A DNA stretch of 64,000 nt from positions 1 through 64,000 of the IMG/VR virus record IMGVR_UViG_3300005519_000001. One strand, given 5' to 3'. How positions within the stretch are numbered: position 1 is the first letter of the stretch; each line of letters starts with the position of its first letter. A program made the translations under genes and the position numbers. Positions 1-64,000 of the stretch are shown here, piece by piece. This stretch comes from a virus. The notes below the pieces were generated by a model. The model was given only the letters and a program-made list of their open reading frames with translations. It ran no database searches and was not told the origin of the DNA.

Positions 1-155
1 CGATTACATGCGATGTAAGACCATTAAAGCGGTCGATTGTCCGTTACAATCAAGCACTTAAGAGAGATTTCAGGCGTTCCGTGCTCGCATATCCGCGCAC
101 AACGCCGAACAAATGAAATCAAGGAGTTACAGGCGCTTTGTAGATGGGGACACCC

Positions 156-413
156 ATGAGAAACGGATCAGTCTGTCTATCCGATGTGGCAGCTAGAGCG
201 ACGCACATCGAACTGGCTTGCACGCGTTGCGAACGGCGCGGAAGGTATCGACTCGAAGGACTGATCCGTCAGTTCGGGCCTGACCTAGGGATTCCGGACC
301 TTGCCGAACAAATAGCGCCGTGTCCCAACAGAAACGCGAGCAACTTCAATGTGCGTTGCGATGTGTTTTATCCGGGGCTCGGTGCTCTGATGCGGGGCGA
401 GAAGGAAGAATAG
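156..413 (+). CDS. small Cys-containing protein of unknown function
   Basis: An 85-residue protein. The chosen ATG at 156 follows a GGGGA at 147-151; an in-frame ATG at 144 lacks a well-placed ribosome site. A CTRC pair sits near residue 22, and further Cys residues (APCPN, VRC) follow about 30-45 residues later, so a small zinc-binding fold is possible. Similar short proteins are common in proteobacterial prophages and have no assigned role. It heads the short + strand group that ends at 1583. The function is not known. Confidence 0.7.
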   Translation: MRNGSVCLSDVAARATHIELACTRCERRGRYRLEGLIRQFGPDLGIPDLAEQIAPCPNRNASNFNVRCDVFYPGLGALMRGEKEE

Positions 414-461
414 ACGAGGCGAAGGCCCGATTCATGCTGATCCCTCGAAACGGAGGTGACC

Positions 462-650
462 ATGTTCGAATACCGCAACCCTGAAGCGATTCTAGAAGTA
501 GTGTTGCCCGATCCGGCAAAGCGGAACGAGCACGGGCATACTCTTGCCGAGGAATTCGACCATTACTGCGACGTCACGGGCTGCCCCAAAGACGATGCGT
601 GGGCGAAGCTCGCGTTAGCGTGGGCTTGGACTTCCCGATACCGTGATTGA
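462..650 (+). CDS. hypothetical small protein
   Basis: A 62-residue acidic protein. The ATG at 462 has GGAGG at 452-456, which is better placed than the in-frame GTG at 456. Its stop overlaps the GTG start of the ligase-like gene by 8 nt, so the two are probably translationally coupled. The sequence resembles no domain I recognise; it contains a short Trp/Ala-rich C-terminus (AWAWTSRYRD). Confidence 0.65.
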   Translation: MFEYRNPEAILEVVLPDPAKRNEHGHTLAEEFDHYCDVTGCPKDDAWAKLALAWAWTSRYRD

Positions 651-1272
651 CGCGTCCGACTTGATGCTGGCGACGCTTCACGGCCGACCATTCTCCGATC
701 CTGACTGGCTGTTCGAGCTCAAGTACGACGGGTTCAGATGCCTGGTCGTCAAGGCTGGCGGGGATGTAAATCTATGGAGCCGAAACGGCAACCTGTTCAA
801 CGGGTCGTTTCCCGATATCGTTATGGCGATATCGAAGGTGCCCGGTAACTTCGTATGGGATGCGGAATTGACGGTCGACGACGACACTGGGCGATCGGAC
901 TTCGAGCGGCTTCGACAGCGCGCGGTCACCAAAACACCGAAGAATGTCCGCGCCGCGGTGAAGTCCGATCCGGCCCGGCTGTATATCTTCGATGCGCTGT
1001 CGATCGACGGCGCCGACATCCGAGGCTTGCCGCTCCTTGATAGGAAGCTGCACCTGCGCGATTCATTCGAAAACACGCGCACACTGGTCTACGCGAGCGG
1101 CATCCCCGAAGAAGGCAGATTGGTTTTCGACGAGATCGAGAACCTTGGGCTGGAAGGGATGATCGCCAAGCGGATGGATTCGACATACCAGCGCGGCAGG
1201 TCTCGCGACTGGCTTAAAATTAAGTACCAAGGATATGGGCGACCGGCCGCGTTAGGCTGGGGTAGGAAATAA
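643..1272 (+). CDS. ATP-dependent DNA ligase adenylation domain (LigD-like, no OB fold)
   Basis: A 209-residue protein with the nucleotidyltransferase motifs of ATP-dependent ligases: motif I ELKYDGFR with the adenylated Lys at about residue 27, a motif III-like WDAEL near 71, motif IV EGMIAKR near 178 and motif V WLKIKY near 194. The family joins nicked DNA through an AMP-enzyme intermediate. The usual C-terminal OB-fold domain is absent: the protein ends about 12 residues after motif V, so it may be a minimal ligase or a truncated one. Start is GTG at 643; an ATG at 664 is an alternative. Its place in an early-type operon fits a role in phage DNA repair or recombination. Confidence 0.8.
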   Translation: MIDASDLMLATLHGRPFSDPDWLFELKYDGFRCLVVKAGGDVNLWSRNGNLFNGSFPDIVMAISKVPGNFVWDAELTVDDDTGRSDFERLRQRAVTKTPKNVRAAVKSDPARLYIFDALSIDGADIRGLPLLDRKLHLRDSFENTRTLVYASGIPEEGRLVFDEIENLGLEGMIAKRMDSTYQRGRSRDWLKIKYQGYGRPAALGWGRK

Positions 1273-1289
1273 CGACCCACGGAGGAAAC

Positions 1290-1583
1290 ATGACGCATGA
1301 TGAACTGCACCATAGGCTGACCGAGCAACTTCAAACAATGCCGCTCGGCACTTCCGCCGACATCACGGACTTCGCGATCGCCTATTGGGACGGACACAAG
1401 GTCGTGTACGCATTCCTGCGCGATGAAGGCTGCGGCCGGGTCGAAGAAGAGTTCGATTTCACCGAGCACGAGTTCGATCAGTGGGCGGATGCCTTGGCAG
1501 CTTGGGAGAAAGAGCCTAAGTTTTCGGTACGACCTGAGATTCTGGAGTGGCTGAAGGATGCGCCGCCGTTTGAGGCTGGCTGA
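1290..1583 (+). CDS. hypothetical protein
   Basis: A 97-residue acidic protein that starts at an ATG after a clear GGAGG (1281-1285). The composition is Trp- and Glu-rich (YWDGHK, EEEFDFTEHEFDQW) with no recognised domain. It is the last gene of the left + strand group; no strong intrinsic terminator is seen immediately after it. Confidence 0.65.
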   Translation: MTHDELHHRLTEQLQTMPLGTSADITDFAIAYWDGHKVVYAFLRDEGCGRVEEEFDFTEHEFDQWADALAAWEKEPKFSVRPEILEWLKDAPPFEAG

Positions 1584-1702
1584 TTGATCGTCGCCGGAGG
1601 CGAGAGAGGAGGGGTGTTTCAGCACGTTGAAAGTCTGAAAGACGGCCGACCCAGACAGGGCCGGCTGTGTGCAACAGAAGATGGGCTGCCAATCGGAAAA
1701 GA

Positions 1703-1894
1703 TCAGGATGTGCTCTTCTTTCCATTAAAGCAGCCGAGCTGCAAGAAGATCAGCAGCAGGACGGGGGGAGAGCTTATGATCGCCGCACCTATCCGGTCAT
1801 TGGTCTGGGCAATCAGAAGCGCCATCGGTGCCAGGCCCACGAGCCAGAGGAAGATCTTCTGCGCTACGTTCGTACGTCGATACCAGTTCTGCAT
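1703..1894 (-). CDS. small two-span membrane protein
   Basis: A 63-residue protein with two hydrophobic stretches (residues about 12-29 and 36-53) separated by a short polar segment. The ATG follows a GAGG on the - strand. Reading frame, start signal and membrane pattern support a real gene, but no homologue is recognised. It lies alone between the + strand group and the end of the leftward late operon. A holin-like or superinfection role cannot be excluded. Confidence 0.5.
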   Translation of the reverse strand: MQNWYRRTNVAQKIFLWLVGLAPMALLIAQTNDRIGAAIISSPPVLLLIFLQLGCFNGKKSTS

Positions 1895-2059
1895 GGTCGT
1901 CCTCGTTTTTAGTGGTCGGCAGTTTAGCGCTGGTCACATCGCTCGGTCTAGTCCCGCCGCTCTGGTCAAAGCCTACGAAATATAAGCCTTGAATGTCTAC
2001 CCCTATTAGAGCGCATTCACTCCACGCGCAGCATACGACCTACGAGGCTGGCTTACAAC
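1895..2059. other. intergenic, no gene seen
   Basis: This short non-coding gap separates the end of the leftward late operon from the small membrane protein gene. I see no convincing terminator hairpin with a T-run and no repeat. Confidence 0.5.
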
Positions 2060-2446
2060 TCAGGTCGTCGCACGTCCATTGCCCCAATGCGACCAACCGA
2101 AGGCGCGAACGCCTAACCACATGACTTGTCGGGTCAGCCACGAGACGCCCGTTAAGGCTGACGCCTCACGCAGAATCGCATCCGCCGTCTTGCGATCCAC
2201 GATATGCGTTGAGTACGCGTAGTCATGGATGACGCTGGCCATGTTGGCAACGCCGCCGGCGAAGTCGTAGACGAAGGGGATTCTAGGCGTGCTCGCCAAG
2301 TCAGTAACGAATCCGGCCGGGACGGTGATCGTTAGATTCGCCACGTCAGACTGATAGACCAGTTGAGCGTTCAGCCGCCAGGTCGCCGGCCTATCCTTGA
2401 TCAGGTCGGCGTCTAACACGTCATACGGCTCGACGAACGCACTCAT
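2060..2446 (-). CDS. DUF1353 family phage protein
   Basis: A 128-residue protein with the DUF1353 hallmarks: FVTDLASTPR near residue 46, then HDYAY near 72 and an ADAILREA segment. The family is common at phage lysis or late-operon ends and has no proven function; conserved Asp/His residues suggest a hydrolase-like fold. Its start overlaps the stop of the upstream lipoprotein gene (ATGA), so the two are co-translated. It is the last late gene on this strand. Confidence 0.85.
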   Translation of the reverse strand: MSAFVEPYDVLDADLIKDRPATWRLNAQLVYQSDVANLTITVPAGFVTDLASTPRIPFVYDFAGGVANMASVIHDYAYSTHIVDRKTADAILREASALTGVSWLTRQVMWLGVRAFGWSHWGNGRATT

Positions 2447-2865
2447 ACACCGCTCGCGGCCGATGCTGGATCAGCAGTAGCCGGCAGCGAAGCCAGTACG
2501 CTCGACAACACGATTTGCGCAACCGTTAGGTCGATGCCGATCTTCGTCTTGTCCTGGTCCGAAAGCGGCGATGCGTTGACGACGGCCATTACGGCCGGCA
2601 ATGCCGTTGCACCGAGCGACTTCAGATCGGCGACGTTCACGCTCGAGCCAGCAGAGCAAACGGCAGCCACAATCGGCGCTGCGTCGGCGAGCTTGGCCTT
2701 GGCATCATCGCTGAGACCGACGACGGCTTGCAGAGAGGCAATTGCGGTTTGCGTCGGGGGGCATACCTGCGCAGCGATTTGAGCGGGAGTTTTGACGGTG
2801 CCAGTGGTAGCGCAGCCGGAGACGAGCGCGACAAGGCCTGCCGCGAGCAGCATGAATTTACGCAT
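2443..2865 (-). CDS. phage lipoprotein
   Basis: A 140-residue protein with a type II signal peptide: MRKF, then a hydrophobic core, then lipobox LVSGC with Cys at residue 18. The mature part is Ala/Val-rich and helical. AAGGA precedes the ATG. It lies in the lysis end of the late operon next to a second lipoprotein. An outer-membrane spanin role is possible from location, but the sequence does not show it. Confidence 0.75.
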   Translation of the reverse strand: MRKFMLLAAGLVALVSGCATTGTVKTPAQIAAQVCPPTQTAIASLQAVVGLSDDAKAKLADAAPIVAAVCSAGSSVNVADLKSLGATALPAVMAVVNASPLSDQDKTKIGIDLTVAQIVLSSVLASLPATADPASAASGV

Positions 2866-2875
2866 GGTGATGTCC

Positions 2876-3178
2876 TTACTTGAGGATTTTGGCGGCTGAG
2901 ATAGCCGTGTTCGAGATAGCGCCGGCGACGTCCGATGCGACAGCGCTTGCTTGAGCCTGACCTTGAAACGCGGTCACACCGGTTTCTTGGAGGGTGATGA
3001 CGTAGCCTGTTGGTGTCTGCGCAAACATCGCATTGACCGATTGCGCCTCTTTGCCGCTATGGATCGTGATCTCAACTCCGTCCGTCAGAGTGACTCGGTA
3101 GTCGGACTCGCCGGCATACCAGATGGAAGCGCAGCCGCTGAGTGGTACGCACAGTAGCGCCGCGGCTAGGGCTTTCAC
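2876..3178 (-). CDS. second small phage lipoprotein
   Basis: A 100-residue protein with a short signal peptide and lipobox PLSGC (Cys at about residue 16). The mature part is a beta-rich segment (YRVTLTDGVEITIHSG) followed by a Gln/Ala/Ser helix. It overlaps the upstream small membrane gene by ATGA. Two adjacent lipoproteins after an endolysin could include an o-spanin, but no matching inner-membrane partner embedded in frame was found. Confidence 0.75.
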   Translation of the reverse strand: MKALAAALLCVPLSGCASIWYAGESDYRVTLTDGVEITIHSGKEAQSVNAMFAQTPTGYVITLQETGVTAFQGQAQASAVASDVAGAISNTAISAAKILK

Positions 3179-3369
3179 GCTGCGGGCGGCGTTGATGCCG
3201 AAGGCTTCAGCGTGTGATACAGGCCCAGGCCGATCAGTCCGTCCTTGATGTAGTCAACGAACGAAGTCGCATCGGCCTTGCCCGTATAAACGAGGTATGC
3301 CCACGCGCCAAACAGGACGGCGCCAATCAGCATCTTTTGGGTCGCGGGGGAAAGGTTGCCGAGGGTCAT
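3175..3369 (-). CDS. small membrane protein, holin candidate
   Basis: A 64-residue protein with one clear membrane span (about residues 13-30, MLIGAVLFGAWAYLVYTG) and a weaker hydrophobic stretch near 44-54. A GGAG precedes the ATG. It is in the lysis region, downstream of a terminator hairpin and coupled to a lipoprotein gene. Size and location would suit a holin, but this is inference only. Confidence 0.65.
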   Translation of the reverse strand: MTLGNLSPATQKMLIGAVLFGAWAYLVYTGKADATSFVDYIKDGLIGLGLYHTLKPSASTPPAA

Positions 3370-3383
3370 AGGTGAGGCTCCAA

Positions 3384-3407
3384 TAAAAAACCCCGCACGG
3401 GGCGGGG
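3384..3407 (-). terminator. intrinsic terminator
   Basis: CCCCGC (3391-3396) pairs with GCGGGG (3402-3407) around a 5-nt loop, and six A residues at 3385-3390 give a T-run on the - strand. It lies just after the 3417-4454 gene and before the holin-candidate gene. Confidence 0.75.
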
Positions 3408-3416
3408 TTCGGGGGA

Positions 3417-4454
3417 TTAGACGGCCAGAATCTTTTCGGGAGGCCAGCCCTGTTTGACGCCGTAGTACATGCGGCTAGCATTGAGACCAAGTTCAGCGGC
3501 CCACTGCGAAACAGTCATGCGACGCCCTTCGTGCTCGATGAAGACATTGTTCCGTTTATTGATGGATTGTTCGGCCGCGGTTGCCCACCGACAGTTTTCC
3601 AACGAATATCCTTCGTTGACCCGGTCGCGCTCTAGCGTCATACCGGCAGGGCTCTCGCCCATGTCGGCAAGAAAGTATTCAAAACCTTGCCGCCAGCGTT
3701 CGCACACAGTGATGCCGCGCCCGCCGTACAAGTGAAACTCTGCGTAGTTCGGATTCTCGCAGCGGGTCCGCATGTCGCGATAAATCTGATAGGTGCGACT
3801 GCGCGATCCTTTGCGGCTATGCCCATGCCTTGTACGGGCGGCGGATGTCAAAGCCTTCTGGCATCCGCACGAAGTGGTGTGTCCCGTCCTGAGATTATTT
3901 ATGGATACGACTGCGGTTTTTCCACAATCGCATTGCGCCTCTACCATCCGGTGATTTGCGGTGCGCCTGTCAATACCTCGCATGACCGTCAACTTTCCGA
4001 ACTTTTCACCTAATGGAAGGGCGTGCATTTGCCGTTGCACTTCGCCAACCAGGCAACCACAAGAACGGGTTCCCCGCTTAGTCCTTAGTTGCCCGATGGC
4101 TACCAAACATTCGGTGCCGCAATCGCACAAGCATTGAATCTTGCGCCCGCTTCCCGATCCAACGGCCTCGGCACTCATTACAACCAGCTTGCCGAAGCGC
4201 GATCCAACATCGACAGACTGAACTGCGCCAGAAAGCACCTGCTTTGCGGCGTAATCGCGAGCTGCGTCGCGCCGCAAACAACCGCAAGATTTCTTGATGC
4301 CATTCACAAGCTGCTGGCAACTAGCCTCAGTCTCTTTGCCGCAGTCGCAGATGCAGCGAACGCGCTTGATGTGGAATTTGTCGCGCCAATATGCACTAGT
4401 CACGACGAGACGGGAGAACCGCGCTCCGATTGGAGTAAAATCACAGGCAGCCAT
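3417..4454 (-). CDS. putative homing-type DNA-binding protein with three zinc-ribbon repeats
   Basis: A 345-residue protein. Three tandem modules (about residues 12-59, 86-134, 151-198) share the pattern FG/S-K/R-L-V, then CDCG, then SCGC, and look like zinc ribbons. The C-terminal part (about 218-310) carries the phage motif YRDMRTRCENP, LYGGRGI, WATAAEQSINKRN and ends in a short HTH-like segment. Such C-termini occur in phage HNH/homing-like proteins and in no essential virion gene. A strong AAGGAG precedes the ATG and a terminator follows the gene, so it is a self-contained insert between lysis genes. Nuclease activity is inferred, not shown. Confidence 0.75.
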   Translation of the reverse strand: MAACDFTPIGARFSRLVVTSAYWRDKFHIKRVRCICDCGKETEASCQQLVNGIKKSCGCLRRDAARDYAAKQVLSGAVQSVDVGSRFGKLVVMSAEAVGSGSGRKIQCLCDCGTECLVAIGQLRTKRGTRSCGCLVGEVQRQMHALPLGEKFGKLTVMRGIDRRTANHRMVEAQCDCGKTAVVSINNLRTGHTTSCGCQKALTSAARTRHGHSRKGSRSRTYQIYRDMRTRCENPNYAEFHLYGGRGITVCERWRQGFEYFLADMGESPAGMTLERDRVNEGYSLENCRWATAAEQSINKRNNVFIEHEGRRMTVSQWAAELGLNASRMYYGVKQGWPPEKILAV

Positions 4455-4529
4455 CGTGTGCTCCTTGTAAGCAGATGGTGGTTAGAGGCCCGCAAGGTGT
4501 TAGCGCACCGAGTGGGCCTCGCCATTATA

Positions 4530-5036
4530 CTACGACTGCTTAGTACCACGAAGCTTATTGTCCTCGTTCTTCGCGTGGCCGATCGCCTTGGTAATTTCGA
4601 CGCCATGCTTTGCTGACTTCAGTGCCAACCACGTGGGCATGCTGAGTTCGTGAACGCCAAGATTGACACCACGGTGATGGCCACCAGGGACTTCGACACC
4701 ATCCAGAACATGCGATCCGCAGAGCACGACCAGATTACGAATGTCATCCGGCGTTTCGATCGGCTGCTCTCCCATCTTGTGCGTGTAGCCGTATGGGTCG
4801 AAGACGTGTAGCGTATCGAGCACCTTCTCTGCGTCAAGTGCCGGCCACAGAGACCATTCGTGCAGATGGTGAACCTCGCGCGCGTCACGTGATCCGCAAA
4901 TCCAGCATGGCAGATCGAGTTGCTTCACGAGAATCCGCTTATTCTTGCGGAATTCAGACGACTCGGTGCGATCGGCGTGAGTCGGGAATTCGACGACCTC
5001 GTGAAAGCTGTGTGATTGTTCGTGCGCTTGGGTCAT
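4530..5036 (-). CDS. HNH-like endonuclease
   Basis: A 168-residue protein with CWIC near residue 44, HHLHEW near 56 and NLVVLCGSHV near 106; this Cys/His layout is typical of HNH nucleases with a zinc site. No Shine-Dalgarno sequence precedes the ATG, and an intrinsic terminator lies just upstream. It sits directly beside the zinc-ribbon gene, between the endolysin and the holin candidate, which suggests a second mobile insert in the lysis cassette. Confidence 0.75.
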   Translation of the reverse strand: MTQAHEQSHSFHEVVEFPTHADRTESSEFRKNKRILVKQLDLPCWICGSRDAREVHHLHEWSLWPALDAEKVLDTLHVFDPYGYTHKMGEQPIETPDDIRNLVVLCGSHVLDGVEVPGGHHRGVNLGVHELSMPTWLALKSAKHGVEITKAIGHAKNEDNKLRGTKQS

Positions 5037-5047
5037 GTTTTAGGCGT

Positions 5048-5069
5048 AAAAAAAGCCGCTAGGCAGCTT
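5048..5069 (-). terminator. intrinsic terminator after the endolysin gene
   Basis: On the - strand AAGCTGC and GCGGCTT (one G-T pair) form a 7-bp stem with a CTA loop, followed by a T-run complementary to 5048-5054. Confidence 0.65.
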
Positions 5070-5092
5070 ATGCGTGAGACGAATAAAAGGCA

Positions 5093-5113
5093 GATATTCG
5101 CGTGGCGAATATC
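5093..5113. repeat. perfect 9-bp inverted repeat over the endolysin stop
   Basis: GATATTCGC and GCGAATATC flank a 3-nt loop. The right arm contains part of the endolysin stop codon (5112-5114). There is no T-run directly after it, so it is either an mRNA 3' hairpin or a protein site. Confidence 0.7.
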
Positions 5114-5567
5114 AGACTGCGGCCATGTCCAGCGCGCTGAGCCCGTGCGCCTTGATGATTGAGACGATCTTCTGCGCGTAGAGAGGATCAGTTGCGTAGC
5201 CGGCGGCGGCCACAGCCTGTGCGAAGAGCGCACCAGTCGTGTAAGCGAACGCCGGCTGATACCGCTTGTTCGTCAACAGGAACTGCGCGTGATCCGTGAT
5301 CGATCCAAGCCAGTCGGTATAGGCTCGAAACTTTGCCGTGATCGTGATGGTTTTGCCGCCGACGACCTCGTGGGTGATCTGCGAAGTGACCGGTCCTTTC
5401 CACGACGGATCAGCCTTGATGCCGAACAGATTAAAGCCTGGGCAATGCGCACCCCATGCAGACTCGAGCGCGGCCTGTGCGACTGTGAAACTGGCGGGGA
5501 TCTTGGTCGATTTGGCCGAGGTCTTTGCGGCCGGACCGATAGCGGCGATGAAGTCCTGCGGTGTCAT
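5112..5567 (-). CDS. endolysin, FlgJ-type N-acetylglucosaminidase (GH73-like)
   Basis: A 151-residue protein from the ATG at 5567; in-frame starts at 5579 and 5594 fall in the T-run and stem of the upstream terminator. It matches the glucosaminidase/FlgJ fold: AALESAWG with the catalytic Glu at about residue 35, then FNLFGIKA, a beta segment (GKTITITAKFRAY), and FLLTNKRYQPAF. The family cleaves peptidoglycan glycan strands. No signal peptide is present, so export would need a holin. It lies in the lysis module with small membrane proteins on either side. Confidence 0.85.
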   Translation of the reverse strand: MTPQDFIAAIGPAAKTSAKSTKIPASFTVAQAALESAWGAHCPGFNLFGIKADPSWKGPVTSQITHEVVGGKTITITAKFRAYTDWLGSITDHAQFLLTNKRYQPAFAYTTGALFAQAVAAAGYATDPLYAQKIVSIIKAHGLSALDMAAV

Positions 5568-5579
5568 GTGAGCACCCAT

Positions 5580-5602
5580 AAAAAAAGCCCGCATAAGCGG
5601 GC
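5580..5602 (-). terminator. intrinsic terminator before the endolysin gene
   Basis: GCCCGC (5587-5592) pairs with GCGGGC (5597-5602) around ATAA, with a long A-run (T-run on the - strand) at about 5579-5586. The run borders the endolysin start region, so termination and endolysin translation share sequence. Confidence 0.8.
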
Positions 5603-5604
5603 AG

Positions 5605-5934
5605 TTACTTGTCGGCTTTCGTATCGATCTTTCTGTGCATCTCAGCGAAGCCGTCCCGCGTTTCTTTTGAATTGAGGTTGACGGCTTCGATCAGACGTTC
5701 AATAGATCGCTCGAGACTCCCAACAGCTTTCGTCAACTCCGTCTGTGTGACGTAGTGCTCGGCGACATACAGGCGATGGCCCTCAAGCGCCTTGGAGACC
5801 TCTTTGATAGCCTCGCCCTGCTCTTGAATTACCTTGTCTCGTGCTGTCTCCGATCGTTGCCAGAGCCATGCAAATACACCGCTAACCGCAGCGAATCCCG
5901 CGCACCCAACCTCAACAACGGCGGTGTAGTCCAT
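5605..5934 (-). CDS. membrane-anchored coiled-coil lysis-region protein
   Basis: A 109-residue protein from the ATG at 5934; an upstream in-frame start at 5961 lies in a terminator-like hairpin. It has one N-terminal membrane span (about residues 5-22) followed by a long charged helix with a heptad-like pattern. The layout fits phage holin-associated or i-spanin-like proteins placed upstream of endolysins. The function is inferred from topology and position only. Confidence 0.7.
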   Translation of the reverse strand: MDYTAVVEVGCAGFAAVSGVFAWLWQRSETARDKVIQEQGEAIKEVSKALEGHRLYVAEHYVTQTELTKAVGSLERSIERLIEAVNLNSKETRDGFAEMHRKIDTKADK

Positions 5935-5947
5935 TCGAATCCCGGAA

Positions 5948-5973
5948 AAGAAAAAAGCCACTCGAAGGCGGCT
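5948..5973 (-). terminator. probable terminator at the moron border
   Basis: On the - strand AAGCCGC/GTGGCTT (with a G-T pair) encloses a CTTCGA loop and is followed by TTTTTT. It marks the left edge of the + strand cassette at 6.1-9.9 kb. Confidence 0.55.
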
Positions 5974-6157
5974 TAGTTGGTCATGTTGTTAGCGCGGTCT
6001 TTGCCGCAAAAAATTCACACTCAAACACTTGACGGAACAAACCCTAGGGGGCTAATATCCGTTCCAGAGGTAGCGCACCGCGCGACCCGAACAACCCGAT
6101 AGGACGATCCAATGAAAATCAGCTTTCGCTCGCGCGTCGACCGCGCACCCAGAAGAC

Positions 6158-6451
6158 ATGCCAATCCAATTCAGCGAACCATCGACAGAAGATCTGGCGG
6201 AACTCAAGCGCCGTCGCAATGCGACCGGCAAGGAGATGGCCGAGGCATTCTGGCTGGGAAGCGATCAGCAGTGGCGCAAATATACGGGCGGCAAGGAACC
6301 GCGGAAGATGGGACCGCACGTTGCGTTCGTGGGCGCGGCTCGTATGGCTTTGACAGCAGAAGAGTTCAACCGTGTGCTGCAGTTCATGGAGACGTTCGGC
6401 GCACACGTTCGGCAGGACATCTCTGGAGAAGAGGGGCAATCGCAGCCCTGA
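6158..6451 (+). CDS. putative XRE-like helix-turn-helix protein
   Basis: A 97-residue protein. DLAELKRRRNATGKEMAEAF near residues 11-30 and the following SDQQWRKYTGG resemble a helix-turn-helix seen in small phage regulators. It starts at an ATG with a weak AGAAG. The 6112 ATG opens a different frame that covers this gene and runs into the SGNH-like gene; this frame has the protein-like composition in the shared stretch. It may control the conversion cassette that follows. Confidence 0.7.
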   Translation: MPIQFSEPSTEDLAELKRRRNATGKEMAEAFWLGSDQQWRKYTGGKEPRKMGPHVAFVGAARMALTAEEFNRVLQFMETFGAHVRQDISGEEGQSQP

Positions 6452-7206
6452 CGGCCTGCCTTGCTGCATGCGGTGGCGGAGAGAAGCCGGCTGACACGGC
6501 GATCGTCAAAGCGATCGTTCCAGTGGCTGTTTTGCCAGCCTCGGCAGCATCGGAGGTGTCCGCGTCGCGGCCAGCATCGACGCCGATCGTCAATATCGAC
6601 GTCTACGGCGACGATGCGGCGATGGGTCTTTCGTCCTATGGCTTCGGCATTCCGGTCATCGTTAAACCAGCTTCAGCCAGCCTGCAAGACGCGCTGCAGA
6701 GGGAGTTCAACGATACCGGCATAACGGTCGCTAACCATGCGACTGGCGGGACGTCAGCGAGTCTGATGAACCTCCTCGACGGCATGGATGGCGGCGGTGC
6801 TCCGTTCGCTCAACGACTTGCGTCAACGCAATCGACGATAGTCGTGATTAGCTACGGCCTGAACGAGCAATACGGCGGCGAAACAGTCTTCGATTTCTCG
6901 GGCTACCTTGGGCAAGCCATTCAGACAGTGCGAGATGCAGGCAGAAGACCAATTCTTGAGACTCCGCCGCCAACGTGCGACAGCGATCATCCGTTCACGG
7001 CAAGCTACGCCGCTGCAATCAAAGCGGCCGGTGCGACCTACAACGTGCCGGTGGTCGATAACTACGCTGCGATTTCTGGTCTGGCCGATTGGCGGTCGCA
7101 CATGGATGCGATGTGCATATTGCCGGATGAGGCATTGCAGGCGTTTAAAGCTCAGCAGGAGTTGACAGTCATCGGACCAATCATTAAGGCCCAATTCGGC
7201 GAATAG
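6421..7206 (+). CDS. SGNH/GDSL hydrolase-like lipoprotein (5' end unresolved)
   Basis: The reading frame is secure to the stop at 7206, but no ATG, GTG or TTG lies where a lipoprotein should begin. The signal sequence is clear: LWRRG, a hydrophobic ALTACLA core, then lipobox LAAC before GGG. Upstream in-frame starts are an ATG at 6112 and a GTG near 6271. The mature domain has SGNH-like order: YGDDAAMG (block I, with Asp where GDSL enzymes have Ser), an ATGGTSA segment (block II) and ISYGLNEQ (block III). The family de-acylates glycans or lipids. With the next two genes it forms a likely surface-modification cassette. Confidence 0.65.
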   Translation, partial: LWRRGAIAALTACLAACGGGEKPADTAIVKAIVPVAVLPASAASEVSASRPASTPIVNIDVYGDDAAMGLSSYGFGIPVIVKPASASLQDALQREFNDTGITVANHATGGTSASLMNLLDGMDGGGAPFAQRLASTQSTIVVISYGLNEQYGGETVFDFSGYLGQAIQTVRDAGRRPILETPPPTCDSDHPFTASYAAAIKAAGATYNVPVVDNYAAISGLADWRSHMDAMCILPDEALQAFKAQQELTVIGPIIKAQFGE

Positions 7207-7306
7207 ACGCCTACTGCGCAAGCAAGTCGCAAGATCCGGCGCAATTCGCCCGAGTCCAGTTCTCAATTGCGCTATGATGCGCCCAAACAATTCAGGAATA
7301 AGGGCA

Positions 7307-8644
7307 ATGAATTCGCTGCGTCAATGGACAATTGCGTTTTTTTCCATCGTCATCATCGGCAGTTTTCTTTCAGCAATCATACCGCCGATGCAGTCGCCAG
7401 ATGAAAACGACCATATCAAGCGCGCATATCTGCTTTCTGTGCTATCGCCAACCGTAACAGAGCCGGGGCGCTCGACTGGCGGTTATTTCGACGACGCTTT
7501 GCAACAGTACCAGGTGCTGAACTTTCAGGCGCTTTCTACTAAGCCCAATGCCCGATTTGATGCGAAAACAGCAGAGGCTGGCGCAGCTATAAAATGGAGC
7601 GGCGCGCGGAGTTACGTGGATATGGCCGGCGCTGCGCCATATTTCCCGCTAGGCTACCTCCCACAAGCTGTGGGACTGCGGATTGGCGAATCTTTGCACA
7701 TGGGTGTGGGCGCATCTTATCGGCTTGCCCGCGCGACAACTCTGATTGCTGTCGCCGTTATCATCGCTTACGCATTCACGGTCTTCCCGCCGAACGCGCT
7801 GGTGATCTGCCTCCTAGCGCTGCCAATGACGATGTTCCAGTTATCGAGCGCTTCGGCGGATGGTATGTCGTTCGCATGGACAGTGCTGGCCGCTAGTCTG
7901 TTTCGACGCGGCTTGGAGCAAGACCAGCCGTTCCCGCTTCTGTGGTCCGTGCTGCTGATCGTCGCGCCGTTCATGATTGCCACGAGCCGGCCGCAACTGA
8001 TCGCGATCCTGATACTGGCGCCAGTGGTTTTCTTCGTCCGAAAAGACCGCCGCGCGCTGGCTGCCTCTATCATCGCGGCGTTGCTCGCTGTGGGGTGGGT
8101 GATGTATGGAGCGTCACATACCGTCGACCTGCGGTGGCCACGCTCGATTACGACCGGTCAGGCTGTCTCTTTCTACATTCATCGTCCCATCGAACTGATA
8201 GGAGTCATCTGGCGAACGCTGTCGAACCCGGCAGTCATCGATTCGTACTGGCGTCAGTTCGTCGGCGTCCTTGGTTGGCTCGATCGGCCCATGCCGCCCG
8301 CTACCTACATATTAGCGGGTGTTGGCTTGCTCATTGCATTGATGATCTCGTGCTCCCGCAGGGTGGGAGCGCTGGCTCGGACGGTGCCGTTATTGGTCGC
8401 CGCAGCCGCCGTAATGCTTACCCTCGTCGCGCTGCTTGTCACTTGGACGGATCTTCACGCCCAACTTATCATCGGTGTGCAAGGTCGATATTTCACCGCG
8501 CCGGCCATCCTCGCTGCTTATGCCCTAAGTGATGCAGAGCCCATGAAGCGGCGATCGTCGGTGACCATGATCGTTTGCGGCGTTTTTCTCGCATTCTCAA
8601 TGTCGATGACTGTGTCGACGCTGATCTGGAAATACTATTTGTAG
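7307..8644 (+). CDS. DUF2142 family polytopic membrane protein
   Basis: A 445-residue protein with about ten membrane spans. The N-terminal signature PPMQSPDENDHIKRAY is that of DUF2142 proteins, which resemble glycosyltransferase-C-type membrane enzymes and occur in O-antigen or capsule loci. The ATG at 7307 has AAGGG just upstream; an earlier ATG at 7274 has no such site. It lies between an SGNH-like lipoprotein and an acyltransferase on the strand opposite the late genes, typical of a serotype-conversion moron. Confidence 0.8.
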   Translation: MNSLRQWTIAFFSIVIIGSFLSAIIPPMQSPDENDHIKRAYLLSVLSPTVTEPGRSTGGYFDDALQQYQVLNFQALSTKPNARFDAKTAEAGAAIKWSGARSYVDMAGAAPYFPLGYLPQAVGLRIGESLHMGVGASYRLARATTLIAVAVIIAYAFTVFPPNALVICLLALPMTMFQLSSASADGMSFAWTVLAASLFRRGLEQDQPFPLLWSVLLIVAPFMIATSRPQLIAILILAPVVFFVRKDRRALAASIIAALLAVGWVMYGASHTVDLRWPRSITTGQAVSFYIHRPIELIGVIWRTLSNPAVIDSYWRQFVGVLGWLDRPMPPATYILAGVGLLIALMISCSRRVGALARTVPLLVAAAAVMLTLVALLVTWTDLHAQLIIGVQGRYFTAPAILAAYALSDAEPMKRRSSVTMIVCGVFLAFSMSMTVSTLIWKYYL

Positions 8645-8697
8645 ATCCCAGAATCCGCTAAGGCTGCGATTTTATAGACACAAAGAAGGCGAACGCG

Positions 8698-9906
8698 GTG
8701 CGTGATATATCCATTTTTTCGGTATGGCCCATGATGGCCATTGTCGGCCTGGTTGTAGTCGCGCTTTCCGGGCGATCCCTCCGGTTTCTGGACGTCAGTC
8801 CGACTGTAGTCGCGCACCGACTAGATTCTATCGACGGCCTGCGTGGATTCCTCGCAACAGCCGTTGCGTTCCACCATTTTGTGCTGCATGGATATGGCGC
8901 GAAGTTTGGAGTGGCTGCGCCCTCCCACTTTTATATGTCTCTCGGACCCGCAGCCGTAGCTATATTCTTCATGATTACCGGCTACCTGTTCTGGGGTCGA
9001 CTTCTTGCTAAAGCCGATTCCGTGAACTGGGCGGAGTTATATGTCAACCGGTTCTTCAGGATCTATCCACTGTATCTTTTCCTGATTGCGTCGTACTTCG
9101 CAGTGGTTTTGTGCCGCGTCCACTTTGAGATCGACCAACCGTTCAAGCAAACTGTCTTTCAAATTGCCCAATGGCTCGCACTTGGAGTCGTCAAGAATCC
9201 AGCGCCTTTTTTGAACATGGATGCTGCGATGTCGGTAGTGGGACCTGTGTGGAGCTTGCGTTATGAGTGGTTGTTCTACGCAAGCCTACCGATATTGTCT
9301 ATCTTTGCTCGCCTCGGACGCCCGGTCGCATTGACGGCATCAGCACTGTTTCTTGTTCTAGCAGTCGACGGTCTGATCGCGGAGCCGTTCAGGTCGTTTC
9401 TTGCCGAATTTCTGTGCGGAATGCTCGCGTCATCGATCATGCGCACGCGACCGGCCCTCAAAGGAGATGGAGCCATACGGTCCATCATCGCTTGCGCCTT
9501 GATCGTCGCCGCGTTTCGTGTTCCGGACATCATCTATTCGCCGGTCGGCACGTTGCTTCTCGGTGGATTTTTCATGATGGTAGTTTCGGGAACGTCAATC
9601 TTCGGAGTGCTTCAAACGCGGGGCGCGCATCGCCTGGGTAACATGAGCTACAGCGTGTATCTGCTTCACAGCCTCGTCATTACGATAGTGATGACCCGTC
9701 CCGCTATTGTTTCCTATGCCCTCGGGAACAATTCCGCATTCTGGATCATCTGCGCCTTCATGTATGTCATCACCGTTGCAATGTCCATTGCAACGTTCTC
9801 GGCGATTGAACGGGTCGGAATCTCAGTCGGAAAAGCCGCGATTACGCGGCTCAAACGGGCATCAGACGTTCGCCCAGGTACTGGAGTTACGACCGGGCAG
9901 CCGTGA
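8698..9906 (+). CDS. acyltransferase 3 family membrane protein (O-antigen acetylase type)
   Basis: A 402-residue protein starting at GTG. It contains IDGLRGFLATAVAFHHF (residues 45-61) with the conserved His pair and NRFFRIYPLY (118-127), the two hallmark regions of acyltransferase-3 enzymes such as OafA. About ten membrane spans are visible. The family transfers acetyl or other acyl groups to sugars of lipopolysaccharide. It ends 2 nt before the stop of the opposing tail-fibre gene, so the late operon converges on it. Confidence 0.88.
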   Translation: MRDISIFSVWPMMAIVGLVVVALSGRSLRFLDVSPTVVAHRLDSIDGLRGFLATAVAFHHFVLHGYGAKFGVAAPSHFYMSLGPAAVAIFFMITGYLFWGRLLAKADSVNWAELYVNRFFRIYPLYLFLIASYFAVVLCRVHFEIDQPFKQTVFQIAQWLALGVVKNPAPFLNMDAAMSVVGPVWSLRYEWLFYASLPILSIFARLGRPVALTASALFLVLAVDGLIAEPFRSFLAEFLCGMLASSIMRTRPALKGDGAIRSIIACALIVAAFRVPDIIYSPVGTLLLGGFFMMVVSGTSIFGVLQTRGAHRLGNMSYSVYLLHSLVITIVMTRPAIVSYALGNNSAFWIICAFMYVITVAMSIATFSAIERVGISVGKAAITRLKRASDVRPGTGVTTGQP

Positions 9907-9907
9907 C

Positions 9908-11671
9908 TTACTGCGAGCCGCCGCCGAGCGTATTGCCTGTCCCGCTGTTCGAAATGTTTGTCGTGTTAGCGAAGTAGACATTCGACTGCACATTGACAGA
10001 CTTGGAGCCCGACCCGAGGAGGATGCCCGTTGTCATTTCCTGAATCGCATTAGCCGTAATCACACCGGCGCTCGACGCCCAGGTGTCGATATATATGCCG
10101 CGAGTGCCAGTCGGAGATGCAACGGCGGGGTTGAATGTGTTACCGATGATGCTGAATGCGCTGTAGTTCTGCAACGAAATCCCGTTGCTGTTGTTCTGGA
10201 CGAGAAAAAAATTGTTGGCGATCATGATGACACCAACGTTCGACTGGGTAAGGATGCCGTTGTTGTACGTGTTGAACTGACTATTCGTCACGCTCAACTG
10301 GTCGAGCCCTGCCTGGCCAGTCGGAACAACGATCCCGTTGGTGTCGCCAGTGAAGTTGCTCTGGTTGACAGTAACTCCTTGCACATAGGCCGCGTAGTAA
10401 AGGCCAATGCCAAGATAGTTGAAGGTACAGCCCTGGAAGTTGTACACGACGCCCAAAGCGGTTGCCGTACCGTTCAGAATGACCCCATACGATGCGGTTG
10501 ATGGGCCGATCGTAGTGACGTTCGTGAAGTTGATGTTGGATACGCTCGCGACATTTACGCCATTGGACCACCCGTCAGTGGCAACGTACCCGTCAGCGCC
10601 ACGGGTCGTGACATTTGTGATATCCGAGAGAGCGGAGTTGGCCGGATTGGCGATGGTGCTCTGCTGCTGCGCCAGGTTGATTGCAACCCCAGTCGGCGTT
10701 GATGCCGTCGTGGTGACTGATAGATCCCTGATGTGGATACCGGAAAACGGACCGTTTGCTGCGATCGAAATTCCGAATGATGTGGCATTGAATTTCAGAA
10801 TCGACGAGTCGGCTGCAACGCCTTTGATGGTGATCGAATTGGGGTTGGTGTTCGGGAAGGTATATCCGATGCTCGATGCGAAGTAATACGTGCCTTGCGG
10901 AAAAAATACGCACACGTTGCCCGTCGACTGGGCGGCTACTGCATTCGTCCAAGCGGCATTGTTCGATACGACGCCGCCGTTGTTGCCACCGTAGTCAAGT
11001 ATCGACGGGCAGGGCGAGTGGGCGGCGACAAATGCCGCGTTGGCTGCCGCAGTGCTGTTCGTGCCTACTGCCGGCGTCGGAACGGTAGGCACGCCCGTTA
11101 GGTTGGCATTGGAAATCGTAGGTGCCGTGCCTAGGACGATCCCTCCTGACGACCCAGTCACTGTTGCCCCCAATGCGGAGGCAACTCCACTGCCGAGGCC
11201 TGTCAGACCCGAGATCGGAAGACCCGTGGCGTTAGTAAGCGCGACTGAGGACGGCGTACCGAGGTTCGGGGTAACAAGAGTAGGACTAGTTGCGAGAACT
11301 GCCGAGCCTGAACCTGTTGCCGTCGACGCTCCCGTCCCGCCTTGAGAGACGGACAGCGGCGTGGTCAAACCGGAGAGCGAGGTAATGTTGCTGTTAGCTC
11401 CTGCGGTAGCCCCACTGGAGCTGTTCAGCAGGGTTCCGCTGGTCGGCAACGTGATATTAGTGGAGCCCGTCGTGTTCAGCACGAGGGAGTTGCCGCCAGT
11501 GGTCGAAAAATTTCCTCCAAGCGTGATCGTTCCCGAGTTCGCGACGCCGGTTCCGCCATTGGCCGGCGTCAACGGATTCTGAAGCGTAACGCTGTTGAAC
11601 GTGGGTGATGGGTAGGTCTGGGCGAGCGCCGCCAGCGGCGCAAACAGCGCCGTGATGATGATTTTCTTCAT
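9908..11671 (-). CDS. tail fibre/tailspike with signal peptide and beta-helix
   Basis: A 587-residue protein. Residues 1-18 (MKKIIITALFAPLAALAQ) look like a Sec signal peptide, which is unusual for a tail protein. Residues 20-210 are Gly/Ser/Thr-rich with two PL-x-GGTG motifs, as in phage fibre shafts. From about 222 (SILDYGGNNGG) onwards it has the pattern of a pectate-lyase-like right-handed beta-helix, with repeated short Asn/Gly turns. The role is host-surface recognition or degradation. It is the last structural gene before the conversion cassette. Confidence 0.82.
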   Translation of the reverse strand: MKKIIITALFAPLAALAQTYPSPTFNSVTLQNPLTPANGGTGVANSGTITLGGNFSTTGGNSLVLNTTGSTNITLPTSGTLLNSSSGATAGANSNITSLSGLTTPLSVSQGGTGASTATGSGSAVLATSPTLVTPNLGTPSSVALTNATGLPISGLTGLGSGVASALGATVTGSSGGIVLGTAPTISNANLTGVPTVPTPAVGTNSTAAANAAFVAAHSPCPSILDYGGNNGGVVSNNAAWTNAVAAQSTGNVCVFFPQGTYYFASSIGYTFPNTNPNSITIKGVAADSSILKFNATSFGISIAANGPFSGIHIRDLSVTTTASTPTGVAINLAQQQSTIANPANSALSDITNVTTRGADGYVATDGWSNGVNVASVSNINFTNVTTIGPSTASYGVILNGTATALGVVYNFQGCTFNYLGIGLYYAAYVQGVTVNQSNFTGDTNGIVVPTGQAGLDQLSVTNSQFNTYNNGILTQSNVGVIMIANNFFLVQNNSNGISLQNYSAFSIIGNTFNPAVASPTGTRGIYIDTWASSAGVITANAIQEMTTGILLGSGSKSVNVQSNVYFANTTNISNSGTGNTLGGGSQ

Positions 11672-11681
11672 TGTTTTCGAA

Positions 11682-11897
11682 TCAGGAGATGGAGACTACG
11701 CCGCCGTTATTCCACACGACGCCGGAAACAGAAGGGCGGGCTGTTGGAAGACTGGACGCGAGGGCCGTAAGCGTGATGATCGAGATGAGGGAGGACAGCG
11801 GCATGGTGCAAAGAGCAGATTGCCCGTTTTGCACCTGTCGGATGGTTACCGTTTCACTCCCGGTAATAGGCTGAGGAAGTCCAAACACGTCGTCCAT
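11682..11897 (-). CDS. small tail-associated protein ending in a WNNGG motif
   Basis: A 71-residue protein whose start directly follows the stop of the upstream fibre gene (TAAATG). The C-terminus SGVVWNNGGVVSIS nearly repeats the C-terminus of the 12626-13525 protein (QLWNNGGVISIA). It probably belongs to the fibre or baseplate tip. The N-terminal half (PQPITGSETVTIRQVQNGQ) resembles short tail-fibre adaptor segments. Confidence 0.7.
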   Translation of the reverse strand: MDDVFGLPQPITGSETVTIRQVQNGQSALCTMPLSSLISIITLTALASSLPTARPSVSGVVWNNGGVVSIS

Positions 11898-12620
11898 TTA
11901 ATAGCCTATCGCCATGAAGTTGACCTGAGCGAGGTTGACCGGCGCACCGTTACTCGTCACGACGGCAACCAGATTGAATCTTGTCGACGAATTGGAGAAG
12001 GACGCCTGGTTGTTGGTGACCGTTGTGCCGTTGTTCAGATAGTTCGCGACCCCAGATAGCAGTGCGTTGGGGAATGGCAAGTCTAGTGGCAGGGTCGCAA
12101 TCCCCGAGGCATTTGAGACTGCCTGCCCCCACTGGAACACTAGCGGGACAAGAACGCCAGCTACTGAGCATGGGACTACAAGGTGGCCTGTAACAGTGGT
12201 GTCCGCTGAGAACTGCCCGAGATTCACCGCTTGTCCGGCCGAGGCGGCCGCAGCTACAGCTACGGGATCGTTGAAGGTGTTTGGCCCTGACCAGGTATTC
12301 GTCGACGCTAGCTGACCAAACGACGCTTGCTGACCCGCGGTCGGAGGGCTGTAGGCGTAGTCTCCGGTTAGCCACGAAAGCGCTGCGGTACCCTCTTGCC
12401 CCCGCAATACTGTTAGTGTGGATCCGGTCCTCTCCGTCGCATATACGACCTCGTAATTCTGGCGGGTCGCGACGTCGTTCAGCGTTATGGCCAAAACCTG
12501 TCCGGAGGGGATGGACGCCGGCAGATTCGCTGTGTTCGAAAGGGTAATCGTGGTTGCGTTGGACGCGACCGGTCCTGCCAACGTCGTATTAACGTTGTTC
12601 GCGAACGTGAAGATTGTCAT
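11898..12620 (-). CDS. tail fibre protein with gp53-like C-terminal domain
   Basis: A 240-residue protein. The N-terminal half has a beta-rich domain (ATTITLSNTANLP, YEVVYATERTGSTLTVLRGQ) often found at the base of short fibres. The C-terminal half (VFQWGQA, then VNFMAIGY) has the signature of the gp53-like fibre tip family. It starts 5 nt after the stop of the upstream baseplate gene. The role is host recognition. Confidence 0.75.
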   Translation of the reverse strand: MTIFTFANNVNTTLAGPVASNATTITLSNTANLPASIPSGQVLAITLNDVATRQNYEVVYATERTGSTLTVLRGQEGTAALSWLTGDYAYSPPTAGQQASFGQLASTNTWSGPNTFNDPVAVAAAASAGQAVNLGQFSADTTVTGHLVVPCSVAGVLVPLVFQWGQAVSNASGIATLPLDLPFPNALLSGVANYLNNGTTVTNNQASFSNSSTRFNLVAVVTSNGAPVNLAQVNFMAIGY

Positions 12621-12625
12621 TGTCG

Positions 12626-13525
12626 TCAGGCGATCGAGATGACGCCGCCGTTATTCCAGAGTTGACCGGTTGAGCCCGGATTGGCAAGGGGGAGATTGCC
12701 GCCCCCAAGTGCGAGGAGACCCGCGGCGGTGACAGTTCCAAAATACACAGGCGGGGCTAAAGGATCCGGAGTAATGCCGGGAATGACAGAAACCGTCCCT
12801 CCGTTGTACCAGACAGAGCCGGCGGCCAACCCTGCTGGGCTAGTTGGATAGTTCAGAGGCGCCGTCATCCACAGAACACCTCCATCGTTGAAGAAACCGA
12901 TGTTGACGAACGCAAATGTGTACTGGAACGGGAACGCGAGAACGCCGTTGTTGAGGCATTCTTGGAGACTGGTGAAAGTGGCGTCTTGAAACGAGGTGAT
13001 AGTGAACACGTTTCCCGACACCGTTATGGAGGGCGGGCTGTCCAGCACTGCGTAGTCTGATCCATTCGCGCCATTCAAGAACCGGTTGACCCTGTTCTTC
13101 AGCCACCCAAGATTGAACACCTGGCCGTCGCCGCGGTACAAGTTCCACGTCATCACGCGTTTGTAGATGTCGTCCGATGCAATCTCCGCCGCTCCGGAAG
13201 ATGAGTGGCTCAGGCCGTTGTACGGCACTGTGTTGTACGGTGCGGTGTTATAGCCCGCTATCGTTGATGACGTTTGTGTGGATAGGACCGGGCGGGGTAT
13301 TCCGTAAACCCCGTTACCTATCCAATCCAGCAGCGGACCAGTAACGTTTGGAGACGTGTAGAGTCCCAACGGGGTCTGGTTGTACCAGTTGAGATACCCT
13401 TGCGTGATCGAGTTGAACGCGTCAACAAACGCCTGCAGGTCCTCGTCGTCACTATATTGCTGATAGAGATAGCTCGGAATGATGTTCTGAAGCGGCAACG
13501 TCGAGAACGATTCGATATTGCCCAT
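12626..13525 (-). CDS. baseplate-fibre linker (DUF2612-like)
   Basis: A 299-residue protein. The N-terminal pattern PSYLYQQYSDDEDLQAFVDA, with NWYNQTPLGLY and LLDWIGNGVYG, is like the DUF2612 proteins that follow baseplate J in contractile tails. The C-terminus has two copies of a short W(Y/N)NGG turn. It is placed between the J-like protein and the fibres. GGGG precedes the ATG. The assignment as a tail protein I equivalent is by position. Confidence 0.75.
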   Translation of the reverse strand: MGNIESFSTLPLQNIIPSYLYQQYSDDEDLQAFVDAFNSITQGYLNWYNQTPLGLYTSPNVTGPLLDWIGNGVYGIPRPVLSTQTSSTIAGYNTAPYNTVPYNGLSHSSSGAAEIASDDIYKRVMTWNLYRGDGQVFNLGWLKNRVNRFLNGANGSDYAVLDSPPSITVSGNVFTITSFQDATFTSLQECLNNGVLAFPFQYTFAFVNIGFFNDGGVLWMTAPLNYPTSPAGLAAGSVWYNGGTVSVIPGITPDPLAPPVYFGTVTAAGLLALGGGNLPLANPGSTGQLWNNGGVISIA

Positions 13526-13527
13526 GG

Positions 13528-14943
13528 CTACCCCTGAGTGACTGTAATCGCCGTCGCACTGGCTGAAAAATATCCTTCAGGGTCGCCAGCGATAATGCTC
13601 GTGCCGGCGCCCGGCGAGACTGGCGATCCATTGATAGTCACGGCGAATTGCAGCGTAGTGATGTTGGAGGCTGCTATCACCGATGACACCGCGTTCTGAA
13701 ACACTGCGGTCATTTCCAGTTCGTTGATTGGCTGGCCGACGTAGATCGAATTGATGTAGGACTGCAGAGCCGGCGCGGCTAACTGGTTGACCGATGTTCC
13801 TGCCGTGAAACTCGGCAGAGTGGTATTCCAGGTGACCGCGACCGTCACAACCTGTTGAGTGGGATTGACGAACGTGATCGAATAGGTGTCCGGATTCTGG
13901 AACAGCGAAACACTTACGGTACGCGGATTCGGCGTTAACTTCGCGCCGCTCACGTATGCCCCAAAACCACTACCATTGGTCGTTGTCGTGATCGTCGTGG
14001 GCGTGACAGACGCGATCGTATAGGTGAGGTTGTAGGCGCTTGGCGTAGCTCCCGACACGGTCACCGTAGCGCCCGCAACATAACCATGGTTCAGGTTTGT
14101 CGTAATGACCACAGGATTTGCCGCGGTCATTGTCGTAATGGCGAGTTGCGACCCTTTCAGCAGTGCGATGTCGCCGGCACCTTGCAATATGGCATTAGCC
14201 ACGGCATATGCATCGCCGCCACCGCAGATAACCTGCCACCCGCCTGAAACAGCGTTGACAGAAACCAGTTGCTGCTGGACTCCAGTGATTTTGTAGAGCA
14301 ACGTCTTAAGGTAGGCGGGCGTGCCAATTGCAGCCACTAGACCGGCCTGCAACACCTGGGCGCGATAGTCCTGAACGCTTTGGGTCGTCGTTGCGGCTGT
14401 TCCGGCTTCCGGGTTAGTCACGGTAACGGCATATGCGCTGGGGACAGAGGTCACCAACTGGTTAACGGTGTTCGCAGGAATCGCGAAACTTCCGCTTGTA
14501 GTCGCGACTGCATAGAGCAGGGGGCTCAGGCCGCTGGACTGGATGACTCCGCCGTCCTGAAGAGCATATTGATTGGTGCCATCGGAGACCGTGAATCCTG
14601 GCTGGAATACATAACCCGCTGGGCCTGCAAACTGCACATAGACGCTGCCATTCGCGCCAACTCCTTGACGGACGCCGAATTGAGCGCCGAGTTGTGCAAG
14701 CACAAAGGCGTTAGCGCCATACGGGCTCACGCTGTTGATGGCGTCGACTCGAGCCTGATCTATCGCAACAAGTGCACCCGTGTCCGTGCCTGCGACGTCG
14801 TCAATCAAAGAGCCCGGCAAATTGGCCGTATAGCCAGGGACCTGAGTCGAAACATAATTGATCAGGCTGTCGTACAGTGTGGCCACCGGAGTCGCCTGCG
14901 GCCCTGCCGTCGTCATAATCAGTGGGATAGACGTTGTGCTCAT
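13528..14943 (-). CDS. baseplate J-like protein with inserted beta-sandwich domain
   Basis: A 471-residue protein. The first 240 residues match baseplate J (LPGSLIDDVAGTDTGAL, VQDYRAQVLQAG, GTPAYLKTLLYKITGV). Residues of roughly 270-345 form an inserted Thr/Ala-rich module (TVTVSGATPSAYNLTYTI) that resembles the E1 FCCH-like inserts seen in phage proteins. The C-terminal part returns to a J-like ending. It links the baseplate wedge to the fibre proteins. A related insert occurs in the sheath protein. Confidence 0.85.
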   Translation of the reverse strand: MSTTSIPLIMTTAGPQATPVATLYDSLINYVSTQVPGYTANLPGSLIDDVAGTDTGALVAIDQARVDAINSVSPYGANAFVLAQLGAQFGVRQGVGANGSVYVQFAGPAGYVFQPGFTVSDGTNQYALQDGGVIQSSGLSPLLYAVATTSGSFAIPANTVNQLVTSVPSAYAVTVTNPEAGTAATTTQSVQDYRAQVLQAGLVAAIGTPAYLKTLLYKITGVQQQLVSVNAVSGGWQVICGGGDAYAVANAILQGAGDIALLKGSQLAITTMTAANPVVITTNLNHGYVAGATVTVSGATPSAYNLTYTIASVTPTTITTTTNGSGFGAYVSGAKLTPNPRTVSVSLFQNPDTYSITFVNPTQQVVTVAVTWNTTLPSFTAGTSVNQLAAPALQSYINSIYVGQPINELEMTAVFQNAVSSVIAASNITTLQFAVTINGSPVSPGAGTSIIAGDPEGYFSASATAITVTQG

Positions 14944-15010
14944 GCGGCGTAGTGGTCAGTTCAGCGATGGAATGGGCCGCCACAAAACCTGCGGCGTTGA
15001 TATGCATGTC

Positions 15011-16393
15011 TTAGCGACGGCGCGCCTGAATGTTTCCGTACGCCGCCATCGTGCCCCCGGAGAACGTCACGGAGCCGGATAGATAAAGTGTGGTGGTTGC
15101 TGAAACATTGATCCGACCCATGCCGGTTTGTACGGCGGTCCCCTGACTGGCAGTGAAGGCAGTCGACATGAAGAACCACGGTTTCGCCGGATCAGAATCC
15201 GTTGGCATCGTCGCGGACGTGGTGCTAAGCCATGCGGAAATCAGGGCAATGGAGGTCACACTGCTGGGCTTGGTAATAAATTGCCCCCAGATGTCCCAGT
15301 CGCCCGGTGTCAGCGTGATCGACGTAACGTTCGTTGCTGTCTGGTTGGCAAAAGCTACTGCCGAAGCCTGAGGGACGTTCGATGAAATCGGTTCGCCAAC
15401 ACTGCCGGCCGTCACGTTGCTGCCGGTTGCGTTGCCCACGATGCCAGCGGGATACGCCGGCGTGATAGCACTGGTAGCCTGAAGCGTCGAGAATTTGCCG
15501 GCTGCAGCAGTCGTTGTGCCGATTGCCGGAGGCGATGCGAGGTACGTGCTGAATCCGGCGCCGCTTACCGTGCTGGATGCAGACAGAGTAGTGAAGGATC
15601 CAGCCGCCGCCGTAGTGCTTCCGATGGCTGGCGGTGACGCAAGATAGTTGCTGAAGCCCGTGCCACTAACCGTGCTGCTCGCCGCGAGTGTCGTGAACGA
15701 TCCTGTACTGCCGCTGACCGGAGCGTTGGTGATCGTCCCGCCCGAGATGGTCGGTGAATTGATCGTCGGGGATGTTCCGAAAACCGCCGAGCCGCTGCCC
15801 GTCTCGTCAGACAGCACTCCGGCCAATTGCGCCGATGTCGTCGCTGCGAACTGCGCAAGCGTGCCGGTCGTCGTGGCCGAACTGGCGTAGCACGTGAAGC
15901 CAGTGCCGCTCGTGTACTGCAGCGCGCTCGTTGAAGTGCTGCAACTCGGCATCGCGAACGCAGTCGGCGATGCGCTTAATGCAGTGACATTTGCAAGCAC
16001 GCTATTTGCCGCCTGAGCAGCCAGCGACGAAGGAGAAACCAGTCCGGGAGCCGTGAGCGATCCAGTTACAGTGAGGCCGGAAATTGTCGGCGACGCGGCG
16101 AGCACGACATTGCCCGAGCCGGTAGAGGCCGTCGCTCCGGTGCCGCCTGACGCGACTGGCAAAGGCGAGGTAAGACCGGAGATTGTGCCGCCAGTAATGG
16201 CGGTTCCCGACATCGTGCCGCCGGTAATCGTAGCGTTGCTGATCGATCCGCCGGTGATAGCTGCAGCCGAATTCGACGTCTTGGACGCTAGGGCGCTATT
16301 CAACTGCGCGGCGGTAAGAATCTGGCCGGGCGTAAACTGGGCGTTCGCGGCCGAACAGACGAACAGCAGGAAGGGAAGTAGACGTCGAATCAT
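15011..16393 (-). CDS. tail fibre-like protein with signal peptide
   Basis: A 460-residue protein. The open frame extends to 16684, but the true start is the ATG at 16393, which overlaps the stop of the gp25-like gene (ATGA). Residues 1-19 (MIRRLLPFLLFVCSAANAQ) look like a cleavable signal peptide. The rest is a low-complexity Gly/Ser/Thr/Ala shaft with a GGTGAT motif and tandem repeats around residues 230-320 (two near-identical FTTLSASSTVSG-type units). The C-terminal domain (from about 345) resembles small fibre tips. It sits inside the baseplate module. Confidence 0.75.
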   Translation of the reverse strand: MIRRLLPFLLFVCSAANAQFTPGQILTAAQLNSALASKTSNSAAAITGGSISNATITGGTMSGTAITGGTISGLTSPLPVASGGTGATASTGSGNVVLAASPTISGLTVTGSLTAPGLVSPSSLAAQAANSVLANVTALSASPTAFAMPSCSTSTSALQYTSGTGFTCYASSATTTGTLAQFAATTSAQLAGVLSDETGSGSAVFGTSPTINSPTISGGTITNAPVSGSTGSFTTLAASSTVSGTGFSNYLASPPAIGSTTAAAGSFTTLSASSTVSGAGFSTYLASPPAIGTTTAAAGKFSTLQATSAITPAYPAGIVGNATGSNVTAGSVGEPISSNVPQASAVAFANQTATNVTSITLTPGDWDIWGQFITKPSSVTSIALISAWLSTTSATMPTDSDPAKPWFFMSTAFTASQGTAVQTGMGRINVSATTTLYLSGSVTFSGGTMAAYGNIQARRR

Positions 16394-16794
16394 GCGAGAG
16401 CCGATTGATTGAGAATAAACGTGCTGTCCAGTTGCGGAGCAGTGATCGAGGAGTCGACGTAATCGGTCAGTACGGCGCCGCTGTGGCAGGTGATGCTGAC
16501 GTTGTAGACGGGTGGAGACGTGGCCTGCTCCCGCGCGATGGTCAGAGACGCGAAGTATTGGGCGAACTGCGTCTGGGTCTGCATGACGTAGTAGTCGGGC
16601 AGAACCTGCGTGACGATCGTTTGATACTGGGGAATTCCGTAGTTTGCGTAGATCGGCGATTCGCCAAGATTCAGTTTGAGACATTGCGCGAGCGTGGTCA
16701 TATAAACCGAGTCGTTGTAGCCGTTTGCATCGGTTTCAACGACGACCCACGTCTTCGTACCATCCGCGTTAGAGATTCGTCCGTAAGTTCGCAT
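16390..16794 (-). CDS. probable baseplate wedge protein (gp25-like position)
   Basis: A 134-residue protein. The conserved-looking core is CLKLNLGESPIYANYGIPQ followed by PDYYVMQTQTQFAQYFAS. Size, fold-like pattern and place between spike and J-like genes fit a gp25-type wedge subunit, but no diagnostic motif proves this. The start is 24 nt from the start of the divergent + strand moron. Confidence 0.65.
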   Translation of the reverse strand: MRTYGRISNADGTKTWVVVETDANGYNDSVYMTTLAQCLKLNLGESPIYANYGIPQYQTIVTQVLPDYYVMQTQTQFAQYFASLTIAREQATSPPVYNVSITCHSGAVLTDYVDSSITAPQLDSTFILNQSALA

Positions 16795-16818
16795 TCAATT
16801 GACCATTCCGATTTATCT

Positions 16819-17472
16819 ATGCCAGAAACCTATCCGCCGAACTTCTTCACGCACGACAACCTGCTGACGCTGTCTCGCGACTATCTGGTGCTCGTGCTTT
16901 TCCTGCGGAGTCGTTCCGAGGTGTTTCCGTGGGCCATTGAGGTAGCGAAGAGCGCCCCCTTATTTGCGGTGCGAGACCTTGAGACGCTCAAGGTTCACGT
17001 GGCCGGGTTCGCTGCGACTTTTGATGGCGCCACGCGCGCGATGGATCTGATTCATTACGTTCGCGGTTGGCGAGGAACGCATTTCTATGCGCAGGGGCGC
17101 ATGGTCATTGGCGAAATGGAGCCGGCGTTCGAGATAGAGGCAGTACTAAAATGCTTCGCCGATTCGTGCGCTGCGCGAGACCATCGGGCTCACTGTTTCC
17201 GGCTGATTGATGACCCGTTCAATCCACTGGCGCCATATCGCGCGTTCGACCACGTTGCGCCGAACTTCAGGCACTTCGAAGCGGCATCAATTGACGGAAC
17301 ATATGTCTTCCCGTGTCGACACATGCTGCAGTGGTTCAGGCCGCAAATGACTCACCCTGCATCAATACCAGACCAGATACAGGCCGAGGGCGTCGCGCAC
17401 TATTGCGATGTCTGCCCACGGTTCGCGCCCGACGATTTCGGGATTAACACAGGGAGTGCCAAGAAATGCTGA
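16819..17472 (+). CDS. unknown moron protein in the baseplate module
   Basis: A 217-residue protein on the strand opposite the tail genes. The open frame begins earlier, but the ATG at 16819 lies after the divergent gp25-like start and gives a protein-like N-terminus (MPETYPPNFFTHDNLL). No Shine-Dalgarno is obvious. The C-terminal half has Cys/His clusters (CRHMLQWF, HYCDVCPRF). No family is recognised. It overlaps the next gene by 7 nt, so the pair forms a small operon. Confidence 0.6.
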   Translation: MPETYPPNFFTHDNLLTLSRDYLVLVLFLRSRSEVFPWAIEVAKSAPLFAVRDLETLKVHVAGFAATFDGATRAMDLIHYVRGWRGTHFYAQGRMVIGEMEPAFEIEAVLKCFADSCAARDHRAHCFRLIDDPFNPLAPYRAFDHVAPNFRHFEAASIDGTYVFPCRHMLQWFRPQMTHPASIPDQIQAEGVAHYCDVCPRFAPDDFGINTGSAKKC

Positions 17473-17804
17473 CTCGTTGGATCGTGCTGACCGCAGCCCT
17501 GTTGCCATCGCTTGTCCATGCCGTTGACCTTTCCGGAATTCCTCAGAACTGCCAGGCCCCGCTCGCGCACGACATGGAAATGGCCAATATCCCTTACTTA
17601 CTGGAACTTGGCGAGAACGCCGCTCGGATCACATCCATACAAACGCTTGGCGGAACGCCAGCTTACGAGTACTACCCCGGCCTCTATCGAATCGACTGCT
17701 ATATCACCGTCCACTGGAGCAATGGAACGGTTGATTACGCCCACAAGTTCAGCATGTGGCAGGACAAATATGGCGACCTGAAGGGCTCGTATTCGCAGCG
17801 CTAA
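17466..17804 (+). CDS. secreted small protein, moron partner
   Basis: A 112-residue protein with a signal peptide (MLTRWIVLTAALLPSLVHA, cleavage after about residue 19) and a mature domain with two Cys residues that could form a disulphide. It overlaps the preceding gene and converges on the spike gene (stop-to-stop overlap of 4 nt). A periplasmic or secreted role during lysogeny is inferred. Confidence 0.65.
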   Translation: MLTRWIVLTAALLPSLVHAVDLSGIPQNCQAPLAHDMEMANIPYLLELGENAARITSIQTLGGTPAYEYYPGLYRIDCYITVHWSNGTVDYAHKFSMWQDKYGDLKGSYSQR

Positions 17805-18505
17805 TTGATCGGTGGATCGGTCTGCGTTTTTGTTCCTGTGCCAGGGAAGTAGCCGTGAGTGTGGTTCTCGTAGCTCTCGCCGTTAATGCTTAGCCCTGAG
17901 CCATCCAGGACGATGGTGTTTGTCCCAAACATCATAGTGATTCCGCTAGCGTTCAACACGAGGGATGTCGAGCCATAGTTCAATGCCGTTTCGGTGGCAT
18001 TGATCACCACCGTGTTGGAGCCGAACGTGACAGTGGTTCCACTGGTGTCCGTCACGATCTGGGAGGTGGGACCTTCCGTCGTGCGAATAATGGCGCCGTT
18101 GGGACCCTGAACCTGCGCCGCGTTTTGATCAATCGGCGGCGATCCCGAGTTGCTGATCGGAACGAACACCAGGGCGCTCAGATTGCCCGGCCTGGTCAGT
18201 GTCGCGACTCCACCACCCAACCCCGAGACCCCGCCAAGATATGCGTCCGCGGGCATCGTTACGCCCTTGTCGCCTACCTGCGTCGGCATCCGGACCCACG
18301 TGCTTTCAGCCTTTGGGATCGTAATGTTGGGCAGTGTGAACGGTGCCGCATTAACCTCAAAGGCAACCGTGACGATCGATCCGCTGACCTTTACAACCCG
18401 GCACGGTAGAGCACGGCCCAGATTCTCGATTGCCTGTTGCGCTCGGTTGATCGCCGTCTGGTTAGCGCTTCGCTGTACCCACAGTTTGGCGTAGTTTTCA
18501 GACAT
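17801..18505 (-). CDS. baseplate spike protein (gpV/Gp138-like)
   Basis: A 234-residue protein. The N-terminal half has an OB-fold-like domain (LPCRVVKVSGSIVTVAFEV). The C-terminal half is a repetitive beta-prism (TVTFGSNTVVINATE, LNYGSTSLVLNASG) that ends in NHTHGYFPG, the His-x-His metal-binding tip typical of membrane-piercing spikes. It acts at the centre of the baseplate. Confidence 0.85.
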   Translation of the reverse strand: MSENYAKLWVQRSANQTAINRAQQAIENLGRALPCRVVKVSGSIVTVAFEVNAAPFTLPNITIPKAESTWVRMPTQVGDKGVTMPADAYLGGVSGLGGGVATLTRPGNLSALVFVPISNSGSPPIDQNAAQVQGPNGAIIRTTEGPTSQIVTDTSGTTVTFGSNTVVINATETALNYGSTSLVLNASGITMMFGTNTIVLDGSGLSINGESYENHTHGYFPGTGTKTQTDPPIN

Positions 18506-18508
18506 CGA

Positions 18509-19468
18509 TTAACTCGGGATGATGATGCAGTTCGCTATCGTCGACCATTGCGCCGCGTCGGGTGATCGGAAGTTTCCGATTTGCCGCAACTCGTTGATGA
18601 TGAAGTTGCTCTGGAAGGTCGTCTGGTACTTGATGCTCGCGGGGTACGCGCTCGCACTGGTCTTGATGTAACCGGGAGCATTTTGAAGCCCCTCCGGCAT
18701 CTTGACTATCGCGCCCATTTGCAGATCCGCTCGAGCGACCATCTTCGTCTGGATCGTATTGACACCGATCCACGTCGGTTGGCCCACGAAATCATTGAAG
18801 TTCAGCTGGATCGGGTTCGGCTTGTATGTACTGTCATAGACGACGATCTGTCCCGCCTGAATGCCGATGGTCACCCGGTTGTCAAAGACGCCTTCGGTGA
18901 TGTCCCCTACGATTTGTGCGAGTTGATCCAGCGTCCCGCAAATATGCGGCTCATCGTGGCTTTGCACAAAATCGCCACTGATGTTCATCGACACCTGAAA
19001 GCCTGGGTACGCCACTGAAAACGTCTGCTTCAGCGCATCGGCGAGCGACATGCCCGCGCTCCAGTCAAGCAGGATGTTGGCCGGGTTGTCGACCGTGTAG
19101 ACGCCAGGAATCACGACGAAGTCGAGCGTTTGGTCTACGCCCTCCCAGTTGCCGAACGATTGAAAGATCGTCCCCTTCAGGATCGTGCCCGCTTGCGCAG
19201 GGTTGACCAGCGGCAGGCCAGCGCGCATGCCCGCCTTGAGCTCCAGCGTCATGCCCGCGAACTGCTGGGCCTGCGTCAAATCCTGGAGCGGAATGCCGTA
19301 GATCGTGACGGTTGATGCGCCGCTCGGCGTACCGTACGGCCCGACCAGCGCGTCATATTCGATATTGAGAGCCGCAGGGTCATAGATGTTGTTCGGATGC
19401 GAGGTGTAAGTCCGAAACGGCGTCGTGCTGCCCTTTGGCGTGATGGTCAGGGAATAGTATCTGCTCAC
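18509..19468 (-). CDS. baseplate hub protein (gp27/gpD-like)
   Basis: A 319-residue protein located between plug and spike genes. Features include an N-terminal beta domain (SRYYSLTITPKGST), a middle region with SLADALKQTFSVAYPGF and a second beta domain. This order and size match phage baseplate hubs that hold the spike. The neighbouring 93-residue gene overlaps it by 4 nt. Confidence 0.75.
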   Translation of the reverse strand: MSRYYSLTITPKGSTTPFRTYTSHPNNIYDPAALNIEYDALVGPYGTPSGASTVTIYGIPLQDLTQAQQFAGMTLELKAGMRAGLPLVNPAQAGTILKGTIFQSFGNWEGVDQTLDFVVIPGVYTVDNPANILLDWSAGMSLADALKQTFSVAYPGFQVSMNISGDFVQSHDEPHICGTLDQLAQIVGDITEGVFDNRVTIGIQAGQIVVYDSTYKPNPIQLNFNDFVGQPTWIGVNTIQTKMVARADLQMGAIVKMPEGLQNAPGYIKTSASAYPASIKYQTTFQSNFIINELRQIGNFRSPDAAQWSTIANCIIIPS

Positions 19469-19746
19469 GAACTGACCTCGAAGTTTCCAGTGTCAGCCCG
19501 GTAAAGCAGGGTGCTCGACGTGAAGATCCCAGGCGCCAGCAGTATGTCGTAGCCAAGCGGTGAACCAATGAGCGCACCGGACCAGATCGCCGTTCCAGAC
19601 TGATCCTGCAACGAAGCAAACCATCGCTGTCCAGAAATGTTCCATGTCACGATGAGTTGATAGCTGACGCTATCGAGCGTCACCGTAGTGGAGAAGGGCG
19701 GCGACGCTGAGTTGTTCGGCGAGAATGCAATCAGCGTGGTGGTCAT
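19465..19746 (-). CDS. baseplate plug protein
   Basis: A 93-residue protein with the pattern VSYQLIVTWNISGQRWFASL, then GTAIWSGALIGSPL, seen in small phage baseplate plug proteins (Pam3-plug type). It is coupled by ATGA on both sides with baseplate genes. Confidence 0.75.
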   Translation of the reverse strand: MTTTLIAFSPNNSASPPFSTTVTLDSVSYQLIVTWNISGQRWFASLQDQSGTAIWSGALIGSPLGYDILLAPGIFTSSTLLYRADTGNFEVSS

Positions 19747-20483
19747 AGTGGCGACGAGAGGTATTGATTGACGACGCCAGTCAGGTTTGTGATGTTCGAA
19801 ACGGCGTTCTGCGCCGCGGACCCGACCGCTGTTGCAGCGCTAGACCAGATTGACGTTCCGGCCGTGGTGGACGGTGTAATCTGAGCGCCGGAGGACAGCT
19901 TGCTCATCAGCGAGTTGTATGCGCTGTTAGCCTGCATCTGCGTGACCAACGGCTGGACAAAATCCCACTGCGCCATGATTTGCTGTTGTCGGCCTTCGCC
20001 ACCCGTCGTGTCGGTGATGCTTTGCAGGAGGCAGTTCGTGTAGATGTACCAGGGCGTGGCAATGTGATACAGGCCGCCAGCCGCGTTGTGCGCGACCAGT
20101 GAATTTTGCAGCGAGGTCCAAATTGCTAACTTGGTGAGGTAGCCGGCGGTGTCTTTCACCGGCGCGATCATCCTCAGCGAGATCGTGAGCGGCTGCTGGA
20201 TAGTCGAATTCGCCGCCACGGCCTGGTTGGCGAACGGATACGTGGCGATCTGCTGATTAATCAGCGTCGAGCCGGGAATCGGTACGTAGGTGGCGAAGAA
20301 GTCGTCTGTCGAAATCCCATTCGTCAACGCTCCTTGCACTGCTCCCAATGCTTGTCCTCCCAGCGCGACGATGGGCAGCATGCCTCCCAAGGTGTTCGCT
20401 GCGATCCCGCCGACCAGAATGATGGGGCTTTTCTGGAAGGCGAGGTCGTAGACGTTTCGGAACGCATCGGAAATTATGGCCAT
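19743..20483 (-). CDS. baseplate/tail protein of unknown subtype
   Basis: A 246-residue protein between the tape measure and the plug gene. The N-terminus has a hydrophobic Gly-rich stretch (ILVGGIAANTLGGMLPIVAL), and the core (STIQQPLTISLRMIAPVKD) resembles tail-hub proteins that contact the tape measure. No specific family is claimed. Confidence 0.7.
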   Translation of the reverse strand: MAIISDAFRNVYDLAFQKSPIILVGGIAANTLGGMLPIVALGGQALGAVQGALTNGISTDDFFATYVPIPGSTLINQQIATYPFANQAVAANSTIQQPLTISLRMIAPVKDTAGYLTKLAIWTSLQNSLVAHNAAGGLYHIATPWYIYTNCLLQSITDTTGGEGRQQQIMAQWDFVQPLVTQMQANSAYNSLMSKLSSGAQITPSTTAGTSIWSSAATAVGSAAQNAVSNITNLTGVVNQYLSSPL

Positions 20484-20484
20484 A

Positions 20485-22083
20485 TCAATGCTGGGCTGCG
20501 TTCATCGAGGTCGCCACGCGGGCTGGAGTCGAATTGGTAATATTGATGTTGACGTTCTGGTTCTTGCGCAGCATCAACTGGGTAATTTTTGCAATGTAGT
20601 CCTGAGTCTCGCGGGGCGCATGCGATTCCCAGTTTTCACCGTTCTTGGCAATGTCCTTATCCAGGTTACCCATGCCCCAGTTGTATGCGGCAAGAGCCTT
20701 ACGAACGTTGCCGCCGTAACGGTTCAGCAGGAACGAGTCATACCGGCGCGCGGCGTCTTGGGAGTCCTTGAGACTGTTGACGTCGCCATGTCCCCAATCC
20801 TTCCACGTGTCCGGCATGAACTGCATCGGTCCTCGCGCACCTTTAGGCGATAGCAAATTCTTTCCGCGCGCGGACTCGACGCTGTATTGGGAATCCACGA
20901 TTCCCGCGAGCGTAGGCGTGCCAAGTGTGCCGCCATCGAATGATTGGGCGGCAGACGAGGCGTTGCCGCGGAGCCAGTTACCGAACTTCCGTAGACCAGA
21001 TGTAACGCGGCCCTCGTTGGGCTGAACAACTCCGGGGTTCTCGATAGCATCAAGAAGGCTTTTTGCCTCTGGTCCTGCCACTTTCAAAAGATTGACTGCG
21101 GCTGCGGCTGCGGCGTCGCCCATCGCCTTCAGTTCCGGTGACATTTGAGCCAACTGCCCGTTGAACTCATTCATCACCTGAGCCCAATCAGACTTCAGCG
21201 CTGCCTTAACATCGGATGCTTGATCCGCGGTGCCTTGGTCGATCTCATTGCGTTTGGCATCTGCGATTTCCTTCTGCTGAGCCTTGGCCCAATCAGTGTC
21301 GTTGTAGCTGGCGCCGGTACGCAATTGCTGCAGTGACAGCATGTCCGTGAAGCCGTATGCCTGCGCCAGCGAAGCCGCTGGCATGCCTGACTTCTGCCAT
21401 TCCCGATACTTCCCGCTTGCGGCGCGCGCGAAGTCATACGTTAGTTGCTCAGCATCTTCGTTCTGGATCTGCTGCGGCGTGAGGCCGGCGGCCATGAAAG
21501 CGCGCCATTTGCTCACGTCGCCTTGAGCGTTCGCGACGTTGCCGAGATCGGAGGCACCGAGGCCAAACTTTTCGAAGTTCGCGCCGAATGCTTGCGTCTG
21601 ACCGATTCGGAGACCTAGGCCGCGTGCCTGGAGGTTCTGGCCTGCTACGGTATTGGTGGCACCGTAAATCGCACCCAGCGCCGCCGCTATACCACTGGTC
21701 CCGACTGAGCCGAGCTTGAGTAGAACCGAGCTCATGCCGGCGATCGATTTATGCATTGTCGCAGACGCCTTCTGCATCCGCGTCATCTGGATGGCGCCGT
21801 CCTTGACCTTGACGTTGAACTTGTCCTGCACGCCTGTGGCGCGAGCCATCCCCTTCGAGATCGCATCGGCCTGAATCGCCGCGATCATCAGGAATTCTTT
21901 GGACAGCTTCGACGACTTGGAGAAGTCTTCCATGCCAACGCCGGCATCGTCGATCGACCCAGTGACCTTGGCCCAATCTTCGGGCATCGATTCGAGCTTC
22001 TTCTGATAGTCACTGAAGAGAGCATGGAACTCGCGGAACTGCGAGTCGTTGATCTCAATATCGACGATTGCTTTTTGCGTCAT
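20485..22083 (-). CDS. tail tape measure protein with C-terminal lytic transglycosylase domain
   Basis: A 532-residue protein. The first 380 residues are helical with a hydrophobic patch near 110-150 (SVLLKLGSVGTSGIAAALGA), as in tape measures. From about residue 395 an SLT domain is clear: YSVESARG with the catalytic Glu, GARGPMQFMPDTW, and LAAYNWGMG. It sets tail length and degrades peptidoglycan during entry. At 532 residues the tail should be fairly short. Its start overlaps the stop of the frameshifted chaperone extension (ATGA). Confidence 0.88.
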   Translation of the reverse strand: MTQKAIVDIEINDSQFREFHALFSDYQKKLESMPEDWAKVTGSIDDAGVGMEDFSKSSKLSKEFLMIAAIQADAISKGMARATGVQDKFNVKVKDGAIQMTRMQKASATMHKSIAGMSSVLLKLGSVGTSGIAAALGAIYGATNTVAGQNLQARGLGLRIGQTQAFGANFEKFGLGASDLGNVANAQGDVSKWRAFMAAGLTPQQIQNEDAEQLTYDFARAASGKYREWQKSGMPAASLAQAYGFTDMLSLQQLRTGASYNDTDWAKAQQKEIADAKRNEIDQGTADQASDVKAALKSDWAQVMNEFNGQLAQMSPELKAMGDAAAAAAVNLLKVAGPEAKSLLDAIENPGVVQPNEGRVTSGLRKFGNWLRGNASSAAQSFDGGTLGTPTLAGIVDSQYSVESARGKNLLSPKGARGPMQFMPDTWKDWGHGDVNSLKDSQDAARRYDSFLLNRYGGNVRKALAAYNWGMGNLDKDIAKNGENWESHAPRETQDYIAKITQLMLRKNQNVNINITNSTPARVATSMNAAQH

Positions 22084-22376
22084 GCCGGTCGCTTAAGCGC
22101 CTCAATGAGGTATCTGTGGCGGAACTGCTGCGCCGTCCGATACGGGCTGTCGTATCGCTCGAACACTTCGCCGAATCCCTCATTGGCGATGTAGTTCAGG
22201 ATGGAATCGACGATGGTGTCTTTGTCGTAGGCGCGGCCTGCGTCAATGTCGGCAAAGAGGCGAGGAATTCCGTAGGCGTGGATGATGTGATCGACCCCGA
22301 CAGAACGGATGCTGTTCCCTTCGCTGCCGTCTCGCGGTCCGCCTTTTTCGCCATCGCATAATGACAGGTAAAAAAA
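22080..22376 (-). CDS. -1 frameshift extension of the tail assembly chaperone
   Basis: This frame has no good start of its own. It continues the chaperone after a -1 slip on seven T residues (positions 22376-22370), giving about 96 extra residues (YLSLCDGEKGG ... YLIEALKRPA) and a fusion of about 259 residues. The fused protein would be the G-T equivalent of lambda; gene order (tube, chaperone, tape measure) is exactly that expected. Confidence 0.72.
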   Translation of the reverse strand, partial: FFYLSLCDGEKGGPRDGSEGNSIRSVGVDHIIHAYGIPRLFADIDAGRAYDKDTIVDSILNYIANEGFGEVFERYDSPYRTAQQFRHRYLIEALKRPA

Positions 22377-22858
22377 GTGACGGCGGCGACCGTTTCCTCC
22401 CAATCCTCAGAATCGATCTTGCCGCTGGAAATTGCCGTCTCTACAGGGAGCATGTCCCAACCATTCGGGCCAGGACATAGAATGGTCGTGAGGCGCTTGA
22501 ACTCGGCGAAGAGGGCATCAGTGGCCTCGTCGTGAACATTTCCGCGGTCGTCGACCATGCCAAGGCTGATCGCCTCTTTACGGCCCTCGTCCTTCAGCGT
22601 CAGAGCGGCAATGCGCGGCCCAGCGCCCATCAGGTAGTGCGCCCCCTTGCTGGAGAGCGACGCCTTGGTGGCGGCCAGAACACGGTAATGCTGCTCGAAG
22701 ATGATGCGTGATACTGGTGTATGGAAGGCATAGATTCGCACTACGTCTTCAGTCACATCCTCGGTCACGTCTTTGCCGTCAACCTGTTTCGTGACTTTCC
22801 GCGTGACCTTTTCAGTCACGACAGGCAGAACCAGATTCCGCCGTTCGTCGATTTTCAT
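22196..22858 (-). CDS. tail assembly chaperone (zero-frame product)
   Basis: A 220-residue protein between tail tube and tape measure. The N-terminus is charged (VTEKVTRKVTKQVDGKDVTE), and the C-terminal 57 residues after codon 163 turn Ser/Thr/Pro-rich, as expected for the region that is replaced in the frameshifted form. A strong AAGGGA precedes the ATG. Chaperones of this type bind the tape measure and are not in the virion. Confidence 0.75.
   Translation of the reverse strand: MKIDERRNLVLPVVTEKVTRKVTKQVDGKDVTEDVTEDVVRIYAFHTPVSRIIFEQHYRVLAATKASLSSKGAHYLMGAGPRIAALTLKDEGRKEAISLGMVDDRGNVHDEATDALFAEFKRLTTILCPGPNGWDMLPVETAISSGKIDSEDWEETVAAVTFFTCHYAMAKKADRETAAKGTASVLSGSITSSTPTEFLASLPTLTQAAPTTKTPSSIPS
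22370..22376 (-). promoter_or_regulatory. -1 programmed frameshift slippery site
   Basis: On the - strand the codons ACT TTT TTT ACC contain the heptamer T-TTT-TTT in the phase X-XXY-YYZ. A -1 slip keeps both tRNAs perfectly paired and enters the downstream frame, which is open to 22080. Confidence 0.75.
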
Positions 22859-22888
22859 CTCAATCCCTTTAACTGAGCCTTATGAGGT

Positions 22889-22940
22889 GCCACGGCAACC
22901 GGTAAGGTGCCGGCGTTCGGGTCGCGTCCCTAGCCGTGGC
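22889..22940 (-). other. three-way-junction RNA element after the tail tube gene
   Basis: Outer arms GCCACGGC and GCCGTGGC (8 bp, perfect) enclose two small hairpins: GGG/CCC around ACGCGA and CCGG/CCGG around CACCTTA. The element begins 8 nt after the tube stop codon and lacks a T-run. A similar element follows the major capsid gene. Confidence 0.55.
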
Positions 22941-22948
22941 GTGAGGTG

Positions 22949-23392
22949 TTACGTGAAAGACCAGAGCGAAGAGTTCGCGTTGAACGATCCGCGGAGCGTG
23001 AGGCGGACTACCGGGTCGGTGCCGTCAAACGCGCCGGGCGAAATCATGCGAATGCCCGTGTCGTTCAGCGTGATCGCCGGGAACGCGGATGTGTCGCTGT
23101 GAATCGTCACATCGCCGAGAACGCTCGTGTCCTGAGCCTGCGCCAGCCAGTTGGCCGCGAGCGCCTGCGAGCGCAAGAGGCCCACAGTGATGGTCGCCAT
23201 CACGTACGGCTCCGGCGAATTGACGACACCGGTCGCAGTTTCAATCTGCTGGTTGAAATCACCCTCGAATTCAATATGGGCGAACGACTTGCCCATGTAC
23301 TGAGAGATGATGTTCAGCGAAGGAAAGGCGGCGATAACTACCGAGCACCGGACGCGGTTTAGCGGACCCGCATTGAGATAGGGATTTGCCAT
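22949..23392 (-). CDS. tail tube protein
   Basis: A 147-residue protein directly after the sheath gene. It is beta-rich (VVIAAFPSLNIISQYMG, VRLTLRGSFNANSSLWSF) and of the size of contractile-tail tube subunits. AAGGA precedes the ATG. Identification rests on gene order and size rather than on a motif. Confidence 0.75.
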   Translation of the reverse strand: MANPYLNAGPLNRVRCSVVIAAFPSLNIISQYMGKSFAHIEFEGDFNQQIETATGVVNSPEPYVMATITVGLLRSQALAANWLAQAQDTSVLGDVTIHSDTSAFPAITLNDTGIRMISPGAFDGTDPVVRLTLRGSFNANSSLWSFT

Positions 23393-23401
23393 GTTGCGTC
23401 C

Positions 23402-24727
23402 TTAAGCGACAAACTGCGTCGCGTCGAGGTTGAAGGTCAGGGTGAGGAATGCGTTCTGACCAACCACCGTCGCCGAAAAGCCGTTGTAGATGCCAGCGTT
23501 GTAGTCGTTCGGGTTTTCCGTCGTGTAAGTCGAGAACGGGACGGCGCTTACCACGGCACTTAACGCGCAGCCGAACTTGACGGCCGAGTTGGCAACGTTC
23601 TGCGCGACGGCCAGAAGCGTGTTGATGCCGTTCTGGTCATAGAGCAGCGGCGGGTTGCTATTCGATCCGTTGATGATTGCTGCGGCGAGAGCCTGCTTGA
23701 CCTGGATACGGAACCAGTCAATCCCGTACCACCAGGCCGCCTGCTCACCGTCCATCGTCGTGCCCTTGAAAACGCACGCGGTGGATATGCCGCCTTCGGC
23801 ACCAGTTAGGATCAGGTTGCCGTAGTTGGTCAGCACTGTGTTGATGTTCGTCTGATTGCCGACTTGGGCCCACGGCGTTACGCCATAAGCGTATCGGTAC
23901 GACATCGGCGCGAGCGGATTCGACGAGCCCGGCTTGTTCGCGAGCCAGTTATAGAAGTCAACCGACAGTTGATGCTCAGTCGATGCCTTCGTCGGGCTCG
24001 GAACCTGCGCATAGACCGCCTTGTTGACGACGTAGTTCGGCAGGTTCGCAACGGTGGTGGTGACGAAGAAGTACGTCTGGCCGCTGGGGCTGTCGTAGTT
24101 CGACGTCATCGTGTTCAGAGCCGCAGACGATGCTGCGTCCCACGAGGCCGGCAGCAGGTACGCATAGAACACCTGCGGATTGCTGTTCGCCGTGATCCAC
24201 GTTTGCAGCGCCGTGATGGCGGATGCTGCGGTGGTCTGCGCTCCGAGCTCAAGCACGTACACGCCTACCGCATTTCCTTGCGCGAAGAACGTCGTCGCCG
24301 CGTTGCTCAGAAAGCCAGCATTCGACGGGAGATACGTGCCGGGCACGGTCTCAGTGCCGGGATTCGTCGCGAGTGCGAAAGTGAATGTATTCGCACTTGC
24401 CACCGTAGCCACGTACGTGCCGTTATAGGCGGCAGGCGTTGCGCCGGCAATGGTCGTGGTGAACGTCTGGCCGGTCGCCAAGCCGATGGTTGCGGCAGTT
24501 GTCGCGGTGACGGTGCCGCTCGACCAGACCATGCCCGTCAGTGCGAGAGGCGTAGCGAGCAGCGCCTGTACCGCGGACAGCGTGCCGCAATACTGATAGG
24601 TGCCAGCAGTGAGGGTGGTGCCGCCCGCCGACACAATCGCACCACTTTGCTGGAGCTGCGAGACGGTCGGCGCGCGCGTCACGGTCGTGTTGACCGTTAC
24701 GATCGTCGGTGTGATTGTAGTCGCCAT
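23402..24727 (-). CDS. tail sheath protein with inserted domain
   Basis: A 441-residue protein. The C-terminal part (IINGSNSNPPLLYDQNGI through YNGFSATVVGQNAFLT) and the middle (LAPMSYRYAYGVTPW, DGEQAAWWYG) match short myovirus sheaths. Residues of about 65-131 form an inserted Thr/Ala-rich module (TTTIAGATPAAYNGTYVA) like that in the baseplate J protein. The sheath contracts around the tube at infection, and its presence shows that this is a myovirus. Confidence 0.85.
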   Translation of the reverse strand: MATTITPTIVTVNTTVTRAPTVSQLQQSGAIVSAGGTTLTAGTYQYCGTLSAVQALLATPLALTGMVWSSGTVTATTAATIGLATGQTFTTTIAGATPAAYNGTYVATVASANTFTFALATNPGTETVPGTYLPSNAGFLSNAATTFFAQGNAVGVYVLELGAQTTAASAITALQTWITANSNPQVFYAYLLPASWDAASSAALNTMTSNYDSPSGQTYFFVTTTVANLPNYVVNKAVYAQVPSPTKASTEHQLSVDFYNWLANKPGSSNPLAPMSYRYAYGVTPWAQVGNQTNINTVLTNYGNLILTGAEGGISTACVFKGTTMDGEQAAWWYGIDWFRIQVKQALAAAIINGSNSNPPLLYDQNGINTLLAVAQNVANSAVKFGCALSAVVSAVPFSTYTTENPNDYNAGIYNGFSATVVGQNAFLTLTFNLDATQFVA

Positions 24728-24745
24728 GTGGGCGGGCTCCAGCTA

Positions 24746-25120
24746 TTAATCGAACGAGACAGCGACTTGACCACCGGTACCCGGATCGACAACGATCCCG
24801 GCGAGGCAGGGGAAATCGAGAGAGATGACAGTGCCGACCGCCGGCCACGAAGCGGTGTATTTGAGAATGGCGTTCGCTGTTGCCGCGGCGCCGGTCGTTG
24901 CAACGTCGTACACGGCGAAGTTGCCAGCGGTGGCGGCGGCGACCACTGTCACCTTGCAAACGCGACCGGCACCGGCCTTCACGAGGTTGATGGCGGTAAC
25001 GTTCAGCTTGTTGGACGATCCGTTGCCGACGAGCAGATTGCCGCTGCCGTCCATCTGGAGTTGCGAACTCTTGTTTGCTGCGTTGAGTGCTACGTTTGCT
25101 TGAAGCGGGGCCTGGGGCAT
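24746..25120 (-). CDS. small beta-rich virion protein
   Basis: A 124-residue Ala/Val/Gly-rich protein placed between the sheath and a connector-region gene. AGGAG precedes the ATG. The pattern (GNLLVGNGSSNKLNVTA, AGNFAVYDVATTGA) suggests a small beta-sandwich structural protein, perhaps a decoration or neck protein. No family is assigned. Confidence 0.65.
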   Translation of the reverse strand: MPQAPLQANVALNAANKSSQLQMDGSGNLLVGNGSSNKLNVTAINLVKAGAGRVCKVTVVAAATAGNFAVYDVATTGAAATANAILKYTASWPAVGTVISLDFPCLAGIVVDPGTGGQVAVSFD

Positions 25121-25137
25121 TTAAAGCTCCTGAAAAG

Positions 25138-25159
25138 AAAAACCCCGCTCGCGGCGGGG
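25138..25159 (-). terminator. intrinsic terminator inside the late operon
   Basis: CCCCGC (25143-25148) pairs with GCGGGG (25154-25159) around TCGCG. A-rich sequence at 25132-25142 gives a T-rich tail on the - strand. It lies between two structural genes. Confidence 0.75.
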
Positions 25160-25184
25160 TGGAATGACTAGTCGGGGTGCCCCG

Positions 25185-26132
25185 CTAGGTGTTGATAGAA
25201 GAGAAGCCCGCCGAGAGAATCAGTCGGCGCGCGATCGCATCGGAGGTTGTCTGGAAATACCAGGCGTCGATGTCGAGCGTCTTTTTCATCGCAATGACGG
25301 TCAACTCCGACTGTGTGCGCTTGGCATCCTTCAGAACCGGCGAATTGCCGAATCCGAAGTTGTCGGTGTTCAACGAATAATCGATCAGCGATGCATAGAA
25401 CTGGATGGCCTGCTGGTTAGTCAGGCCGTAGAGGGTCAACCGGACGCGATCTTTGGCGAGCTGTGAACTCGGCATGTCATGCAGCGGTGATGCCCCGGAA
25501 TTTGGAACAGTCGTGCCCGGCCACACGTAGATCGGGAATGACGGCGCCTCGGTCTGATCGGGTTCAACATGTGCCACCACGTAAGGGGGCACAACGTTCG
25601 CTGGCACAAGGTACGACGCATAGACCGGCAGCGTCGGCGTGCTTTGCGCGAGCCAGATCGGCAGGCTGTTAGAAACGATCGGGCCTGTCGGCAGATCAGC
25701 CGCGCTGTCAATCAGCTGCGATGTGAGCGCTGGATAAACCGCGTTCCCAACGTAGTGATAGAGGTTCGCCTGCTTGTAGAACGCTCCTCGAGCATTGAAC
25801 GAGAAACGTATTCCGTCGATGATGCCGACAAACAGATCGGTAGGCGCTGCCGTGTTGAATACGTCGATCTGGCTTAGCGCGGTGAAGATGATCCGGTTGA
25901 CATCAATCGTTTCGTCTTCGTTTTGCTGCTGATCGGTCACAAGGTGCAGAGACCCTTGGACCGTTTGAGTGACACCAGTGTTCACCCAGAAGACGTAGCC
26001 GTCAGCCGGGAGAATTGACTGGCTGTATTTCGTGAACGTGACCGTCTGGCTTTGCGAGATCTGATCAACACCGGCCGCCAGCGTGCTCGCCAACTGGCTT
26101 TGTGACCCTAGCGATTCGGCGATAGATGGCAT
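25185..26132 (-). CDS. structural protein, head-tail/tail region
   Basis: A 315-residue protein between the neck genes and the sheath. It contains a Tyr/Pro-rich middle (VYASYLVPANVVPPYVVAHV) and a C-terminal helical segment (TQSELTVIAMKKTLDIDAW). No family is recognised. It shares one base with the upstream stop (TAATG), so the two are coupled. It is probably a virion protein. Confidence 0.65.
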   Translation of the reverse strand: MPSIAESLGSQSQLASTLAAGVDQISQSQTVTFTKYSQSILPADGYVFWVNTGVTQTVQGSLHLVTDQQQNEDETIDVNRIIFTALSQIDVFNTAAPTDLFVGIIDGIRFSFNARGAFYKQANLYHYVGNAVYPALTSQLIDSAADLPTGPIVSNSLPIWLAQSTPTLPVYASYLVPANVVPPYVVAHVEPDQTEAPSFPIYVWPGTTVPNSGASPLHDMPSSQLAKDRVRLTLYGLTNQQAIQFYASLIDYSLNTDNFGFGNSPVLKDAKRTQSELTVIAMKKTLDIDAWYFQTTSDAIARRLILSAGFSSINT

Positions 26133-26683
26133 TAATCAAACCACGCGATGAGCGTTGACCAGTAGAGTGACGTGTCGATGAACGAGGGGCGCCGGGGATT
26201 GCCCTTGGCATAGGGATGCTTCAGACGGTGATTCACGCCATTCATTGCGGCCTGCGTCGGAACGGCCTCAATGCCCATGTGCTCGATCTCCTGCAACGAG
26301 ATGAAGCTTTTCATCATCGTCGTGATGGATGACTCAGCGCCGGCGAGTGGATTCCCGGAAGGGTGGCCGCCCATCATCATGGTTTCGAGTTGCCCAGCGA
26401 TCGAGTCTTCCAGTGCTTTGGTGATATCGGGGAGGCGAGCGAACGCGAAGGTATCCAGCACGCCGTACTTTTCTTCGAGGATCTCGGCGACCTCGCCGGT
26501 TGTCTTCGTGGCCGCGCTCTTCTTGCCTTTCTTTCCCTTCGATCCGCCGTCTACGTACGGAACGTCAATCACGCCCAGATGCAACGTGATGCGTCCTGGC
26601 GGCGCAGTCGTGGTGCCGACGTGAACGGGGGAATAGCTTCCGCCGCCTTCCGCCATCGGAACGCCGAAGTCTTTTGCCGCCAT
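26132..26683 (-). CDS. neck/tail completion candidate
   Basis: A 183-residue protein with a Lys-rich loop (KGKKGKKSAATK) near residue 50 and a C-terminus of RRPSFIDTSLYWSTLIAWF. Gene order (after the connector, before sheath) suggests a tail-completion or neck protein. No motif allows a firmer name. Confidence 0.62.
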   Translation of the reverse strand: MAAKDFGVPMAEGGGSYSPVHVGTTTAPPGRITLHLGVIDVPYVDGGSKGKKGKKSAATKTTGEVAEILEEKYGVLDTFAFARLPDITKALEDSIAGQLETMMMGGHPSGNPLAGAESSITTMMKSFISLQEIEHMGIEAVPTQAAMNGVNHRLKHPYAKGNPRRPSFIDTSLYWSTLIAWFD

Positions 26684-26691
26684 GATTTGCC

Positions 26692-27195
26692 TTAGCTAAT
26701 GCCCCAGATGTTTCCGAGGTCCTGCTGCATGCTCAACCACTGGCGCCCATACGGGTCCTTCAGTGACTGCAACTGGCCGAGCGTGAGGCCCTTCAGAAAG
26801 TCGGGCGACAGCAGGGAATCGGACGTTCCTTGGTCCGCAGCGGAATTTACGACACCCGGCGTGAAGCTCGTTAGCTTCATGCTCGAGCGCGCGTCAGCGA
26901 AGAAAGTCTGACCAGATTGGTCCGGACACCAGTTCAGCAGGAACGATGTCGCAAGGCAATAGACCCCGAAGCAGTAGTAGTCCTGCCCGATGGCATACAG
27001 CACTCGCAGCGTCTGTTCCTCTGCATAGCTGAGAGCCCACGTGATGTAAGGGCTGTTCGACGGTAACGCGGCAGTCGGAACGCCGGCCACCGTCGTCAGG
27101 AAGGTGTACAGGTCAGTCGCATTGGGAGCCGGCTGCGTTTGCCACGGGGCGAGCACGCCCATGCCGGGAAGCGGAGGAAAGCAGGGCGTGCACAT
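26692..27195 (-). CDS. head-tail connector candidate
   Basis: A 167-residue protein with a helical core (YITWALSYAEEQTLRVLYAI, YCLATSFLLNWCPDQ) like small head-tail connectors. GAGG precedes the ATG. It is located after the major capsid and before the neck candidate, where connectors usually sit. Confidence 0.6.
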   Translation of the reverse strand: MCTPCFPPLPGMGVLAPWQTQPAPNATDLYTFLTTVAGVPTAALPSNSPYITWALSYAEEQTLRVLYAIGQDYYCFGVYCLATSFLLNWCPDQSGQTFFADARSSMKLTSFTPGVVNSAADQGTSDSLLSPDFLKGLTLGQLQSLKDPYGRQWLSMQQDLGNIWGIS

Positions 27196-27203
27196 ATTGC
27201 CTC

Positions 27204-27716
27204 TTAGGTGCGGCGGCGACCGCGACGACGCTCGGATTGTTGCGGCTTCTCGTCGCCGACTGTGATGACTTCGTGGACCTGCGACTCGACGCCTTTCTGA
27301 TCCACCTCTTCGATCTCAACCTCGAACGACGCGATCTTTGAGTCGGTTTCCTGAGCGGCCCGGCGCATCAGATCGTCCGACGATGCGGCGGCTTCCTTGC
27401 GGCGCTCGGCGGCTTCGTCGTACAGGACGTCCTCGTTGTTCGTCATCGTGTTGTACAGACGGTCCAGCGGGATCGGCGTGTCGAACTGATAGCACTGGCC
27501 GACGAATCCCTTGGCGCGATCGATTTCCGACACCGGCAACATGCCGTACATCTTGTGCTGGTTCACGATGCTTTCGTGATCTGCCCGTGATCCTTCGGGA
27601 TAGATGCTCTTCTGTTGTCCCGGCGGGATCTCGACGAAGATCGGGCGCTGCGTGCGCTCAGTCCAGAAGTGCAACTGGAAGTTGTGTTTGGTGAGATTTG
27701 CGACGAATAACGGCAT
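27204..27716 (-). CDS. hypothetical head-region protein
   Basis: A 170-residue charged protein. The N-terminal half is compact (FQLHFWTERTQRPIFVEIPP), while the C-terminal half is a Glu/Arg-rich helix ending in RRRGRRRT. It follows the major capsid gene. A basic C-terminal tail could contact DNA. The function is unknown. Confidence 0.65.
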   Translation of the reverse strand: MPLFVANLTKHNFQLHFWTERTQRPIFVEIPPGQQKSIYPEGSRADHESIVNQHKMYGMLPVSEIDRAKGFVGQCYQFDTPIPLDRLYNTMTNNEDVLYDEAAERRKEAAASSDDLMRRAAQETDSKIASFEVEIEEVDQKGVESQVHEVITVGDEKPQQSERRRGRRRT

Positions 27717-27748
27717 GATATTCCCTGTTAGTTAGTCCCTGTAATGGT

Positions 27749-27804
27749 GCCCGCGGAAGCACGACAGGGGGCGTGCGTGTCAGTTGCGCAACCTATCCGC
27801 GGGC
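27749..27804 (-). other. three-way-junction RNA element after the major capsid gene
   Basis: Outer arms GCCCGCGG and CCGCGGGC (8 bp, perfect) enclose GTT-GCGC-AAC and GCACG/CGTGC hairpins. It begins 7 nt after the capsid stop codon and has no T-run. The layout is the same as that of the element after the tail tube gene. Confidence 0.6.
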
Positions 27805-27811
27805 TGACCGT

Positions 27812-28831
27812 TTAGAAGCCGGCGCTGACGAGCGTGATGGCTTCGGGGCGCGGCGCCCAGCCCGACGTCGAACGCAGTTCCGACACAACGTCAACGGCAC
27901 CAGCAGGAAGCGGTGCGATGATTTCAGTCGGAGCGGCGCGGTCGACGAGCTGGAGCGAGCATGCGTCGAGACCCGGCGTCAGTTCGGCAAACACGTTCGT
28001 GTTGATCTTGTTCACGCGGTTCTTCTTCACCTCCGGCATGGAGATGATGATCAGGTCGGTGCCGCCTGCGCCCTTGCCGATGAGCGTGTCATCGCAGGTC
28101 CAGGTGATCTCATCCTTGTTCCAGCCAGCGACGTCGTCCACGAGACCGCGGATCGACTTCGAGCCCGCGCCTTCACGCTGGAATTGCGTGAGCTGGACGA
28201 TGCCGTAGTAGCTGATCGCCTGCATGATGCGCTGGGTCGTCAGCACCGTGAAACGGGCCGGGACGCCAACCGTCATCGTGCGCGTCTTGATCGCAGCGAT
28301 CTGCTGTGCGAGGAAGAACGCCAGCGCGCCGTTGTCGTACGTCGAGATGGTCGTGTTGCCATTCGGGTCGGCCGGCAGGTTCAGTGCCGTGGCGCCGTTC
28401 GCGTTCAGCAGGCCTTCGCCGTTCGCCGGGTTTGCGCCGTACAGCAGCAGGTTCCGTTGTTGCTGGAACGTGCCCTGACGCATTGCCAGGCGATGGGCTT
28501 CCACGGTCGATGCGCCAACGCGGCCGAGAGCAGCCGTGTCGTGATGATCGTATTCAGCGCGCGAACGGATCATGTACGTCGGCGTGCTGATTTCGTTGTA
28601 CACGACCGTGCACGACGGCAGCGCATTGGCCACGAACTGGCCGGTCTGCACTTGCGTGCGGACGTCGAGGCGCTTGATGTAGACGGCTAGGTCGCCCTCA
28701 CCGAGACGCACGAGCGGGTCGCCAGTTGCGATCGTGTCGAACGCGCCCGATGCCTGTTGATACTGCAGGAGAAGTTCGGGAACCACGTACGACGGGTTGA
28801 CCCGGATTTGTGCCGGTACGATATTGGCCAT
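27812..28831 (-). CDS. major capsid protein (DUF2184 family)
   Basis: A 339-residue protein with the DUF2184-like pattern (YIKRLDVRTQVQTGQFVANA, DHHDTAALGRVGASTVEAHR, RMTVGVPARF-like segment near residue 185). The family forms HK97-fold capsids in many phages. The gene follows the decoration gene and is followed by a structured RNA element, as might be expected for a very abundant mRNA. Confidence 0.85.
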   Translation of the reverse strand: MANIVPAQIRVNPSYVVPELLLQYQQASGAFDTIATGDPLVRLGEGDLAVYIKRLDVRTQVQTGQFVANALPSCTVVYNEISTPTYMIRSRAEYDHHDTAALGRVGASTVEAHRLAMRQGTFQQQRNLLLYGANPANGEGLLNANGATALNLPADPNGNTTISTYDNGALAFFLAQQIAAIKTRTMTVGVPARFTVLTTQRIMQAISYYGIVQLTQFQREGAGSKSIRGLVDDVAGWNKDEITWTCDDTLIGKGAGGTDLIIISMPEVKKNRVNKINTNVFAELTPGLDACSLQLVDRAAPTEIIAPLPAGAVDVVSELRSTSGWAPRPEAITLVSAGF

Positions 28832-28840
28832 GTTCTGTCC

Positions 28841-29725
28841 TTAGATCTGGATAAGGGCCGCGTAACCTTGACGATTCCAGGTAGCTGCGCCGGTGGTTGC
28901 GTTGTAGGAGACGGTCATGCTGTTGCCAGCGCTGATGTCCAGGATCTTGACGGGGAGGGCGCCCGTGCCGTAGTTCAGAACGATCGTGCCCGCCAGAGCG
29001 CCCGTCGCGATCGCGCCCGATGCGGCCGTGATCTGAATCGAGAAATGCTGGTTGTCGGTGAATGCCGACACGGTCTGGTTGCCGTTCACGAGCGCTGCGC
29101 CCGTGCTGGTCACGCCGCTGATGTTGATGAGGTCGCCCACACCAGCCACCGGCGAAGCCGCAGCCATCACGATGGCGATCGTGTAGACGCCATTGGCATA
29201 CGACGAAGTTGCCGACGTGACCGAGTAGGTCGCCGTGGCTGCGTCATACGGTTGCAGAACCTGGTTGTTGAAGTCCCACGACACCTGGCTGGTGATGAGG
29301 CTGCCGTCCAGCGATACGAGCGACGGGTCCATTGCGACCGGAATTGCGATGCCCGAACCGAGACGGAAAAACGGCACCGTCATGCCTGCAGCGCCAGCTG
29401 TCGGAACCGGGCTCGACGGCGAGCCAACCCATGCGTATGCGTTGTTGAACACCGTGAAGCCGGTGATGTTCGCAACGGCCGATGCTTCCACAATCGTGCC
29501 GCCCAGCGTGCGGTCGTAACCCGATGCCGGAGCGATGCTTTCCGAGATGGCCATGCCGCCCCAGATGGGACGCGTCGCGCTTGCCGACACCGTGCCGACT
29601 GCGAGCGAGTAGCGCGTGGCCGGAGCGTCCTGATAGACGCCCTGAACGTAACCAGCGCTTTGTACCGAGAACGAACCTTGAGCATTCGTAGTCGCGTACG
29701 GGTAGAAAGGCGTATTGAGTGCCAT
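28841..29725 (-). CDS. head decoration/cement candidate with inserted module
   Basis: A 294-residue beta-rich protein upstream of the major capsid gene. Residues of about 165-255 (INISGVTSTGAALVNGNQTV) resemble the inserted modules of the J-like and sheath proteins. The N-terminus (MALNTPFYPYATTNAQG) is typical of virion proteins near DUF2184 capsids. A cement role is inferred. Confidence 0.65.
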   Translation of the reverse strand: MALNTPFYPYATTNAQGSFSVQSAGYVQGVYQDAPATRYSLAVGTVSASATRPIWGGMAISESIAPASGYDRTLGGTIVEASAVANITGFTVFNNAYAWVGSPSSPVPTAGAAGMTVPFFRLGSGIAIPVAMDPSLVSLDGSLITSQVSWDFNNQVLQPYDAATATYSVTSATSSYANGVYTIAIVMAAASPVAGVGDLINISGVTSTGAALVNGNQTVSAFTDNQHFSIQITAASGAIATGALAGTIVLNYGTGALPVKILDISAGNSMTVSYNATTGAATWNRQGYAALIQI

Positions 29726-29744
29726 GTTTTCCTATCCTGAAATG

Positions 29745-29769
29745 AAAAAAGCCCGCTCAGTGGCGGGCC
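29745..29769 (-). terminator. intrinsic terminator between the scaffold fusion and decoration genes
   Basis: GCCCGC (29752-29757) pairs with GCGGGC (29764-29769) around TCAGTG. AAAAAA at about 29746-29751 gives the T-run on the - strand. Confidence 0.8.
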
Positions 29770-29790
29770 TCGTGTTGGCGACTACTGCGG

Positions 29791-32547
<2,757 letters not shown>

Positions 32548-32548
<1 letters not shown>

Positions 32549-33963
32549 CAGGAGCGGCCAGAGAATGGAGGCGGGGCTTCGGGGTTTTCCGGAGGCGTGG
32601 GCGGCACGTAGCTCCTCAGATCATCGTAATCAAGCTCCAGCGGATTCGAGAACAGGTGCTTCGACTCGTTGATGTTGCTGGCCGCCCATTCGATCAACCG
32701 GGCCTTGTTGTCCGGATCGAGAGTGGGTAGAAGCACTTCGATCGCCGCGATGATGCTTTTCAGCTTGATGTCATCGACTTCGACCAGCTTCGATTCCGGC
32801 TCAACGAGGAGAGAAGGCCACTCAGCCTCGAAAGCATTCGCCCAGTCGTAGAACGCCTTTTGATACGGGACGTTCTTGTATTCCGGAACTTCTGCCTGGA
32901 TCGTCTTGTAGAACTCTTCGGTCCACGCGAGCCGCATCACAATCCGATCGAAGAACGTGAAGATCGGTTTGACCGTCTGCTGCTCGTGCTCGATGTATCG
33001 AACGATGTCTTTGGCGTCTTCTGTGCCTTCACCAAAGCCTTCCGCGTATGACTCGGAGTTGAGTAGTTTGGCTGGCTGCGGGACAGCAGCTGCGATGTTC
33101 TCGAGGATGTTTTTACGAGCCGTGGTCAGCGCGCCGTCAGCGTTCAGCAGATTGAGCGTCTCAATGCCTTCGTCGGGCATGATGTTGATGACGTTGTTGG
33201 TCTGCGCTTCCTTGACGACGTTTCGCTTGATGCCTTGAAATACAGCCATCGCCCGGTCAGCGATCGACCCGGCCTGTTTCATCTTGGCCACGATGACGCC
33301 AACCTTGCGGCTGACCATGTCGTCGGCCACCATCGTTTGCACGAACGACTTCAGCGGGAAAAGGGCGCGCTGATAGACCGAGCGGCCGGTGTAGCCGTAA
33401 GCCGAGTTCGTGTATTCGATGTAGAGCGGGTCTTCGTTGAAAAAGACAAGCGACCGGGACGGGTGATATGTCTGGCCGGCGGCTGTTATGATCGTCGGCT
33501 TCTGAAAGTCCGGCGCGTTAGGGTCCTGATTCAGCACCAGCGACCCGGCAGTGTTCAGCGGGTCCAGCGCATTGAAGTACAGATCCTTCTTCGCGAGGTC
33601 TTCTGGTTTGATTAGCGTGTTGGTATCAACGCCTTTAGCGCCAAAGACCAGAGCCGCGGCGCCATAGATTTTAGCGAGGCGCCACGTGTTGGCGATGTAC
33701 TTGTTCGCGCCGATCTCATCCCACTTGCGCTCGAAAGCCTCACGAATCCTTTCCTCCGGGCTGTTCGGAATCGAGATCGTTCGCTTCTGGCTCATCGCCA
33801 GTTTGATCGGCTGATCCACGATCTTCGAGCCCAGCGGATGGAACGCGTAAATCGTCTTGCACAGCTGGTACGACGGCTCAGCACCTGGAATGATGTCATC
33901 CGCCATGAGCAGATCACTCAGGCTCGATGAGAGCGTCGACCCTGTGATGTTGATTTCTGCCAT
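32548..33963 (-). CDS. portal protein (DUF1073 family)
   Basis: A 471-residue protein with DUF1073-type features: YAFHPLGSKIVDQPIKLAM near residue 40, WRLAKIYGAAALVFGAKG, NSESYAEGFGEGTEDAKD, and a C-terminal region rich in Pro. It forms the DNA-translocating ring with the terminase. The upstream gene is the large terminase and the downstream gene is the minor head protein, the standard packaging order. Confidence 0.88.
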
Positions 33964-33976
33964 GTGGTTTTGTCAG

Positions 33977-35521
33977 TTACAGGCCGTCAGAATCTCCTAG
34001 GCCAATTGCGATGCCGTAGACGCCCGTGTCGTACAGGTCGTCCGCCTGGTTGGGAATGCCCAGCCGATAGCCAAAGAACTGGCTAAGGAAGTGGTTTTGC
34101 GCTCGCCCTTTGTATTCAACAATCTTGTTGTAGGCGTGTTCGCTAATCTTCACGTCGCCGTGATGGACAAAGTCGGACACGCCGGTACCGCGCGCATCCT
34201 TGCTCATTGAGGTCAACTTGCTGTCGATCGCCTGAGCCGGCCAATTGCTACGAGCCGCCCGCTGGAGCAGGGTGATACCGCTGCCCTTGTCCTCAACGAA
34301 GCTGCCTGCGCTTCCCATGCGAGCCCCACAGAGCCGCGCGAGTTCTTCAACGCGAGACATGACGTTAGGGAACCACTCAGCGATCAGGTCACTCTCGATC
34401 TGGGTGATGTCCCAGTCCAGAATGATCAACTTGTGCCCGATGTGACGATTGCGCGCGAAATACGTCACGCCCGTCCCGTCGTTCTTATCGCCCGGCTTGA
34501 GCGCCGAATCGAGGATGGCGAACACATAGTCGCAGCGTTGTGGCCATGGCACTGGTGCGCCGTCTACCAGAACGTTCTCGACCTTGAATAGCGTGCCTTC
34601 GAGCGGACGCGGCAACTGCTGATAGAGCGATGCCCATGTGCGAACGTTGTTCTGAAACTGTGACCAGTGCTTTTCCGTGAACCATTGCGGCCACAGATAC
34701 TCGCCAATCTTCCGGCCAAGCGGATCGTTCTGAACCTCGCATCGCGCCTGCAGACAGACGACTTCCCAGACGTTGCCGTCGCGGCACATGATCGGGCCGC
34801 TTTCTCCCTTCCAGTCTTCGGGAAGGATGCGGCCGGCGAGGTCATCTTCGTGCCAGCGAGTCTGGATGATGACGACCCATCCACCGGGAATCAGGCGGGT
34901 CTTCAGGTCGTCGTTATATGCGTCCCACGTCTTGTCGCGGATCGTTGGCGAATCAGCCTGCTCGCGGCCTTTCACCGGGTCATCAATGATGATGCCGTTG
35001 GCGCGATTGCCCGTTACACCACCGAGAATACCGGTGGCAATGTATTCGCTGCCGTTCGTCAGGGAGAACTCTTGTGCGGCCGACGATTCGGTCGTCAACT
35101 CACAATTGAAGATGCCCTTGAACCGTTTCTGCTTGATGATCGAGCGCGTACGCCGACCCATCTTGCGCGCGAGATCATCGCCATAGCTGGCGAGAATGAC
35201 CTTGCGATTCTTCTCCGCGCCGAGATAGCGCGAGGGGAACACAACCGATGCGTAGGTGCTCTTCGCGCTGCCCGGCGGCATGAAGAACATGGCCCGACCG
35301 TGAGGCGTCTTGCTGACACGCTCCATCGTCTCGAGGATGAGCCGATGATGCTGCGCCATCGTGGTTTCGATGGGCTCGAAGAACTCCGTGTCCGGATCTT
35401 CGCCGGCGGGTTTGCCGGGAATCTCGATCGCCTGAGCGTAGGAAAGTACGTCTTCTCTAGCCCTTCGGCGAATCCACAGCTCTTGCGCCGCTTGCTCCAA
35501 TGTAGGCGGCGAGTTCGTCAT
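33977..35521 (-). CDS. terL: terminase large subunit
   Basis: A 514-residue protein. The ATPase domain has Walker A PPGSAKST (82-89) and Walker B GIIIDDP (Asp pair at 180-181), followed by the coupling segment WVVIIQTRWHEDDLAGR. The nuclease domain begins near YVFAILDSALKPG. It cuts and packages phage DNA. The first 65 nt lie inside the end of the small terminase gene, so the two are translationally coupled. Confidence 0.93.
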   Translation of the reverse strand: MTNSPPTLEQAAQELWIRRRAREDVLSYAQAIEIPGKPAGEDPDTEFFEPIETTMAQHHRLILETMERVSKTPHGRAMFFMPPGSAKSTYASVVFPSRYLGAEKNRKVILASYGDDLARKMGRRTRSIIKQKRFKGIFNCELTTESSAAQEFSLTNGSEYIATGILGGVTGNRANGIIIDDPVKGREQADSPTIRDKTWDAYNDDLKTRLIPGGWVVIIQTRWHEDDLAGRILPEDWKGESGPIMCRDGNVWEVVCLQARCEVQNDPLGRKIGEYLWPQWFTEKHWSQFQNNVRTWASLYQQLPRPLEGTLFKVENVLVDGAPVPWPQRCDYVFAILDSALKPGDKNDGTGVTYFARNRHIGHKLIILDWDITQIESDLIAEWFPNVMSRVEELARLCGARMGSAGSFVEDKGSGITLLQRAARSNWPAQAIDSKLTSMSKDARGTGVSDFVHHGDVKISEHAYNKIVEYKGRAQNHFLSQFFGYRLGIPNQADDLYDTGVYGIAIGLGDSDGL

Positions 35522-35954
35522 CCGTCATTTCCTGGGCGCTCTTGGTTGGAATCAGTGGAGCGCCATCCTTGCCGGTCATCTCTCGACGGTTGGTGAATGT
35601 GCCGCCTGATTCCTTGGCAGCCTGTTCAAGCAGTTGAGCGGCGAGGGCGGCATTCCCGCGGCTCGCGGCATTTTGGTAAAGGCGATCGAGGGCACGCAGC
35701 CGGAAGTTCTGGTTGGCAATCGGAATAGATGCCTGGTCTTCAAGGAAAGCCTTCCGCGTCGCGTCGAAAATCTCGCGCCACTTCTTGGACAGACTGCGCC
35801 CTGCAAACTTGGTCGGGTCATACGCTGCGACCTGCATCCGTTCAATCGCGATGCCGTATTCCTCTTTTACTGCGTTCGCCACCTGCGTCGGAGTGTCAAA
35901 GCACGCCAACGCTTGTACGACGAACGCTTTCACGTCGTCGGTGAGCGTTGCCAT
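35457..35954 (-). CDS. terminase small subunit (DUF2280-like)
   Basis: A 165-residue protein. The N-terminal HTH-like part (VVQALACFDTPTQVANAVKE) and the motif KKWREIFDATRKAFLED fit the DUF2280 small-terminase family, which binds the packaging site. It is upstream of and overlaps terL. No Shine-Dalgarno is evident at its ATG. Confidence 0.8.
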   Translation of the reverse strand: MATLTDDVKAFVVQALACFDTPTQVANAVKEEYGIAIERMQVAAYDPTKFAGRSLSKKWREIFDATRKAFLEDQASIPIANQNFRLRALDRLYQNAASRGNAALAAQLLEQAAKESGGTFTNRREMTGKDGAPLIPTKSAQEMTDDELAAYIGASGARAVDSPKG

Positions 35955-35985
35955 GTTTGATATATCTGTAGTGGTACTGTACTGG

Positions 35986-36642
35986 TTATGCCGCTCTTAA
36001 CAGGCACGTCCCGCAAGCCTGCGCGATGTTGAGTGCGCCGACCTCGGGAGCCTTGTTCGCCGCGGCAATCAGCTTGGCTGTCTCGCCTGCTCCAATGCCG
36101 TACCGGCGCACGATGCCGACGAACTCTTCAACGTCGTGGCTGCGGATCCCAAGCTTTGGCAATCCGTCTTTGGTAAACGCCGGCGCACCGAACTCGTCGG
36201 CTTTCTGCGCTATGTGATAAAGCTCGTGCTCGATTAGCGCACACCATTCGACGTCCGAGCATTCATTCGCGTACATGGCGTCAAGTGTGATGAGGTAGGT
36301 CGGGACGCGCCCGAACCACTCATGCATCTGCTGCTCTTGGCGACCTTTCTGCCAGGCGCCGCAGCGAAACGTCACTTCCTCACACTGGCCAACGACTCTG
36401 CGCATCTGCCGGCTGTTCTCTTGCGCGGCCCAGAGGAATTCAACGTCGGCGTCCTTGAGATGCTGGTGATCGACGTTATAGAGCGGTGAACTCTCGCTGT
36501 GCAGCGTCTTCGATACCCACTCGGCCACGCCCTCGGCTGGCATGAAACGACGAAACCAACTCCCCGCATCAAACAGCGAAGAGGGAGGCCGTGGGCGTTG
36601 TGCGAAAGGCTCTAACTCAACTTTAGGTTTGCGCGTTGCCAT
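35986..36642 (-). CDS. putative phage metallopeptidase (HELYH)
   Basis: A 218-residue protein with IEHELYHIAQ around residue 138, a zinc-binding HExxH motif, and a downstream FVGIVRRYG helix. It matches the family annotated as putative phage metallopeptidase, which usually lies next to terminase genes. GGAAG precedes the ATG. The substrate is unknown. Confidence 0.75.
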   Translation of the reverse strand: MATRKPKVELEPFAQRPRPPSSLFDAGSWFRRFMPAEGVAEWVSKTLHSESSPLYNVDHQHLKDADVEFLWAAQENSRQMRRVVGQCEEVTFRCGAWQKGRQEQQMHEWFGRVPTYLITLDAMYANECSDVEWCALIEHELYHIAQKADEFGAPAFTKDGLPKLGIRSHDVEEFVGIVRRYGIGAGETAKLIAAANKAPEVGALNIAQACGTCLLRAA

Positions 36643-36680
36643 TCATTTCTTCCAGGGGCGCGCCTCATGAGAAGAATTCT

Positions 36681-37040
36681 CTAATTCACGCGCCAAACCG
36701 GAATAGCGCCACCGGCCTTGTTCTGTGCGTTGGGGTAGGTCGCTGCATGCGCAGGCAAACTCGTTGCGTCCCATATCGGGATCGCTCCGCCGTTCTGGCC
36801 TTGGTCGCTCGGAAACGGACCATTGCCCGCAGGAGCACTTACCACTCGAACGGGAATCGCGCCCGCAGCCTTCGATTGATCGTTCGGCCACTGCCCTGAT
36901 CCGGGCTGCGCGACGAACACGACCGGGATTGCGCCGTTCGCCTTGCTTTGGACGCTGGGCCACGGTCCGCTGTTCGGTTGCGAGACCAGATAGACGGGAA
37001 TCGCCCCTGCTGCCTGATTTTGCGAGTTAGGGTAGGTCAT
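36681..37040 (-). CDS. GAIPV-repeat protein
   Basis: A 119-residue protein built from five units of 24-26 residues, each with Q(S/N)KA-type residues followed by GAIP(V/I). Variable Pro/Gly/Ser linkers lie between. The ATG at 37040 is preferred over an upstream frame extension to 37061. It lies between the terminase cluster and a + strand moron. The function is unknown; the repeat suggests a multivalent binding or structural protein. Confidence 0.7.
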   Translation of the reverse strand: MTYPNSQNQAAGAIPVYLVSQPNSGPWPSVQSKANGAIPVVFVAQPGSGQWPNDQSKAAGAIPVRVVSAPAGNGPFPSDQGQNGGAIPIWDATSLPAHAATYPNAQNKAGGAIPVWRVN

Positions 37041-37142
37041 CTCAATGTCCCGGCGGCACAATCACGCAAATTTGCTTGCGCCATAATCTTTGCCTTGCGT
37101 CAGGCTGTTCGCCGGACGTCCAAAATTCGAGGAGATCGAGCT

Positions 37143-37670
37143 ATGACTACGCCGTCAGCGAAGCCATCCACGTTGCGCAGAATGCGCGAGTCCGCCATGT
37201 CCCGCATCCGCGATGCGAAGACCCTTCGACAGTCAGATCCACTGGGAGATCGGTCGGATTCCGATATCCTGCTTGACTTGCTGGCGCTGGAACTTCTGTT
37301 GAAGTGCGTTCTGCTGCTCAACGGTGCGAAGCCCGGCAGGTTTGGACACGCGTACGAGAAGTTGTTTGATCAGCTTCCCGCGGGAGTACGCGCCGATGTG
37401 CTCACGAAGGCGAAAACTCGGATCGGTCCCGGTAGCGGATTGGATGCCGACTATCCCGGCGTACTTGAACGCCTCGGCAGGAACTTCATTGAACTGCGTT
37501 ATCCCTACGAGGCATATGAAGATGTAACTGATGGAGAATATGTCGAAATGGGTGAAGAGTGGATTGCACTTGGCGCTCCGCTTGAATCTGCCACCGTTAC
37601 ATATTACCCAAGCGAGCTTTTTGGCCTACTAGAAGCACTGACGGACATGACCGCGTCGCTCGCAAGCTAG
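37143..37670 (+). CDS. HEPN-like protein, plus-strand moron
   Basis: A 175-residue protein. GAGGAG at about 37129-37134 marks the ATG at 37143; the frame is open further upstream, but that part is antisense to the GAIPV gene. The core LLALELLLKCVLLLNG followed by FGHAYEKLFDQLP fits HEPN-type helical domains, often linked to RNA cleavage or abortive infection. A canonical R-x4-6-H is not seen (only RFGH), so activity is uncertain. It converges with the phosphoesterase gene (4-nt stop overlap). Confidence 0.68.
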   Translation: MTTPSAKPSTLRRMRESAMSRIRDAKTLRQSDPLGDRSDSDILLDLLALELLLKCVLLLNGAKPGRFGHAYEKLFDQLPAGVRADVLTKAKTRIGPGSGLDADYPGVLERLGRNFIELRYPYEAYEDVTDGEYVEMGEEWIALGAPLESATVTYYPSELFGLLEALTDMTASLAS

Positions 37671-38839
37671 GCGGCTTCAAGCATTCCCACGTCGCACCGA
37701 TGGCGCTCGATCTCACCATGCTCGCGGTGATGAACGATGCAGCACATATCGCGGCCAGCACGATAGCCGTGGCCGGCGGCGTAGGCGTCCTGTGCGGCGA
37801 GCGTCCGGAACGACTCGCAAACGACGCCGGGCAGTTCCTTCACGCCCTTGGAGTGCACGTGGCCGGTGTACCAGTAGCGGTGCTTGGTTGTGCCCCAGTC
37901 TTCGGCGCGATCACATGCCATGATACCGCCGAGCTGCTCGTGCTTGGCGGTGTCGCCGTGCGTCGAGCCGATTAGTACCTTGCCGAACTTGAAATACCAG
38001 AACTTCGACGGACCAAGATCCACTTCAACGCGCGGCTCGCTTGAAAAGTAAGCGGCCAGTGTGAACGCTAGCGCCCAGATAGCCTGCGGATCGTGATTGC
38101 CAGGTACTGCCTTGACGATCACCCGCTTGTGTTTCTGCAATGCGCGGAGAATAGCGTGCCGGTATGTCTCAATTCCTACCTGTAGAACCTTGACGAAGCG
38201 CGAGTCGACGTCGAGCTGGTGCCGATGTGCCGGCGTCTGGTTGGTCTGATCGTTCATGTGGTAGACGTCACCGAGAAGCAGCAGGATCGCCGTTTCCGCA
38301 GCGGGCGCCGATGCAACAAGACGGTCAACCGCACCTAGTGTCAACTTGCGGCCGATCTCTAGGTCAAAGTCATTGCCGCATTCTTTCGCCCACGTGTAGA
38401 GCCCAACGTGCGGGTCGCCAAAGGGATAAACGGCGAGGATGTCAGGCTGCGAATACGCCGGCGCGGCGATCAAAGGCGCGAGCCCTTGCACAGACTCCGT
38501 CAAGACGGCGATAGCCTCGCGGGCGATCTCTTCTGCCCGGTTGCCGTCGCGCTCGGTCTTGACCCACTGAATGGCGATGCCGTCTGCCGTATAGGCCGTC
38601 GACGTGCCCTTGACGCGAAATCCGTCAGGAACGGTATGCGTCATGTCGTGCGCGGGGCTATACCCCATCTTCGCCGCACGCTTCTCCAGATTACCCAGAG
38701 CGCGAATCAGGACGCTGTGGTGCAGCCCGAGAGCCTTGGCTGCGAGCGTGGGCTTGCCGTGCTTCTCGACGGCTTCGAGGAACGATATCTCGCGCGAATC
38801 AGCGAACTCACGTAACCGCGGGTCGTATTGTCGCGCCAT
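37667..38839 (-). CDS. metallophosphoesterase with N-terminal helix-turn-helix
   Basis: A 390-residue protein; GAGGGG precedes the ATG at 38839. The N-terminal 60 residues look HTH-like (TLAAKALGLHHSVLIRAL). The phosphoesterase motifs are in order: GDPHVG, GDVYHMN, GNHDP, STHGD and GHVHS. It probably cleaves nucleic-acid or nucleotide phosphodiesters with two metals. Such fusions occur near phage terminases, but their role is unproven. Confidence 0.82.
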   Translation of the reverse strand: MARQYDPRLREFADSREISFLEAVEKHGKPTLAAKALGLHHSVLIRALGNLEKRAAKMGYSPAHDMTHTVPDGFRVKGTSTAYTADGIAIQWVKTERDGNRAEEIAREAIAVLTESVQGLAPLIAAPAYSQPDILAVYPFGDPHVGLYTWAKECGNDFDLEIGRKLTLGAVDRLVASAPAAETAILLLLGDVYHMNDQTNQTPAHRHQLDVDSRFVKVLQVGIETYRHAILRALQKHKRVIVKAVPGNHDPQAIWALAFTLAAYFSSEPRVEVDLGPSKFWYFKFGKVLIGSTHGDTAKHEQLGGIMACDRAEDWGTTKHRYWYTGHVHSKGVKELPGVVCESFRTLAAQDAYAAGHGYRAGRDMCCIVHHREHGEIERHRCDVGMLEAA

Positions 38840-38867
38840 TCGATTTCCCCTCAATAGTCCGTCTTGA

Positions 38868-39254
38868 TTATTTGACGGCAGCCTGAAACACAGGAAGCGC
38901 CTCCCGTGTCAGCCACCCTAAAACGTACGTGAACGACTCGTTGTCCTCGCCCGATGCGACAGGAATGCCAACGTCGCCTAGCAGGAAGAACGTCGCGTGC
39001 GCCAACTCGTGCACGAGAGTATCGACAGCCTTGTCGAATACCCCGGCGGCGTAGACGCGACCATGTTCTTCGCTGTAATAGCGCATCGCTAGGCCTTTGC
39101 AGCCATCGGTCCCGGTCGCGTCACCGAACGCTGCGGCCAATGCATCCCACTCCTGCGGCGCGGTGCAAAGCACCACTTTGCCGCCGAAGATTGGAACGGG
39201 AAAGGCCGGAATCCCGAGCAATTGCACCGATGCCGTCTTAGCTTTGCGCGCCAT
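38868..39254 (-). CDS. putative metalloprotein with HELAH motif
   Basis: A 128-residue protein with VHELAHATFFLLG around residue 81, a zinc HExxH motif. The ATG at 39254 follows a terminator; the open frame extends to 39431 without a better start. It may be a small peptidase of the type phages carry near packaging genes. The substrate is unknown. Confidence 0.68.
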   Translation of the reverse strand: MARKAKTASVQLLGIPAFPVPIFGGKVVLCTAPQEWDALAAAFGDATGTDGCKGLAMRYYSEEHGRVYAAGVFDKAVDTLVHELAHATFFLLGDVGIPVASGEDNESFTYVLGWLTREALPVFQAAVK

Positions 39255-39268
39255 CGGTCGCACCAAAT

Positions 39269-39297
39269 AAAAAAGCCAGCAGCCTTTCGGCGCTGGC
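39269..39297 (-). terminator. intrinsic terminator upstream of the late genes
   Basis: GCCAGC (39275-39280) pairs with GCTGGC (39292-39297), with an inner CC/GG step, followed on the - strand by a T-run complementary to 39269-39274. Confidence 0.78.
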
Positions 39298-39434
39298 AGA
39301 CTAGCAGGGGTAGCTAGCGAGGAGATTGGGTGAAGGCTTGACGCTTGCCCCGCATGGCGCAGTGGCCTCCTATCGGAGCGCGCGAGCAACTCTGCCTTAC
39401 CTTCGTGGCGGACGACTGAAACGGCCTGCATACC

Positions 39435-39470
39435 GTGATCGCCGTTCGAGCCCGTTAGCAGAACGGGATC
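39435..39470. repeat. long bulged hairpin
   Basis: TGATC (39435-39439) pairs with GATCA (39466-39470), and CCGTTC (39441-39446) with GAACGG (39460-39465), around a 13-nt loop and with one bulged G. Confidence 0.6.
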
Positions 39471-39887
39471 AATCGTCCATCATGAAGGCCCGAGCTTTGC
39501 ACTCGGCTGCCGGCTTGCGTACCGGAGCTTTCCTCGTTGAGAGTGGCCGGCGCTGATCTCCGGCTTGCCACCACCATGCGCACGTCCCGTTAGGTCAGTG
39601 CCGGGAATCGAACCCGGTGGCATGTGATCAACATGCGCATCAGCCTGCGCATTCACTCTCACGACTGGCGACTATCTGTCCTGGAGGATATTCGACGGGC
39701 TCCAGCGTCCGTCTAAATAATCGCCATGCGTGAAAGGGTTCCGCCGCCCGTATCAAACTGCTACGCCGACCGTAGCTGGCGGCGAAGCGGGGATCATGGC
39801 TTGGGAAGCTTGTCCCTACGCGGACGAATGTCCATGTCACACCTCAATCAAGTTTGTCCATCGGATCACAGCACTGCCGCCCGTCGA

Positions 39888-40040
39888 TCAACTCTCGAGC
39901 GCACCACCAACAGCGAACGGCTCGAAGACATCGATCAGCCACTCCGAATAGCCGGTAAGGGCGTGCGCGCATGCGAGGTGCCACGTTGCGGCCACCATCG
40001 GGCCAAAGGTGAGGATTGACTCCCAACCATCGAAAGTCAT
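39888..40040 (-). CDS. small hypothetical protein
   Basis: A 50-residue protein whose ATG overlaps the stop of the GIY-YIG gene (ATGA). The sequence (TFDGWESILTFGPMVAATWH) has a hydrophobic centre and two Trp residues. The overlap and composition suggest a real gene, and the homing endonuclease may have been inserted just upstream of it. The function is unknown. Confidence 0.45.
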   Translation of the reverse strand: MTFDGWESILTFGPMVAATWHLACAHALTGYSEWLIDVFEPFAVGGALES

Positions 40041-40957
40041 GTCGCCTCTCGCTCCACGAATTCCCATCTGTATCCGTAAGCGCTTTTCCTGCGCCCGGCG
40101 CACACATGGCTCAGGTATGAAGACGTAGCCTTTGATATTCCCGAGTCTTTCAGCCAGATCACCGCATGCACCAGCGATTCAAACACCTTGCCGGTATCAA
40201 CGATTCTGACGGGCTTTGCCCTTGCTGCGAATGATGCTGCAGCGGCTTGGGCCCTAGCTTCTGGTGATCGAGCGTTCATCGCCGCCGATAACTTCGCCCT
40301 GTGATCATCTGACAGGCGCTTGCCCATGCGGGCTGCGGACAACTTAGCGCGCGTCTCTGCAGTCACAACCCGGTTCTTCAGCCGTTCAGACCTCCTGCGC
40401 CGCTCATCGGGAGATTGACCAAACAGTGTGCTCTTGGCGGACAAGATTGCTTTGGTTTCGGCAGATAGAGGTTTCCCCCGCCTTGCTTGCGCGGACCTCG
40501 CTATCGCCTCGGTCGTCGGCGACTTTCCTTTGCGAATGGCAGATGCTTTCTCCCGCCACTCCGGAGTATCCCGGATCGCCCTCATAGCCGCCCTGGCAGC
40601 CGCGGACATCTTTCTGCCAGTCAAGGCAGCAGAAATCTTGTGGCATGTCGCCTCAGGGCGTTTCATGCCGAGATGACTGCCCGCAGTCTTGCAGATGTTG
40701 TAGCCCGGCACCAAGCAATCAATAGCTAGCTGCTCATACATGAGCAAATCAGGCTTTCCGCAGATCAACAGGATCTCAAACCGCAACCCTGACTCGCCAT
40801 GCTTTTTAAATGCCGATTGCAGATGCGGGTTATGGTGCGACCCTACTCGAAGGTGATGAAGATGGACATGCCACCTTCTTCTGATATTAACCGCCGAGCC
40901 TACGTATTGCTTCCCAGACGCGCTGGTAATGGCATAAATGCCAGCAACGTTATTCAT
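40037..40957 (-). CDS. GIY-YIG homing endonuclease with NUMOD-type repeats
   Basis: A 306-residue protein. GIYAI (6-10) and KQYVGSA (16-22) form the GIY-YIG nuclease core with Arg residues following. The middle has several NUMOD3-like DNA-binding motifs (SAALTGRKMS, RRGKPLSAETKA, AARMGKRLSDDHRA). The C-terminus has a HTH-like VHAVIWLKDSGI segment. AAGG precedes the ATG. Such enzymes are selfish elements that copy themselves into allelic sites. Confidence 0.88.
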   Translation of the reverse strand: MNNVAGIYAITSASGKQYVGSAVNIRRRWHVHLHHLRVGSHHNPHLQSAFKKHGESGLRFEILLICGKPDLLMYEQLAIDCLVPGYNICKTAGSHLGMKRPEATCHKISAALTGRKMSAAARAAMRAIRDTPEWREKASAIRKGKSPTTEAIARSAQARRGKPLSAETKAILSAKSTLFGQSPDERRRRSERLKNRVVTAETRAKLSAARMGKRLSDDHRAKLSAAMNARSPEARAQAAAASFAARAKPVRIVDTGKVFESLVHAVIWLKDSGISKATSSYLSHVCAGRRKSAYGYRWEFVEREAT

Positions 40958-41051
40958 TCTTTACCTTGACTAGAGGTAGACCATTTGAGGGGCGCGGAAG
41001 ATTGGCGGTCAAACCAACCGTGTCGGGAGCTACCCTATCCGCGCTCTGCAA

Positions 41052-41180
41052 TTATATCTGCTCCACGGCCTTCCTCAATTCATCCAGCCGGGCGATCATC
41101 GAAGCCCTCAGCGCCGGATCGATGTTTCGCATGCGCTCGAGATCCAGTTCCAGGCTGTCGATTAGTTCTTGTGCGTTCAT
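41052..41180 (-). CDS. very small helical protein (42 residues)
   Basis: A 42-residue protein (MNAQELIDSLELDLERMRNI at the start) that is rich in Leu, Glu and Arg and probably one helix. The ATG lies 19 nt after the stop of the 41199-41447 gene. The coding pattern and its place in the operon support a real gene. Confidence 0.5.
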   Translation of the reverse strand: MNAQELIDSLELDLERMRNIDPALRASMIARLDELRKAVEQI

Positions 41181-41198
41181 ATCGAATTCTCGCTGGCG

Positions 41199-41447
41199 TC
41201 AGTCGACCAGCTCGACCCTCATTGCAGAGGGAGTGGGGCACCGGACGGCCGACACTGCACCGGCCCCAGCGGGGAGATCAAATAGGGATTCAGCACGTTT
41301 GCGTGCCTCGCTCCAGCCTTCGCGGACATGGAGCGTTCTCCGCTTCTCGGCGCGCTTCTCTGCGTTGGCCTGAGCCGCCTGCTTTTCCTCAAGGATGCGC
41401 TCGGGATTCCCGTACATTCGGGATTCGAGAGGAGAGGGAAATCGCAT
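41199..41447 (-). CDS. hypothetical charged protein
   Basis: An 82-residue protein. Starts at 41447 or, alternatively, an ATG at 41417 (MYGNPERILEEKQ). It is Ala/Glu/Lys-rich helical in the centre and has no clear Shine-Dalgarno. It lies after a terminator-like hairpin. No family is recognised. Confidence 0.5.
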   Translation of the reverse strand: MRFPSPLESRMYGNPERILEEKQAAQANAEKRAEKRRTLHVREGWSEARKRAESLFDLPAGAGAVSAVRCPTPSAMRVELVD

Positions 41448-41463
41448 GACGGAGCCGGAAATG

Positions 41464-41482
41464 AAAAAGCCCCGCGCGGCTT
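41464..41482 (-). terminator. terminator-like hairpin at the end of the 41.5-54 kb early block
   Basis: AAGCC (41467-41471) pairs with GGCTT (41478-41482), and on the - strand the hairpin is followed by a short T-run (41464-41468 complement). Confidence 0.5.
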
Positions 41483-41562
41483 TGGACCGGGCAGGGCTTC
41501 TGAAATTTATGTTGGCTCTAGACGTAACTCTAGGACCACGGTGTCAATACTGCCACAAACTT

Positions 41563-41964
41563 TTAGGGCTTGCAACAAATTTTGTATGCGCGATGCGACA
41601 CAGCCTCTTTGTGTTGGTCGTCGCGTCCCCAGTACCGCTGGTCGCGCTCTTTCCGGGCTTGCTTGGCGGCATTTTGTGGGCCGTGGTAGTCGCGCGAATT
41701 CCCCAACTTGGTAGTCAGATAGACATTCCCCACCTTGTAGGGCCCGCTATCTTTTTCCCTAGCCATGCATAAGTCGTTAGCTCCACGCCCGCGCAAGTGA
41801 AAATGATCCTTCCAGATTCCCCACCATTCATCGAACGTCATTTCGAAGGGTATTTCGCGTTCCTTGGCGCCATTGCGATGCGCTTGAAAGGCCTGCTTCG
41901 GGTTTCGTAAGCCCTTCTCTTTGCAGTACGCCCGTGCCTCGGCCAGCAAGATTTCGTCACTCAT
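41563..41964 (-). CDS. protein with WW-RGRG-GNVY module (homing-nuclease-like)
   Basis: A 133-residue protein from the ATG at 41964 (ATGA overlap with the phosphatase gene). The core FDEWWGIWKDH, RGRGANDLCMAR and GPYKVGNVYL matches the middle of the 52672-53805 protein almost motif for motif. In phages this module is found in HNH/AP2-type DNA-binding proteins. It may be a stand-alone copy of that module. Confidence 0.7.
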   Translation of the reverse strand: MSDEILLAEARAYCKEKGLRNPKQAFQAHRNGAKEREIPFEMTFDEWWGIWKDHFHLRGRGANDLCMAREKDSGPYKVGNVYLTTKLGNSRDYHGPQNAAKQARKERDQRYWGRDDQHKEAVSHRAYKICCKP

Positions 41965-42689
41965 GCTGCCCACCCCAATTTCTTAGGCGTCGGCGGGACG
42001 GTTTCCAGCGTCGCCATGTCGATCAATGTGAAGTAGCCCTCACGGAATACCGCGCCTGTATCGATGTGGTACACGTTGCCGAGCACGGCCGGGCGCTTGA
42101 GCGGTGTGTGGCCGACGATCAACGCACGAACATCAGGCACGCCTGAGACATCTTCCGACTGAATGCGATCGCGGCACCACAGCACATCTTGTGTGATTGC
42201 CTTGAGTTTATTGTTGCTGGTCACCCCAGCAAACCTAGCAACCATCTCGCCCCACGATCCGCCAGACACATCGGCATGCACAATCCCAACAAGACCGTCA
42301 GCCGTTTCGACTTCAATGGCATAGGGCAGAGCGGCCAGCTCGATCGCGTACTCCTGCTGTTCGGGCATAGTCTTGCCGATCAGCCATGCGCCGCCGTTCG
42401 AGGCATAGTGGTATGGATCGCGGTTGCCTGGCGTGACGTACCGAATCGCCATGTCCTCGTGATTCCCTTGGACGGCATGAAACCACGGCTTCGAGATCCA
42501 CTCAAGCGCGAGCTCGGAGTCTGGCCCACGGTCCACCAAATCGCCGACCGAGAACAACCTATCAGCCTTAGAGTCGAAGCCCATGCTGTCGAGCGTTGTT
42601 TGCAACAGCTTAAACATGCCGTGAATATCCCCTACGGCGAAGTCTCGGCCGATCATGTTCCGACCATAGTGGTGGACGAATGCGTTCAT
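41961..42689 (-). CDS. lambda-type Ser/Thr phosphatase (metallophosphatase)
   Basis: A 242-residue protein with the phosphatase signature motifs GDIHG (20-24), GDLVDRG (about 49-55) and GNHED (about 75-79), and a C-terminal VGHTP. It matches the lambda NinI/PrpA family. It is located in the nin-like region with NinB and NinG. It is coupled by ATGA on both sides. Confidence 0.88.
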   Translation of the reverse strand: MNAFVHHYGRNMIGRDFAVGDIHGMFKLLQTTLDSMGFDSKADRLFSVGDLVDRGPDSELALEWISKPWFHAVQGNHEDMAIRYVTPGNRDPYHYASNGGAWLIGKTMPEQQEYAIELAALPYAIEVETADGLVGIVHADVSGGSWGEMVARFAGVTSNNKLKAITQDVLWCRDRIQSEDVSGVPDVRALIVGHTPLKRPAVLGNVYHIDTGAVFREGYFTLIDMATLETVPPTPKKLGWAA

Positions 42690-43093
42690 GCTGCGGCCTC
42701 CATCACCTTGATCAGCCTGCGCGCCGTGAACTTTGGCAGGAGCAACTCCTTCGATTCCTGATAGTACTGATGCGACTCTTCAGCACTCAGACGCGGATTT
42801 GAGAACACTGAGTATCCGGCTCGTTTATTGGCCATAGACATCTGAATCGACGCTCTGTGCTGCCAGGTCGGCAGAGCATCGACACAGGCGTCCACAGTCT
42901 CGCCGTTCCGTTTAAATAGTTTCGCATCCACCGCCTCGGATCTCTCCTGATCCGTCATGTGCTTCGCCGGGATCTCGTACTCACGGCACGTCGGCGAGCA
43001 GCGCGGGGCTCCAAGTGCAGGAGTGTACGAATCCTGCCAACGGTGCCATTGGATCAAGAGTTCTTCAACTTGCTCGGATTGGTCTTGCGTCAT
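42686..43093 (-). CDS. hypothetical protein, possible late regulator by position
   Basis: A 135-residue protein, with WHRWQDSYTPALGAPRCSP near residue 16 and WQHRASIQMSMANKRAGYSV later. It is one of the last genes of the early leftward operon, where lambdoid phages keep the antiterminator Q. No sequence motif proves that role. GGGG precedes the ATG. Confidence 0.6.
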   Translation of the reverse strand: MTQDQSEQVEELLIQWHRWQDSYTPALGAPRCSPTCREYEIPAKHMTDQERSEAVDAKLFKRNGETVDACVDALPTWQHRASIQMSMANKRAGYSVFSNPRLSAEESHQYYQESKELLLPKFTARRLIKVMEAAA

Positions 43094-43206
43094 TTAGAAC
43101 CCCGCGCACTATCTGTTGTGGAAAACAACGCTTGTTAGCGTATATATTGTACTTCAAATCAGTTCGCACTACAAATTAACGGTACTGTCAATCACCCTTT
43201 TTGCGA
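43094..43206. other. short AT-richer intergenic gap
   Basis: A 113-nt non-coding gap with lower GC than its flanks (around 43131-43195). It may hold a promoter or processing site on the - strand, but I cannot place -10/-35 boxes with confidence. Confidence 0.3.
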
Positions 43207-43410
43207 TTATTCTTCGAGCCCTGTAACGCCGTACATGTACATTGGCTCTGCCGGCTTCTCTACCTCTGTAACTGGCACACCCCGATACTTCCTCCGCTTC
43301 GTCGGCGCGACGTAGCGTGGACGGTGGAGGAGGTATAGGCCAACCAGACCACACATTGATACAACGCCAAGGGTGTAGCCAACCACTAGGCCGGGGACGA
43401 ATGGGCTCAT
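43207..43410 (-). CDS. small single-span membrane protein
   Basis: A 67-residue protein with one membrane span (about residues 8-28, VVGYTLGVVSMCGLVGLYLL) and a basic cytoplasmic stretch. GGGAG precedes the ATG. It overlaps the stop of the upstream gene by ATGA. The function is unknown. Confidence 0.65.
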   Translation of the reverse strand: MSPFVPGLVVGYTLGVVSMCGLVGLYLLHRPRYVAPTKRRKYRGVPVTEVEKPAEPMYMYGVTGLEE

Positions 43411-43598
43411 GGATGCTCCCTTGATATGTTTTGTGCTGCCAGATCAATGACGTCCTGAAAGGTCGCATCACGCCAAACGGTGATCCACGGCTGCGACTCG
43501 GGAAGATGGCCGACCACGAATCGCCGCCGCCATTCGGATACCTGCAACACCATTGTTTTGCGCCAACCGAGCCGATAGCGGGTGAGTCCGGTCAACAT
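43407..43598 (-). CDS. small hypothetical protein
   Basis: A 63-residue protein, basic and Trp-rich at the N-terminus (LGWRKTMVLQVSEWRRRF). It is coupled to both neighbours by overlap. No family is recognised. Confidence 0.6.
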   Translation of the reverse strand: MLTGLTRYRLGWRKTMVLQVSEWRRRFVVGHLPESQPWITVWRDATFQDVIDLAAQNISREHP

Positions 43599-43933
43599 GC
43601 TTTCTCCTTGCGTGCAACGATCGCGGCCGCGTTATAAAGATCAATGGCACCCATTCCGAACTGCGCGAATAGCCCTTCGCACCGGCTCCGGAAAAACGCG
43701 TGAAACTCCCTAAGCGCCCGCACCTCTGCGATCAGGTCAAGGACTGCTTCGGGGTTCGCGGCGGCGATATACGATGCGTTCTGAGCGTATCCGTCATACA
43801 TCCCCGACTTCGTGAGTGCCGTCACGATAGATCCGCCACGCCCAATCGGATGCACCCCGCCGTATGCGCTTGCTTCCCATGGCCCCGGCGTCGCCGCCTT
43901 CGCCAGCGCTTCAAGTTTGTCGATGTCGATCAT
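43592..43933 (-). CDS. Ead/Ea22-like protein
   Basis: A 113-residue protein with the classic start KLEALAKAATPGPWEASA and the segment ASYIAAANPEAVLDLIAEVR, the signature of lambda Ea22-like proteins. Their role is unknown but linked to the early or lysogenic phase. A related TPGPW protein lies at 59294-59674. Confidence 0.82.
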   Translation of the reverse strand: MIDIDKLEALAKAATPGPWEASAYGGVHPIGRGGSIVTALTKSGMYDGYAQNASYIAAANPEAVLDLIAEVRALREFHAFFRSRCEGLFAQFGMGAIDLYNAAAIVARKEKAC

Positions 43934-44259
43934 TGCTGCACCTTTGCGTCCAGCTCATGTTCCTTCTTCTCGCCGTAGTAGGCCGTCACTTTCTTGCCGC
44001 GCTTCAGTGCATCTTCGGCGACTTCTTCACTCCATCCGTCGATCATGGTCGATTCCAGTGGCGACCATTTGATCTTCATGGCGATCGGTGTTTCGAGTTT
44101 TTCCCGAAGTGCCCGCACCTCAGCCTCCAGCGCCGCATAGTCCTCAAACTTCACAAAGCATCCATCATCACGCTCTGCGCACGACGTTCCGTATCGCTGA
44201 ACCATGGTTGCTCCTATACCTTGCTGTTTGTTGTTAAGGGATAGATGGGCGGGTTTCAT
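43930..44259 (-). CDS. hypothetical protein with central helix
   Basis: A 109-residue protein; AAGGAGG precedes the ATG at 44259, which overlaps the NinG stop. The middle (YAALEAEVRALREKLE) is a short coiled coil also seen in small phage early proteins. No function is assigned. Confidence 0.65.
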   Translation of the reverse strand: MKPAHLSLNNKQQGIGATMVQRYGTSCAERDDGCFVKFEDYAALEAEVRALREKLETPIAMKIKWSPLESTMIDGWSEEVAEDALKRGKKVTAYYGEKKEHELDAKVQQ

Positions 44260-44837
44260 GCTGCCTCCTTTTTGAGTTGACGGACTTGCTCTCTGTAGAA
44301 CGCTTTCATTTCCAAGATCTCCGGCAAGGTGAGCTTTAACGGGAGATGAGGACCCTCGAGTCGCTCGACCTCTGCCAGGCCGATTTTCTTGATGAGATTG
44401 ATGCGGTACAAAACCAGGTTTCCCGACAAATGCACGTTGCACGGATCGCATTGTTTATTTACGTTGGCCGGATCGAAGCGACTGGCGGGGTTGGAGCCAA
44501 CACTGCGGTAATGTCCGGCGTCCCATTGCCCTCGCCATGACGCCGGCCGTCCACAAGAGATACACGGCAAGCCAGCGTCCCGCATCCGGATCCAAGCATT
44601 GAATGCCGCCTGCAATTCCTTCAGATGGGCGCCTCGCGTTTTCGCTTTCTCCAATGCCTCACGCAGCGACTTCCGCTCATCCCGTTTTGCGCGTGCTGCT
44701 TTTTGCTCTGCCAGCTTCCTCGCCCACTCGAGCGAGCAGGGCACGCTGCAGACCTTGCTCATACTCCGGATTGGCGTGTAGACGCGCTTGCACACGTGGC
44801 ACTTCTTTGGCTTGAGCGACGGTTTGCCGAACGTCAT
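44256..44837 (-). CDS. ninG: NinG/Rap-like recombination protein
   Basis: A 193-residue protein from the ATG at 44837 (ATGA with NinB). It has the NinG Cys pattern: KKCHVCKRVYTPIR at the N-terminus and CISCGRP, DAGHYRSVGSNPASRFDP and CDPCNVHLSGN later, an HNH-like zinc nuclease core. NinG resolves recombination intermediates and works with NinB and the annealing system. Confidence 0.9.
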   Translation of the reverse strand: MTFGKPSLKPKKCHVCKRVYTPIRSMSKVCSVPCSLEWARKLAEQKAARAKRDERKSLREALEKAKTRGAHLKELQAAFNAWIRMRDAGLPCISCGRPASWRGQWDAGHYRSVGSNPASRFDPANVNKQCDPCNVHLSGNLVLYRINLIKKIGLAEVERLEGPHLPLKLTLPEILEMKAFYREQVRQLKKEAA

Positions 44838-45292
44838 GCAAACTCCTTCGCCAGCGTCTCGTACCCATGCGCCGCCGTTTCCGACCACAGAACCTCGTTC
44901 TCGGCGCCAAAGGCAAACAGCCACTCAATAAAGGCGCTGGCCTCGGCCTTCCGGAATCCACGCGTCTGAACGCCAAGCTGCACGATGCCGGTCCCGTCGA
45001 GACTCGGCACCACGGATCCGCTGTTGTGTAGTGGGGTGCCTGCGACCTTCATATCGCGCACGAACTGATCGACCAACAGGCGCTTCATGTCTTCGCGATC
45101 CCACTGGCGGCCAAGCAATGGCACCTGTGCTGCGATGTCACCGATCATCGCGTGATAGCGGGCTTCCTGATCGCGGGACTTCGGTGCGGGCTTCACCTCG
45201 CATACGAACCCGTCAGGCGCATTGATGACAGCACGGCTTGCCATCTGGCGGGCTGTCGCATGGACGAGACGGAAAAGCTGTCTGTCACTCAT
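44834..45292 (-). CDS. ninB: NinB-like recombination mediator
   Basis: A 152-residue protein; ATG at 45292, with GGGGGA about 10 nt upstream. Features RDQEARYHAMIGDIA, REDMKRLLVDQFVRDMK and SAFIEWLFAFGAENEV match the NinB (Orf) family, which binds single-stranded DNA and replaces RecFOR in phage recombination. Confidence 0.88.
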   Translation of the reverse strand: MSDRQLFRLVHATARQMASRAVINAPDGFVCEVKPAPKSRDQEARYHAMIGDIAAQVPLLGRQWDREDMKRLLVDQFVRDMKVAGTPLHNSGSVVPSLDGTGIVQLGVQTRGFRKAEASAFIEWLFAFGAENEVLWSETAAHGYETLAKEFA

Positions 45293-45578
45293 CGCAGTCA
45301 ATCCCCCGGTTCATGCTCTGCATCCATTCTTCGTCGGCTTTCCGATAAGCCTTCCGAATCGCCTCATCGGAATGCACGACTGCGGCGGCCACAAGAAAGA
45401 TTGAAACGGGATATGTCACCATTGCCAACGCCCAGAGAGCCAGTTGCGCCGCCACATAAACGAACTCACCGACCGCTCGGCGGATCTCGTCCGGGAAGTC
45501 GCCACGGAAAGGACCGAGCGGGAGGCCGATTGCAGACTCACGGAGTGCTGCGAGATATCTTTTCGTTTTATCGCTCAC
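45285..45578 (-). CDS. membrane protein with two spans
   Basis: A 97-residue protein with a hydrophobic region at about residues 39-68 (VYVAAQLALWALAMVTYPVS), probably two close spans, and a charged C-terminus. It is coupled by overlap to the diphosphohydrolase-like gene. The function is unknown. Confidence 0.62.
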   Translation of the reverse strand: MSDKTKRYLAALRESAIGLPLGPFRGDFPDEIRRAVGEFVYVAAQLALWALAMVTYPVSIFLVAAAVVHSDEAIRKAYRKADEEWMQSMNRGIDCDE

Positions 45579-46078
45579 GCTGCCTCCCGATTCGACGTTT
45601 CGATATGTCTCGCGTCATCCTCGCGTGCAGCGTGTTCGGTCATGCCGGCGCTGTCTGCGATCGTGTAATGCCGCGGATCTTTACTGGCGTGCAGCGCCTT
45701 CAATCGAGCGACGTGCGGCGTGAGCGCATCGAGCATCGCGTGATAGCCACCGGACACCATGCGATCGTCATTGAGCTTGCCTGCGGCCTCCGCGTCTACC
45801 AGGATGGCGAGGCAGGCGAGGGCGTGAGCAAAGTGGGGAAGGCCGCTGTCGACATCGTTGTCTTGCCCTTCGAACCACTTGTCAAGATGACGCTTGGCTG
45901 CGTCGACATAGATCGACGCGCGGACACCGGCAACGCGCCAGTTTGAGCGGCCATATTTGAGCATTCCGTCCAACAGACCCAGGGAGCCGAGCGCGGTTGC
46001 GGTCGCCGGCCACAGATGCAACGGCAATTTCCCGGACCCGATAGCGTCTTTGGGATTGGTGTTCTTAAGTTCGCTCAC
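45575..46078 (-). CDS. dATP/dGTP diphosphohydrolase-like protein (MazZ-like)
   Basis: A 167-residue protein with NPKDAIGSGKLPLHLWPATA (8-27), LKYGRSNWRVAGVRASIYVD and HFAHALACLAILVDA, the pattern of the dATP/dGTP diphosphohydrolase family. MazZ members help phages change their purine pool, together with PurZ; no purZ is visible in this window. It sits beside two deoxyribosyltransferase-like genes. Confidence 0.8.
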   Translation of the reverse strand: MSELKNTNPKDAIGSGKLPLHLWPATATALGSLGLLDGMLKYGRSNWRVAGVRASIYVDAAKRHLDKWFEGQDNDVDSGLPHFAHALACLAILVDAEAAGKLNDDRMVSGGYHAMLDALTPHVARLKALHASKDPRHYTIADSAGMTEHAAREDDARHIETSNREAA

Positions 46079-46269
46079 GCGGCCTCCTTCTTGTCCATGT
46101 ACTCGCGCGTAGCCTCGTTTTCGAGTTCCTCTACCTTGTGGCCAAGTTCGTAGATCAAACGGATCACGGCACCGTCCTTGAAGCCCTTTGCCGAAGCCTC
46201 TTCGATCTGCTGCGATAACTGGCGAACGCGCACGATCAGTTCGGACGCGGTAGTGGATGTGTAGGTCAT
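46075..46269 (-). CDS. small helical protein
   Basis: A 64-residue, mostly helical charged protein (LIVRVRQLSQQIEEASAKGF). It overlaps both neighbours by ATGA. The function is unknown. Confidence 0.62.
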   Translation of the reverse strand: MTYTSTTASELIVRVRQLSQQIEEASAKGFKDGAVIRLIYELGHKVEELENEATREYMDKKEAA

Positions 46270-46580
46270 GCTTCCTCCGGGATCAGATCAGCCAAGTGGA
46301 AAACCTTGAGCCCCATCCTGTCGGCGGCCATTCGTTCAATCTTTGCGCCGTATGAATTGGTCCAGCCGGGCAATAAGCAAATAGCCGTGCAACCTCTCAT
46401 CGCGAGAAGGTCAGCAGCGATGCAATCGAGCCAATCAGCGCTTTCATCCGGATTGATCTCGACGGGATTTACAACTTCCCAGCGAAGATTGCGCAGTCGT
46501 ACAGCGACGCGATTGAACAACGGGAAATTGAGGCGGGGCAGCCCCGTCATCGGCCCGGAGATGTAGATTCGACCTTTCAT
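46266..46580 (-). CDS. DUF4406 protein (nucleoside deoxyribosyltransferase-like fold)
   Basis: A 104-residue protein with RIYISGPMTGLPRLNFPLFN at the start and DSADWLDCIAADL in the middle, the DUF4406 pattern. The family has a nucleoside 2-deoxyribosyltransferase-like fold and may act on nucleotides or their derivatives. It lies in the nucleotide-related cluster. Confidence 0.82.
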   Translation of the reverse strand: MKGRIYISGPMTGLPRLNFPLFNRVAVRLRNLRWEVVNPVEINPDESADWLDCIAADLLAMRGCTAICLLPGWTNSYGAKIERMAADRMGLKVFHLADLIPEEA

Positions 46581-46759
46581 GCATGTTCCTTTTGATTGTT
46601 GTCGTTCTGTGCCGCGATCGCCCGGCGCTGTGCTTCCTGAAGCCGACGTGCGTACTTATCCGGCGAGCAAAACACGCCATCCTCAGCCATCCAGTCAAGC
46701 ATCTGGCGGTGCGTTAGCCCGATGACGAGTTGGGTGGGCTCTTTGAGTTCAGTGCTCAT
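46577..46759 (-). CDS. small hypothetical protein
   Basis: A 60-residue protein from the ATG at 46759 (ATGA with the regulator gene). It contains LTHRQMLDWMAEDGVFCSPD and a Gln/Asn-rich end. The function is unknown. Confidence 0.6.
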   Translation of the reverse strand: MSTELKEPTQLVIGLTHRQMLDWMAEDGVFCSPDKYARRLQEAQRRAIAAQNDNNQKEHA

Positions 46760-47151
46760 ATGAAATCTCTCCGACGTGCCGTCCGGCAGCACAAGTAATC
46801 CAACGAGGTGTTCAGTTGTTTTGCGAGTTCGATTAATTGCCAATAGTGCGGAAGCTTCTGATCGGCTTCGTAATTCCAGATGCTCCGAGCGCTTACGCGT
46901 GCTTGCTGAGCCAATTCCTCTTGCGATAGCTTCAGTCGCTTGCGCAGCTTGGCGAGGCGCTTGCCAAAGGTCTCGCTAGACATGGGAGGCGCCGATTTGC
47001 GCTTGATCGTGCGATGGCATTCGACGCAATTCATGTTGCACACGAACCTCGGTGCGATATGTCCGCGCTTGCATGGGACGCCTGTTTCGTATGTGGATTT
47101 ACCCGCAGCTTGAGCAGCTTTGCGAATATCAGCGGCGTTCGCGGCTCTCAT
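46756..47151 (-). CDS. XRE-family DNA-binding protein with N-terminal Cys motif
   Basis: A 131-residue protein from the ATG at 47151 (GGAGG upstream). Residues of about 30-50 have a Cys/His group (CKRGHIAPRFVCNMNC, CHRT). Residues of 60-120 are an XRE HTH (LRKRLKLSQEELAQQARVSA, SIWNYEADQKLP). It is likely a regulator in the early operon; zinc binding is inferred. Confidence 0.78.
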   Translation of the reverse strand: MRAANAADIRKAAQAAGKSTYETGVPCKRGHIAPRFVCNMNCVECHRTIKRKSAPPMSSETFGKRLAKLRKRLKLSQEELAQQARVSARSIWNYEADQKLPHYWQLIELAKQLNTSLDYLCCRTARRRDFI

Positions 47152-47531
47152 CGACTGCCTCCATGGGCATGTCCCGATCGCACCATCGCGTTGATGGTCT
47201 GGACAAGCAGGGCATCTGCTTTCGGAAACCATGAGCCATCGTCGCGAAACAGGTTGTCTGAGATTCGCTCGTATTCTTCGTCCGAGACTCCAAGTGATTC
47301 GGCGGTCAGGTAAAAGAGTCGAGGCTTGGAGCCGTTCATCAGCCCGCGCTCCTGCTCTTGCACTTGCTCAAAGAGAACGCCAAGGTTCAGCATCAACTCA
47401 ACACGAATGGATTCCTGGCCCCAATCCAACATCTGAGCTAGCGCCTGGATGGTCAGCGGGCCATTGGCTTTCAGCGCCTCGATCATTGCCTTGCGGCGCT
47501 TTTCTTTGTGCAGGTTGCCTTTGCGGTTCAT
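47148..47531 (-). CDS. putative winged-helix protein
   Basis: A 127-residue protein; ATG at 47531 overlaps the preceding stop. The N-terminus (ALKANGPLTIQALAQMLDWG) resembles a winged helix. The rest is acidic. The function is unknown. Confidence 0.62.
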   Translation of the reverse strand: MNRKGNLHKEKRRKAMIEALKANGPLTIQALAQMLDWGQESIRVELMLNLGVLFEQVQEQERGLMNGSKPRLFYLTAESLGVSDEEYERISDNLFRDDGSWFPKADALLVQTINAMVRSGHAHGGSR

Positions 47532-47863
47532 GCGACCTCCCAATCGCTACCGAGCGAACGATATTCAACGGTCTTGCCAGCGCCCTTTGCCGCTGCAATG
47601 CCGTAATCCATGCCCTTGCTAATGCCCCGGTCGGTGTAGACGACGGAGCCGTGAGCGACGGCGCGCCATGCGAGCCCAGCATCAATGCCGTGCTGGCGCT
47701 CCGCAGGGATGTCGTCGTTCAGCACACCCGGTTGGGTGTAAAGCAAGTGCGATGCAATCGGCGCTTCGCCGCGAAGGAGCGAATCACGCACGCACGCGCG
47801 GGCATATTCGATGTTCTTTTCAACGTCGCCCGCAAACGGGCTTTCCAGAATGACCAGTTTCAT
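47528..47863 (-). CDS. nucleoside deoxyribosyltransferase-like protein (DUF7768-like)
   Basis: A 111-residue protein with LVILESPFAGDVEKNIEYAR at the start, LRGEAPIASHLLYTQPG and RGISKGMDYGIAAAKGAGK, the pattern of DUF7768-type proteins that resemble nucleoside deoxyribosyltransferases. Together with the DUF4406 and MazZ-like genes it forms a nucleotide-metabolism cluster. Confidence 0.8.
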   Translation of the reverse strand: MKLVILESPFAGDVEKNIEYARACVRDSLLRGEAPIASHLLYTQPGVLNDDIPAERQHGIDAGLAWRAVAHGSVVYTDRGISKGMDYGIAAAKGAGKTVEYRSLGSDWEVA

Positions 47864-49020
47864 GCGACCTCCAATTGAAGCCCCGGCTGGCGCAGTCGGT
47901 CGCGCTGCAACGGCTCATAGTCTTTGTTAAGTTCCGTTCCGATGAAGTGGCGGCCAAGGTTTTGCGCAACTTGGCCTGTCGTGCCGCTGCCGAAGAAGGG
48001 GTCGAAAACGATGTCGCCAACACGCGAACCAGCCAGTACACATGGCTCGACGAGAGCAGACGGGAACGTGGCGAAGTGCGCACCAGGATAAGCCTCGGTC
48101 GCTATCGTCCAGACGCTGCGACGATTCGCCGTGTCGAGATTCATGGCGACCTCAGTTACATCTCGCCCTTCGCGGTTAGCGCGGCCCGTGCCTTCCGGGC
48201 GGCTTTGTCCTTGACCGCGCATTGCATTACGCCCCGCCTTTTTTCCTTTCTCGCGTCCGCTGGGATGAAATGAACCGTGCGCGCCCGGGCCGGTATTCCA
48301 GCCATCAGGCATCTTGTATTTGTCGCGCGCCTTGAAATCCATCGTTTCGAAGGATTTCAATTTCGTCTCGACGCTAACTGGCGTGCGGATAGCTGCTTGA
48401 TCGTAGAAATATCGTTCGCTTTTGGAGAGCAGGAAAACGTATTCGTGCGCCTTCGTGCACCGATCCTTGATCGACTCCGGCATCGGATTGGGCTTGTGCC
48501 AAATAATGTCTTGGCGCAGATACCAGCCGGCGTCCTGCAGCGCGAACGCGAGGCGCCACGGTTGGCCCATCAGATCCTTTGGCTTCAGCCCTTCGTCGCG
48601 GATTGTTCCCGTCTGTGTCGCTTTGCGCTGCGATGCCGCCACTTGGCGGGCGCTCAGTGCCGACACACCGACGCCGGAGTACTCGCGCCCCTGGCTGCCC
48701 CATGAGCCAGCGTATGCGTCTCCCATGTTGACCCAAGCCGTACCGTCTTCGGCGAGCAGCTGGCGGCAGAGTTCGAAGACGTCGACCATCGTCGCGATGA
48801 ATTCTTTAAGCGTAGGCTCACTGCCGAGCTCATGCCCTTTATCTTCGTGGCCTTCCGGCAGGTACGACCGCAAGCCCCAGTAGGGCGGCGACGTCACAAT
48901 CGTCTGCACCTTCACGCCGTCAGCGATCATCGCGCGCATCGTTTCGCGGCAATCGCCGAAGTGGCAGTTGTCAAGCCACTTAGTACTACTACCTACGGTC
49001 AACTCAATTCTCTTCGTCAT
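47860..49020 (-). CDS. DNA methyltransferase, beta-class (SPPY motif)
   Basis: A 386-residue protein. The catalytic motif TSPPYW is at 43-48, and the SAM-binding motif DPFFGSGTTG is near residue 345, an order typical of beta-class N4-cytosine or N6-adenine methyltransferases. The intermediate region (residues 185-300) probably recognises the target. No cognate endonuclease is next to it, so it is likely an orphan that protects phage DNA. Confidence 0.9.
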   Translation of the reverse strand: MTKRIELTVGSSTKWLDNCHFGDCRETMRAMIADGVKVQTIVTSPPYWGLRSYLPEGHEDKGHELGSEPTLKEFIATMVDVFELCRQLLAEDGTAWVNMGDAYAGSWGSQGREYSGVGVSALSARQVAASQRKATQTGTIRDEGLKPKDLMGQPWRLAFALQDAGWYLRQDIIWHKPNPMPESIKDRCTKAHEYVFLLSKSERYFYDQAAIRTPVSVETKLKSFETMDFKARDKYKMPDGWNTGPGAHGSFHPSGREKGKKAGRNAMRGQGQSRPEGTGRANREGRDVTEVAMNLDTANRRSVWTIATEAYPGAHFATFPSALVEPCVLAGSRVGDIVFDPFFGSGTTGQVAQNLGRHFIGTELNKDYEPLQRDRLRQPGLQLEVA

Positions 49021-49031
49021 CTCGCCACCCC

Positions 49032-49190
49032 TTACCGTTTTCTCTTTTCCCAGAGGGTCAACAACCCCGCCTTTACCTGCTGCGCTTCCTCGGCATTTGT
49101 CATCGCCAAATTCGCGATGTATGCTCGACGCGCCTCAAGGGTCCATCCGGCGATTTCCTCGAGCACTTCAGCCGGTTGGGCGGGAGTCAT
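49032..49190 (-). CDS. very small helical protein (52 residues)
   Basis: A 52-residue protein (MTPAQPAEVLEEIAGWTLEA at the start, WEKRKR at the end). Its ATG overlaps the DnaB stop (ATGA), and the methyltransferase gene follows after a short gap. Overlap and coding pattern support it. The function is unknown. Confidence 0.6.
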   Translation of the reverse strand: MTPAQPAEVLEEIAGWTLEARRAYIANLAMTNAEEAQQVKAGLLTLWEKRKR

Positions 49191-50596
49191 TCGAAGCCTC
49201 GCTTGGATCTCTTCGGCTGCTCATCGCCCGGCTGTTCCCCGAACCTGGTTCCCGGCATCAGGTCGGCGAACAATGTGCGCTCGCCGATGTAGGCCGCCGC
49301 AACCGTTCCGGTCGGCCCGTTCCGTTGCTTGGCTATGTTTATCTCGCCAATTCCGCGGTCTCGTGTGTTGGGGTTGTAGACTTCATCCCGGTACAGAAAG
49401 AGGACGATGTCAGCGTCCTGCTCGATTTCGCCGGAGTCGCGCAAGTCGGAGAGCATCGGGCGCTTGTCATGCCGTTCTTCGAGCTTCCGGTTCAACTGGG
49501 CCAGCAAGACAACCGGCACTTCCAATTGCTTCGCCAGCGCCTTAAGGCCTCGGCTGTTGGCGCCGACCTTTTCATTGCGGGTGTTGCCTTCGCCGTCAGC
49601 CATCAGGCCCAAGTAGTCGATAACGATCAGGCCGAGACCGTGGCGACGCTTCACGGTGCGGGCGCGGCTGCGGATTTCGTTAAGGCTCAGCGCCGGCTGC
49701 TCGTCGACCAGCAACTCAAGTTCCGAAACTTTCAAAGTGCCGACCGTCAGACGATCGAAGTCGCCTTCGTCGTCGTTGAATTTCTTTCCATCGAGAATCT
49801 TGTCCAGCGGCAGGCCCGAGGCGCGAGCGATAGCACGGTTCGCCAGTTCCTCGCCAGGCATCTCCTGCGAGAAGAACAGCGTGGCGCCACCGGCGTGCGC
49901 CGCAGCTTCGGCCACTCCCAAGGCGATCGCCGTCTTTCCCATTGCGGGACGGCCGGCGATCACGATCAGCTGACCGGGGCGCATTCCGCCGCCGAGTTTC
50001 TCATCGAGGTCACGCAAGCCGGTCGACAAGGAGCGAACCTTGGTTTCCTTGCCGTAATATTGCGCGTCAATGCGTTCGATAACCGGAGACAGGAAGGCCC
50101 GGATGTATTGCGCGTCTTTCGTCGTGGTGACGACCAGCGGTTCGAATTTGGCCTGAGCTTCGTTCAGGATCTGCTCGACGGTTTTGCCTTCGCGGTTGTA
50201 GGCCATCGCGGCAATCTCATCGGCTGCGGAAATGATCCCGCGCAGCTTCCAGCGATCGATCACAATGTCGGCCCAGCGAGTGATACCAGCGGCGCCAGGG
50301 GCGTTCGAAACAAGGCTGTTCAGGTACGACAAGCCACCAACCTGATCGGCAACGCCGGCGGAATTGAGCGCCTCGAAGACCGTGATCATGTCCGCACGGC
50401 GGTTTGAAACGATCAGCTTCTGGATCGCGTCGAAGATCTGCCGATGGTCGAAGCGGAAGAAGTGTTCACCGCGCAAATGGCCGACGCGGTCGAAGCCATC
50501 GTTGTCGGACATGAGCGCGCCGAGAATTGTCTGTTCGGCTTCGACGGACGCCGGCACTTCGCGCGCTGTCTCGATGAATCTATCAGGTGCGTTCAT
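49187..50596 (-). CDS. dnaB: replicative DNA helicase, DnaB type
   Basis: A 469-residue protein from the ATG at 50596 (ATGA with the O-like gene). The N-terminal domain starts with VPASVEAEQTILGALMSDND. The RecA-like domain has Walker A GRPAMGKT (215-222), Walker B LIVIDYLGLM and the LRDSGEIEQDADIV motif. It unwinds DNA at the fork and would be loaded by the O-like protein at the iteron origin just upstream. Confidence 0.93.
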   Translation of the reverse strand: MNAPDRFIETAREVPASVEAEQTILGALMSDNDGFDRVGHLRGEHFFRFDHRQIFDAIQKLIVSNRRADMITVFEALNSAGVADQVGGLSYLNSLVSNAPGAAGITRWADIVIDRWKLRGIISAADEIAAMAYNREGKTVEQILNEAQAKFEPLVVTTTKDAQYIRAFLSPVIERIDAQYYGKETKVRSLSTGLRDLDEKLGGGMRPGQLIVIAGRPAMGKTAIALGVAEAAAHAGGATLFFSQEMPGEELANRAIARASGLPLDKILDGKKFNDDEGDFDRLTVGTLKVSELELLVDEQPALSLNEIRSRARTVKRRHGLGLIVIDYLGLMADGEGNTRNEKVGANSRGLKALAKQLEVPVVLLAQLNRKLEERHDKRPMLSDLRDSGEIEQDADIVLFLYRDEVYNPNTRDRGIGEINIAKQRNGPTGTVAAAYIGERTLFADLMPGTRFGEQPGDEQPKRSKRGFE

Positions 50597-51594
50597 TGTT
50601 CTTTCCTGTTGAATTGGCCACCCGAGACTTTCGAGAATCCGTCGCGGCCAATTAGCCAATCAAAACCGCAGTGGGGCGGCACGTCCACGCTGTCAGCAAC
50701 CCAAGGGAAGTACCGCTGCCAGAACGTCGGATCTTTTGGACGGAATCCGAGGAAGTCGGTAATCGCGTCGGCGCGGTCCTTGCTGAATACTTCGTGACTG
50801 GCCTCTCCAAGGGAATCCCCAAGCGACTCGTTGAACGCGTTCATTACCGAAATCTGCTCAGCGGTATAGGCGGCCGGCGTGTAGTCATCCATCCATCCGC
50901 CATCGTTCAGCCAGGAGGCCGGGTAGGGGATGTAGGTCTTGTCGAGCCATTCAACCGAAGTCTTGGCCTTCTCCAAGCCGGACATGATGTCTGCAAGGAG
51001 TTGCTCGTTCGGTTTCAGCTTGGCAAGTGCCTTTTCAGCCGCGGTCTTCGATTTCTTTCTCGGATAGGCAGTCCAGAAGGAATCAAAGCGTTCGCGAAGC
51101 GAGCGCGAAAGATTGTCTTTTGGAGTTGTCTTTTGAGTTGTTTTTAAAGACGTATATTGTGGTTGTTGATTTGACAACCCCTCAATGGTTGATTTGACAA
51201 CCCCTGAGTTGTCGTTTTGACAACCTTTCTGTTGTTGTTTCGACAACGGTTGCTGTTTCGACAACTGGGGTTGTTGATTTGACAACCCCCATTGCTTGTG
51301 ATGCTTGTTGATGCTGAGTGTGTGGCCGTGGGTGCCGCCGCTACGATGGATCACTTTTGCGATTTCAAGTTCGCGCACGGTTCTGCTCAGGTTCGACTTG
51401 TCGAGACCAGTCATGGCAGACAACTGCGACAGCCCGATCTCGTCGGATGTCTTGTTGAAGCCGTACGTTTTACGAATGATCGTCATTACGACCGCCCATT
51501 GCCTTGCTGTTAGTCCTGCACAAATGAGTGCGTCCAGAAGCTCGTTAGCGAGCCTCGTATATCCGTTTTCGAGTTGCGGTGACGCTTCTTGCAC
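50593..51594 (-). CDS. phage replication initiator (lambda O-like)
   Basis: A 333-residue protein, GTG start after GAGGCGGAA. Residues 1-105 form a winged-helix replication domain (LTARQWAVVMTIIRKTYGFN, LDKSNLSRTVRELE). Residues of about 108-160 are a Gln/Ser/Asn-rich linker encoded by the DNA iterons. The C-terminal part (FWTAYPRKKSKTAAEKALAK) resembles DnaT/O-type loading domains. As in lambda O, the origin lies inside the gene. Confidence 0.82.
   Translation of the reverse strand: MQEASPQLENGYTRLANELLDALICAGLTARQWAVVMTIIRKTYGFNKTSDEIGLSQLSAMTGLDKSNLSRTVRELEIAKVIHRSGGTHGHTLSINKHHKQWGLSNQQPQLSKQQPLSKQQQKGCQNDNSGVVKSTIEGLSNQQPQYTSLKTTQKTTPKDNLSRSLRERFDSFWTAYPRKKSKTAAEKALAKLKPNEQLLADIMSGLEKAKTSVEWLDKTYIPYPASWLNDGGWMDDYTPAAYTAEQISVMNAFNESLGDSLGEASHEVFSKDRADAITDFLGFRPKDPTFWQRYFPWVADSVDVPPHCGFDWLIGRDGFSKVSGGQFNRKEQ
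51161..51289. other. replication origin iterons inside the O-like gene
   Basis: Six imperfect copies of about 20 bp, core GTTGTTGATTTGACAAC, start at 51161, 51187, 51208, 51231, 51248 and 51269. Each has inverted GTTGT/ACAAC arms; the first and last copies are identical. The pitch is about 21 bp, two helical turns. AT-rich DNA lies alongside (51136-51160). This matches the lambda ori arrangement. Confidence 0.82.
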
Positions 51595-51603
51595 ACTTCC
51601 GCC

Positions 51604-51843
51604 TCAAGATCTCGATTGCTTGGACAGGTACGCCCGCAACTTGCGAATAGCCTCACCAGCCATGCGCGTTGCCGGCGTGTCTTCCTGACACACAGTCATG
51701 CGATGCAGCAGCTCGGATAGCGCTGCGAGGTCCGGATCAGCGATCGGGAAGACGTCGACCGGTAGGCTCTTAACAAGCGAATCCAGCGCCCTGTTAATGC
51801 GCAACTCAGCACTGGAGACCCGACGAGTTCCGCGGGCGCTCAC
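51604..51843 (-). CDS. small hypothetical protein
   Basis: A 79-residue protein (SSAELRINRALDSLVKSLPV), helical, with no recognised family. It lies directly upstream of the O-like gene and overlaps the preceding stop by ATGA. Confidence 0.65.
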   Translation of the reverse strand: MSARGTRRVSSAELRINRALDSLVKSLPVDVFPIADPDLAALSELLHRMTVCQEDTPATRMAGEAIRKLRAYLSKQSRS

Positions 51844-52010
51844 AGCGGCCTCCGATGCTTCGGCTTCTCAGTCATCCGCGCGAGCGAATCACACAGAAGG
51901 GTGACGAGTTGATGCTTCTCGGCCTTCTTGCGCGCATGTGCGATCTTCTGGGCCAGCTCGTCCTGGTCGCGCCACTTGGCCGGTTCCCGATTCAAACGGT
52001 CTCGCTTCAT
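51840..52010 (-). CDS. small basic helical protein
   Basis: A 56-residue protein from the ATG at 52010, one base after the stop of the membrane protein gene (TGAGATG). It is basic (MKRDRLNREPAKWRDQDE) and probably helical. The function is unknown. Confidence 0.6.
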   Translation of the reverse strand: MKRDRLNREPAKWRDQDELAQKIAHARKKAEKHQLVTLLCDSLARMTEKPKHRRPL

Positions 52011-52011
52011 C

Positions 52012-52185
52012 TCAACCCCTAAGACAAACAATCACTGCCACCACCGGCAGCGCACACAGAGCAGCCAGGCAGACTCCGAACGTAACGGGCGATGCCATCA
52101 GACGGTCGATCAGCGGTTCGTTCTGACGGGCCCTGTATGCGTCCCATTGGGCGCGCTGTAATTGGTCTCGGTGGTGGAAAGTCAT
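52012..52185 (-). CDS. small membrane protein (57 residues)
   Basis: A 57-residue protein with one span near the C-terminus (VTFGVCLAALCALPVVAVIV). Its ATG overlaps the CII-like stop (ATGA). Both overlaps support it as a real gene. The function is unknown. Confidence 0.6.
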   Translation of the reverse strand: MTFHHRDQLQRAQWDAYRARQNEPLIDRLMASPVTFGVCLAALCALPVVAVIVCLRG

Positions 52186-52580
52186 GCTGCCCTCGATGAA
52201 TTAAGCATTGCTGCCAGAGCGCCCTCAAGGGCAGCTACCTTTTCCTTCAGCGCGGCGTTCTCGGCTTTCGCGTCGACCACCGTTTCGTCTACGTCTCCCA
52301 ACCCGATCTGCATCACCTCGTACTGGACTGGGGCGCGGTTTCCACAAAGGCGCATTAGTTTCAGGCGCTTGTGAGTCGGAAAGCCGACCGAACCCGACAT
52401 GATTCGCGAGAAGTGCCCCTTGTCGATCGACAGTTGCTTACCGATGTATTCGTTGGTAAGCGAACTGAGTTGGATGCACAGTCGCACCGCGTCGAGTTCG
52501 TCGTCACACATACTCAGCAACTCCTCCGACACGTTCTTAAGCTTCCTTGGCTCTCCGAGAGCCGTGATTTCGCGTTGCAT
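52182..52580 (-). CDS. CII-like DNA-binding protein
   Basis: A 132-residue protein. The centre (SSLTNEYIGKQLSIDKGHFS) is helix-turn-helix-like, and the C-terminus (AKAENAALKEKVAALEGAL) is a short coiled coil, as in CII-type activators. AAGGA precedes the ATG. It lies second after the Cro-like gene, where lambdoid cII sits. Function is inferred from position and fold. Confidence 0.65.
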   Translation of the reverse strand: MQREITALGEPRKLKNVSEELLSMCDDELDAVRLCIQLSSLTNEYIGKQLSIDKGHFSRIMSGSVGFPTHKRLKLMRLCGNRAPVQYEVMQIGLGDVDETVVDAKAENAALKEKVAALEGALAAMLNSSRAA

Positions 52581-52671
52581 GGTCTTTTCCTTGAGGGTTC
52601 TTGCAGGCAGTTAAATTGAGTTGCAAGTCCTCAGGAAATCAAAATGGCGTCAAATCATCGCCATCCGTGAC

Positions 52672-53805
52672 CTACAACTCATGATTCACTGCTTCCGTTG
52701 TTCCGGTGAACTTCTTGTTCTCGCTCGTTGCGCCGAGCGGAGCGGTGTTCGTCGTATTTCTCAATCTATTTTTCAGTTCAAGTTGGCGTCTATTGCATTC
52801 TTCGATGTACGCGGACCTCGCTTCCTGCTCTGTTGCGAAATAGCCAACGGTCTCGCGTCCGACCTTCACCTGGTAGGGCCGGGATTTGCACTTCTTCAAG
52901 TACGTCCATCCGCGACCACGGCCGAGGCCAAGGCCGGCCAAATGGTCATACCCCTTCGCGGCCATCGTTACGGCTCGTTTAGCCGTGCGAATGCTAGCCG
53001 GAGTCTTGATATAGCTATCCTTCGAGTTCTGGCTCTGAGTGCAGATGTAGACATTCCCGACCGAGTACGATCCAACATCGCCGGTCCGCGCCATGACATA
53101 ACCTTGTCCTCGACCGCGCTGCTCCCACTTGCCGGATTTCTGCCAGACCGCCCACCATTGCGGGAAGGTCAACGAGAACTCAATCCCTCGTTTGTCGCTG
53201 TTTCGCTTCTGGTGGACATAGGCCTTGGCAGCCTTGTTGGACGTAAGCTGAACGCCTTTTCCAAGCAATGTTTCAAGGCCGGAATAAAGGCAGCCATAGA
53301 CGCGCATGCAGCGTTCGTCACGGTTAGCCACGATTCGGAATGTGCGGGCGGCCTTTTTAGCTTCCGCGCGAATCGACGAACCGCCATCAAATCTCGTCAC
53401 GCCGCGTTTCGAGATGATCTGTCGGACACGCTCACGCGTGACTCCGTGGATCTCGCCGATCTTTTCGAGACTCAAACCGGCCGAATAGGCATCGATCATT
53501 TGGCGGGCGCGGGATTCGGCGTCGGGCGATTGCATAGGGCCGCGCTTTCGCGTAGTCCCAGCCGCCTTGGAGGCCTTGTATATGGTCGCCGTGCACACGC
53601 CGTATTTGGCCGCAATCTGCTCAGTCGGCATTCCGGCGTTCCAATCGTCTGCGAACTTCTCGAAGGAGAACTTTTCGCGAGCCAGCGGACGACCGGCTTT
53701 ACGCGCGCACTCAAAACAGCGCATGCGCCGACCATGACGAGGAACGGGCAGCGGTCCGCGACAATCAGCGCAGATTCCGGGCTCTGTAATGTTGAGGTAA
53801 GCCAT
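52672..53805 (-). CDS. multi-domain zinc/HTH/AP2 DNA-binding protein, homing-like
   Basis: A 377-residue protein. The N-terminus has a zinc-ribbon (CADCRGPLP, RMRCFECARKAG). Two sigma-region-4-like HTHs follow (TEQIAAKYGVCTATIYKASK; LEKIGEIHGVTRERVRQII). A WW/RGRG/GNVY module (FPQWWAVWQ, RGRGQGYVMAR, YSVGNVYI) comes next, and an AP2-like C-terminus (RPYQVKVGRETVGYFATEQE). It starts directly after the Cro-like stop (TAAATG). This combination suggests a homing-type or regulatory DNA-binding protein inserted at the head of the early operon. Confidence 0.7.
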   Translation of the reverse strand: MAYLNITEPGICADCRGPLPVPRHGRRMRCFECARKAGRPLAREKFSFEKFADDWNAGMPTEQIAAKYGVCTATIYKASKAAGTTRKRGPMQSPDAESRARQMIDAYSAGLSLEKIGEIHGVTRERVRQIISKRGVTRFDGGSSIRAEAKKAARTFRIVANRDERCMRVYGCLYSGLETLLGKGVQLTSNKAAKAYVHQKRNSDKRGIEFSLTFPQWWAVWQKSGKWEQRGRGQGYVMARTGDVGSYSVGNVYICTQSQNSKDSYIKTPASIRTAKRAVTMAAKGYDHLAGLGLGRGRGWTYLKKCKSRPYQVKVGRETVGYFATEQEARSAYIEECNRRQLELKNRLRNTTNTAPLGATSENKKFTGTTEAVNHEL

Positions 53806-54096
53806 TTACAACACCGACCGCATTTCTTTCGTCTTGCGGCTCGAACTACCGCCGGGGTTCGGCTGAGCGTCGTCGCGTGCTGCGATGGCATCTATACCGT
53901 TACCCCAGATGTCTGGGCGAAGCTCCGCGAGAGTGAAACGTGGATCAGCTTCGACAAGCTCTTTGCAGAGTTTGGCGCCAGGCTTACGTCCCGGTCGCGT
54001 GCAAAGATAGAGGTACTCGACCGACCTGCCGATCTTCGCGGCAAGCGCACGGCGCTCGTCAGGCTTGGTAGTGAGGAACCACGTTCGAAGATCCAT
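53806..54096 (-). CDS. Cro-like repressor (first gene of the leftward operon)
   Basis: A 96-residue protein with an HTH-like N-terminus (DERRALAAKIGRSVEYLYLC) like YdaS/Cro proteins. It is divergent from the CI-like gene and downstream of a clear promoter that overlaps an operator. It has no strong ribosome site. By position it is the lytic switch protein. Confidence 0.75.
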   Translation of the reverse strand: MDLRTWFLTTKPDERRALAAKIGRSVEYLYLCTRPGRKPGAKLCKELVEADPRFTLAELRPDIWGNGIDAIAARDDAQPNPGGSSSRKTKEMRSVL

Positions 54097-54129
54097 TTAG
54101 TCAGCACCGAGAAATCATGTAGTGCTGCC

Positions 54130-54158
54130 AGCATAGATCAAAACGATGTGCGACTCAA
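54130..54158 (-). promoter_or_regulatory. leftward early promoter
   Basis: On the - strand: -35 TTGAGT (54158-54153), 17-nt spacer, -10 TATGCT (54135-54130). An operator core (54137-54147) fills the spacer. It drives the Cro-like gene. Confidence 0.7.
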
Positions 54159-54207
54159 GCTTTTTGCTTTGCTAAATCAAATCTTTTTGCACGTTGATCA
54201 AAATGAT
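54137..54207. promoter_or_regulatory. repressor operator region between cro-like and cI-like genes
   Basis: Two ATC-N5-GAT dyads: ATCAAAACGAT at 54137-54147 and ATCAAAATGAT at 54197-54207. AT-rich GCAAA/TTTGC motifs lie between. The first is inside the leftward promoter; the second precedes the cI-like start by about 22 nt. Confidence 0.7.
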
Positions 54208-54229
54208 TGATCCAATCATCATTCGCACC

Positions 54230-54988
54230 ATGAAAACGGTGAAAGAGATCCGGTTAGAGAACGCGCGCGCGCTCGCACACGAGGGCCCGGCTGAGTTCGC
54301 GCGTCGAATAGACAGCAGCACTCAGCAGGTCAATCAGTTCATGGGCCCGTCGCCAACTCGCAACATCGGTGACAAGCTGGCGCGCCGTATCGAGGCAGCG
54401 TTTGGCAAGCCAGAAGGGTGGCTTGATGTCGAGCACATAACAGGCAGCACCGATGCATCAATCAGCGGAACAAGGTCGGCCGTACTCGAGAAATTGCTGC
54501 CAGAAGGAAGCGGTAACTTAGTCACATGGGAGACCCCGGAAGATCTCGAGCCCGACGACGACCGGGTGTGGATCGACCGTTATGACTATCGTTACTCAGC
54601 GGGGAATGGCGTGATTCAATGGGAAGTACGACAAAAAAAGGCGCTGCCGTTTGATATCGGTTTCTTCAAGGCCCTTGGTGTGCGCCCACAGGATTGCAGG
54701 TTGGCCCAGGTTCACGGTCGGAGCATGGAGCCGTATCTGTTCAATAAAGACATGATGATGATTTGCATGGCGAAGAACCGGGTGAAGGACGGTCTGATTT
54801 ACGCCGTGACGTTTGAGGATGAACCGCTGGTGAAGCAGATCTTTAAGGAGCCGGAAGGCGCTCTGAGGCTGCATTCCTACAATCCAGAGTTTCCCGACAA
54901 GATCATCGCCGCGGACCAGCTGGAAGGGCTTCAGATCGCCGGAGAGGTTGTGTATCGATCCGGTTCAGGCTTGGCCGGCGGTAATTAA
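54230..54988 (+). CDS. cI: CI-like repressor with S24 peptidase domain
   Basis: A 252-residue protein. The N-terminus (AEFARRIDSSTQQVNQFMG) is a HTH. The C-terminal domain has the S24/LexA dyad: GRSMEP with Ser165 and LVKQIF with Lys202, so RecA-stimulated self-cleavage is likely. The ATG at 54230 has no Shine-Dalgarno, as in leaderless lambda cI mRNA; earlier in-frame starts (54194, 54203) overlap an operator. It maintains lysogeny through the flanking operators. Confidence 0.9.
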   Translation: MKTVKEIRLENARALAHEGPAEFARRIDSSTQQVNQFMGPSPTRNIGDKLARRIEAAFGKPEGWLDVEHITGSTDASISGTRSAVLEKLLPEGSGNLVTWETPEDLEPDDDRVWIDRYDYRYSAGNGVIQWEVRQKKALPFDIGFFKALGVRPQDCRLAQVHGRSMEPYLFNKDMMMICMAKNRVKDGLIYAVTFEDEPLVKQIFKEPEGALRLHSYNPEFPDKIIAADQLEGLQIAGEVVYRSGSGLAGGN

Positions 54989-55062
54989 GACCGCTAAAAA
55001 CCACAAATACGGGGTAGCCGATGGCGGTCGATCTGACTGACCATCTTTGCAGCACTGAACGA

Positions 55063-55083
55063 CCCGGCCTCGGCCGGGTTTTT
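55063..55083 (+). terminator. intrinsic terminator after the repressor gene
   Basis: CCCGGCC and GGCCGGG flank a short loop, followed by TTTTT. It ends cI transcription and may also stop the small - strand gene, which finishes at 55083. Confidence 0.82.
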
Positions 55084-55283
55084 CATTTCCGCCTCTGCTC
55101 GAAGCCCTCCCGCCATAACGTAGCACCGACCGACGTCAACACGGCCAGGTCGTCTCCCCCGAATCTCTCCCAGTTCTGCGCAAGCCAGCCTGCGAAGCCG
55201 GCGCACGCGTAGTCAATCGGTACGTCTGCTCGGCCCTCGACGTTCAATCGCTCGAAAACCGTTATCACGTCGTCTGCGGTCAT
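55083..55283 (-). CDS. small hypothetical protein in the immunity region
   Basis: A 66-residue protein; AGGAGG precedes its ATG. It contains YACAGFAGWLAQNWERFGGD. It lies between the repressor and the right-hand operator region and is transcribed against cI. Small genes in this place (rex-like) often act in lysogens, but no family is recognised. Confidence 0.65.
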   Translation of the reverse strand: MTADDVITVFERLNVEGRADVPIDYACAGFAGWLAQNWERFGGDDLAVLTSVGATLWREGFEQRRK

Positions 55284-55338
55284 CTCAGCCTCCTAGTACC
55301 CACCTTCAGTCTAGACGGCGATCCCTCTATCTGAGCAA

Positions 55339-55439
55339 ATCTTTATGATCTATTGAAGCTATGCAGGCGATAGAAATAATTGTTCGCTCCGAGCAAATCT
55401 TTTTGCGACATAGCGCTTGGCAAAGCAAATCAAATTGAT
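55339..55439. promoter_or_regulatory. second repressor operator region
   Basis: ATCTTTATGAT at 55339-55349 and ATCAAATTGAT at 55429-55439 match the ATC-N5-GAT dyad near cI. A third, weaker copy follows GCAAATC at 55392. Each is preceded by GCAA, giving three GCAAATC motifs on the + strand. Confidence 0.7.
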
Positions 55440-55446
55440 CTATGAT
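55417..55446 (+). promoter_or_regulatory. rightward early promoter
   Basis: -35 TTGGCA (55417-55422), 18-nt spacer, -10 TATGAT (55441-55446). The operator at 55429-55439 lies in the spacer, so the repressor would block it directly. Confidence 0.75.
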
Positions 55447-55492
55447 TCTCTCCATACCGCAACACAACGCAACGACGGAGAAGGGGATTGAA

Positions 55493-55699
55493 ATGAGCCC
55501 GAACAACCTTAATGCATTCCGCGCGATTGACGAAGTCTTCGACGGAACTTTCATGTTGACGTTTGGCGGCCCGCTCGACGCACCGGAGATGATTCCGAAC
55601 GGCTCGATGGTCGCGCATGAATGCCACACGATCCTCGCCGGTTCAGCACTTCGCTTGGGCGCGCACAACAAACCGTGCATATCGTTCCAGGTGCGCTAA
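55493..55699 (+). CDS. first small protein of the rightward operon
   Basis: A 68-residue protein from the ATG at 55493, with GGAGAAGGGG upstream. It has AIDEVFDGTFMLTFGGPLDA and two His/Cys residues near the end. It holds the position of lambda N, but does not look arginine-rich. The hammerhead ribozyme begins 2 nt after its stop. Confidence 0.65.
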   Translation: MSPNNLNAFRAIDEVFDGTFMLTFGGPLDAPEMIPNGSMVAHECHTILAGSALRLGAHNKPCISFQVR

Positions 55700-55701
55700 C
55701 A

Positions 55702-55751
55702 GGTCGAAACCGCTTCGGCGGTCTGAGCGTAAGGCGCTCACTGACGAGACC
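55702..55751 (+). ncRNA. type II hammerhead ribozyme
   Basis: All core nucleotides are present in type II order. Stem II is GGTC (55702-55705) with GACC (55748-55751). Core GAA (55706-55708). Stem III is ACCGC (55709-55713), TTCG loop, GCGGT (55718-55722). Cleavage nucleotide is C55723. Stem I is TGAGCG (55724-55729), TAAGG loop, CGCTCA (55735-55740). Core CTGACGA is at 55741-55747. It would cut the + strand transcript just after C55723. Confidence 0.85.
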
Positions 55752-56355
55752 GTGAATTACCCGCAGTAGAAGCACCCGCCCCGGCAGAGCCGGATCGCGG
55801 AACGCACATTAACAATCGAAGTTTGCGGCCTCCCTCGGGACTCGCCGCACGGTCTGATCTAGTCGACCGATACGCAGCACAGACCAACCGCGCTAGGCCG
55901 ATGTATGGCTACCGGATAGAAGTCTGATTGAAGGCTGCGAGACGATCAAAACCACGCGGCAGCTGGAGCCGGCTAGGCCGGGAGTTGTCAGCGTCGCGTG
56001 GATAGCAGTTCTCAGTGTTGGCGGTTGGTAACACGCATAGACCATCGAGCCTTGCGAACCCCGCGTGTCTGGCGAATCCGGCGCGGGCGGCGGAAGAAGA
56101 TGAACTAGCTAGGCCCAGCCGCCAACACTGAGAACTGCAAGCGTTTTTAGTGGAAGGGTAGCGCAGTGGTGATGCGCGCTGAAGTGCACAGGTGGTGCGG
56201 GCGGCGATGTAGTCGTAACCGTTCCAAGCCGGAAATTCACCCCCGGCGCCTTCCCCTAAAGACGTTTCGAGTCCCCTAGCCGCGGCCGATTCGCTGAGTC
56301 GGCGGCGGTTAGCGGGCTCTTGAGAGATTAGGACAACTACTCGCTGGAGACATTC
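55752..56355 (+). ncRNA. structured gene-free tract after the hammerhead (possible ncRNA)
   Basis: I see no supported ORF. Hairpins include CCGGC-AGA-GCCGG (55781-55793), TGCGGC...GCCGCA with an inner TCC-CTCG-GGA (55824-55849) and CGGTC...GACCG (55850-55869). A 20-bp inverted repeat spans 56005-56138. It lies downstream of an early promoter and before a zinc-ribbon gene. A processed ncRNA or long leader is inferred. Confidence 0.5.
56005..56138. repeat. 20-bp perfect inverted repeat
   Basis: Arms at 56005-56024 and 56119-56138 are exact reverse complements, separated by 94 nt. The right arm is followed by GCGTTTTTAG, which could act as a weak terminator. Confidence 0.85.
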
Positions 56356-56670
56356 ATGAGCGAAAAATCGGCCATCAGATGCGAGACGCCGCGTTGCATC
56401 AACGACATAGCGAAGTACGGCCCGCAATACCACATGGTCTACGACCGCAAGGAAGGCCAGTGCTGTGAGCGTTGCGGTGGAAAGTTCGACGGGGCCGCAT
56501 GGCGCCATGCCTGCAAGCACTGTGAAACCGAAGTGCAACCCGGCGAGCTTGTTGGCCTGTTCGTGCCGCACTCGTGCAAGGCGTGTCACGAGAAAGTTGT
56601 CGCCGACCAAGTCAAACGCGGCGCGGTCTGCGGTGGATGCAAATCGGCCTTCGCACTTTGTTGCTGCTAG
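56356..56670 (+). CDS. Cys-rich zinc-ribbon protein
   Basis: A 104-residue protein with many CxxC motifs (CERCGG, CKHCET, CKACHE, CGGCKS) and a C-terminal CCC. GGAGA precedes the ATG. It probably binds several zinc ions. The function is unknown. Confidence 0.75.
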   Translation: MSEKSAIRCETPRCINDIAKYGPQYHMVYDRKEGQCCERCGGKFDGAAWRHACKHCETEVQPGELVGLFVPHSCKACHEKVVADQVKRGAVCGGCKSAFALCCC

Positions 56671-56681
56671 AGGAGCCAATC

Positions 56682-56870
56682 ATGAACTGGCACCAAGACA
56701 TGACCGTCATCGACGGCAGACTGTACGCGGGCGACAGGTGGCTGGGCAATTTCACCTCGCACTCTGCGGCGATGGCGGGGATTCAGATCATGCGCAACGG
56801 CGGCAGCGATGTTGCTCTCGCCGAGGATGACCGCGATCTTCTCGCGGCGATTGATGCGGACGAGGTTTGA
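56682..56870 (+). CDS. small hypothetical protein
   Basis: A 62-residue protein from the ATG at 56682 (GAGGAG upstream). It has MTVIDGRLYAGDRWLGNFTS and is acidic at the C-terminus. The function is unknown. Confidence 0.65.
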   Translation: MNWHQDMTVIDGRLYAGDRWLGNFTSHSAAMAGIQIMRNGGSDVALAEDDRDLLAAIDADEV

Positions 56871-56892
56871 GGATACTTGCTGGAGATTTGTG

Positions 56893-57351
56893 ATGCACAG
56901 AATACCGCTAACCAGAGGAATGTTTGCGCTGGTCGATGACGAAGACTTTGATGCTTTGTCCAAATACAAATGGTGTGTGAGCCACTTTGGCTATGCCGTG
57001 CGGAACGAAGGCAGCAAACAAGTTCGAATGCACCGTCAGATCATGGGCGTGGATGACAGATGGATTTTGGTCGATCACGTCAACATGAACAGGACGGATA
57101 ACAGAAGGAAAAACCTTCGCACGTGCACCCAAGCAGAGAATCTGAGGAATCGACCATCCGCCAACAATAAGTCTGGTTACAAAGGTGTGACGCACTGCGC
57201 GAAAACAGACAGTTGGTGCGCAAAGATTGGCTACAAGGGCCGGTGTAAGAACCTCGGGTATTACGAAACGGCACAAGAGGCGCACGAGGTCTATTGCCTG
57301 TGGGCCGACATGCTTCACGGCGAATTCGCACATTACGGGGTGAAATCATGA
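56893..57351 (+). CDS. HNH endonuclease with AP2-type domain
   Basis: A 152-residue protein from the ATG at 56893. The HNH part is clear (LVDHVNMNRTDNRRKNLRTC, AENLRNRPSANNKSGYKGV). A C-terminal AP2-like segment (AKIGYKGRCKNLGYYETAQE) follows. This is a typical phage homing endonuclease. It overlaps the following gene by ATGA. Confidence 0.88.
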   Translation: MHRIPLTRGMFALVDDEDFDALSKYKWCVSHFGYAVRNEGSKQVRMHRQIMGVDDRWILVDHVNMNRTDNRRKNLRTCTQAENLRNRPSANNKSGYKGVTHCAKTDSWCAKIGYKGRCKNLGYYETAQEAHEVYCLWADMLHGEFAHYGVKS

Positions 57352-57491
57352 GCTTCTACACCGACTTCGGATTCCGGGCCTACGTGCCGAGAGTCTCCAA
57401 CTACATCCTGACGTTCGCCAGACACTTCGACGTCTATTCCAATTCACGGCTGGTCATGTCTGTGGACTACAGCCAGATCGCTTGGTGCTGA
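57348..57491 (+). CDS. very small hypothetical protein
   Basis: A 47-residue protein whose ATG overlaps the HNH stop. It is aromatic-rich (MSFYTDFGFRAYVPRVSNYI). The overlap supports it. The function is unknown. Confidence 0.5.
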   Translation: MSFYTDFGFRAYVPRVSNYILTFARHFDVYSNSRLVMSVDYSQIAWC

Positions 57492-57492
57492 A

Positions 57493-57756
57493 ATGAAATA
57501 CATCGTCACTCTGATCGACGGCAAAGAGTCGATCTTCGTGTTTCCCCGGAGCATCAATCACGACCGCTTTCATGAGTCGCTCGCAGCGATCCGATTCGGG
57601 TCGGAGCAGAACTGGCGGCGACACGTTCTTGGCGATCCCAGCGATTTGGTGTCAGCCGGGTTCGTGGACGACGGATTCTGTCACGGACATAGCGAGACGC
57701 TCCGCCTGAAGTCGCGAGGCGACGCTGACACGGTGCTGTTGAGGGGATGGAAATGA
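57493..57756 (+). CDS. hypothetical protein
   Basis: An 87-residue protein beginning directly after the preceding stop. It has IVTLIDGKESIFVFPRSINH and a GFVDDGFCHGHSETL segment, as in small phage early proteins. The function is unknown. Confidence 0.68.
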   Translation: MKYIVTLIDGKESIFVFPRSINHDRFHESLAAIRFGSEQNWRRHVLGDPSDLVSAGFVDDGFCHGHSETLRLKSRGDADTVLLRGWK

Positions 57757-58406
57757 CAACCGAACAGTGGGCGCCACCCCGAATCTGGCTACAACGCGAG
57801 CAAGGCGACCACGGCATGCACACGTGGTGTGAGGATTCCGTAGGCGACGGCGACATTATCGAGGAGGCTGAGTATGTGCGGGTTGACCGAAAGGCGACCG
57901 ACACGAATGCCGCGTCTATCGCCTTCGAGAACTCCAAGTATTACTTCACCGGCGAAAGCCCGGTGCGTCGCATCGAAGATTGGCGGGTGTGGATCGACGC
58001 GTGGAACGCCGCACTATCCGCCAGCCAGCCGAAAGCACTTCCGAATCTCGCCGTCTGGTACGGACCCATGCCCGAGAGCAACGGCAAAACGAACTGGACG
58101 GCGATCTTACACGCAGGCGAGATCTGGAAGGGAATCACGATCGACCGCTCAGAATACCCAGATCGCGTGCGCTATGAAGCCGATCGCATGCGCTGGATGA
58201 TCGGCGAACTGGATAAAGAACCGTCCACTCTAGACTACGACGCGGACAAGCATAGCGGGTATGTGCCGCCTGTCAGCCAGCCGAAAGCGCTGACGGACGA
58301 AAAGATCGACGCCGCGATCCTTGAATGGTTTTCATACGAGCGCAATCAGGACGATTTTCGAGCCCGCATGCGCGCTGCAATCATTGCTGCCACGGAGGCC
58401 AAATGA
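57753..58406 (+). CDS. hypothetical phage protein
   Basis: A 217-residue protein from the ATG at 57753 (ATGA overlap). It has two SQPKAL segments separating an N-terminal part, a central part and a C-terminal helical part (ILEWFSYERNQDDFRARMR). Such modular early proteins are common in phages of this host group. The function is unknown. Confidence 0.68.
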   Translation: MTTEQWAPPRIWLQREQGDHGMHTWCEDSVGDGDIIEEAEYVRVDRKATDTNAASIAFENSKYYFTGESPVRRIEDWRVWIDAWNAALSASQPKALPNLAVWYGPMPESNGKTNWTAILHAGEIWKGITIDRSEYPDRVRYEADRMRWMIGELDKEPSTLDYDADKHSGYVPPVSQPKALTDEKIDAAILEWFSYERNQDDFRARMRAAIIAATEAK

Positions 58407-58522
58407 ACGCCTGGTATTTCGCTCTGGGCGCATGGTGTGGCGCCGTTACGGTGTGCATCCTGTTCATCCGCGGCGCCAATCCGCCGGAGCAAGTCGGTCA
58501 ACGTAGGGAGTGTGAGCAATGA
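58403..58522 (+). CDS. very small membrane protein (39 residues)
   Basis: A 39-residue protein with one span (WYFALGAWCGAVTVCILFI), coupled by ATGA on both sides. The function is unknown. Confidence 0.55.
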   Translation: MNAWYFALGAWCGAVTVCILFIRGANPPEQVGQRRECEQ

Positions 58523-58764
58523 GCACAGTCGCAACGAGCATTGAAGATCGGGTGAAGACGATTCTCACAGCACAGTTCGCCTTGGGCTGTGAGGTGCAGA
58601 TGGACGCGCTGCTAGACGGCGAGTACGGCATGGACGACATAGACCTTCTGGAAATCACGATGTCAGTCGAAGACGAGTTCGGCATCGAGATCGACGACGA
58701 CTCCATGAACGCGCTCAAAACGGCGCGGAACATTGTTGACTGTGTGACGGCGAGGGTGAGATGA
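58519..58764 (+). CDS. acyl-carrier-protein-like protein without the phosphopantetheine Ser
   Basis: An 81-residue protein with the ACP helix pattern: GMDDIDLLEITMSVEDEFGI in the place of the usual DSL motif and helix II. The Ser that carries 4'-phosphopantetheine is replaced by Asp (DDI rather than DSL), so it probably cannot be charged. It may act as a decoy or in another protein contact. Confidence 0.72.
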   Translation: MSTVATSIEDRVKTILTAQFALGCEVQMDALLDGEYGMDDIDLLEITMSVEDEFGIEIDDDSMNALKTARNIVDCVTARVR

Positions 58765-58892
58765 AAACCGCACTAGACGACTGGATCGAATTCACCCGTG
58801 CATCGATTGACGAGCAGTTGGCGGAGCAGCGGGCAAGGGATGAGGCCGCATGGTTGCGGTTTCGAGCGGCGGCGTTTGGGCCGCTGGACTGA
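58761..58892 (+). CDS. very small helical protein (43 residues)
   Basis: A 43-residue protein (MKTALDDWIEFTRASIDEQL at the start) rich in Glu/Arg/Ala. Its ATG overlaps the ACP-like stop. The function is unknown. Confidence 0.5.
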   Translation: MKTALDDWIEFTRASIDEQLAEQRARDEAAWLRFRAAAFGPLD

Positions 58893-59111
58893 TTCCCCGA
58901 AGCCAGCGCGGCTCCAACAGCGCCAAGTCAGGTGGGAAGCCTGGCGCCCTGCGTGATGGTGATTGGCCTCTAAGGGTTGTACCGGCGAGCCAATGTCCCC
59001 TTAAAAGGACTGCCAGTCGCTATCGCTCAGGGCAAAAGCGGATTCTGCGCGGAAGGCAGTACGAGTAAGCGCAGTGCAGCGAGTAGCTCTGACAAATTAT
59101 CAGGAGTCCAT
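58893..59111 (+). other. 219-nt structured gap
   Basis: No supported gene. Inverted arms include GCGC-x-CAGG/CCTG-GCGC, ATTGGC/GCCAAT, CCTT/AAGG and CTGCC/GGCAG. This density of short stems may indicate a small RNA or mRNA processing region. Confidence 0.4.
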
Positions 59112-59297
59112 ATGGGGCAGCATGCAAATCAACGTGCTTGGGCCGAATTCGAGCGCAAGCAGCGCAAGGCGCAAGACGACTACTTCGAGGCCGAGCCGCC
59201 GATTACAGATGACGAGCTGGCCGAGATTGCAAGCGACAAGCACTTCGAGCGGATCGACTACCCGCGCACGAATCGGCAGTGGGGAGGATGGCAATGA
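59112..59297 (+). CDS. small hypothetical protein
   Basis: A 61-residue protein; CAGGAG precedes the ATG at 59112. It is charged and helical (AEFERKQRKAQDDYFEAEPP). The function is unknown. Confidence 0.62.
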   Translation: MGQHANQRAWAEFERKQRKAQDDYFEAEPPITDDELAEIASDKHFERIDYPRTNRQWGGWQ

Positions 59298-59674
59298 GCG
59301 AGGTCAAGCATACGCCGGGGCCGTGGAAGCTCATGCCCCGCGAAGTGTTGGAAGACGACAGCGTTTATTCCACGCACATCGTCGGCGGCCCCCGCGAGGT
59401 TCAAGTCTGCCTCCTAGAGTCATTCGAATCCGCGAAACGAGCACATGACAACCCGGAAATGAAATCCGCAGTGTTCGAAGCTAACTGCCGCCTGATAGCC
59501 GCCGCGCCTGACCTCTACGAAGCGCTCGAAAGTATCCGCCGATACGGGCTGGACACCCTCTCAGGGCGAGCAGACGGCGGAGAAGATGACCGTCAGTGGC
59601 AGCGCGAAGCAGTCAACGAAATGACCAAGCGTGCTCGAATCGCAATCGAAAAAGCCACCGGGAGCCAGTCATGA
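59294..59674 (+). CDS. TPGPW-type early phage protein (Ea22-like family)
   Basis: A 126-residue protein from the ATG at 59294 (ATGA). It has VKHTPGPWKLMPRE and ANCRLIAAAPDLYEALESIR, a pattern shared with many phage early proteins related to Ea22. The function is unknown. Confidence 0.78.
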   Translation: MSEVKHTPGPWKLMPREVLEDDSVYSTHIVGGPREVQVCLLESFESAKRAHDNPEMKSAVFEANCRLIAAAPDLYEALESIRRYGLDTLSGRADGGEDDRQWQREAVNEMTKRARIAIEKATGSQS

Positions 59675-59844
59675 GCGCCACATACGAGATACACGACGGC
59701 TGCACGACATGCATATCTGATGCCGGTCGCGACCGCTTGGCAGAAGAGCAACGCCAGCGCCAAGCAGAAATCCTGATGTGGACCACGGCCGGATCTATCG
59801 GAGCGATTGCTGCGCTGGTGCTTAAACAACTACTCGGAGCCTGA
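59671..59844 (+). CDS. small tail-anchored membrane protein
   Basis: A 57-residue protein from the ATG at 59671 (ATGA). A C-terminal span (about residues 36-54, MWTTAGSIGAIAALVLKQLL) follows a charged segment and a short CTTC motif. The function is unknown. Confidence 0.6.
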   Translation: MSATYEIHDGCTTCISDAGRDRLAEEQRQRQAEILMWTTAGSIGAIAALVLKQLLGA

Positions 59845-59846
59845 AG

Positions 59847-60041
59847 ATGACCGACTACAACGAACAGCAACGCAAAGCAGCGATTCGCCAGATGGTGGCG
59901 CAAGCGGACAACAACATCGAGGCTCAGCGCAAGCGGGCCATTGATGCGCTTGGCGAGCGTTGGGTGTGTCATCCGAAGCACGCGCCGAAGCGTGCGCGGT
60001 ACAACCCGATGACTGGCGCATACCTTGGAGAGGCGGCATGA
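59847..60041 (+). CDS. small basic protein
   Basis: A 64-residue protein. The N-terminal half is helical (EQQRKAAIRQMVAQADNNIE), and the C-terminal half is basic with a HPKHAPKRARYNP segment. The function is unknown. Confidence 0.6.
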   Translation: MTDYNEQQRKAAIRQMVAQADNNIEAQRKRAIDALGERWVCHPKHAPKRARYNPMTGAYLGEAA

Positions 60042-60238
60042 AACCGCTCGCTGGCAAGCGCTGGTTCTACTCACTAGGGTGGCGCATGTTCGTCAATCAC
60101 CACGGCTGCCGAATCGATTCCAACGTGCCGATGTGGGCTATTCGTGCATTCGAGCGCGGTTATGAGGACGCGCGCTGGGCTGGCGCTGTTCATACCGTCA
60201 AGCAATGGCCCGTCAGCAAACTCGCGGGTGCGGCATGA
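60038..60238 (+). CDS. small hypothetical protein
   Basis: A 66-residue protein from the ATG at 60038 (ATGA), with WRMFVNHHGCRIDSNVPMW. The function is unknown. Confidence 0.6.
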   Translation: MKPLAGKRWFYSLGWRMFVNHHGCRIDSNVPMWAIRAFERGYEDARWAGAVHTVKQWPVSKLAGAA

Positions 60239-60429
60239 CCCAGCATTACGACAACGCCATCCACATGATGGAAGCGCAAGGCGGCTCTTTCGTTCAGTCA
60301 TTGGCCCACTGCTACCTGATGGCCGATCCAGTCAACAAAACAAAGCTTCGCGACACGTTCGCCGGTTACTTCGAAAACTACGAGCACCGGTTTGATCTGT
60401 GGAAGCAACAACAGAGGGAAGCAGCATGA
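60235..60429 (+). CDS. small hypothetical protein
   Basis: A 64-residue protein from the ATG at 60235 (ATGA), helical and acidic, with FENYEHRFDLWKQQQ. It lies just before the annealing-protein gene and may belong to the recombination module. Confidence 0.6.
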   Translation: MTQHYDNAIHMMEAQGGSFVQSLAHCYLMADPVNKTKLRDTFAGYFENYEHRFDLWKQQQREAA

Positions 60430-61478
60430 GCACAGCACTTTCAGTACGCCAGGAATTCGGCGCACAAGAGACGACCAACGCACTGGTCGAAACCGCCTCG
60501 ACGGCCATTGCGGCCAAGGCGAAGGCAATGGTTGAAGCCCGGTACGTGATGGCGATGCGCCAGCCGCGTAACTGGGATCAGGTTCGGCAAGATCTGATGA
60601 GCGAATGCAAGCGCCCATCCTTTGCACACAACAAGAGCGCCTACTACCGCAAGCCGATCGGCCAAGGCGTAGAGGGCCTGGGAATTCGCTTCGTGGAAGT
60701 CGCGTTGCGTTGCATGAAGAACGTTCTGGTCGAGACGTCCATGACCTTCGAGGACGACGCGAAAGAGATTCATTGCGTCAGCGTAACGGACCTCGAATCG
60801 AATCTGACCTATCCGCTGGATGTGCGGGTGTCGAAGACGGTCGAGCGCTCGAAGCCGGCAGACGATGGCTCGTATATCTCGGTCCGAAAGAATAGCTACG
60901 GGAAGATGGTCTACACCGTTCCGGCCAACGATGACGACTTGCTCAACAAGCGCGGCGCCCTGATTTCCAAAGCTGTACGGACGCTTGGTCTGCGGATTAT
61001 TCCGGGCGATCTACAGGACGAAGCAGAGGAAATCATCAAGGCGGTCCGAATGAACGAAGCCGCCCGCGATCCGGGAGCGGAACGGAAGCGCATCGCCGAT
61101 GCATTCGCTGAAATCGGCGTGAAAGTCGAAGACCTAACGAAGTATCTTGGCCACGCGCTTGATACGTGCTCGCCCGCAGAACTGGTAGATCTGCGCGGCA
61201 TCTATGGCGCGATCAAGGACGGCGAGGCCACCTGGAAGCAGGTTGTCGAAAACAAGGCCGAGCAGGGCGGGGAGAGCAGCGAAAGCGGCTCAACGAGCGC
61301 CAAGGTGATTCCGGTCTGCACTGCCGATGACTTCGAGAAAAAGTCACCTGAATGGCGAAAGCTGATCGTCGATAAGAAAAAGACGCCCGCCGAGTTGGTC
61401 AAGATGATCGAGACGAAGACCAAACTCAGCGAAGAACAGAAACTGACGCTGGACTCATGGAGCCACGAGAATGACTGA
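60426..61478 (+). CDS. putative single-strand annealing protein (RecT/Erf-like)
   Basis: A 350-residue protein from the ATG at 60426. The central part (RPSFAHNKSAYYRKPIGQGV, GLGIRFVEVALRCMKNVLVE) is typical of phage proteins placed before YqaJ nucleases. It fits a RecT-like annealing role in a two-gene recombination system with the next gene. No catalytic motif is expected. The assignment is by context and by a recognised family pattern. Confidence 0.7.
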   Translation: MSTALSVRQEFGAQETTNALVETASTAIAAKAKAMVEARYVMAMRQPRNWDQVRQDLMSECKRPSFAHNKSAYYRKPIGQGVEGLGIRFVEVALRCMKNVLVETSMTFEDDAKEIHCVSVTDLESNLTYPLDVRVSKTVERSKPADDGSYISVRKNSYGKMVYTVPANDDDLLNKRGALISKAVRTLGLRIIPGDLQDEAEEIIKAVRMNEAARDPGAERKRIADAFAEIGVKVEDLTKYLGHALDTCSPAELVDLRGIYGAIKDGEATWKQVVENKAEQGGESSESGSTSAKVIPVCTADDFEKKSPEWRKLIVDKKKTPAELVKMIETKTKLSEEQKLTLDSWSHEND

Positions 61479-63078
61479 CCGCATAACTCACGACCTGATT
61501 CAAGGCTCGGATGAATGGGCACAGTTCCGCCTGACGAAGTTCGGCGCCAGCGAGGCCGCTGCCATGCTCGGAATCTCGACGAAGGCCAAGCGGACAGAGT
61601 TGCTGCACATGAAGCACACCGGCAACCCGAAGGAGTTCAGCGAGTGGGTTCAAAAGAACATTCTGGACTACGGTCACGAAGTAGAAGCGCTGGCCCGGCC
61701 CATCATCGAAGAACTGATCGGGCAGGACTTGTATCCGGTGACGCGTTCGCTGGGCGTGCTTTCGGCATCGTGCGACGGCCTAACGCTCGACGACGAGATT
61801 GCATTCGAGCATAAGCAGTGGAATGCAGCGCTAGCTGAATCGGTGCGCAATAGGGTGCTGCCGGAAGAGTATCAGCCGCAGTGCCAGCAAATCATGCTGG
61901 TGGCCGGCGCGCAGAAGGTCATTTTCGTTTGCTCAGACGGCACGCGAGACAACATGGAGTACATGGAGGTCTACCCGGATCAGGCTTGGTTCGAGCGGAT
62001 CATCGACGGCTGGGTGCAGTTTGAAAAAGACCTGGCCGCCTACGTGCCGCAAGTCATCGAAGAAAAGCCGATCGGCCACACGCCTGAAACGCTTCCTGCG
62101 CTGCACATCGAACTCAGCGGCGTTGTCAAGCATAGCAACCTCCGCGATTTCAAGGCTCACGCACTGGCCGTCTTCGCAGGTATCAACCGTGAACTGACGA
62201 CCGACCAGCATTTCGCCGACGCCGAGAAGACCGTCAAGTGGTGCGAAGACGTCGAATCACGACTCAAAGCGGCGAAGGAGCACGCGCTGAGCCAGACGCA
62301 GAGCATCGACGAATTGTTCAAGACCATCGACGACATCGGTGCCGAGGCTCGCCGCGTCCGGTTGGATCTCGACAAACTGGTGACGAAGCGCAAGACCGAA
62401 GTCAAGGATTCGATCATCGCCGGCGGCCGCAAGAAATTTGCTGATCACTGCGCGGCACTCGTGGCAGACCTAGGCTTGGGCGACGTTCGGCTTGAAGTGG
62501 CGCCGCCCGATTTCGTCGGCGCAGCGAAGAACAAACGGACGATGGCAAGCCTGCATGATGCGATCGACACAGCGCTGTCGAACGGCAAGATTGCCGCCGA
62601 TGCTGCTGCCCGCGATCTACGCGCGAAGCTCGACTGGTACAAGCCGCACGGCGAAGCTCATGGCTTCCTGTTCCGCGATCTGCAAACACTGATCCAGAAG
62701 CCGACTGAGGACTTCCAGTTGGCCGTCACGACTCGAATCGAGCTTCACAAGCAGGCAGAAGCGGAGAAGGTAAAGGCGGCGGCGCCGCCCACACCCGCAG
62801 TCGTGGCGCCAGCACCGATCGCCACGAAGCCAGTTCAGGTCGCAGCGCCTTGGATTGGCACTACGCCGACCGGCGCTCCGACACTGCGTCTTGGCCAGAT
62901 TAACGAACGGCTGGCGCCGATCGCTCTGACAGTCGAAGGCTTAGCGGCCCTCGGATTCAAGCACGCAGCCACCGACAAGGCCGCCAAGTTGTACCACGAG
63001 GAAGTCTTCCCGAAGATTTGCGCAGCACTGATCGAGCACATCGATACGGCGGCTCGCGGGCTTGCTCACGCAGCCTAA
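61471..63078 (+). CDS. YqaJ-type exonuclease with long C-terminal extension
   Basis: A 535-residue protein. The N-terminal 200 residues have the YqaJ pattern (QGSDEWAQFRLTKFGASEAA, LSASCDGLT, AFEHKQW, QCQQIMLVAGAQ), with the Asp, Glu and Lys of a PD-(D/E)xK active site. It would resect DNA for annealing. The remaining part is helical with a Pro/Ala linker near 430-460 and a C-terminal domain of unknown role. It overlaps the annealing gene by 8 nt. Confidence 0.85.
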   Translation: MTDRITHDLIQGSDEWAQFRLTKFGASEAAAMLGISTKAKRTELLHMKHTGNPKEFSEWVQKNILDYGHEVEALARPIIEELIGQDLYPVTRSLGVLSASCDGLTLDDEIAFEHKQWNAALAESVRNRVLPEEYQPQCQQIMLVAGAQKVIFVCSDGTRDNMEYMEVYPDQAWFERIIDGWVQFEKDLAAYVPQVIEEKPIGHTPETLPALHIELSGVVKHSNLRDFKAHALAVFAGINRELTTDQHFADAEKTVKWCEDVESRLKAAKEHALSQTQSIDELFKTIDDIGAEARRVRLDLDKLVTKRKTEVKDSIIAGGRKKFADHCAALVADLGLGDVRLEVAPPDFVGAAKNKRTMASLHDAIDTALSNGKIAADAAARDLRAKLDWYKPHGEAHGFLFRDLQTLIQKPTEDFQLAVTTRIELHKQAEAEKVKAAAPPTPAVVAPAPIATKPVQVAAPWIGTTPTGAPTLRLGQINERLAPIALTVEGLAALGFKHAATDKAAKLYHEEVFPKICAALIEHIDTAARGLAHAA

Positions 63079-63241
63079 CCTTCCCGCGTCCACCCAGCAT
63101 TGGATAGAAGCCTACCGGCGTAAATCTCCGCGTAAGTCTGGGATGGACGCGCCTATACCAGTCGCGCAGACAGCACAGTCTGCGGCGTGTTTGGGGCGGC
63201 CGGTCTGGCGCCTCCTTTTTGCAGAGACAGACAGAGAGACG

Positions 63242-63997
63242 ATGAATGAGCTTTCACTCTTCACAGGCGCTGGCGGCGGAGTGCTTGGAACCCGTTTGCT
63301 CGGATGGCGCCCTGTCGGATATGTCGAATGGAATGACTACTGTCAGCGCGTCATTGCAGCGCGAATCCGAGACGACATGTTGCCTGCCGCCCCAATCTTC
63401 ACTGACGTGCGTCAGTTCGCACAGTCCGGTGCAGCCGACCAGTACCGAGGAATTGCGGAGGTGGTTACAGCAGGCTTCCCCTGCCAGCCGTTCTCGCTCG
63501 GAGGAAAGCAGCTCGGAGAAGCCGACGAGCGAAACATGTGGCCCGCAACGGCAGATGTCATTCGCCGTGTTCGACCGCGATGCGTGCTGCTGGAGAACGT
63601 CACAGGGCTCATTGTTTCTGGATACCTCGGAACAGTGCTCGGTGATCTGGCCGCGATGGGGCTGGATGCGCGATGGGGAGTGCTGGGAGGCAACCACATT
63701 GGAGCCGCCCAGCGTCGAGAACGAATCTGGATTCTTGCCTACGCCAAGGGCGAGCGTTGGAACGCACGGAATCTGTTGGAAGCGGGCCAAGAGTGGCGAT
63801 CACCGCAGTCAGATCGAGGATTACCTCGCCTGGCTAAGCCTCAATCATGGAGGCCAAGTAGTTTCGGGGCGCACAGTGAATGCGGAATTCCAGGATTGGC
63901 TGATGGTGTGGCCGCCAGCGTGGACCGACTTAAAGCCTCTGGCAATGGACAAATTCCAGCAGTGGCTGCGGCAGCATTCACCATCCTCTCACGCTGA
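63242..63997 (+). CDS. C5-cytosine DNA methyltransferase
   Basis: A 251-residue protein from the ATG at 63242. Motif I LFTGAGGG, motif IV GFPCQPFS with catalytic Cys81, motif VI LLENV and motif VIII QRRERIW are present; the end has GNGQIPAVAAAA, like motif X. It methylates cytosine C5. From about 63660 onwards an overlapping frame also looks like a methyltransferase-family C-terminus, so the true 3' end is uncertain. Confidence 0.85.
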   Translation: MNELSLFTGAGGGVLGTRLLGWRPVGYVEWNDYCQRVIAARIRDDMLPAAPIFTDVRQFAQSGAADQYRGIAEVVTAGFPCQPFSLGGKQLGEADERNMWPATADVIRRVRPRCVLLENVTGLIVSGYLGTVLGDLAAMGLDARWGVLGGNHIGAAQRRERIWILAYAKGERWNARNLLEAGQEWRSPQSDRGLPRLAKPQSWRPSSFGAHSECGIPGLADGVAASVDRLKASGNGQIPAVAAAAFTILSR

Positions 63998-64000
63998 AGC
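63666..64000 (+). CDS. overlapping frame resembling a methyltransferase C-terminus (partial)
   Basis: This frame is open from before 63666 to the window end. It has LPTPRASVGTHGICW, HRSQIEDYLAWLSL and FQDWLMVWPPAWTDLKPLA, a pattern seen at the ends of phage cytosine methyltransferases. An ATG at 63666 is possible. It could be a separate overlapping gene or the true end of the methyltransferase after a frameshift. Confidence 0.45.
   Translation, partial: MRDGECWEATTLEPPSVENESGFLPTPRASVGTHGICWKRAKSGDHRSQIEDYLAWLSLNHGGQVVSGRTVNAEFQDWLMVWPPAWTDLKPLAMDKFQQWLRQHSPSSHAE

Follow-up and report, generated by a model that had tools for sequence, protein, structure and literature searches.

The window, by which we mean the whole 64,000-nt stretch of viral DNA that was analyzed, contains a rightward early operon that starts in an operator-like region (55330-55446, plus strand) adjoining a CI-type repressor gene. 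An 18-nt sequence is repeated in this region, starting at 55330 and again at 55388, and a putative promoter is predicted by consensus, with a -35-like TTGGCA (55417-55422) and a -10-like TATGAT (55441-55446). The first gene of the operon (55493-55699, plus strand) encodes 68 aa from an ATG at 55493, within a longer open reading frame (ORF) that extends from 55442. It was ruled out as a known regulator, since it belongs to no PHROG or Pfam family and has no relative in the phage collection. A hammerhead ribozyme and a long structured tract follow, then an ORF of 104 aa with no known family (56356-56670, plus strand). Since the operon runs on to RecE-like recombination genes, it corresponds to the PL arm of lambda. 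The first-pass annotation had placed the ribozyme in the lysis-lysogeny circuit, which holds for the operator-like start beside a CI-type repressor gene but needs amending for the rest, the operon being the PL arm and the Cro-like and O-like genes lying in the leftward operon. Elsewhere in the window, two int-alpA RNAs score above the Rfam cut-off (22877-22940 and 27737-27803, minus strand), 5 kb apart.

The type II hammerhead and its position at gene boundaries

The hammerhead occupies 55702-55751 on the plus strand and can be read directly. Stem II (4 bp), in which GGUC (55702-55705) pairs with GACC (55748-55751), is open and encloses, in order, the GAA core (55706-55708), stem III (5 bp; ACCGC 55709-55713, UUCG loop 55714-55717, GCGGU 55718-55722), the cleavage nucleotide C55723, stem I (6 bp; UGAGCG 55724-55729, UAAGG loop 55730-55734, CGCUCA 55735-55740) and the CUGACGA core (55741-55747). 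Everything that defines type II is present: the CUGANGA core, GAA, the A-U closing pair of stem III, an H at position 17 and, in both the reading and the fold, loop-closed stems I and III with an open stem II. Cleavage is predicted between C55723 and U55724. Every base, including the core, the A-U pair and C55723, lies where the first-pass annotation had placed it, and so does the ribozyme as a whole, 2 nt behind the operon's first gene, whose TAA is at 55697-55699. When the hammerhead RNA is folded in isolation, the predicted fold is exactly the structure that was read, while a competing CGGUC/GACCG pairing shows up in a 656-nt fold. Because the UUCG hairpin of stem III, followed by stem I, would form earliest during transcription, the hammerhead is probably favored over this competitor. 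As for a tertiary contact of loop I with the stem II side, the UAAGG of loop I agrees with the common pentaloop. A GUAA/UUAC pairing to the 3' tail appears possible by eye; it is not conserved in L030, a locus described below.

This structure is not readily produced by chance. The window hammerhead scores 15.3 in a scanner that requires three helices together with the core and GAAA. Simulated DNA with matched dinucleotide statistics (20 sequences of 840 kb, both strands, 33.6 Mb) yielded 20 matches in total, none approaching this score, the maximum being 8.8. Scanning viral contigs with the pattern GGTCGAAA-N25-55-CTGAYGAGACC returned at least 120 matches. We built a covariance model, R2, from 40 of these phage hammerheads, leaving out the window and all copies linked to the leader RNA M1 (see below). 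In this alignment 98.7% of cells are paired and the covariation score is 0.754, versus 0.149 when shuffled, and R2 recognizes the window hammerhead with 65.1 bits (E 1.2e-13). Among six related hammerheads, compensatory double changes are found at 6/6 pairs of stem I and 1/4 pairs of stem II; stem III is invariant among these six, but covaries in the 40 of R2. The first-pass annotation had suggested a search with the Rfam type II model. Rfam at curated thresholds has no match at the hammerhead site, and its Hammerhead_II model in particular (RF02276, gathering score 37 bits) is silent on it, whereas R2 matches. We attribute this silence to the narrowness of RF02276, since eight other phage records with clear hammerheads all stayed below its cut-off as well. 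At E ≤ 5, the sole Rfam match on the hammerhead stretch is RAGATH-16 (RF03047; 21.2 bits, E 0.37, sub-threshold), which we rejected as the true identity because this score is one third of its 65.6-bit cut-off and the hammerhead accounts for the core.

The phage and prophage type II hammerheads of Perreault et al. (2011; PMC3088659) share with the window hammerhead the circular order, the core, the intergenic place in phage genomes and an architecture in which stems I and III are hairpins and stem II is open. They precede a gene, however, while that of the window precedes a boxA-like structured leader. The closest tested relative, of the same class, is found by R2 in Bcep176 (NC_007497, 12168-12237), where it, too, lies 2 nt behind a stop codon. 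In contrast to the intact core of the window, the Bcep176 ribozyme has a CTGCTGA core, which matches the A6C variant of Perreault et al. that was measured at <0.1 per min (PMC3088659), and a longer stem III hairpin. Cleavage both in vitro and in Escherichia coli has been observed for other phage or prophage hammerheads (PMC3088659). The window ribozyme is thus an additional case of a known class, confirmed as far as sequence allows, and by kinship it is likely to cleave itself.

The distance to the upstream gene follows a rule. After removal of duplicates, 114 type II hammerheads with flanking sequence remained among the matches listed. In 92 of these listed copies an ORF ends just upstream, its stop codon lying -1 to 12 nt from the hammerhead start, versus 5.8% at random positions in the same contigs, and the commonest spacing is exactly 2 nt (30 of the 114 listed), as in the window. 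Downstream, a ribosome-binding site (RBS) and start codon lie within 60 nt of 82/114 listed hammerheads, versus 14% for random positions. Since the sampling pattern fixes stem II as GGTC/GACC, the rule is demonstrated for that majority type. With a stop codon upstream and an RBS and start codon downstream, phage hammerheads would divide polycistronic RNA between genes, in line with the proposal of Perreault et al. for prophages (PMC3088659); the stop-codon spacing rule, which we did not find in the text of that paper, is new here.

The boxA-led leader RNA M1

The "600-nt structured tract" of the first-pass annotation is confirmed, with a predicted folding energy of -301.7 kcal/mol for 55700-56355 (z -8.0). 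No tRNA or tmRNA was found in it. Behind the hammerhead, the tract contains a boxA-like site, GCACATTAACAA (55804-55815, plus strand, as are all elements that follow). This copy, CACATTAACAA, has two mismatches to CTCTTTAACAA over the 11 positions from 55805. Behind it come a hairpin, TGCGGC/GCCGCA (55824-55849), identified by direct reading and in an alignment of 18 leaders, and a core RNA of five helices (55850-55940), supported by pair counts and by a covariance model, R1 (89.6 bits). Site, hairpin and five-helix core constitute M1. The remainder of the tract comprises a hairpin CCACGCGG/CGCGTGG (55952-56001; direct reading), of a kind that also comes after M1 in relatives, there with a different sequence; a long hairpin with 24-nt arms that are 96% complementary (56005-56138), with a GCAGTT/AACTGC base and an interior that varies in relatives; a module, M2, of two hairpins within a closing stem (56142-56264); and a last hairpin (56277-56313), also present in L002. 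The loops of M2 can pair with each other, GGTGA (56168-56172) with TCACC (56237-56241), and the relatives have GCTGA/TCAGC, a compensation noted by eye. M2 is also found in L006, L009, L018, L043, L047 and L052, and has moved to other places in other phages.

M1 behaves as a conserved RNA. In 17 aligned sequences, 97% of cells are paired and double changes occur at 11/20 pairs, with a covariation score of 0.432 versus 0.145 for shuffled alignments and at most 0.074 for all slid controls. Neither the tract nor its relatives match an Rfam family at gathering scores, giving sub-threshold matches only, and M1 appears to be a covarying RNA family not described before, absent from Rfam 15. In 29/40 M1 loci the boxA departs from CTCTTTAACAA at no more than one position, versus 0.013% in shuffles; the published E. 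coli boxA consensus is GYTCTTTAANA (PMC5725501). Across loci, therefore, boxA stands at a fixed place before the M1 structure, as expected of an antitermination leader, with the window copy having two mismatches. Similarly, lambda nut and ribosomal RNA boxA sites provide a boxA-like sequence that opens long operons, and that of the window lies close to the promoter within an early operon. M1 differs from them in having a conserved multi-helix RNA behind boxA. The HK022 put RNA (PMC9378689) is, like M1, a structured phage RNA early in the early operon; this likeness is one of functional analogy only, and one M1 copy was seen per phage. As its boxA suggests, M1 may have a role in antitermination, for which put and lambda nut are analogies.

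Pieces of the tract recur across many phages, frequently combined in other ways. M1 is present in Burkholderia phages Magia and BgManors32, and in 21/398 genomes of a bacterial family sample centered on the genome of L052. A Blast search of the tract also led to Shewanella phage vB_Sb_QDWS, in which a matching 131-nt block without annotation (75% identity) lies after the repressor gene and one more gene. The entry for this phage (OK094664) and "Hujiaoplasma phage zrk29-1" (OP650936) have the same length, 47902, and the same matches; a single genome has probably been deposited twice, under different hosts. Up to 55800 L002 shows no difference from the window; it then diverges, and is identical again at 56269-56312. 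When 55797-56312 is compared with L002, L003 and L009, matches start and stop at module borders, and the order is reversed in L009. M1 scores are only weak and partial in Bcep176 and in the region behind the boxA of L114. When bacterial genomes were scanned with a pattern of the M1 core, most matches were due to chance; among those inspected, only L052 and L079 seemed real.

Promoter or hammerhead before M1

Upstream of most M1 copies lies either a promoter or a hammerhead. We compared 41 distinct M1 loci. In 27 a sigma70-like promoter directly precedes M1 and a hammerhead is absent, while six have a hammerhead without such a promoter (the window, L015, L030, L037, L042 and L098). The remaining eight have neither by our cut-off. 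This mutual exclusion has a Fisher p of 6.7e-4, which overstates independence since the M1 loci are related, and the promoter score cut-off was chosen after the data had been seen. Within the group of eight, L033, L093, L099 and L103 have weaker promoter-like sites, and L102 looks like a false match inside a gene. L016, L043 and L052 are real exceptions, with neither element directly upstream, indicating that some M1 copies do without a 5' end provided close by. In L043 and L052 we considered M2 as another ribozyme in the hammerhead slot, and saw nothing that speaks for or against this. In L016, the flanks at about 7180-7320 resemble those of L042/L098 before boxA and M1; no hammerhead was found there, and its place may be taken by a different structure or a degraded copy.

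The distance from hammerhead to boxA lies in a limited range. In the promoter loci the predicted start is ~40 nt before boxA (median 41), and in seven loci the end of the hammerhead is 33-58 nt from boxA (53 in the window). L227, in a bacterial genome, has the same hammerhead tail and, 54 nt after the hammerhead, a boxA-like site, together with a different leader; L002 also has a hammerhead before a different leader. In L037 an exact boxA lies 40 nt after the hammerhead, and the M1 core is 296 nt downstream. A second kind of hammerhead was seen 1-3 kb downstream of M1, before an ordinary gene, in L099 (2728-2799), L140 (2340-2411) and L230 (1501-1572).

Comparison with L003/L004 is instructive. 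They match the window in the promoter region (80% identity), which in them lies directly before M1, and in M1 itself (86%), but the two matches are 78 nt apart in L003/L004 and 369 nt apart in the window. Relative to L003/L004, the window therefore carries the first gene and the hammerhead as an insertion, which makes a natural pair: promoter and M1 are shared, while the gene and the hammerhead are present on one side only. These figures come from local matches, a global alignment of the window to L003-L005 across the insertion having been uninformative. L030 has an unrelated first gene, yet a 2-nt gap, hammerhead, boxA and M1 as in the window. In L015, another gene lies between promoter and hammerhead, 24 nt and a hairpin separating it from the latter, and in L042/L098 it is an antisense ORF that lies between promoter and hammerhead. 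The first-pass annotation had looked to related phages for loss of the core. Relatives that have a hammerhead keep its core, except Bcep176 (A6C), whereas most relatives are without the whole element, because the leader there starts at the promoter.

A possible role for cleavage

The reading that we favor, and hold to be fairly probable, is that an active hammerhead frees the mRNA of the first gene and gives the M1 leader a fresh 5' end. The early rightward transcript would be cut after C55723. The 5' product would be the mRNA of the first gene, with its stop codon and a tail of 24 nt, which would include the UUCG hairpin and carry a terminal 2',3'-cyclic phosphate, while the 3' product would begin with a 5'-OH and the stem I hairpin, followed by the boxA-like M1 leader and the recombination genes. 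Cleavage would thus separate the fates of the two RNAs and place a 5' end 81 nt before boxA, 28 nt of which would be hammerhead remnant. In the window and several other loci, where a gene has come between promoter and leader, the hammerhead would thereby restore a nearby 5' end. M1 would most likely modify the elongating polymerase in cis, via boxA and Nus factors. The first-pass annotation had suggested RNA processing by a hammerhead that separates the small gene from the structured tract, and comparison with some 40 M1 loci and 114 phage hammerheads supports this predicted processing. Points against the favored reading, or against a strict need of M1 for the cut, are the three exceptional loci, the relatedness of the loci, the two mismatches in the window boxA, the different leaders behind the hammerheads of L002 and L227, the competing pairing in the long fold and the ordinary genes found after most phage hammerheads. 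A broader version, in which M1, mostly in Burkholderia-type phages, acts in cis and needs a near 5' end that comes from a promoter or, once a gene has been inserted ahead of M1, from a hammerhead replacing it, is possible though doubtful.

A plainer explanation, unlikely in our estimation but to be taken seriously, is that the hammerhead simply splits off the mRNA of the first gene and that M1 is downstream incidentally. Ordinary genes follow the hammerhead in most phages, which leaves no need to assign M1 a special part; the architecture and 2-nt spacing are the same in those hammerheads, and L225 has a very similar copy followed directly by an RBS and ATG. What this explanation would not predict is the mutual exclusion of promoter and hammerhead before M1, or the limited range of distances from hammerhead to boxA.

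The abutting stop codon raises another possibility, that cleavage reports whether the first gene is translated. A terminating ribosome covers roughly a dozen nucleotides downstream. One terminating 2 nt before the ribozyme would therefore cover GGUCGAA and block folding, and the stop codon is within 12 nt in 92/114 listed hammerheads. The tight packing of phage genes accounts equally well for this spacing, though, and the 24 nt and hairpin that intervene in L015 do not fit such a switch, which we regard as improbable. Least probable of all is that the element has no role, being a chance match or a relic that has lost activity, as might be suggested by the slow, core-altered relative in Bcep176 (<0.1 per min; PMC3088659), since the window core is intact, simulated sequences yield nothing close and the helices covary in relatives.

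Returning to the favored reading, in which the cut both releases the first mRNA and provides the M1 leader with its 5' end, the boxA-led leader RNA and the exclusion between hammerhead and adjacent promoter before M1 are, like the spacing rule, new here. The role of bacterial and phage hammerheads has been termed an open question (PMC6155905). The position rule and the promoter-or-hammerhead pattern make this role accessible to simple tests, and the pairing of hammerhead and M1 suggests what phage hammerheads may be for.

Follow-up and report, generated by a model that had tools for sequence, protein, structure and literature searches.

A single stretch of phage DNA most probably encodes, in two overlapping reading frames, both chains of a C5-cytosine methyltransferase: an alpha chain that would carry out catalysis and a beta chain that would supply target recognition and motif IX. 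Judging from sequence comparison, we put the probability of this reading at about 0.86. Comparison with relatives shows that both frames are kept by selection, that constraint is divided between them, and that their dual start is conserved; we infer that both proteins are produced and form one complex, with beta reading the target, and that phage DNA is methylated.

The window (the whole stretch of DNA that was analysed) covers bases 1-64000 of a virus record of 68,542 bases. Reading on past 64000 in the rest of the record, as had been suggested, shows that frame B runs from the ATG at 63246 to a stop at 64005-64007 (253 aa) and ends 7 nt beyond the window. The original prediction was right that both frames are open here, but its figure of about 330 nt for the overlap is too short; the frames overlap over about 750 nt, the whole gene. 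The features of the locus are as follows.

63242-63997, + strand: putative alpha subunit gene (frame A), 251 aa, with motifs I-VIII and X; motif IX is absent from frame A
63246-64000 in the window, + strand: putative beta subunit gene (frame B, +1), identified by its ORF, phrog_1008, stop depletion and selection
63242-63248, + strand: dual start ATGAATG, with the alpha ATG at 63242 and the beta ATG at 63246, 4 nt apart
63260-63280, + strand: alpha motif I (FTGAGGG), AdoMet binding (alignment A1)
63473-63496, + strand: alpha motif IV (GFPCQPFS), with the catalytic Cys (A1; P80, C81 and Q82 invariant)
63593-63601, + strand: alpha motif VI (ENV) (A1; E118 and N119 invariant)
63710-63736, + strand: alpha motif VIII (QRRERIWIL) (A1)
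63537-63761, + strand: beta conserved segment (CGPQRQMSFAVFDRD...WPRWGWMRDGECWE...LPTPRAS) over alpha motifs VI-VIII (alignment A2; both frames constrained)
63747-63872, + strand: variable region, assigned as the target-recognition region (constrained in frame B only)
63873-63932, + strand: beta motif IX (TVNAEFQDWLMVWPPAWTDL) (alignments A2 and A5)
63941-63979, + strand: alpha motif X (GNGQIPAVAAAAF) over the beta tail (MDKFQQWLRQH) (A1, A2; both frames constrained)

The locus is preceded by a gene encoding a YqaJ recombinase domain and followed, close to the end of the record, by a phage integrase, so the source is probably a temperate phage. No second C5-methyltransferase was found elsewhere in the virus record.

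The two peptides on which the original prediction was built are both found, in two frames of the same DNA. Frame A ends in VDRLKASGNGQIPAVAAAAF, which is motif X-like, and alignment A1 places motif X in this frame; frame B over the same DNA reads LPTPRAS...EDYLAWL...WLMVWPPAWTDLKPLA. Homologues in only one frame had been named as the result that would speak against the idea, and we found them for both: frame A matches Pfam PF00145 (8e-30) and phrog_363 (2e-53), with M.HhaI as its best solved relative (residues 4-168, phmmer), and frame B matches phrog_1008 (2e-18). Alpha carries motifs I, IV (PCQ), VI (ENV) and VIII of PF00145. Motif IX, motif X and the recognition region do not occur together in one chain: X is in frame A, IX and the variable region are in frame B, and only the two frames together supply the full set of C5-methyltransferase motifs. 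This complementarity of the C-termini, with motif X in one and the recognition region and IX in the other, was not part of the original prediction.

To place the locus among its relatives, we gathered 261 loci, by scans that used either frame or alignments of it as query and, for some loci, from annotated phages; one beta alignment, A3, was too diverse to serve as a scan query. In 248 of the 261, the alpha N-terminal part and motif X lie in one frame and the two conserved parts of beta in the +1 frame, all uninterrupted; this is not a prevalence figure, because the search itself selected loci that resemble this pair, and the set contains contigs more than once (of the genes with a complete alpha 5' end, 201 are distinct). 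Cultured phages with this layout infect Stenotrophomonas, Pseudomonas, Vibrio, Salmonella, Acinetobacter, Mycobacterium, Microbacterium, Synechococcus, Microcystis, and Bacteroides. In five loci (L281, L282, L335, L337, and L342), motifs X and IX or alpha's own frame are shifted by one, which may reflect indels or other frame layouts.

We scored nucleotide changes by their effect in each frame, both in the window's clade and in 20 independent pairs of relatives. Across the 20 pairs, constraint changes hands along the gene. In the first half, frame A is constrained and frame B is near neutral (wB NN/NS 0.88 [0.63-1.15]); over motifs VI-VIII, both are constrained (wA 0.14-0.28, wB 0.23-0.48); from VIII to IX, frame B is constrained (wB 0.15-0.25) and frame A is free (wA 0.83-1.37), with one wB estimate of 0.25 [0.16-0.33] standing alongside a wA of 1.37; and over IX and X, both frames fall below 0.5. 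The window's clade repeats this mosaic, with a wB of 0.04-0.06 in the variable region. Alignment A1 reveals frame A to be unconserved in both sequence and length between VIII and X, and alignments A2 and A5 reveal frame B to be conserved from VIII to X among relatives of a common recognition type. Purifying selection acts in both frames, which is what characterizes an overlapping (overprinted) gene. This supports real dual coding, one of the explanations first offered: relatives exist for each frame, both frames remain open in divergent phages, and each, in its own parts of the gene, is held by purifying selection.

The start region is conserved as well. Where the alpha N-terminus reads xN[ED], the AAT codon for Asn is kept together with the beta ATG in 78 of 80 relatives; elsewhere in these genes, AAT makes up 43% of Asn codons. 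AAC at alpha codon 2 would abolish the beta ATG, and in the two genes that have AAC this ATG is lost and upstream stops are present. The upstream half of frame B is open in 82 of 89 genes with an ATG or GTG at +4 and in 9 of 25 without such a start (upstream stops occur in 16 of these 25), counts that are not phylogenetically independent and for which a tree gives only 4 independent contrasts on well-supported branches. Measured against synonymous shuffles of alpha in 114 non-redundant genes, a null that fixes the alpha protein and codon usage and does not keep codon-pair bias or relatedness, the upstream half of frame B holds 42 stops vs 194 expected. It is stop-free in 91 of the 114 genes vs 21.7 expected, and the other 23 genes carry all 42 stops (62.5 expected).

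Where Shine-Dalgarno-like motifs are present, they lie a median of 4 nt from the alpha start and 8 nt from the beta ATG; near such spacing, E. coli ribosomes can initiate at both members of a pair of neighbouring start codons (PMC9841429). The window gene itself has a weak ribosome-binding site. All genes with upstream stops still have an in-frame start ahead of the conserved part of beta or inside it, and in two of them (L035 and L123) beta could start only at codons 88-94 or later, which therefore bounds functional beta. In most genes, one ribosome-binding site seems to serve both chains, which begin at the dual start nTG-AATGA; in a minority, beta seems to be started internally, within alpha.

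These observations bear on the possibility that programmed +1 ribosomal frameshifting fuses alpha motifs I-VIII to the recognition region and motif IX of beta in one chain. The order of the parts on the DNA, motifs I-VIII followed by the recognition region and IX in the +1 frame, does fit a shift near VIII. A single shift, however, would lose motif X, which lies downstream in the alpha frame and is strongly constrained, and a shift near VIII needs neither the start codon at +4 nor a frame B that is stop-free over its first ~100 codons in those 91 genes. For these reasons we regard frameshifting as unlikely.

The relatives with other arrangements help to identify what beta contributes. In the single-chain enzyme of Mycobacterium phage Moonbeam (gp69; L042, about 1233-2333), the elements PTPSA...LHPAFPEWMMGWPAGW...GNGVVP all lie in one frame, and the motif IX of beta resembles the LHPAFPEWMMGWPAGW that this relative carries in its alpha frame. 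In L191 and L192 (about 2001-3250), alpha ends after VIII, and beta, still overlapping, has the recognition region, IX and X; these two show an AquI-like split and look like an intermediate form. The Moonbeam gene also has a beta-like +1 ORF, at about codons 40-219 and ending in GRLPREFNDWAELPMSWQP and a stop, which is possibly a relic of the two-frame form.

Could beta instead have originated by overprinting as a separate protein with a function of its own, such as regulating or inhibiting alpha? The link of beta to the enzyme is comparative, and beta has its conserved segment over VI-VIII, for which we know of no counterpart in single-chain enzymes. Yet beta supplies the constrained recognition region and motif IX that alpha is without, and L191 and L192 bear motif X on beta too, in the AquI-like manner. 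Every beta found sits on an alpha gene: a scan with the beta N-terminal segment alone returned 80 loci, 72 with the same layout, and no free-standing beta gene was among them, each overlapping an alpha. A separate function is thus quite improbable. Sequence and profile searches of the PDB with beta gave no credible match, and AlphaFold, run twice on beta without its partner, gave poor models (mean pLDDT 55 and 52), an outcome compatible with a subunit that would fold on its partner. Since the models are poor and no solved structure matches, the recognition-domain role of beta rests on position, motif IX and selection.

Long overlapping ORFs are frequent in this G+C-rich window, which is a caution for similar findings; as one example, 29791-31716 (-) overlaps 29794-31152 (+), and antisense or overlapping long ORFs are expected from G+C-rich codon usage. 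When the codons of frame A in the window gene are shuffled synonymously, frame B stays free of stops with p ~0.13 over the first 105 codons and 0.02 over the rest. With such ORFs so common and these p values, the window sequence on its own is only suggestive of dual coding. The comparative counts speak to whether frame B is an untranslated by-product of codon bias and the amino-acid constraint on frame A. Under the same shuffling null, the conserved part of beta has 1 stop vs 382 expected in the 114 non-redundant genes, and the third frame shows no depletion (1663 stops vs 1481 expected). Two-frame openness is likewise seen where A+T content is higher (L013, L035, and L041 are examples), and from VIII to IX frame B is conserved while frame A is unconstrained. 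Alpha conservation does yield some +1 similarity: because L271, with motif IX in its alpha frame, also shows a beta-like +1 signal, part of the beta likeness over VI-VIII could be induced in this way. All told, we consider a by-product very improbable. On the comparative stop counts, we reject a chance ORF arising from G+C content.

Least credible is another explanation first offered, that an indel or sequencing error in this contig alone broke up what was a normal single-chain methyltransferase. Single-chain relatives with the recognition region, IX and X in one frame do exist (Moonbeam is one), but hundreds of separately assembled contigs share the +1 arrangement, as do cultured phages, and we therefore reject this explanation. 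With motif X in frame A and IX in frame B, moreover, one indel could not bring the parts back into a single chain.

A two-chain C5-methyltransferase is the most likely reading because alpha has motifs I-VIII and X, beta has a variable region and a motif IX resembling that of Moonbeam, and L191 and L192 are AquI-like. In such an enzyme, alpha (frame A) would provide AdoMet binding and catalysis through motifs I-VIII, plus motif X, with its middle part an unconstrained spacer, and beta (frame B, +1) would provide the target-recognition region and motif IX. The conserved beta segment over alpha motifs VI-VIII may be a contact with alpha. In most relatives, as in this phage, a single ribosome-binding site at nTG-AATGA would start both chains, the N-terminal half of beta after the dual start being a translated leader of unconstrained sequence; in a minority of relatives, beta would start inside alpha. 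The enzyme would methylate phage DNA, for example against host restriction.

The small chain of M.EcoHK31I is encoded within the large-chain gene in a different frame, and beta is likewise nested in the alpha gene, in the +1 frame. According to PMC3404938, M.EcoHK31I (YGGCCR; Lee, Kam and Shaw 1995, as cited there) is a two-polypeptide C5-methyltransferase that needs both chains, the large one with motifs I-VIII and X and the small one with IX, and it and M.AquI (CYCGRG) are working natural two-chain enzymes. By the motif layout described there, our locus is like M.EcoHK31I, with I-VIII and X in alpha and IX in beta. The same paper places the predicted target-recognition domain of M.EcoHK31I on the large chain; here, unlike there, constraint on the variable region is confined to the frame of the small chain. 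The present genes also differ in belonging to phages and in an overlap that, in most of them, runs from a dual start along the entire gene. Like M.AquI, they are naturally split after motif VIII into alpha and beta; unlike M.AquI, whose beta has the recognition domain, IX and X, they keep motif X in the alpha frame, and only L191 and L192 look like M.AquI. When C5-methyltransferases are divided between VIII and the recognition domain, their parts show efficient complementation (PMC5944983). Single-chain enzymes such as M.HhaI and Moonbeam gp69 have the same motifs I-X, but in one frame and one chain; the in-frame PTPSA...LHPAFPEWMMGWPAGW of Moonbeam gp69 resembles the PTP...motif IX of beta.

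Two other kinds of overlap invite comparison. Like our locus, the ShiLan-type out-of-frame HNH endonuclease involves overlapping frames in phage methylase genes, but as described in PMC11855218 it is a mobile insertion encoding an endonuclease, whereas the second frame here encodes part of a methyltransferase. AUGUG and GUGUG dual starts in E. coli and the lambda holin/antiholin also yield two products from close starts (PMC9841429); the AUGUG starts are 2 nt apart, whereas those here are 4 nt apart and would give two long proteins in different frames that form one enzyme. We found no description of this phage two-frame arrangement in the open-access literature searched, and no mention of a dual-frame methylase in the available portions of PMC11855218; REBASE curators may know the arrangement.

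Database records capture one half of the pair. Those examined annotate only alpha or only beta, never both; beta alone is annotated, with the alpha frame omitted, in SOVA965 (L038), phPA-G (L040), and Vibrio phage 1.236.O (L263), labelled as a hypothetical protein or as a DNA-cytosine methyltransferase. Pieces of beta are scattered over PHROGs 1008, 16143, 26627, 35493, 27243, and 31772, three of them with unknown function.

More tentatively, and with the odds in our view slightly against it, a one-gene, two-frame design may have become fixed in a large phage enzyme family, with one ribosome-binding site and the dual start nTGAATG giving both subunits at once, about 65 codons over VI-VIII encoding, in the second frame, a newly evolved conserved beta segment that docks on alpha, and recognition modules therefore exchangeable in one frame without touching the catalytic frame. 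If the two-chain reading is true, many phage cytosine methyltransferases are annotated by half, and cloning one annotated frame with altered codons would be expected to yield a dead enzyme. With dual-start, internal-start, AquI-like, and single-chain forms together in it, this methyltransferase family is a test bed for gene overlap.
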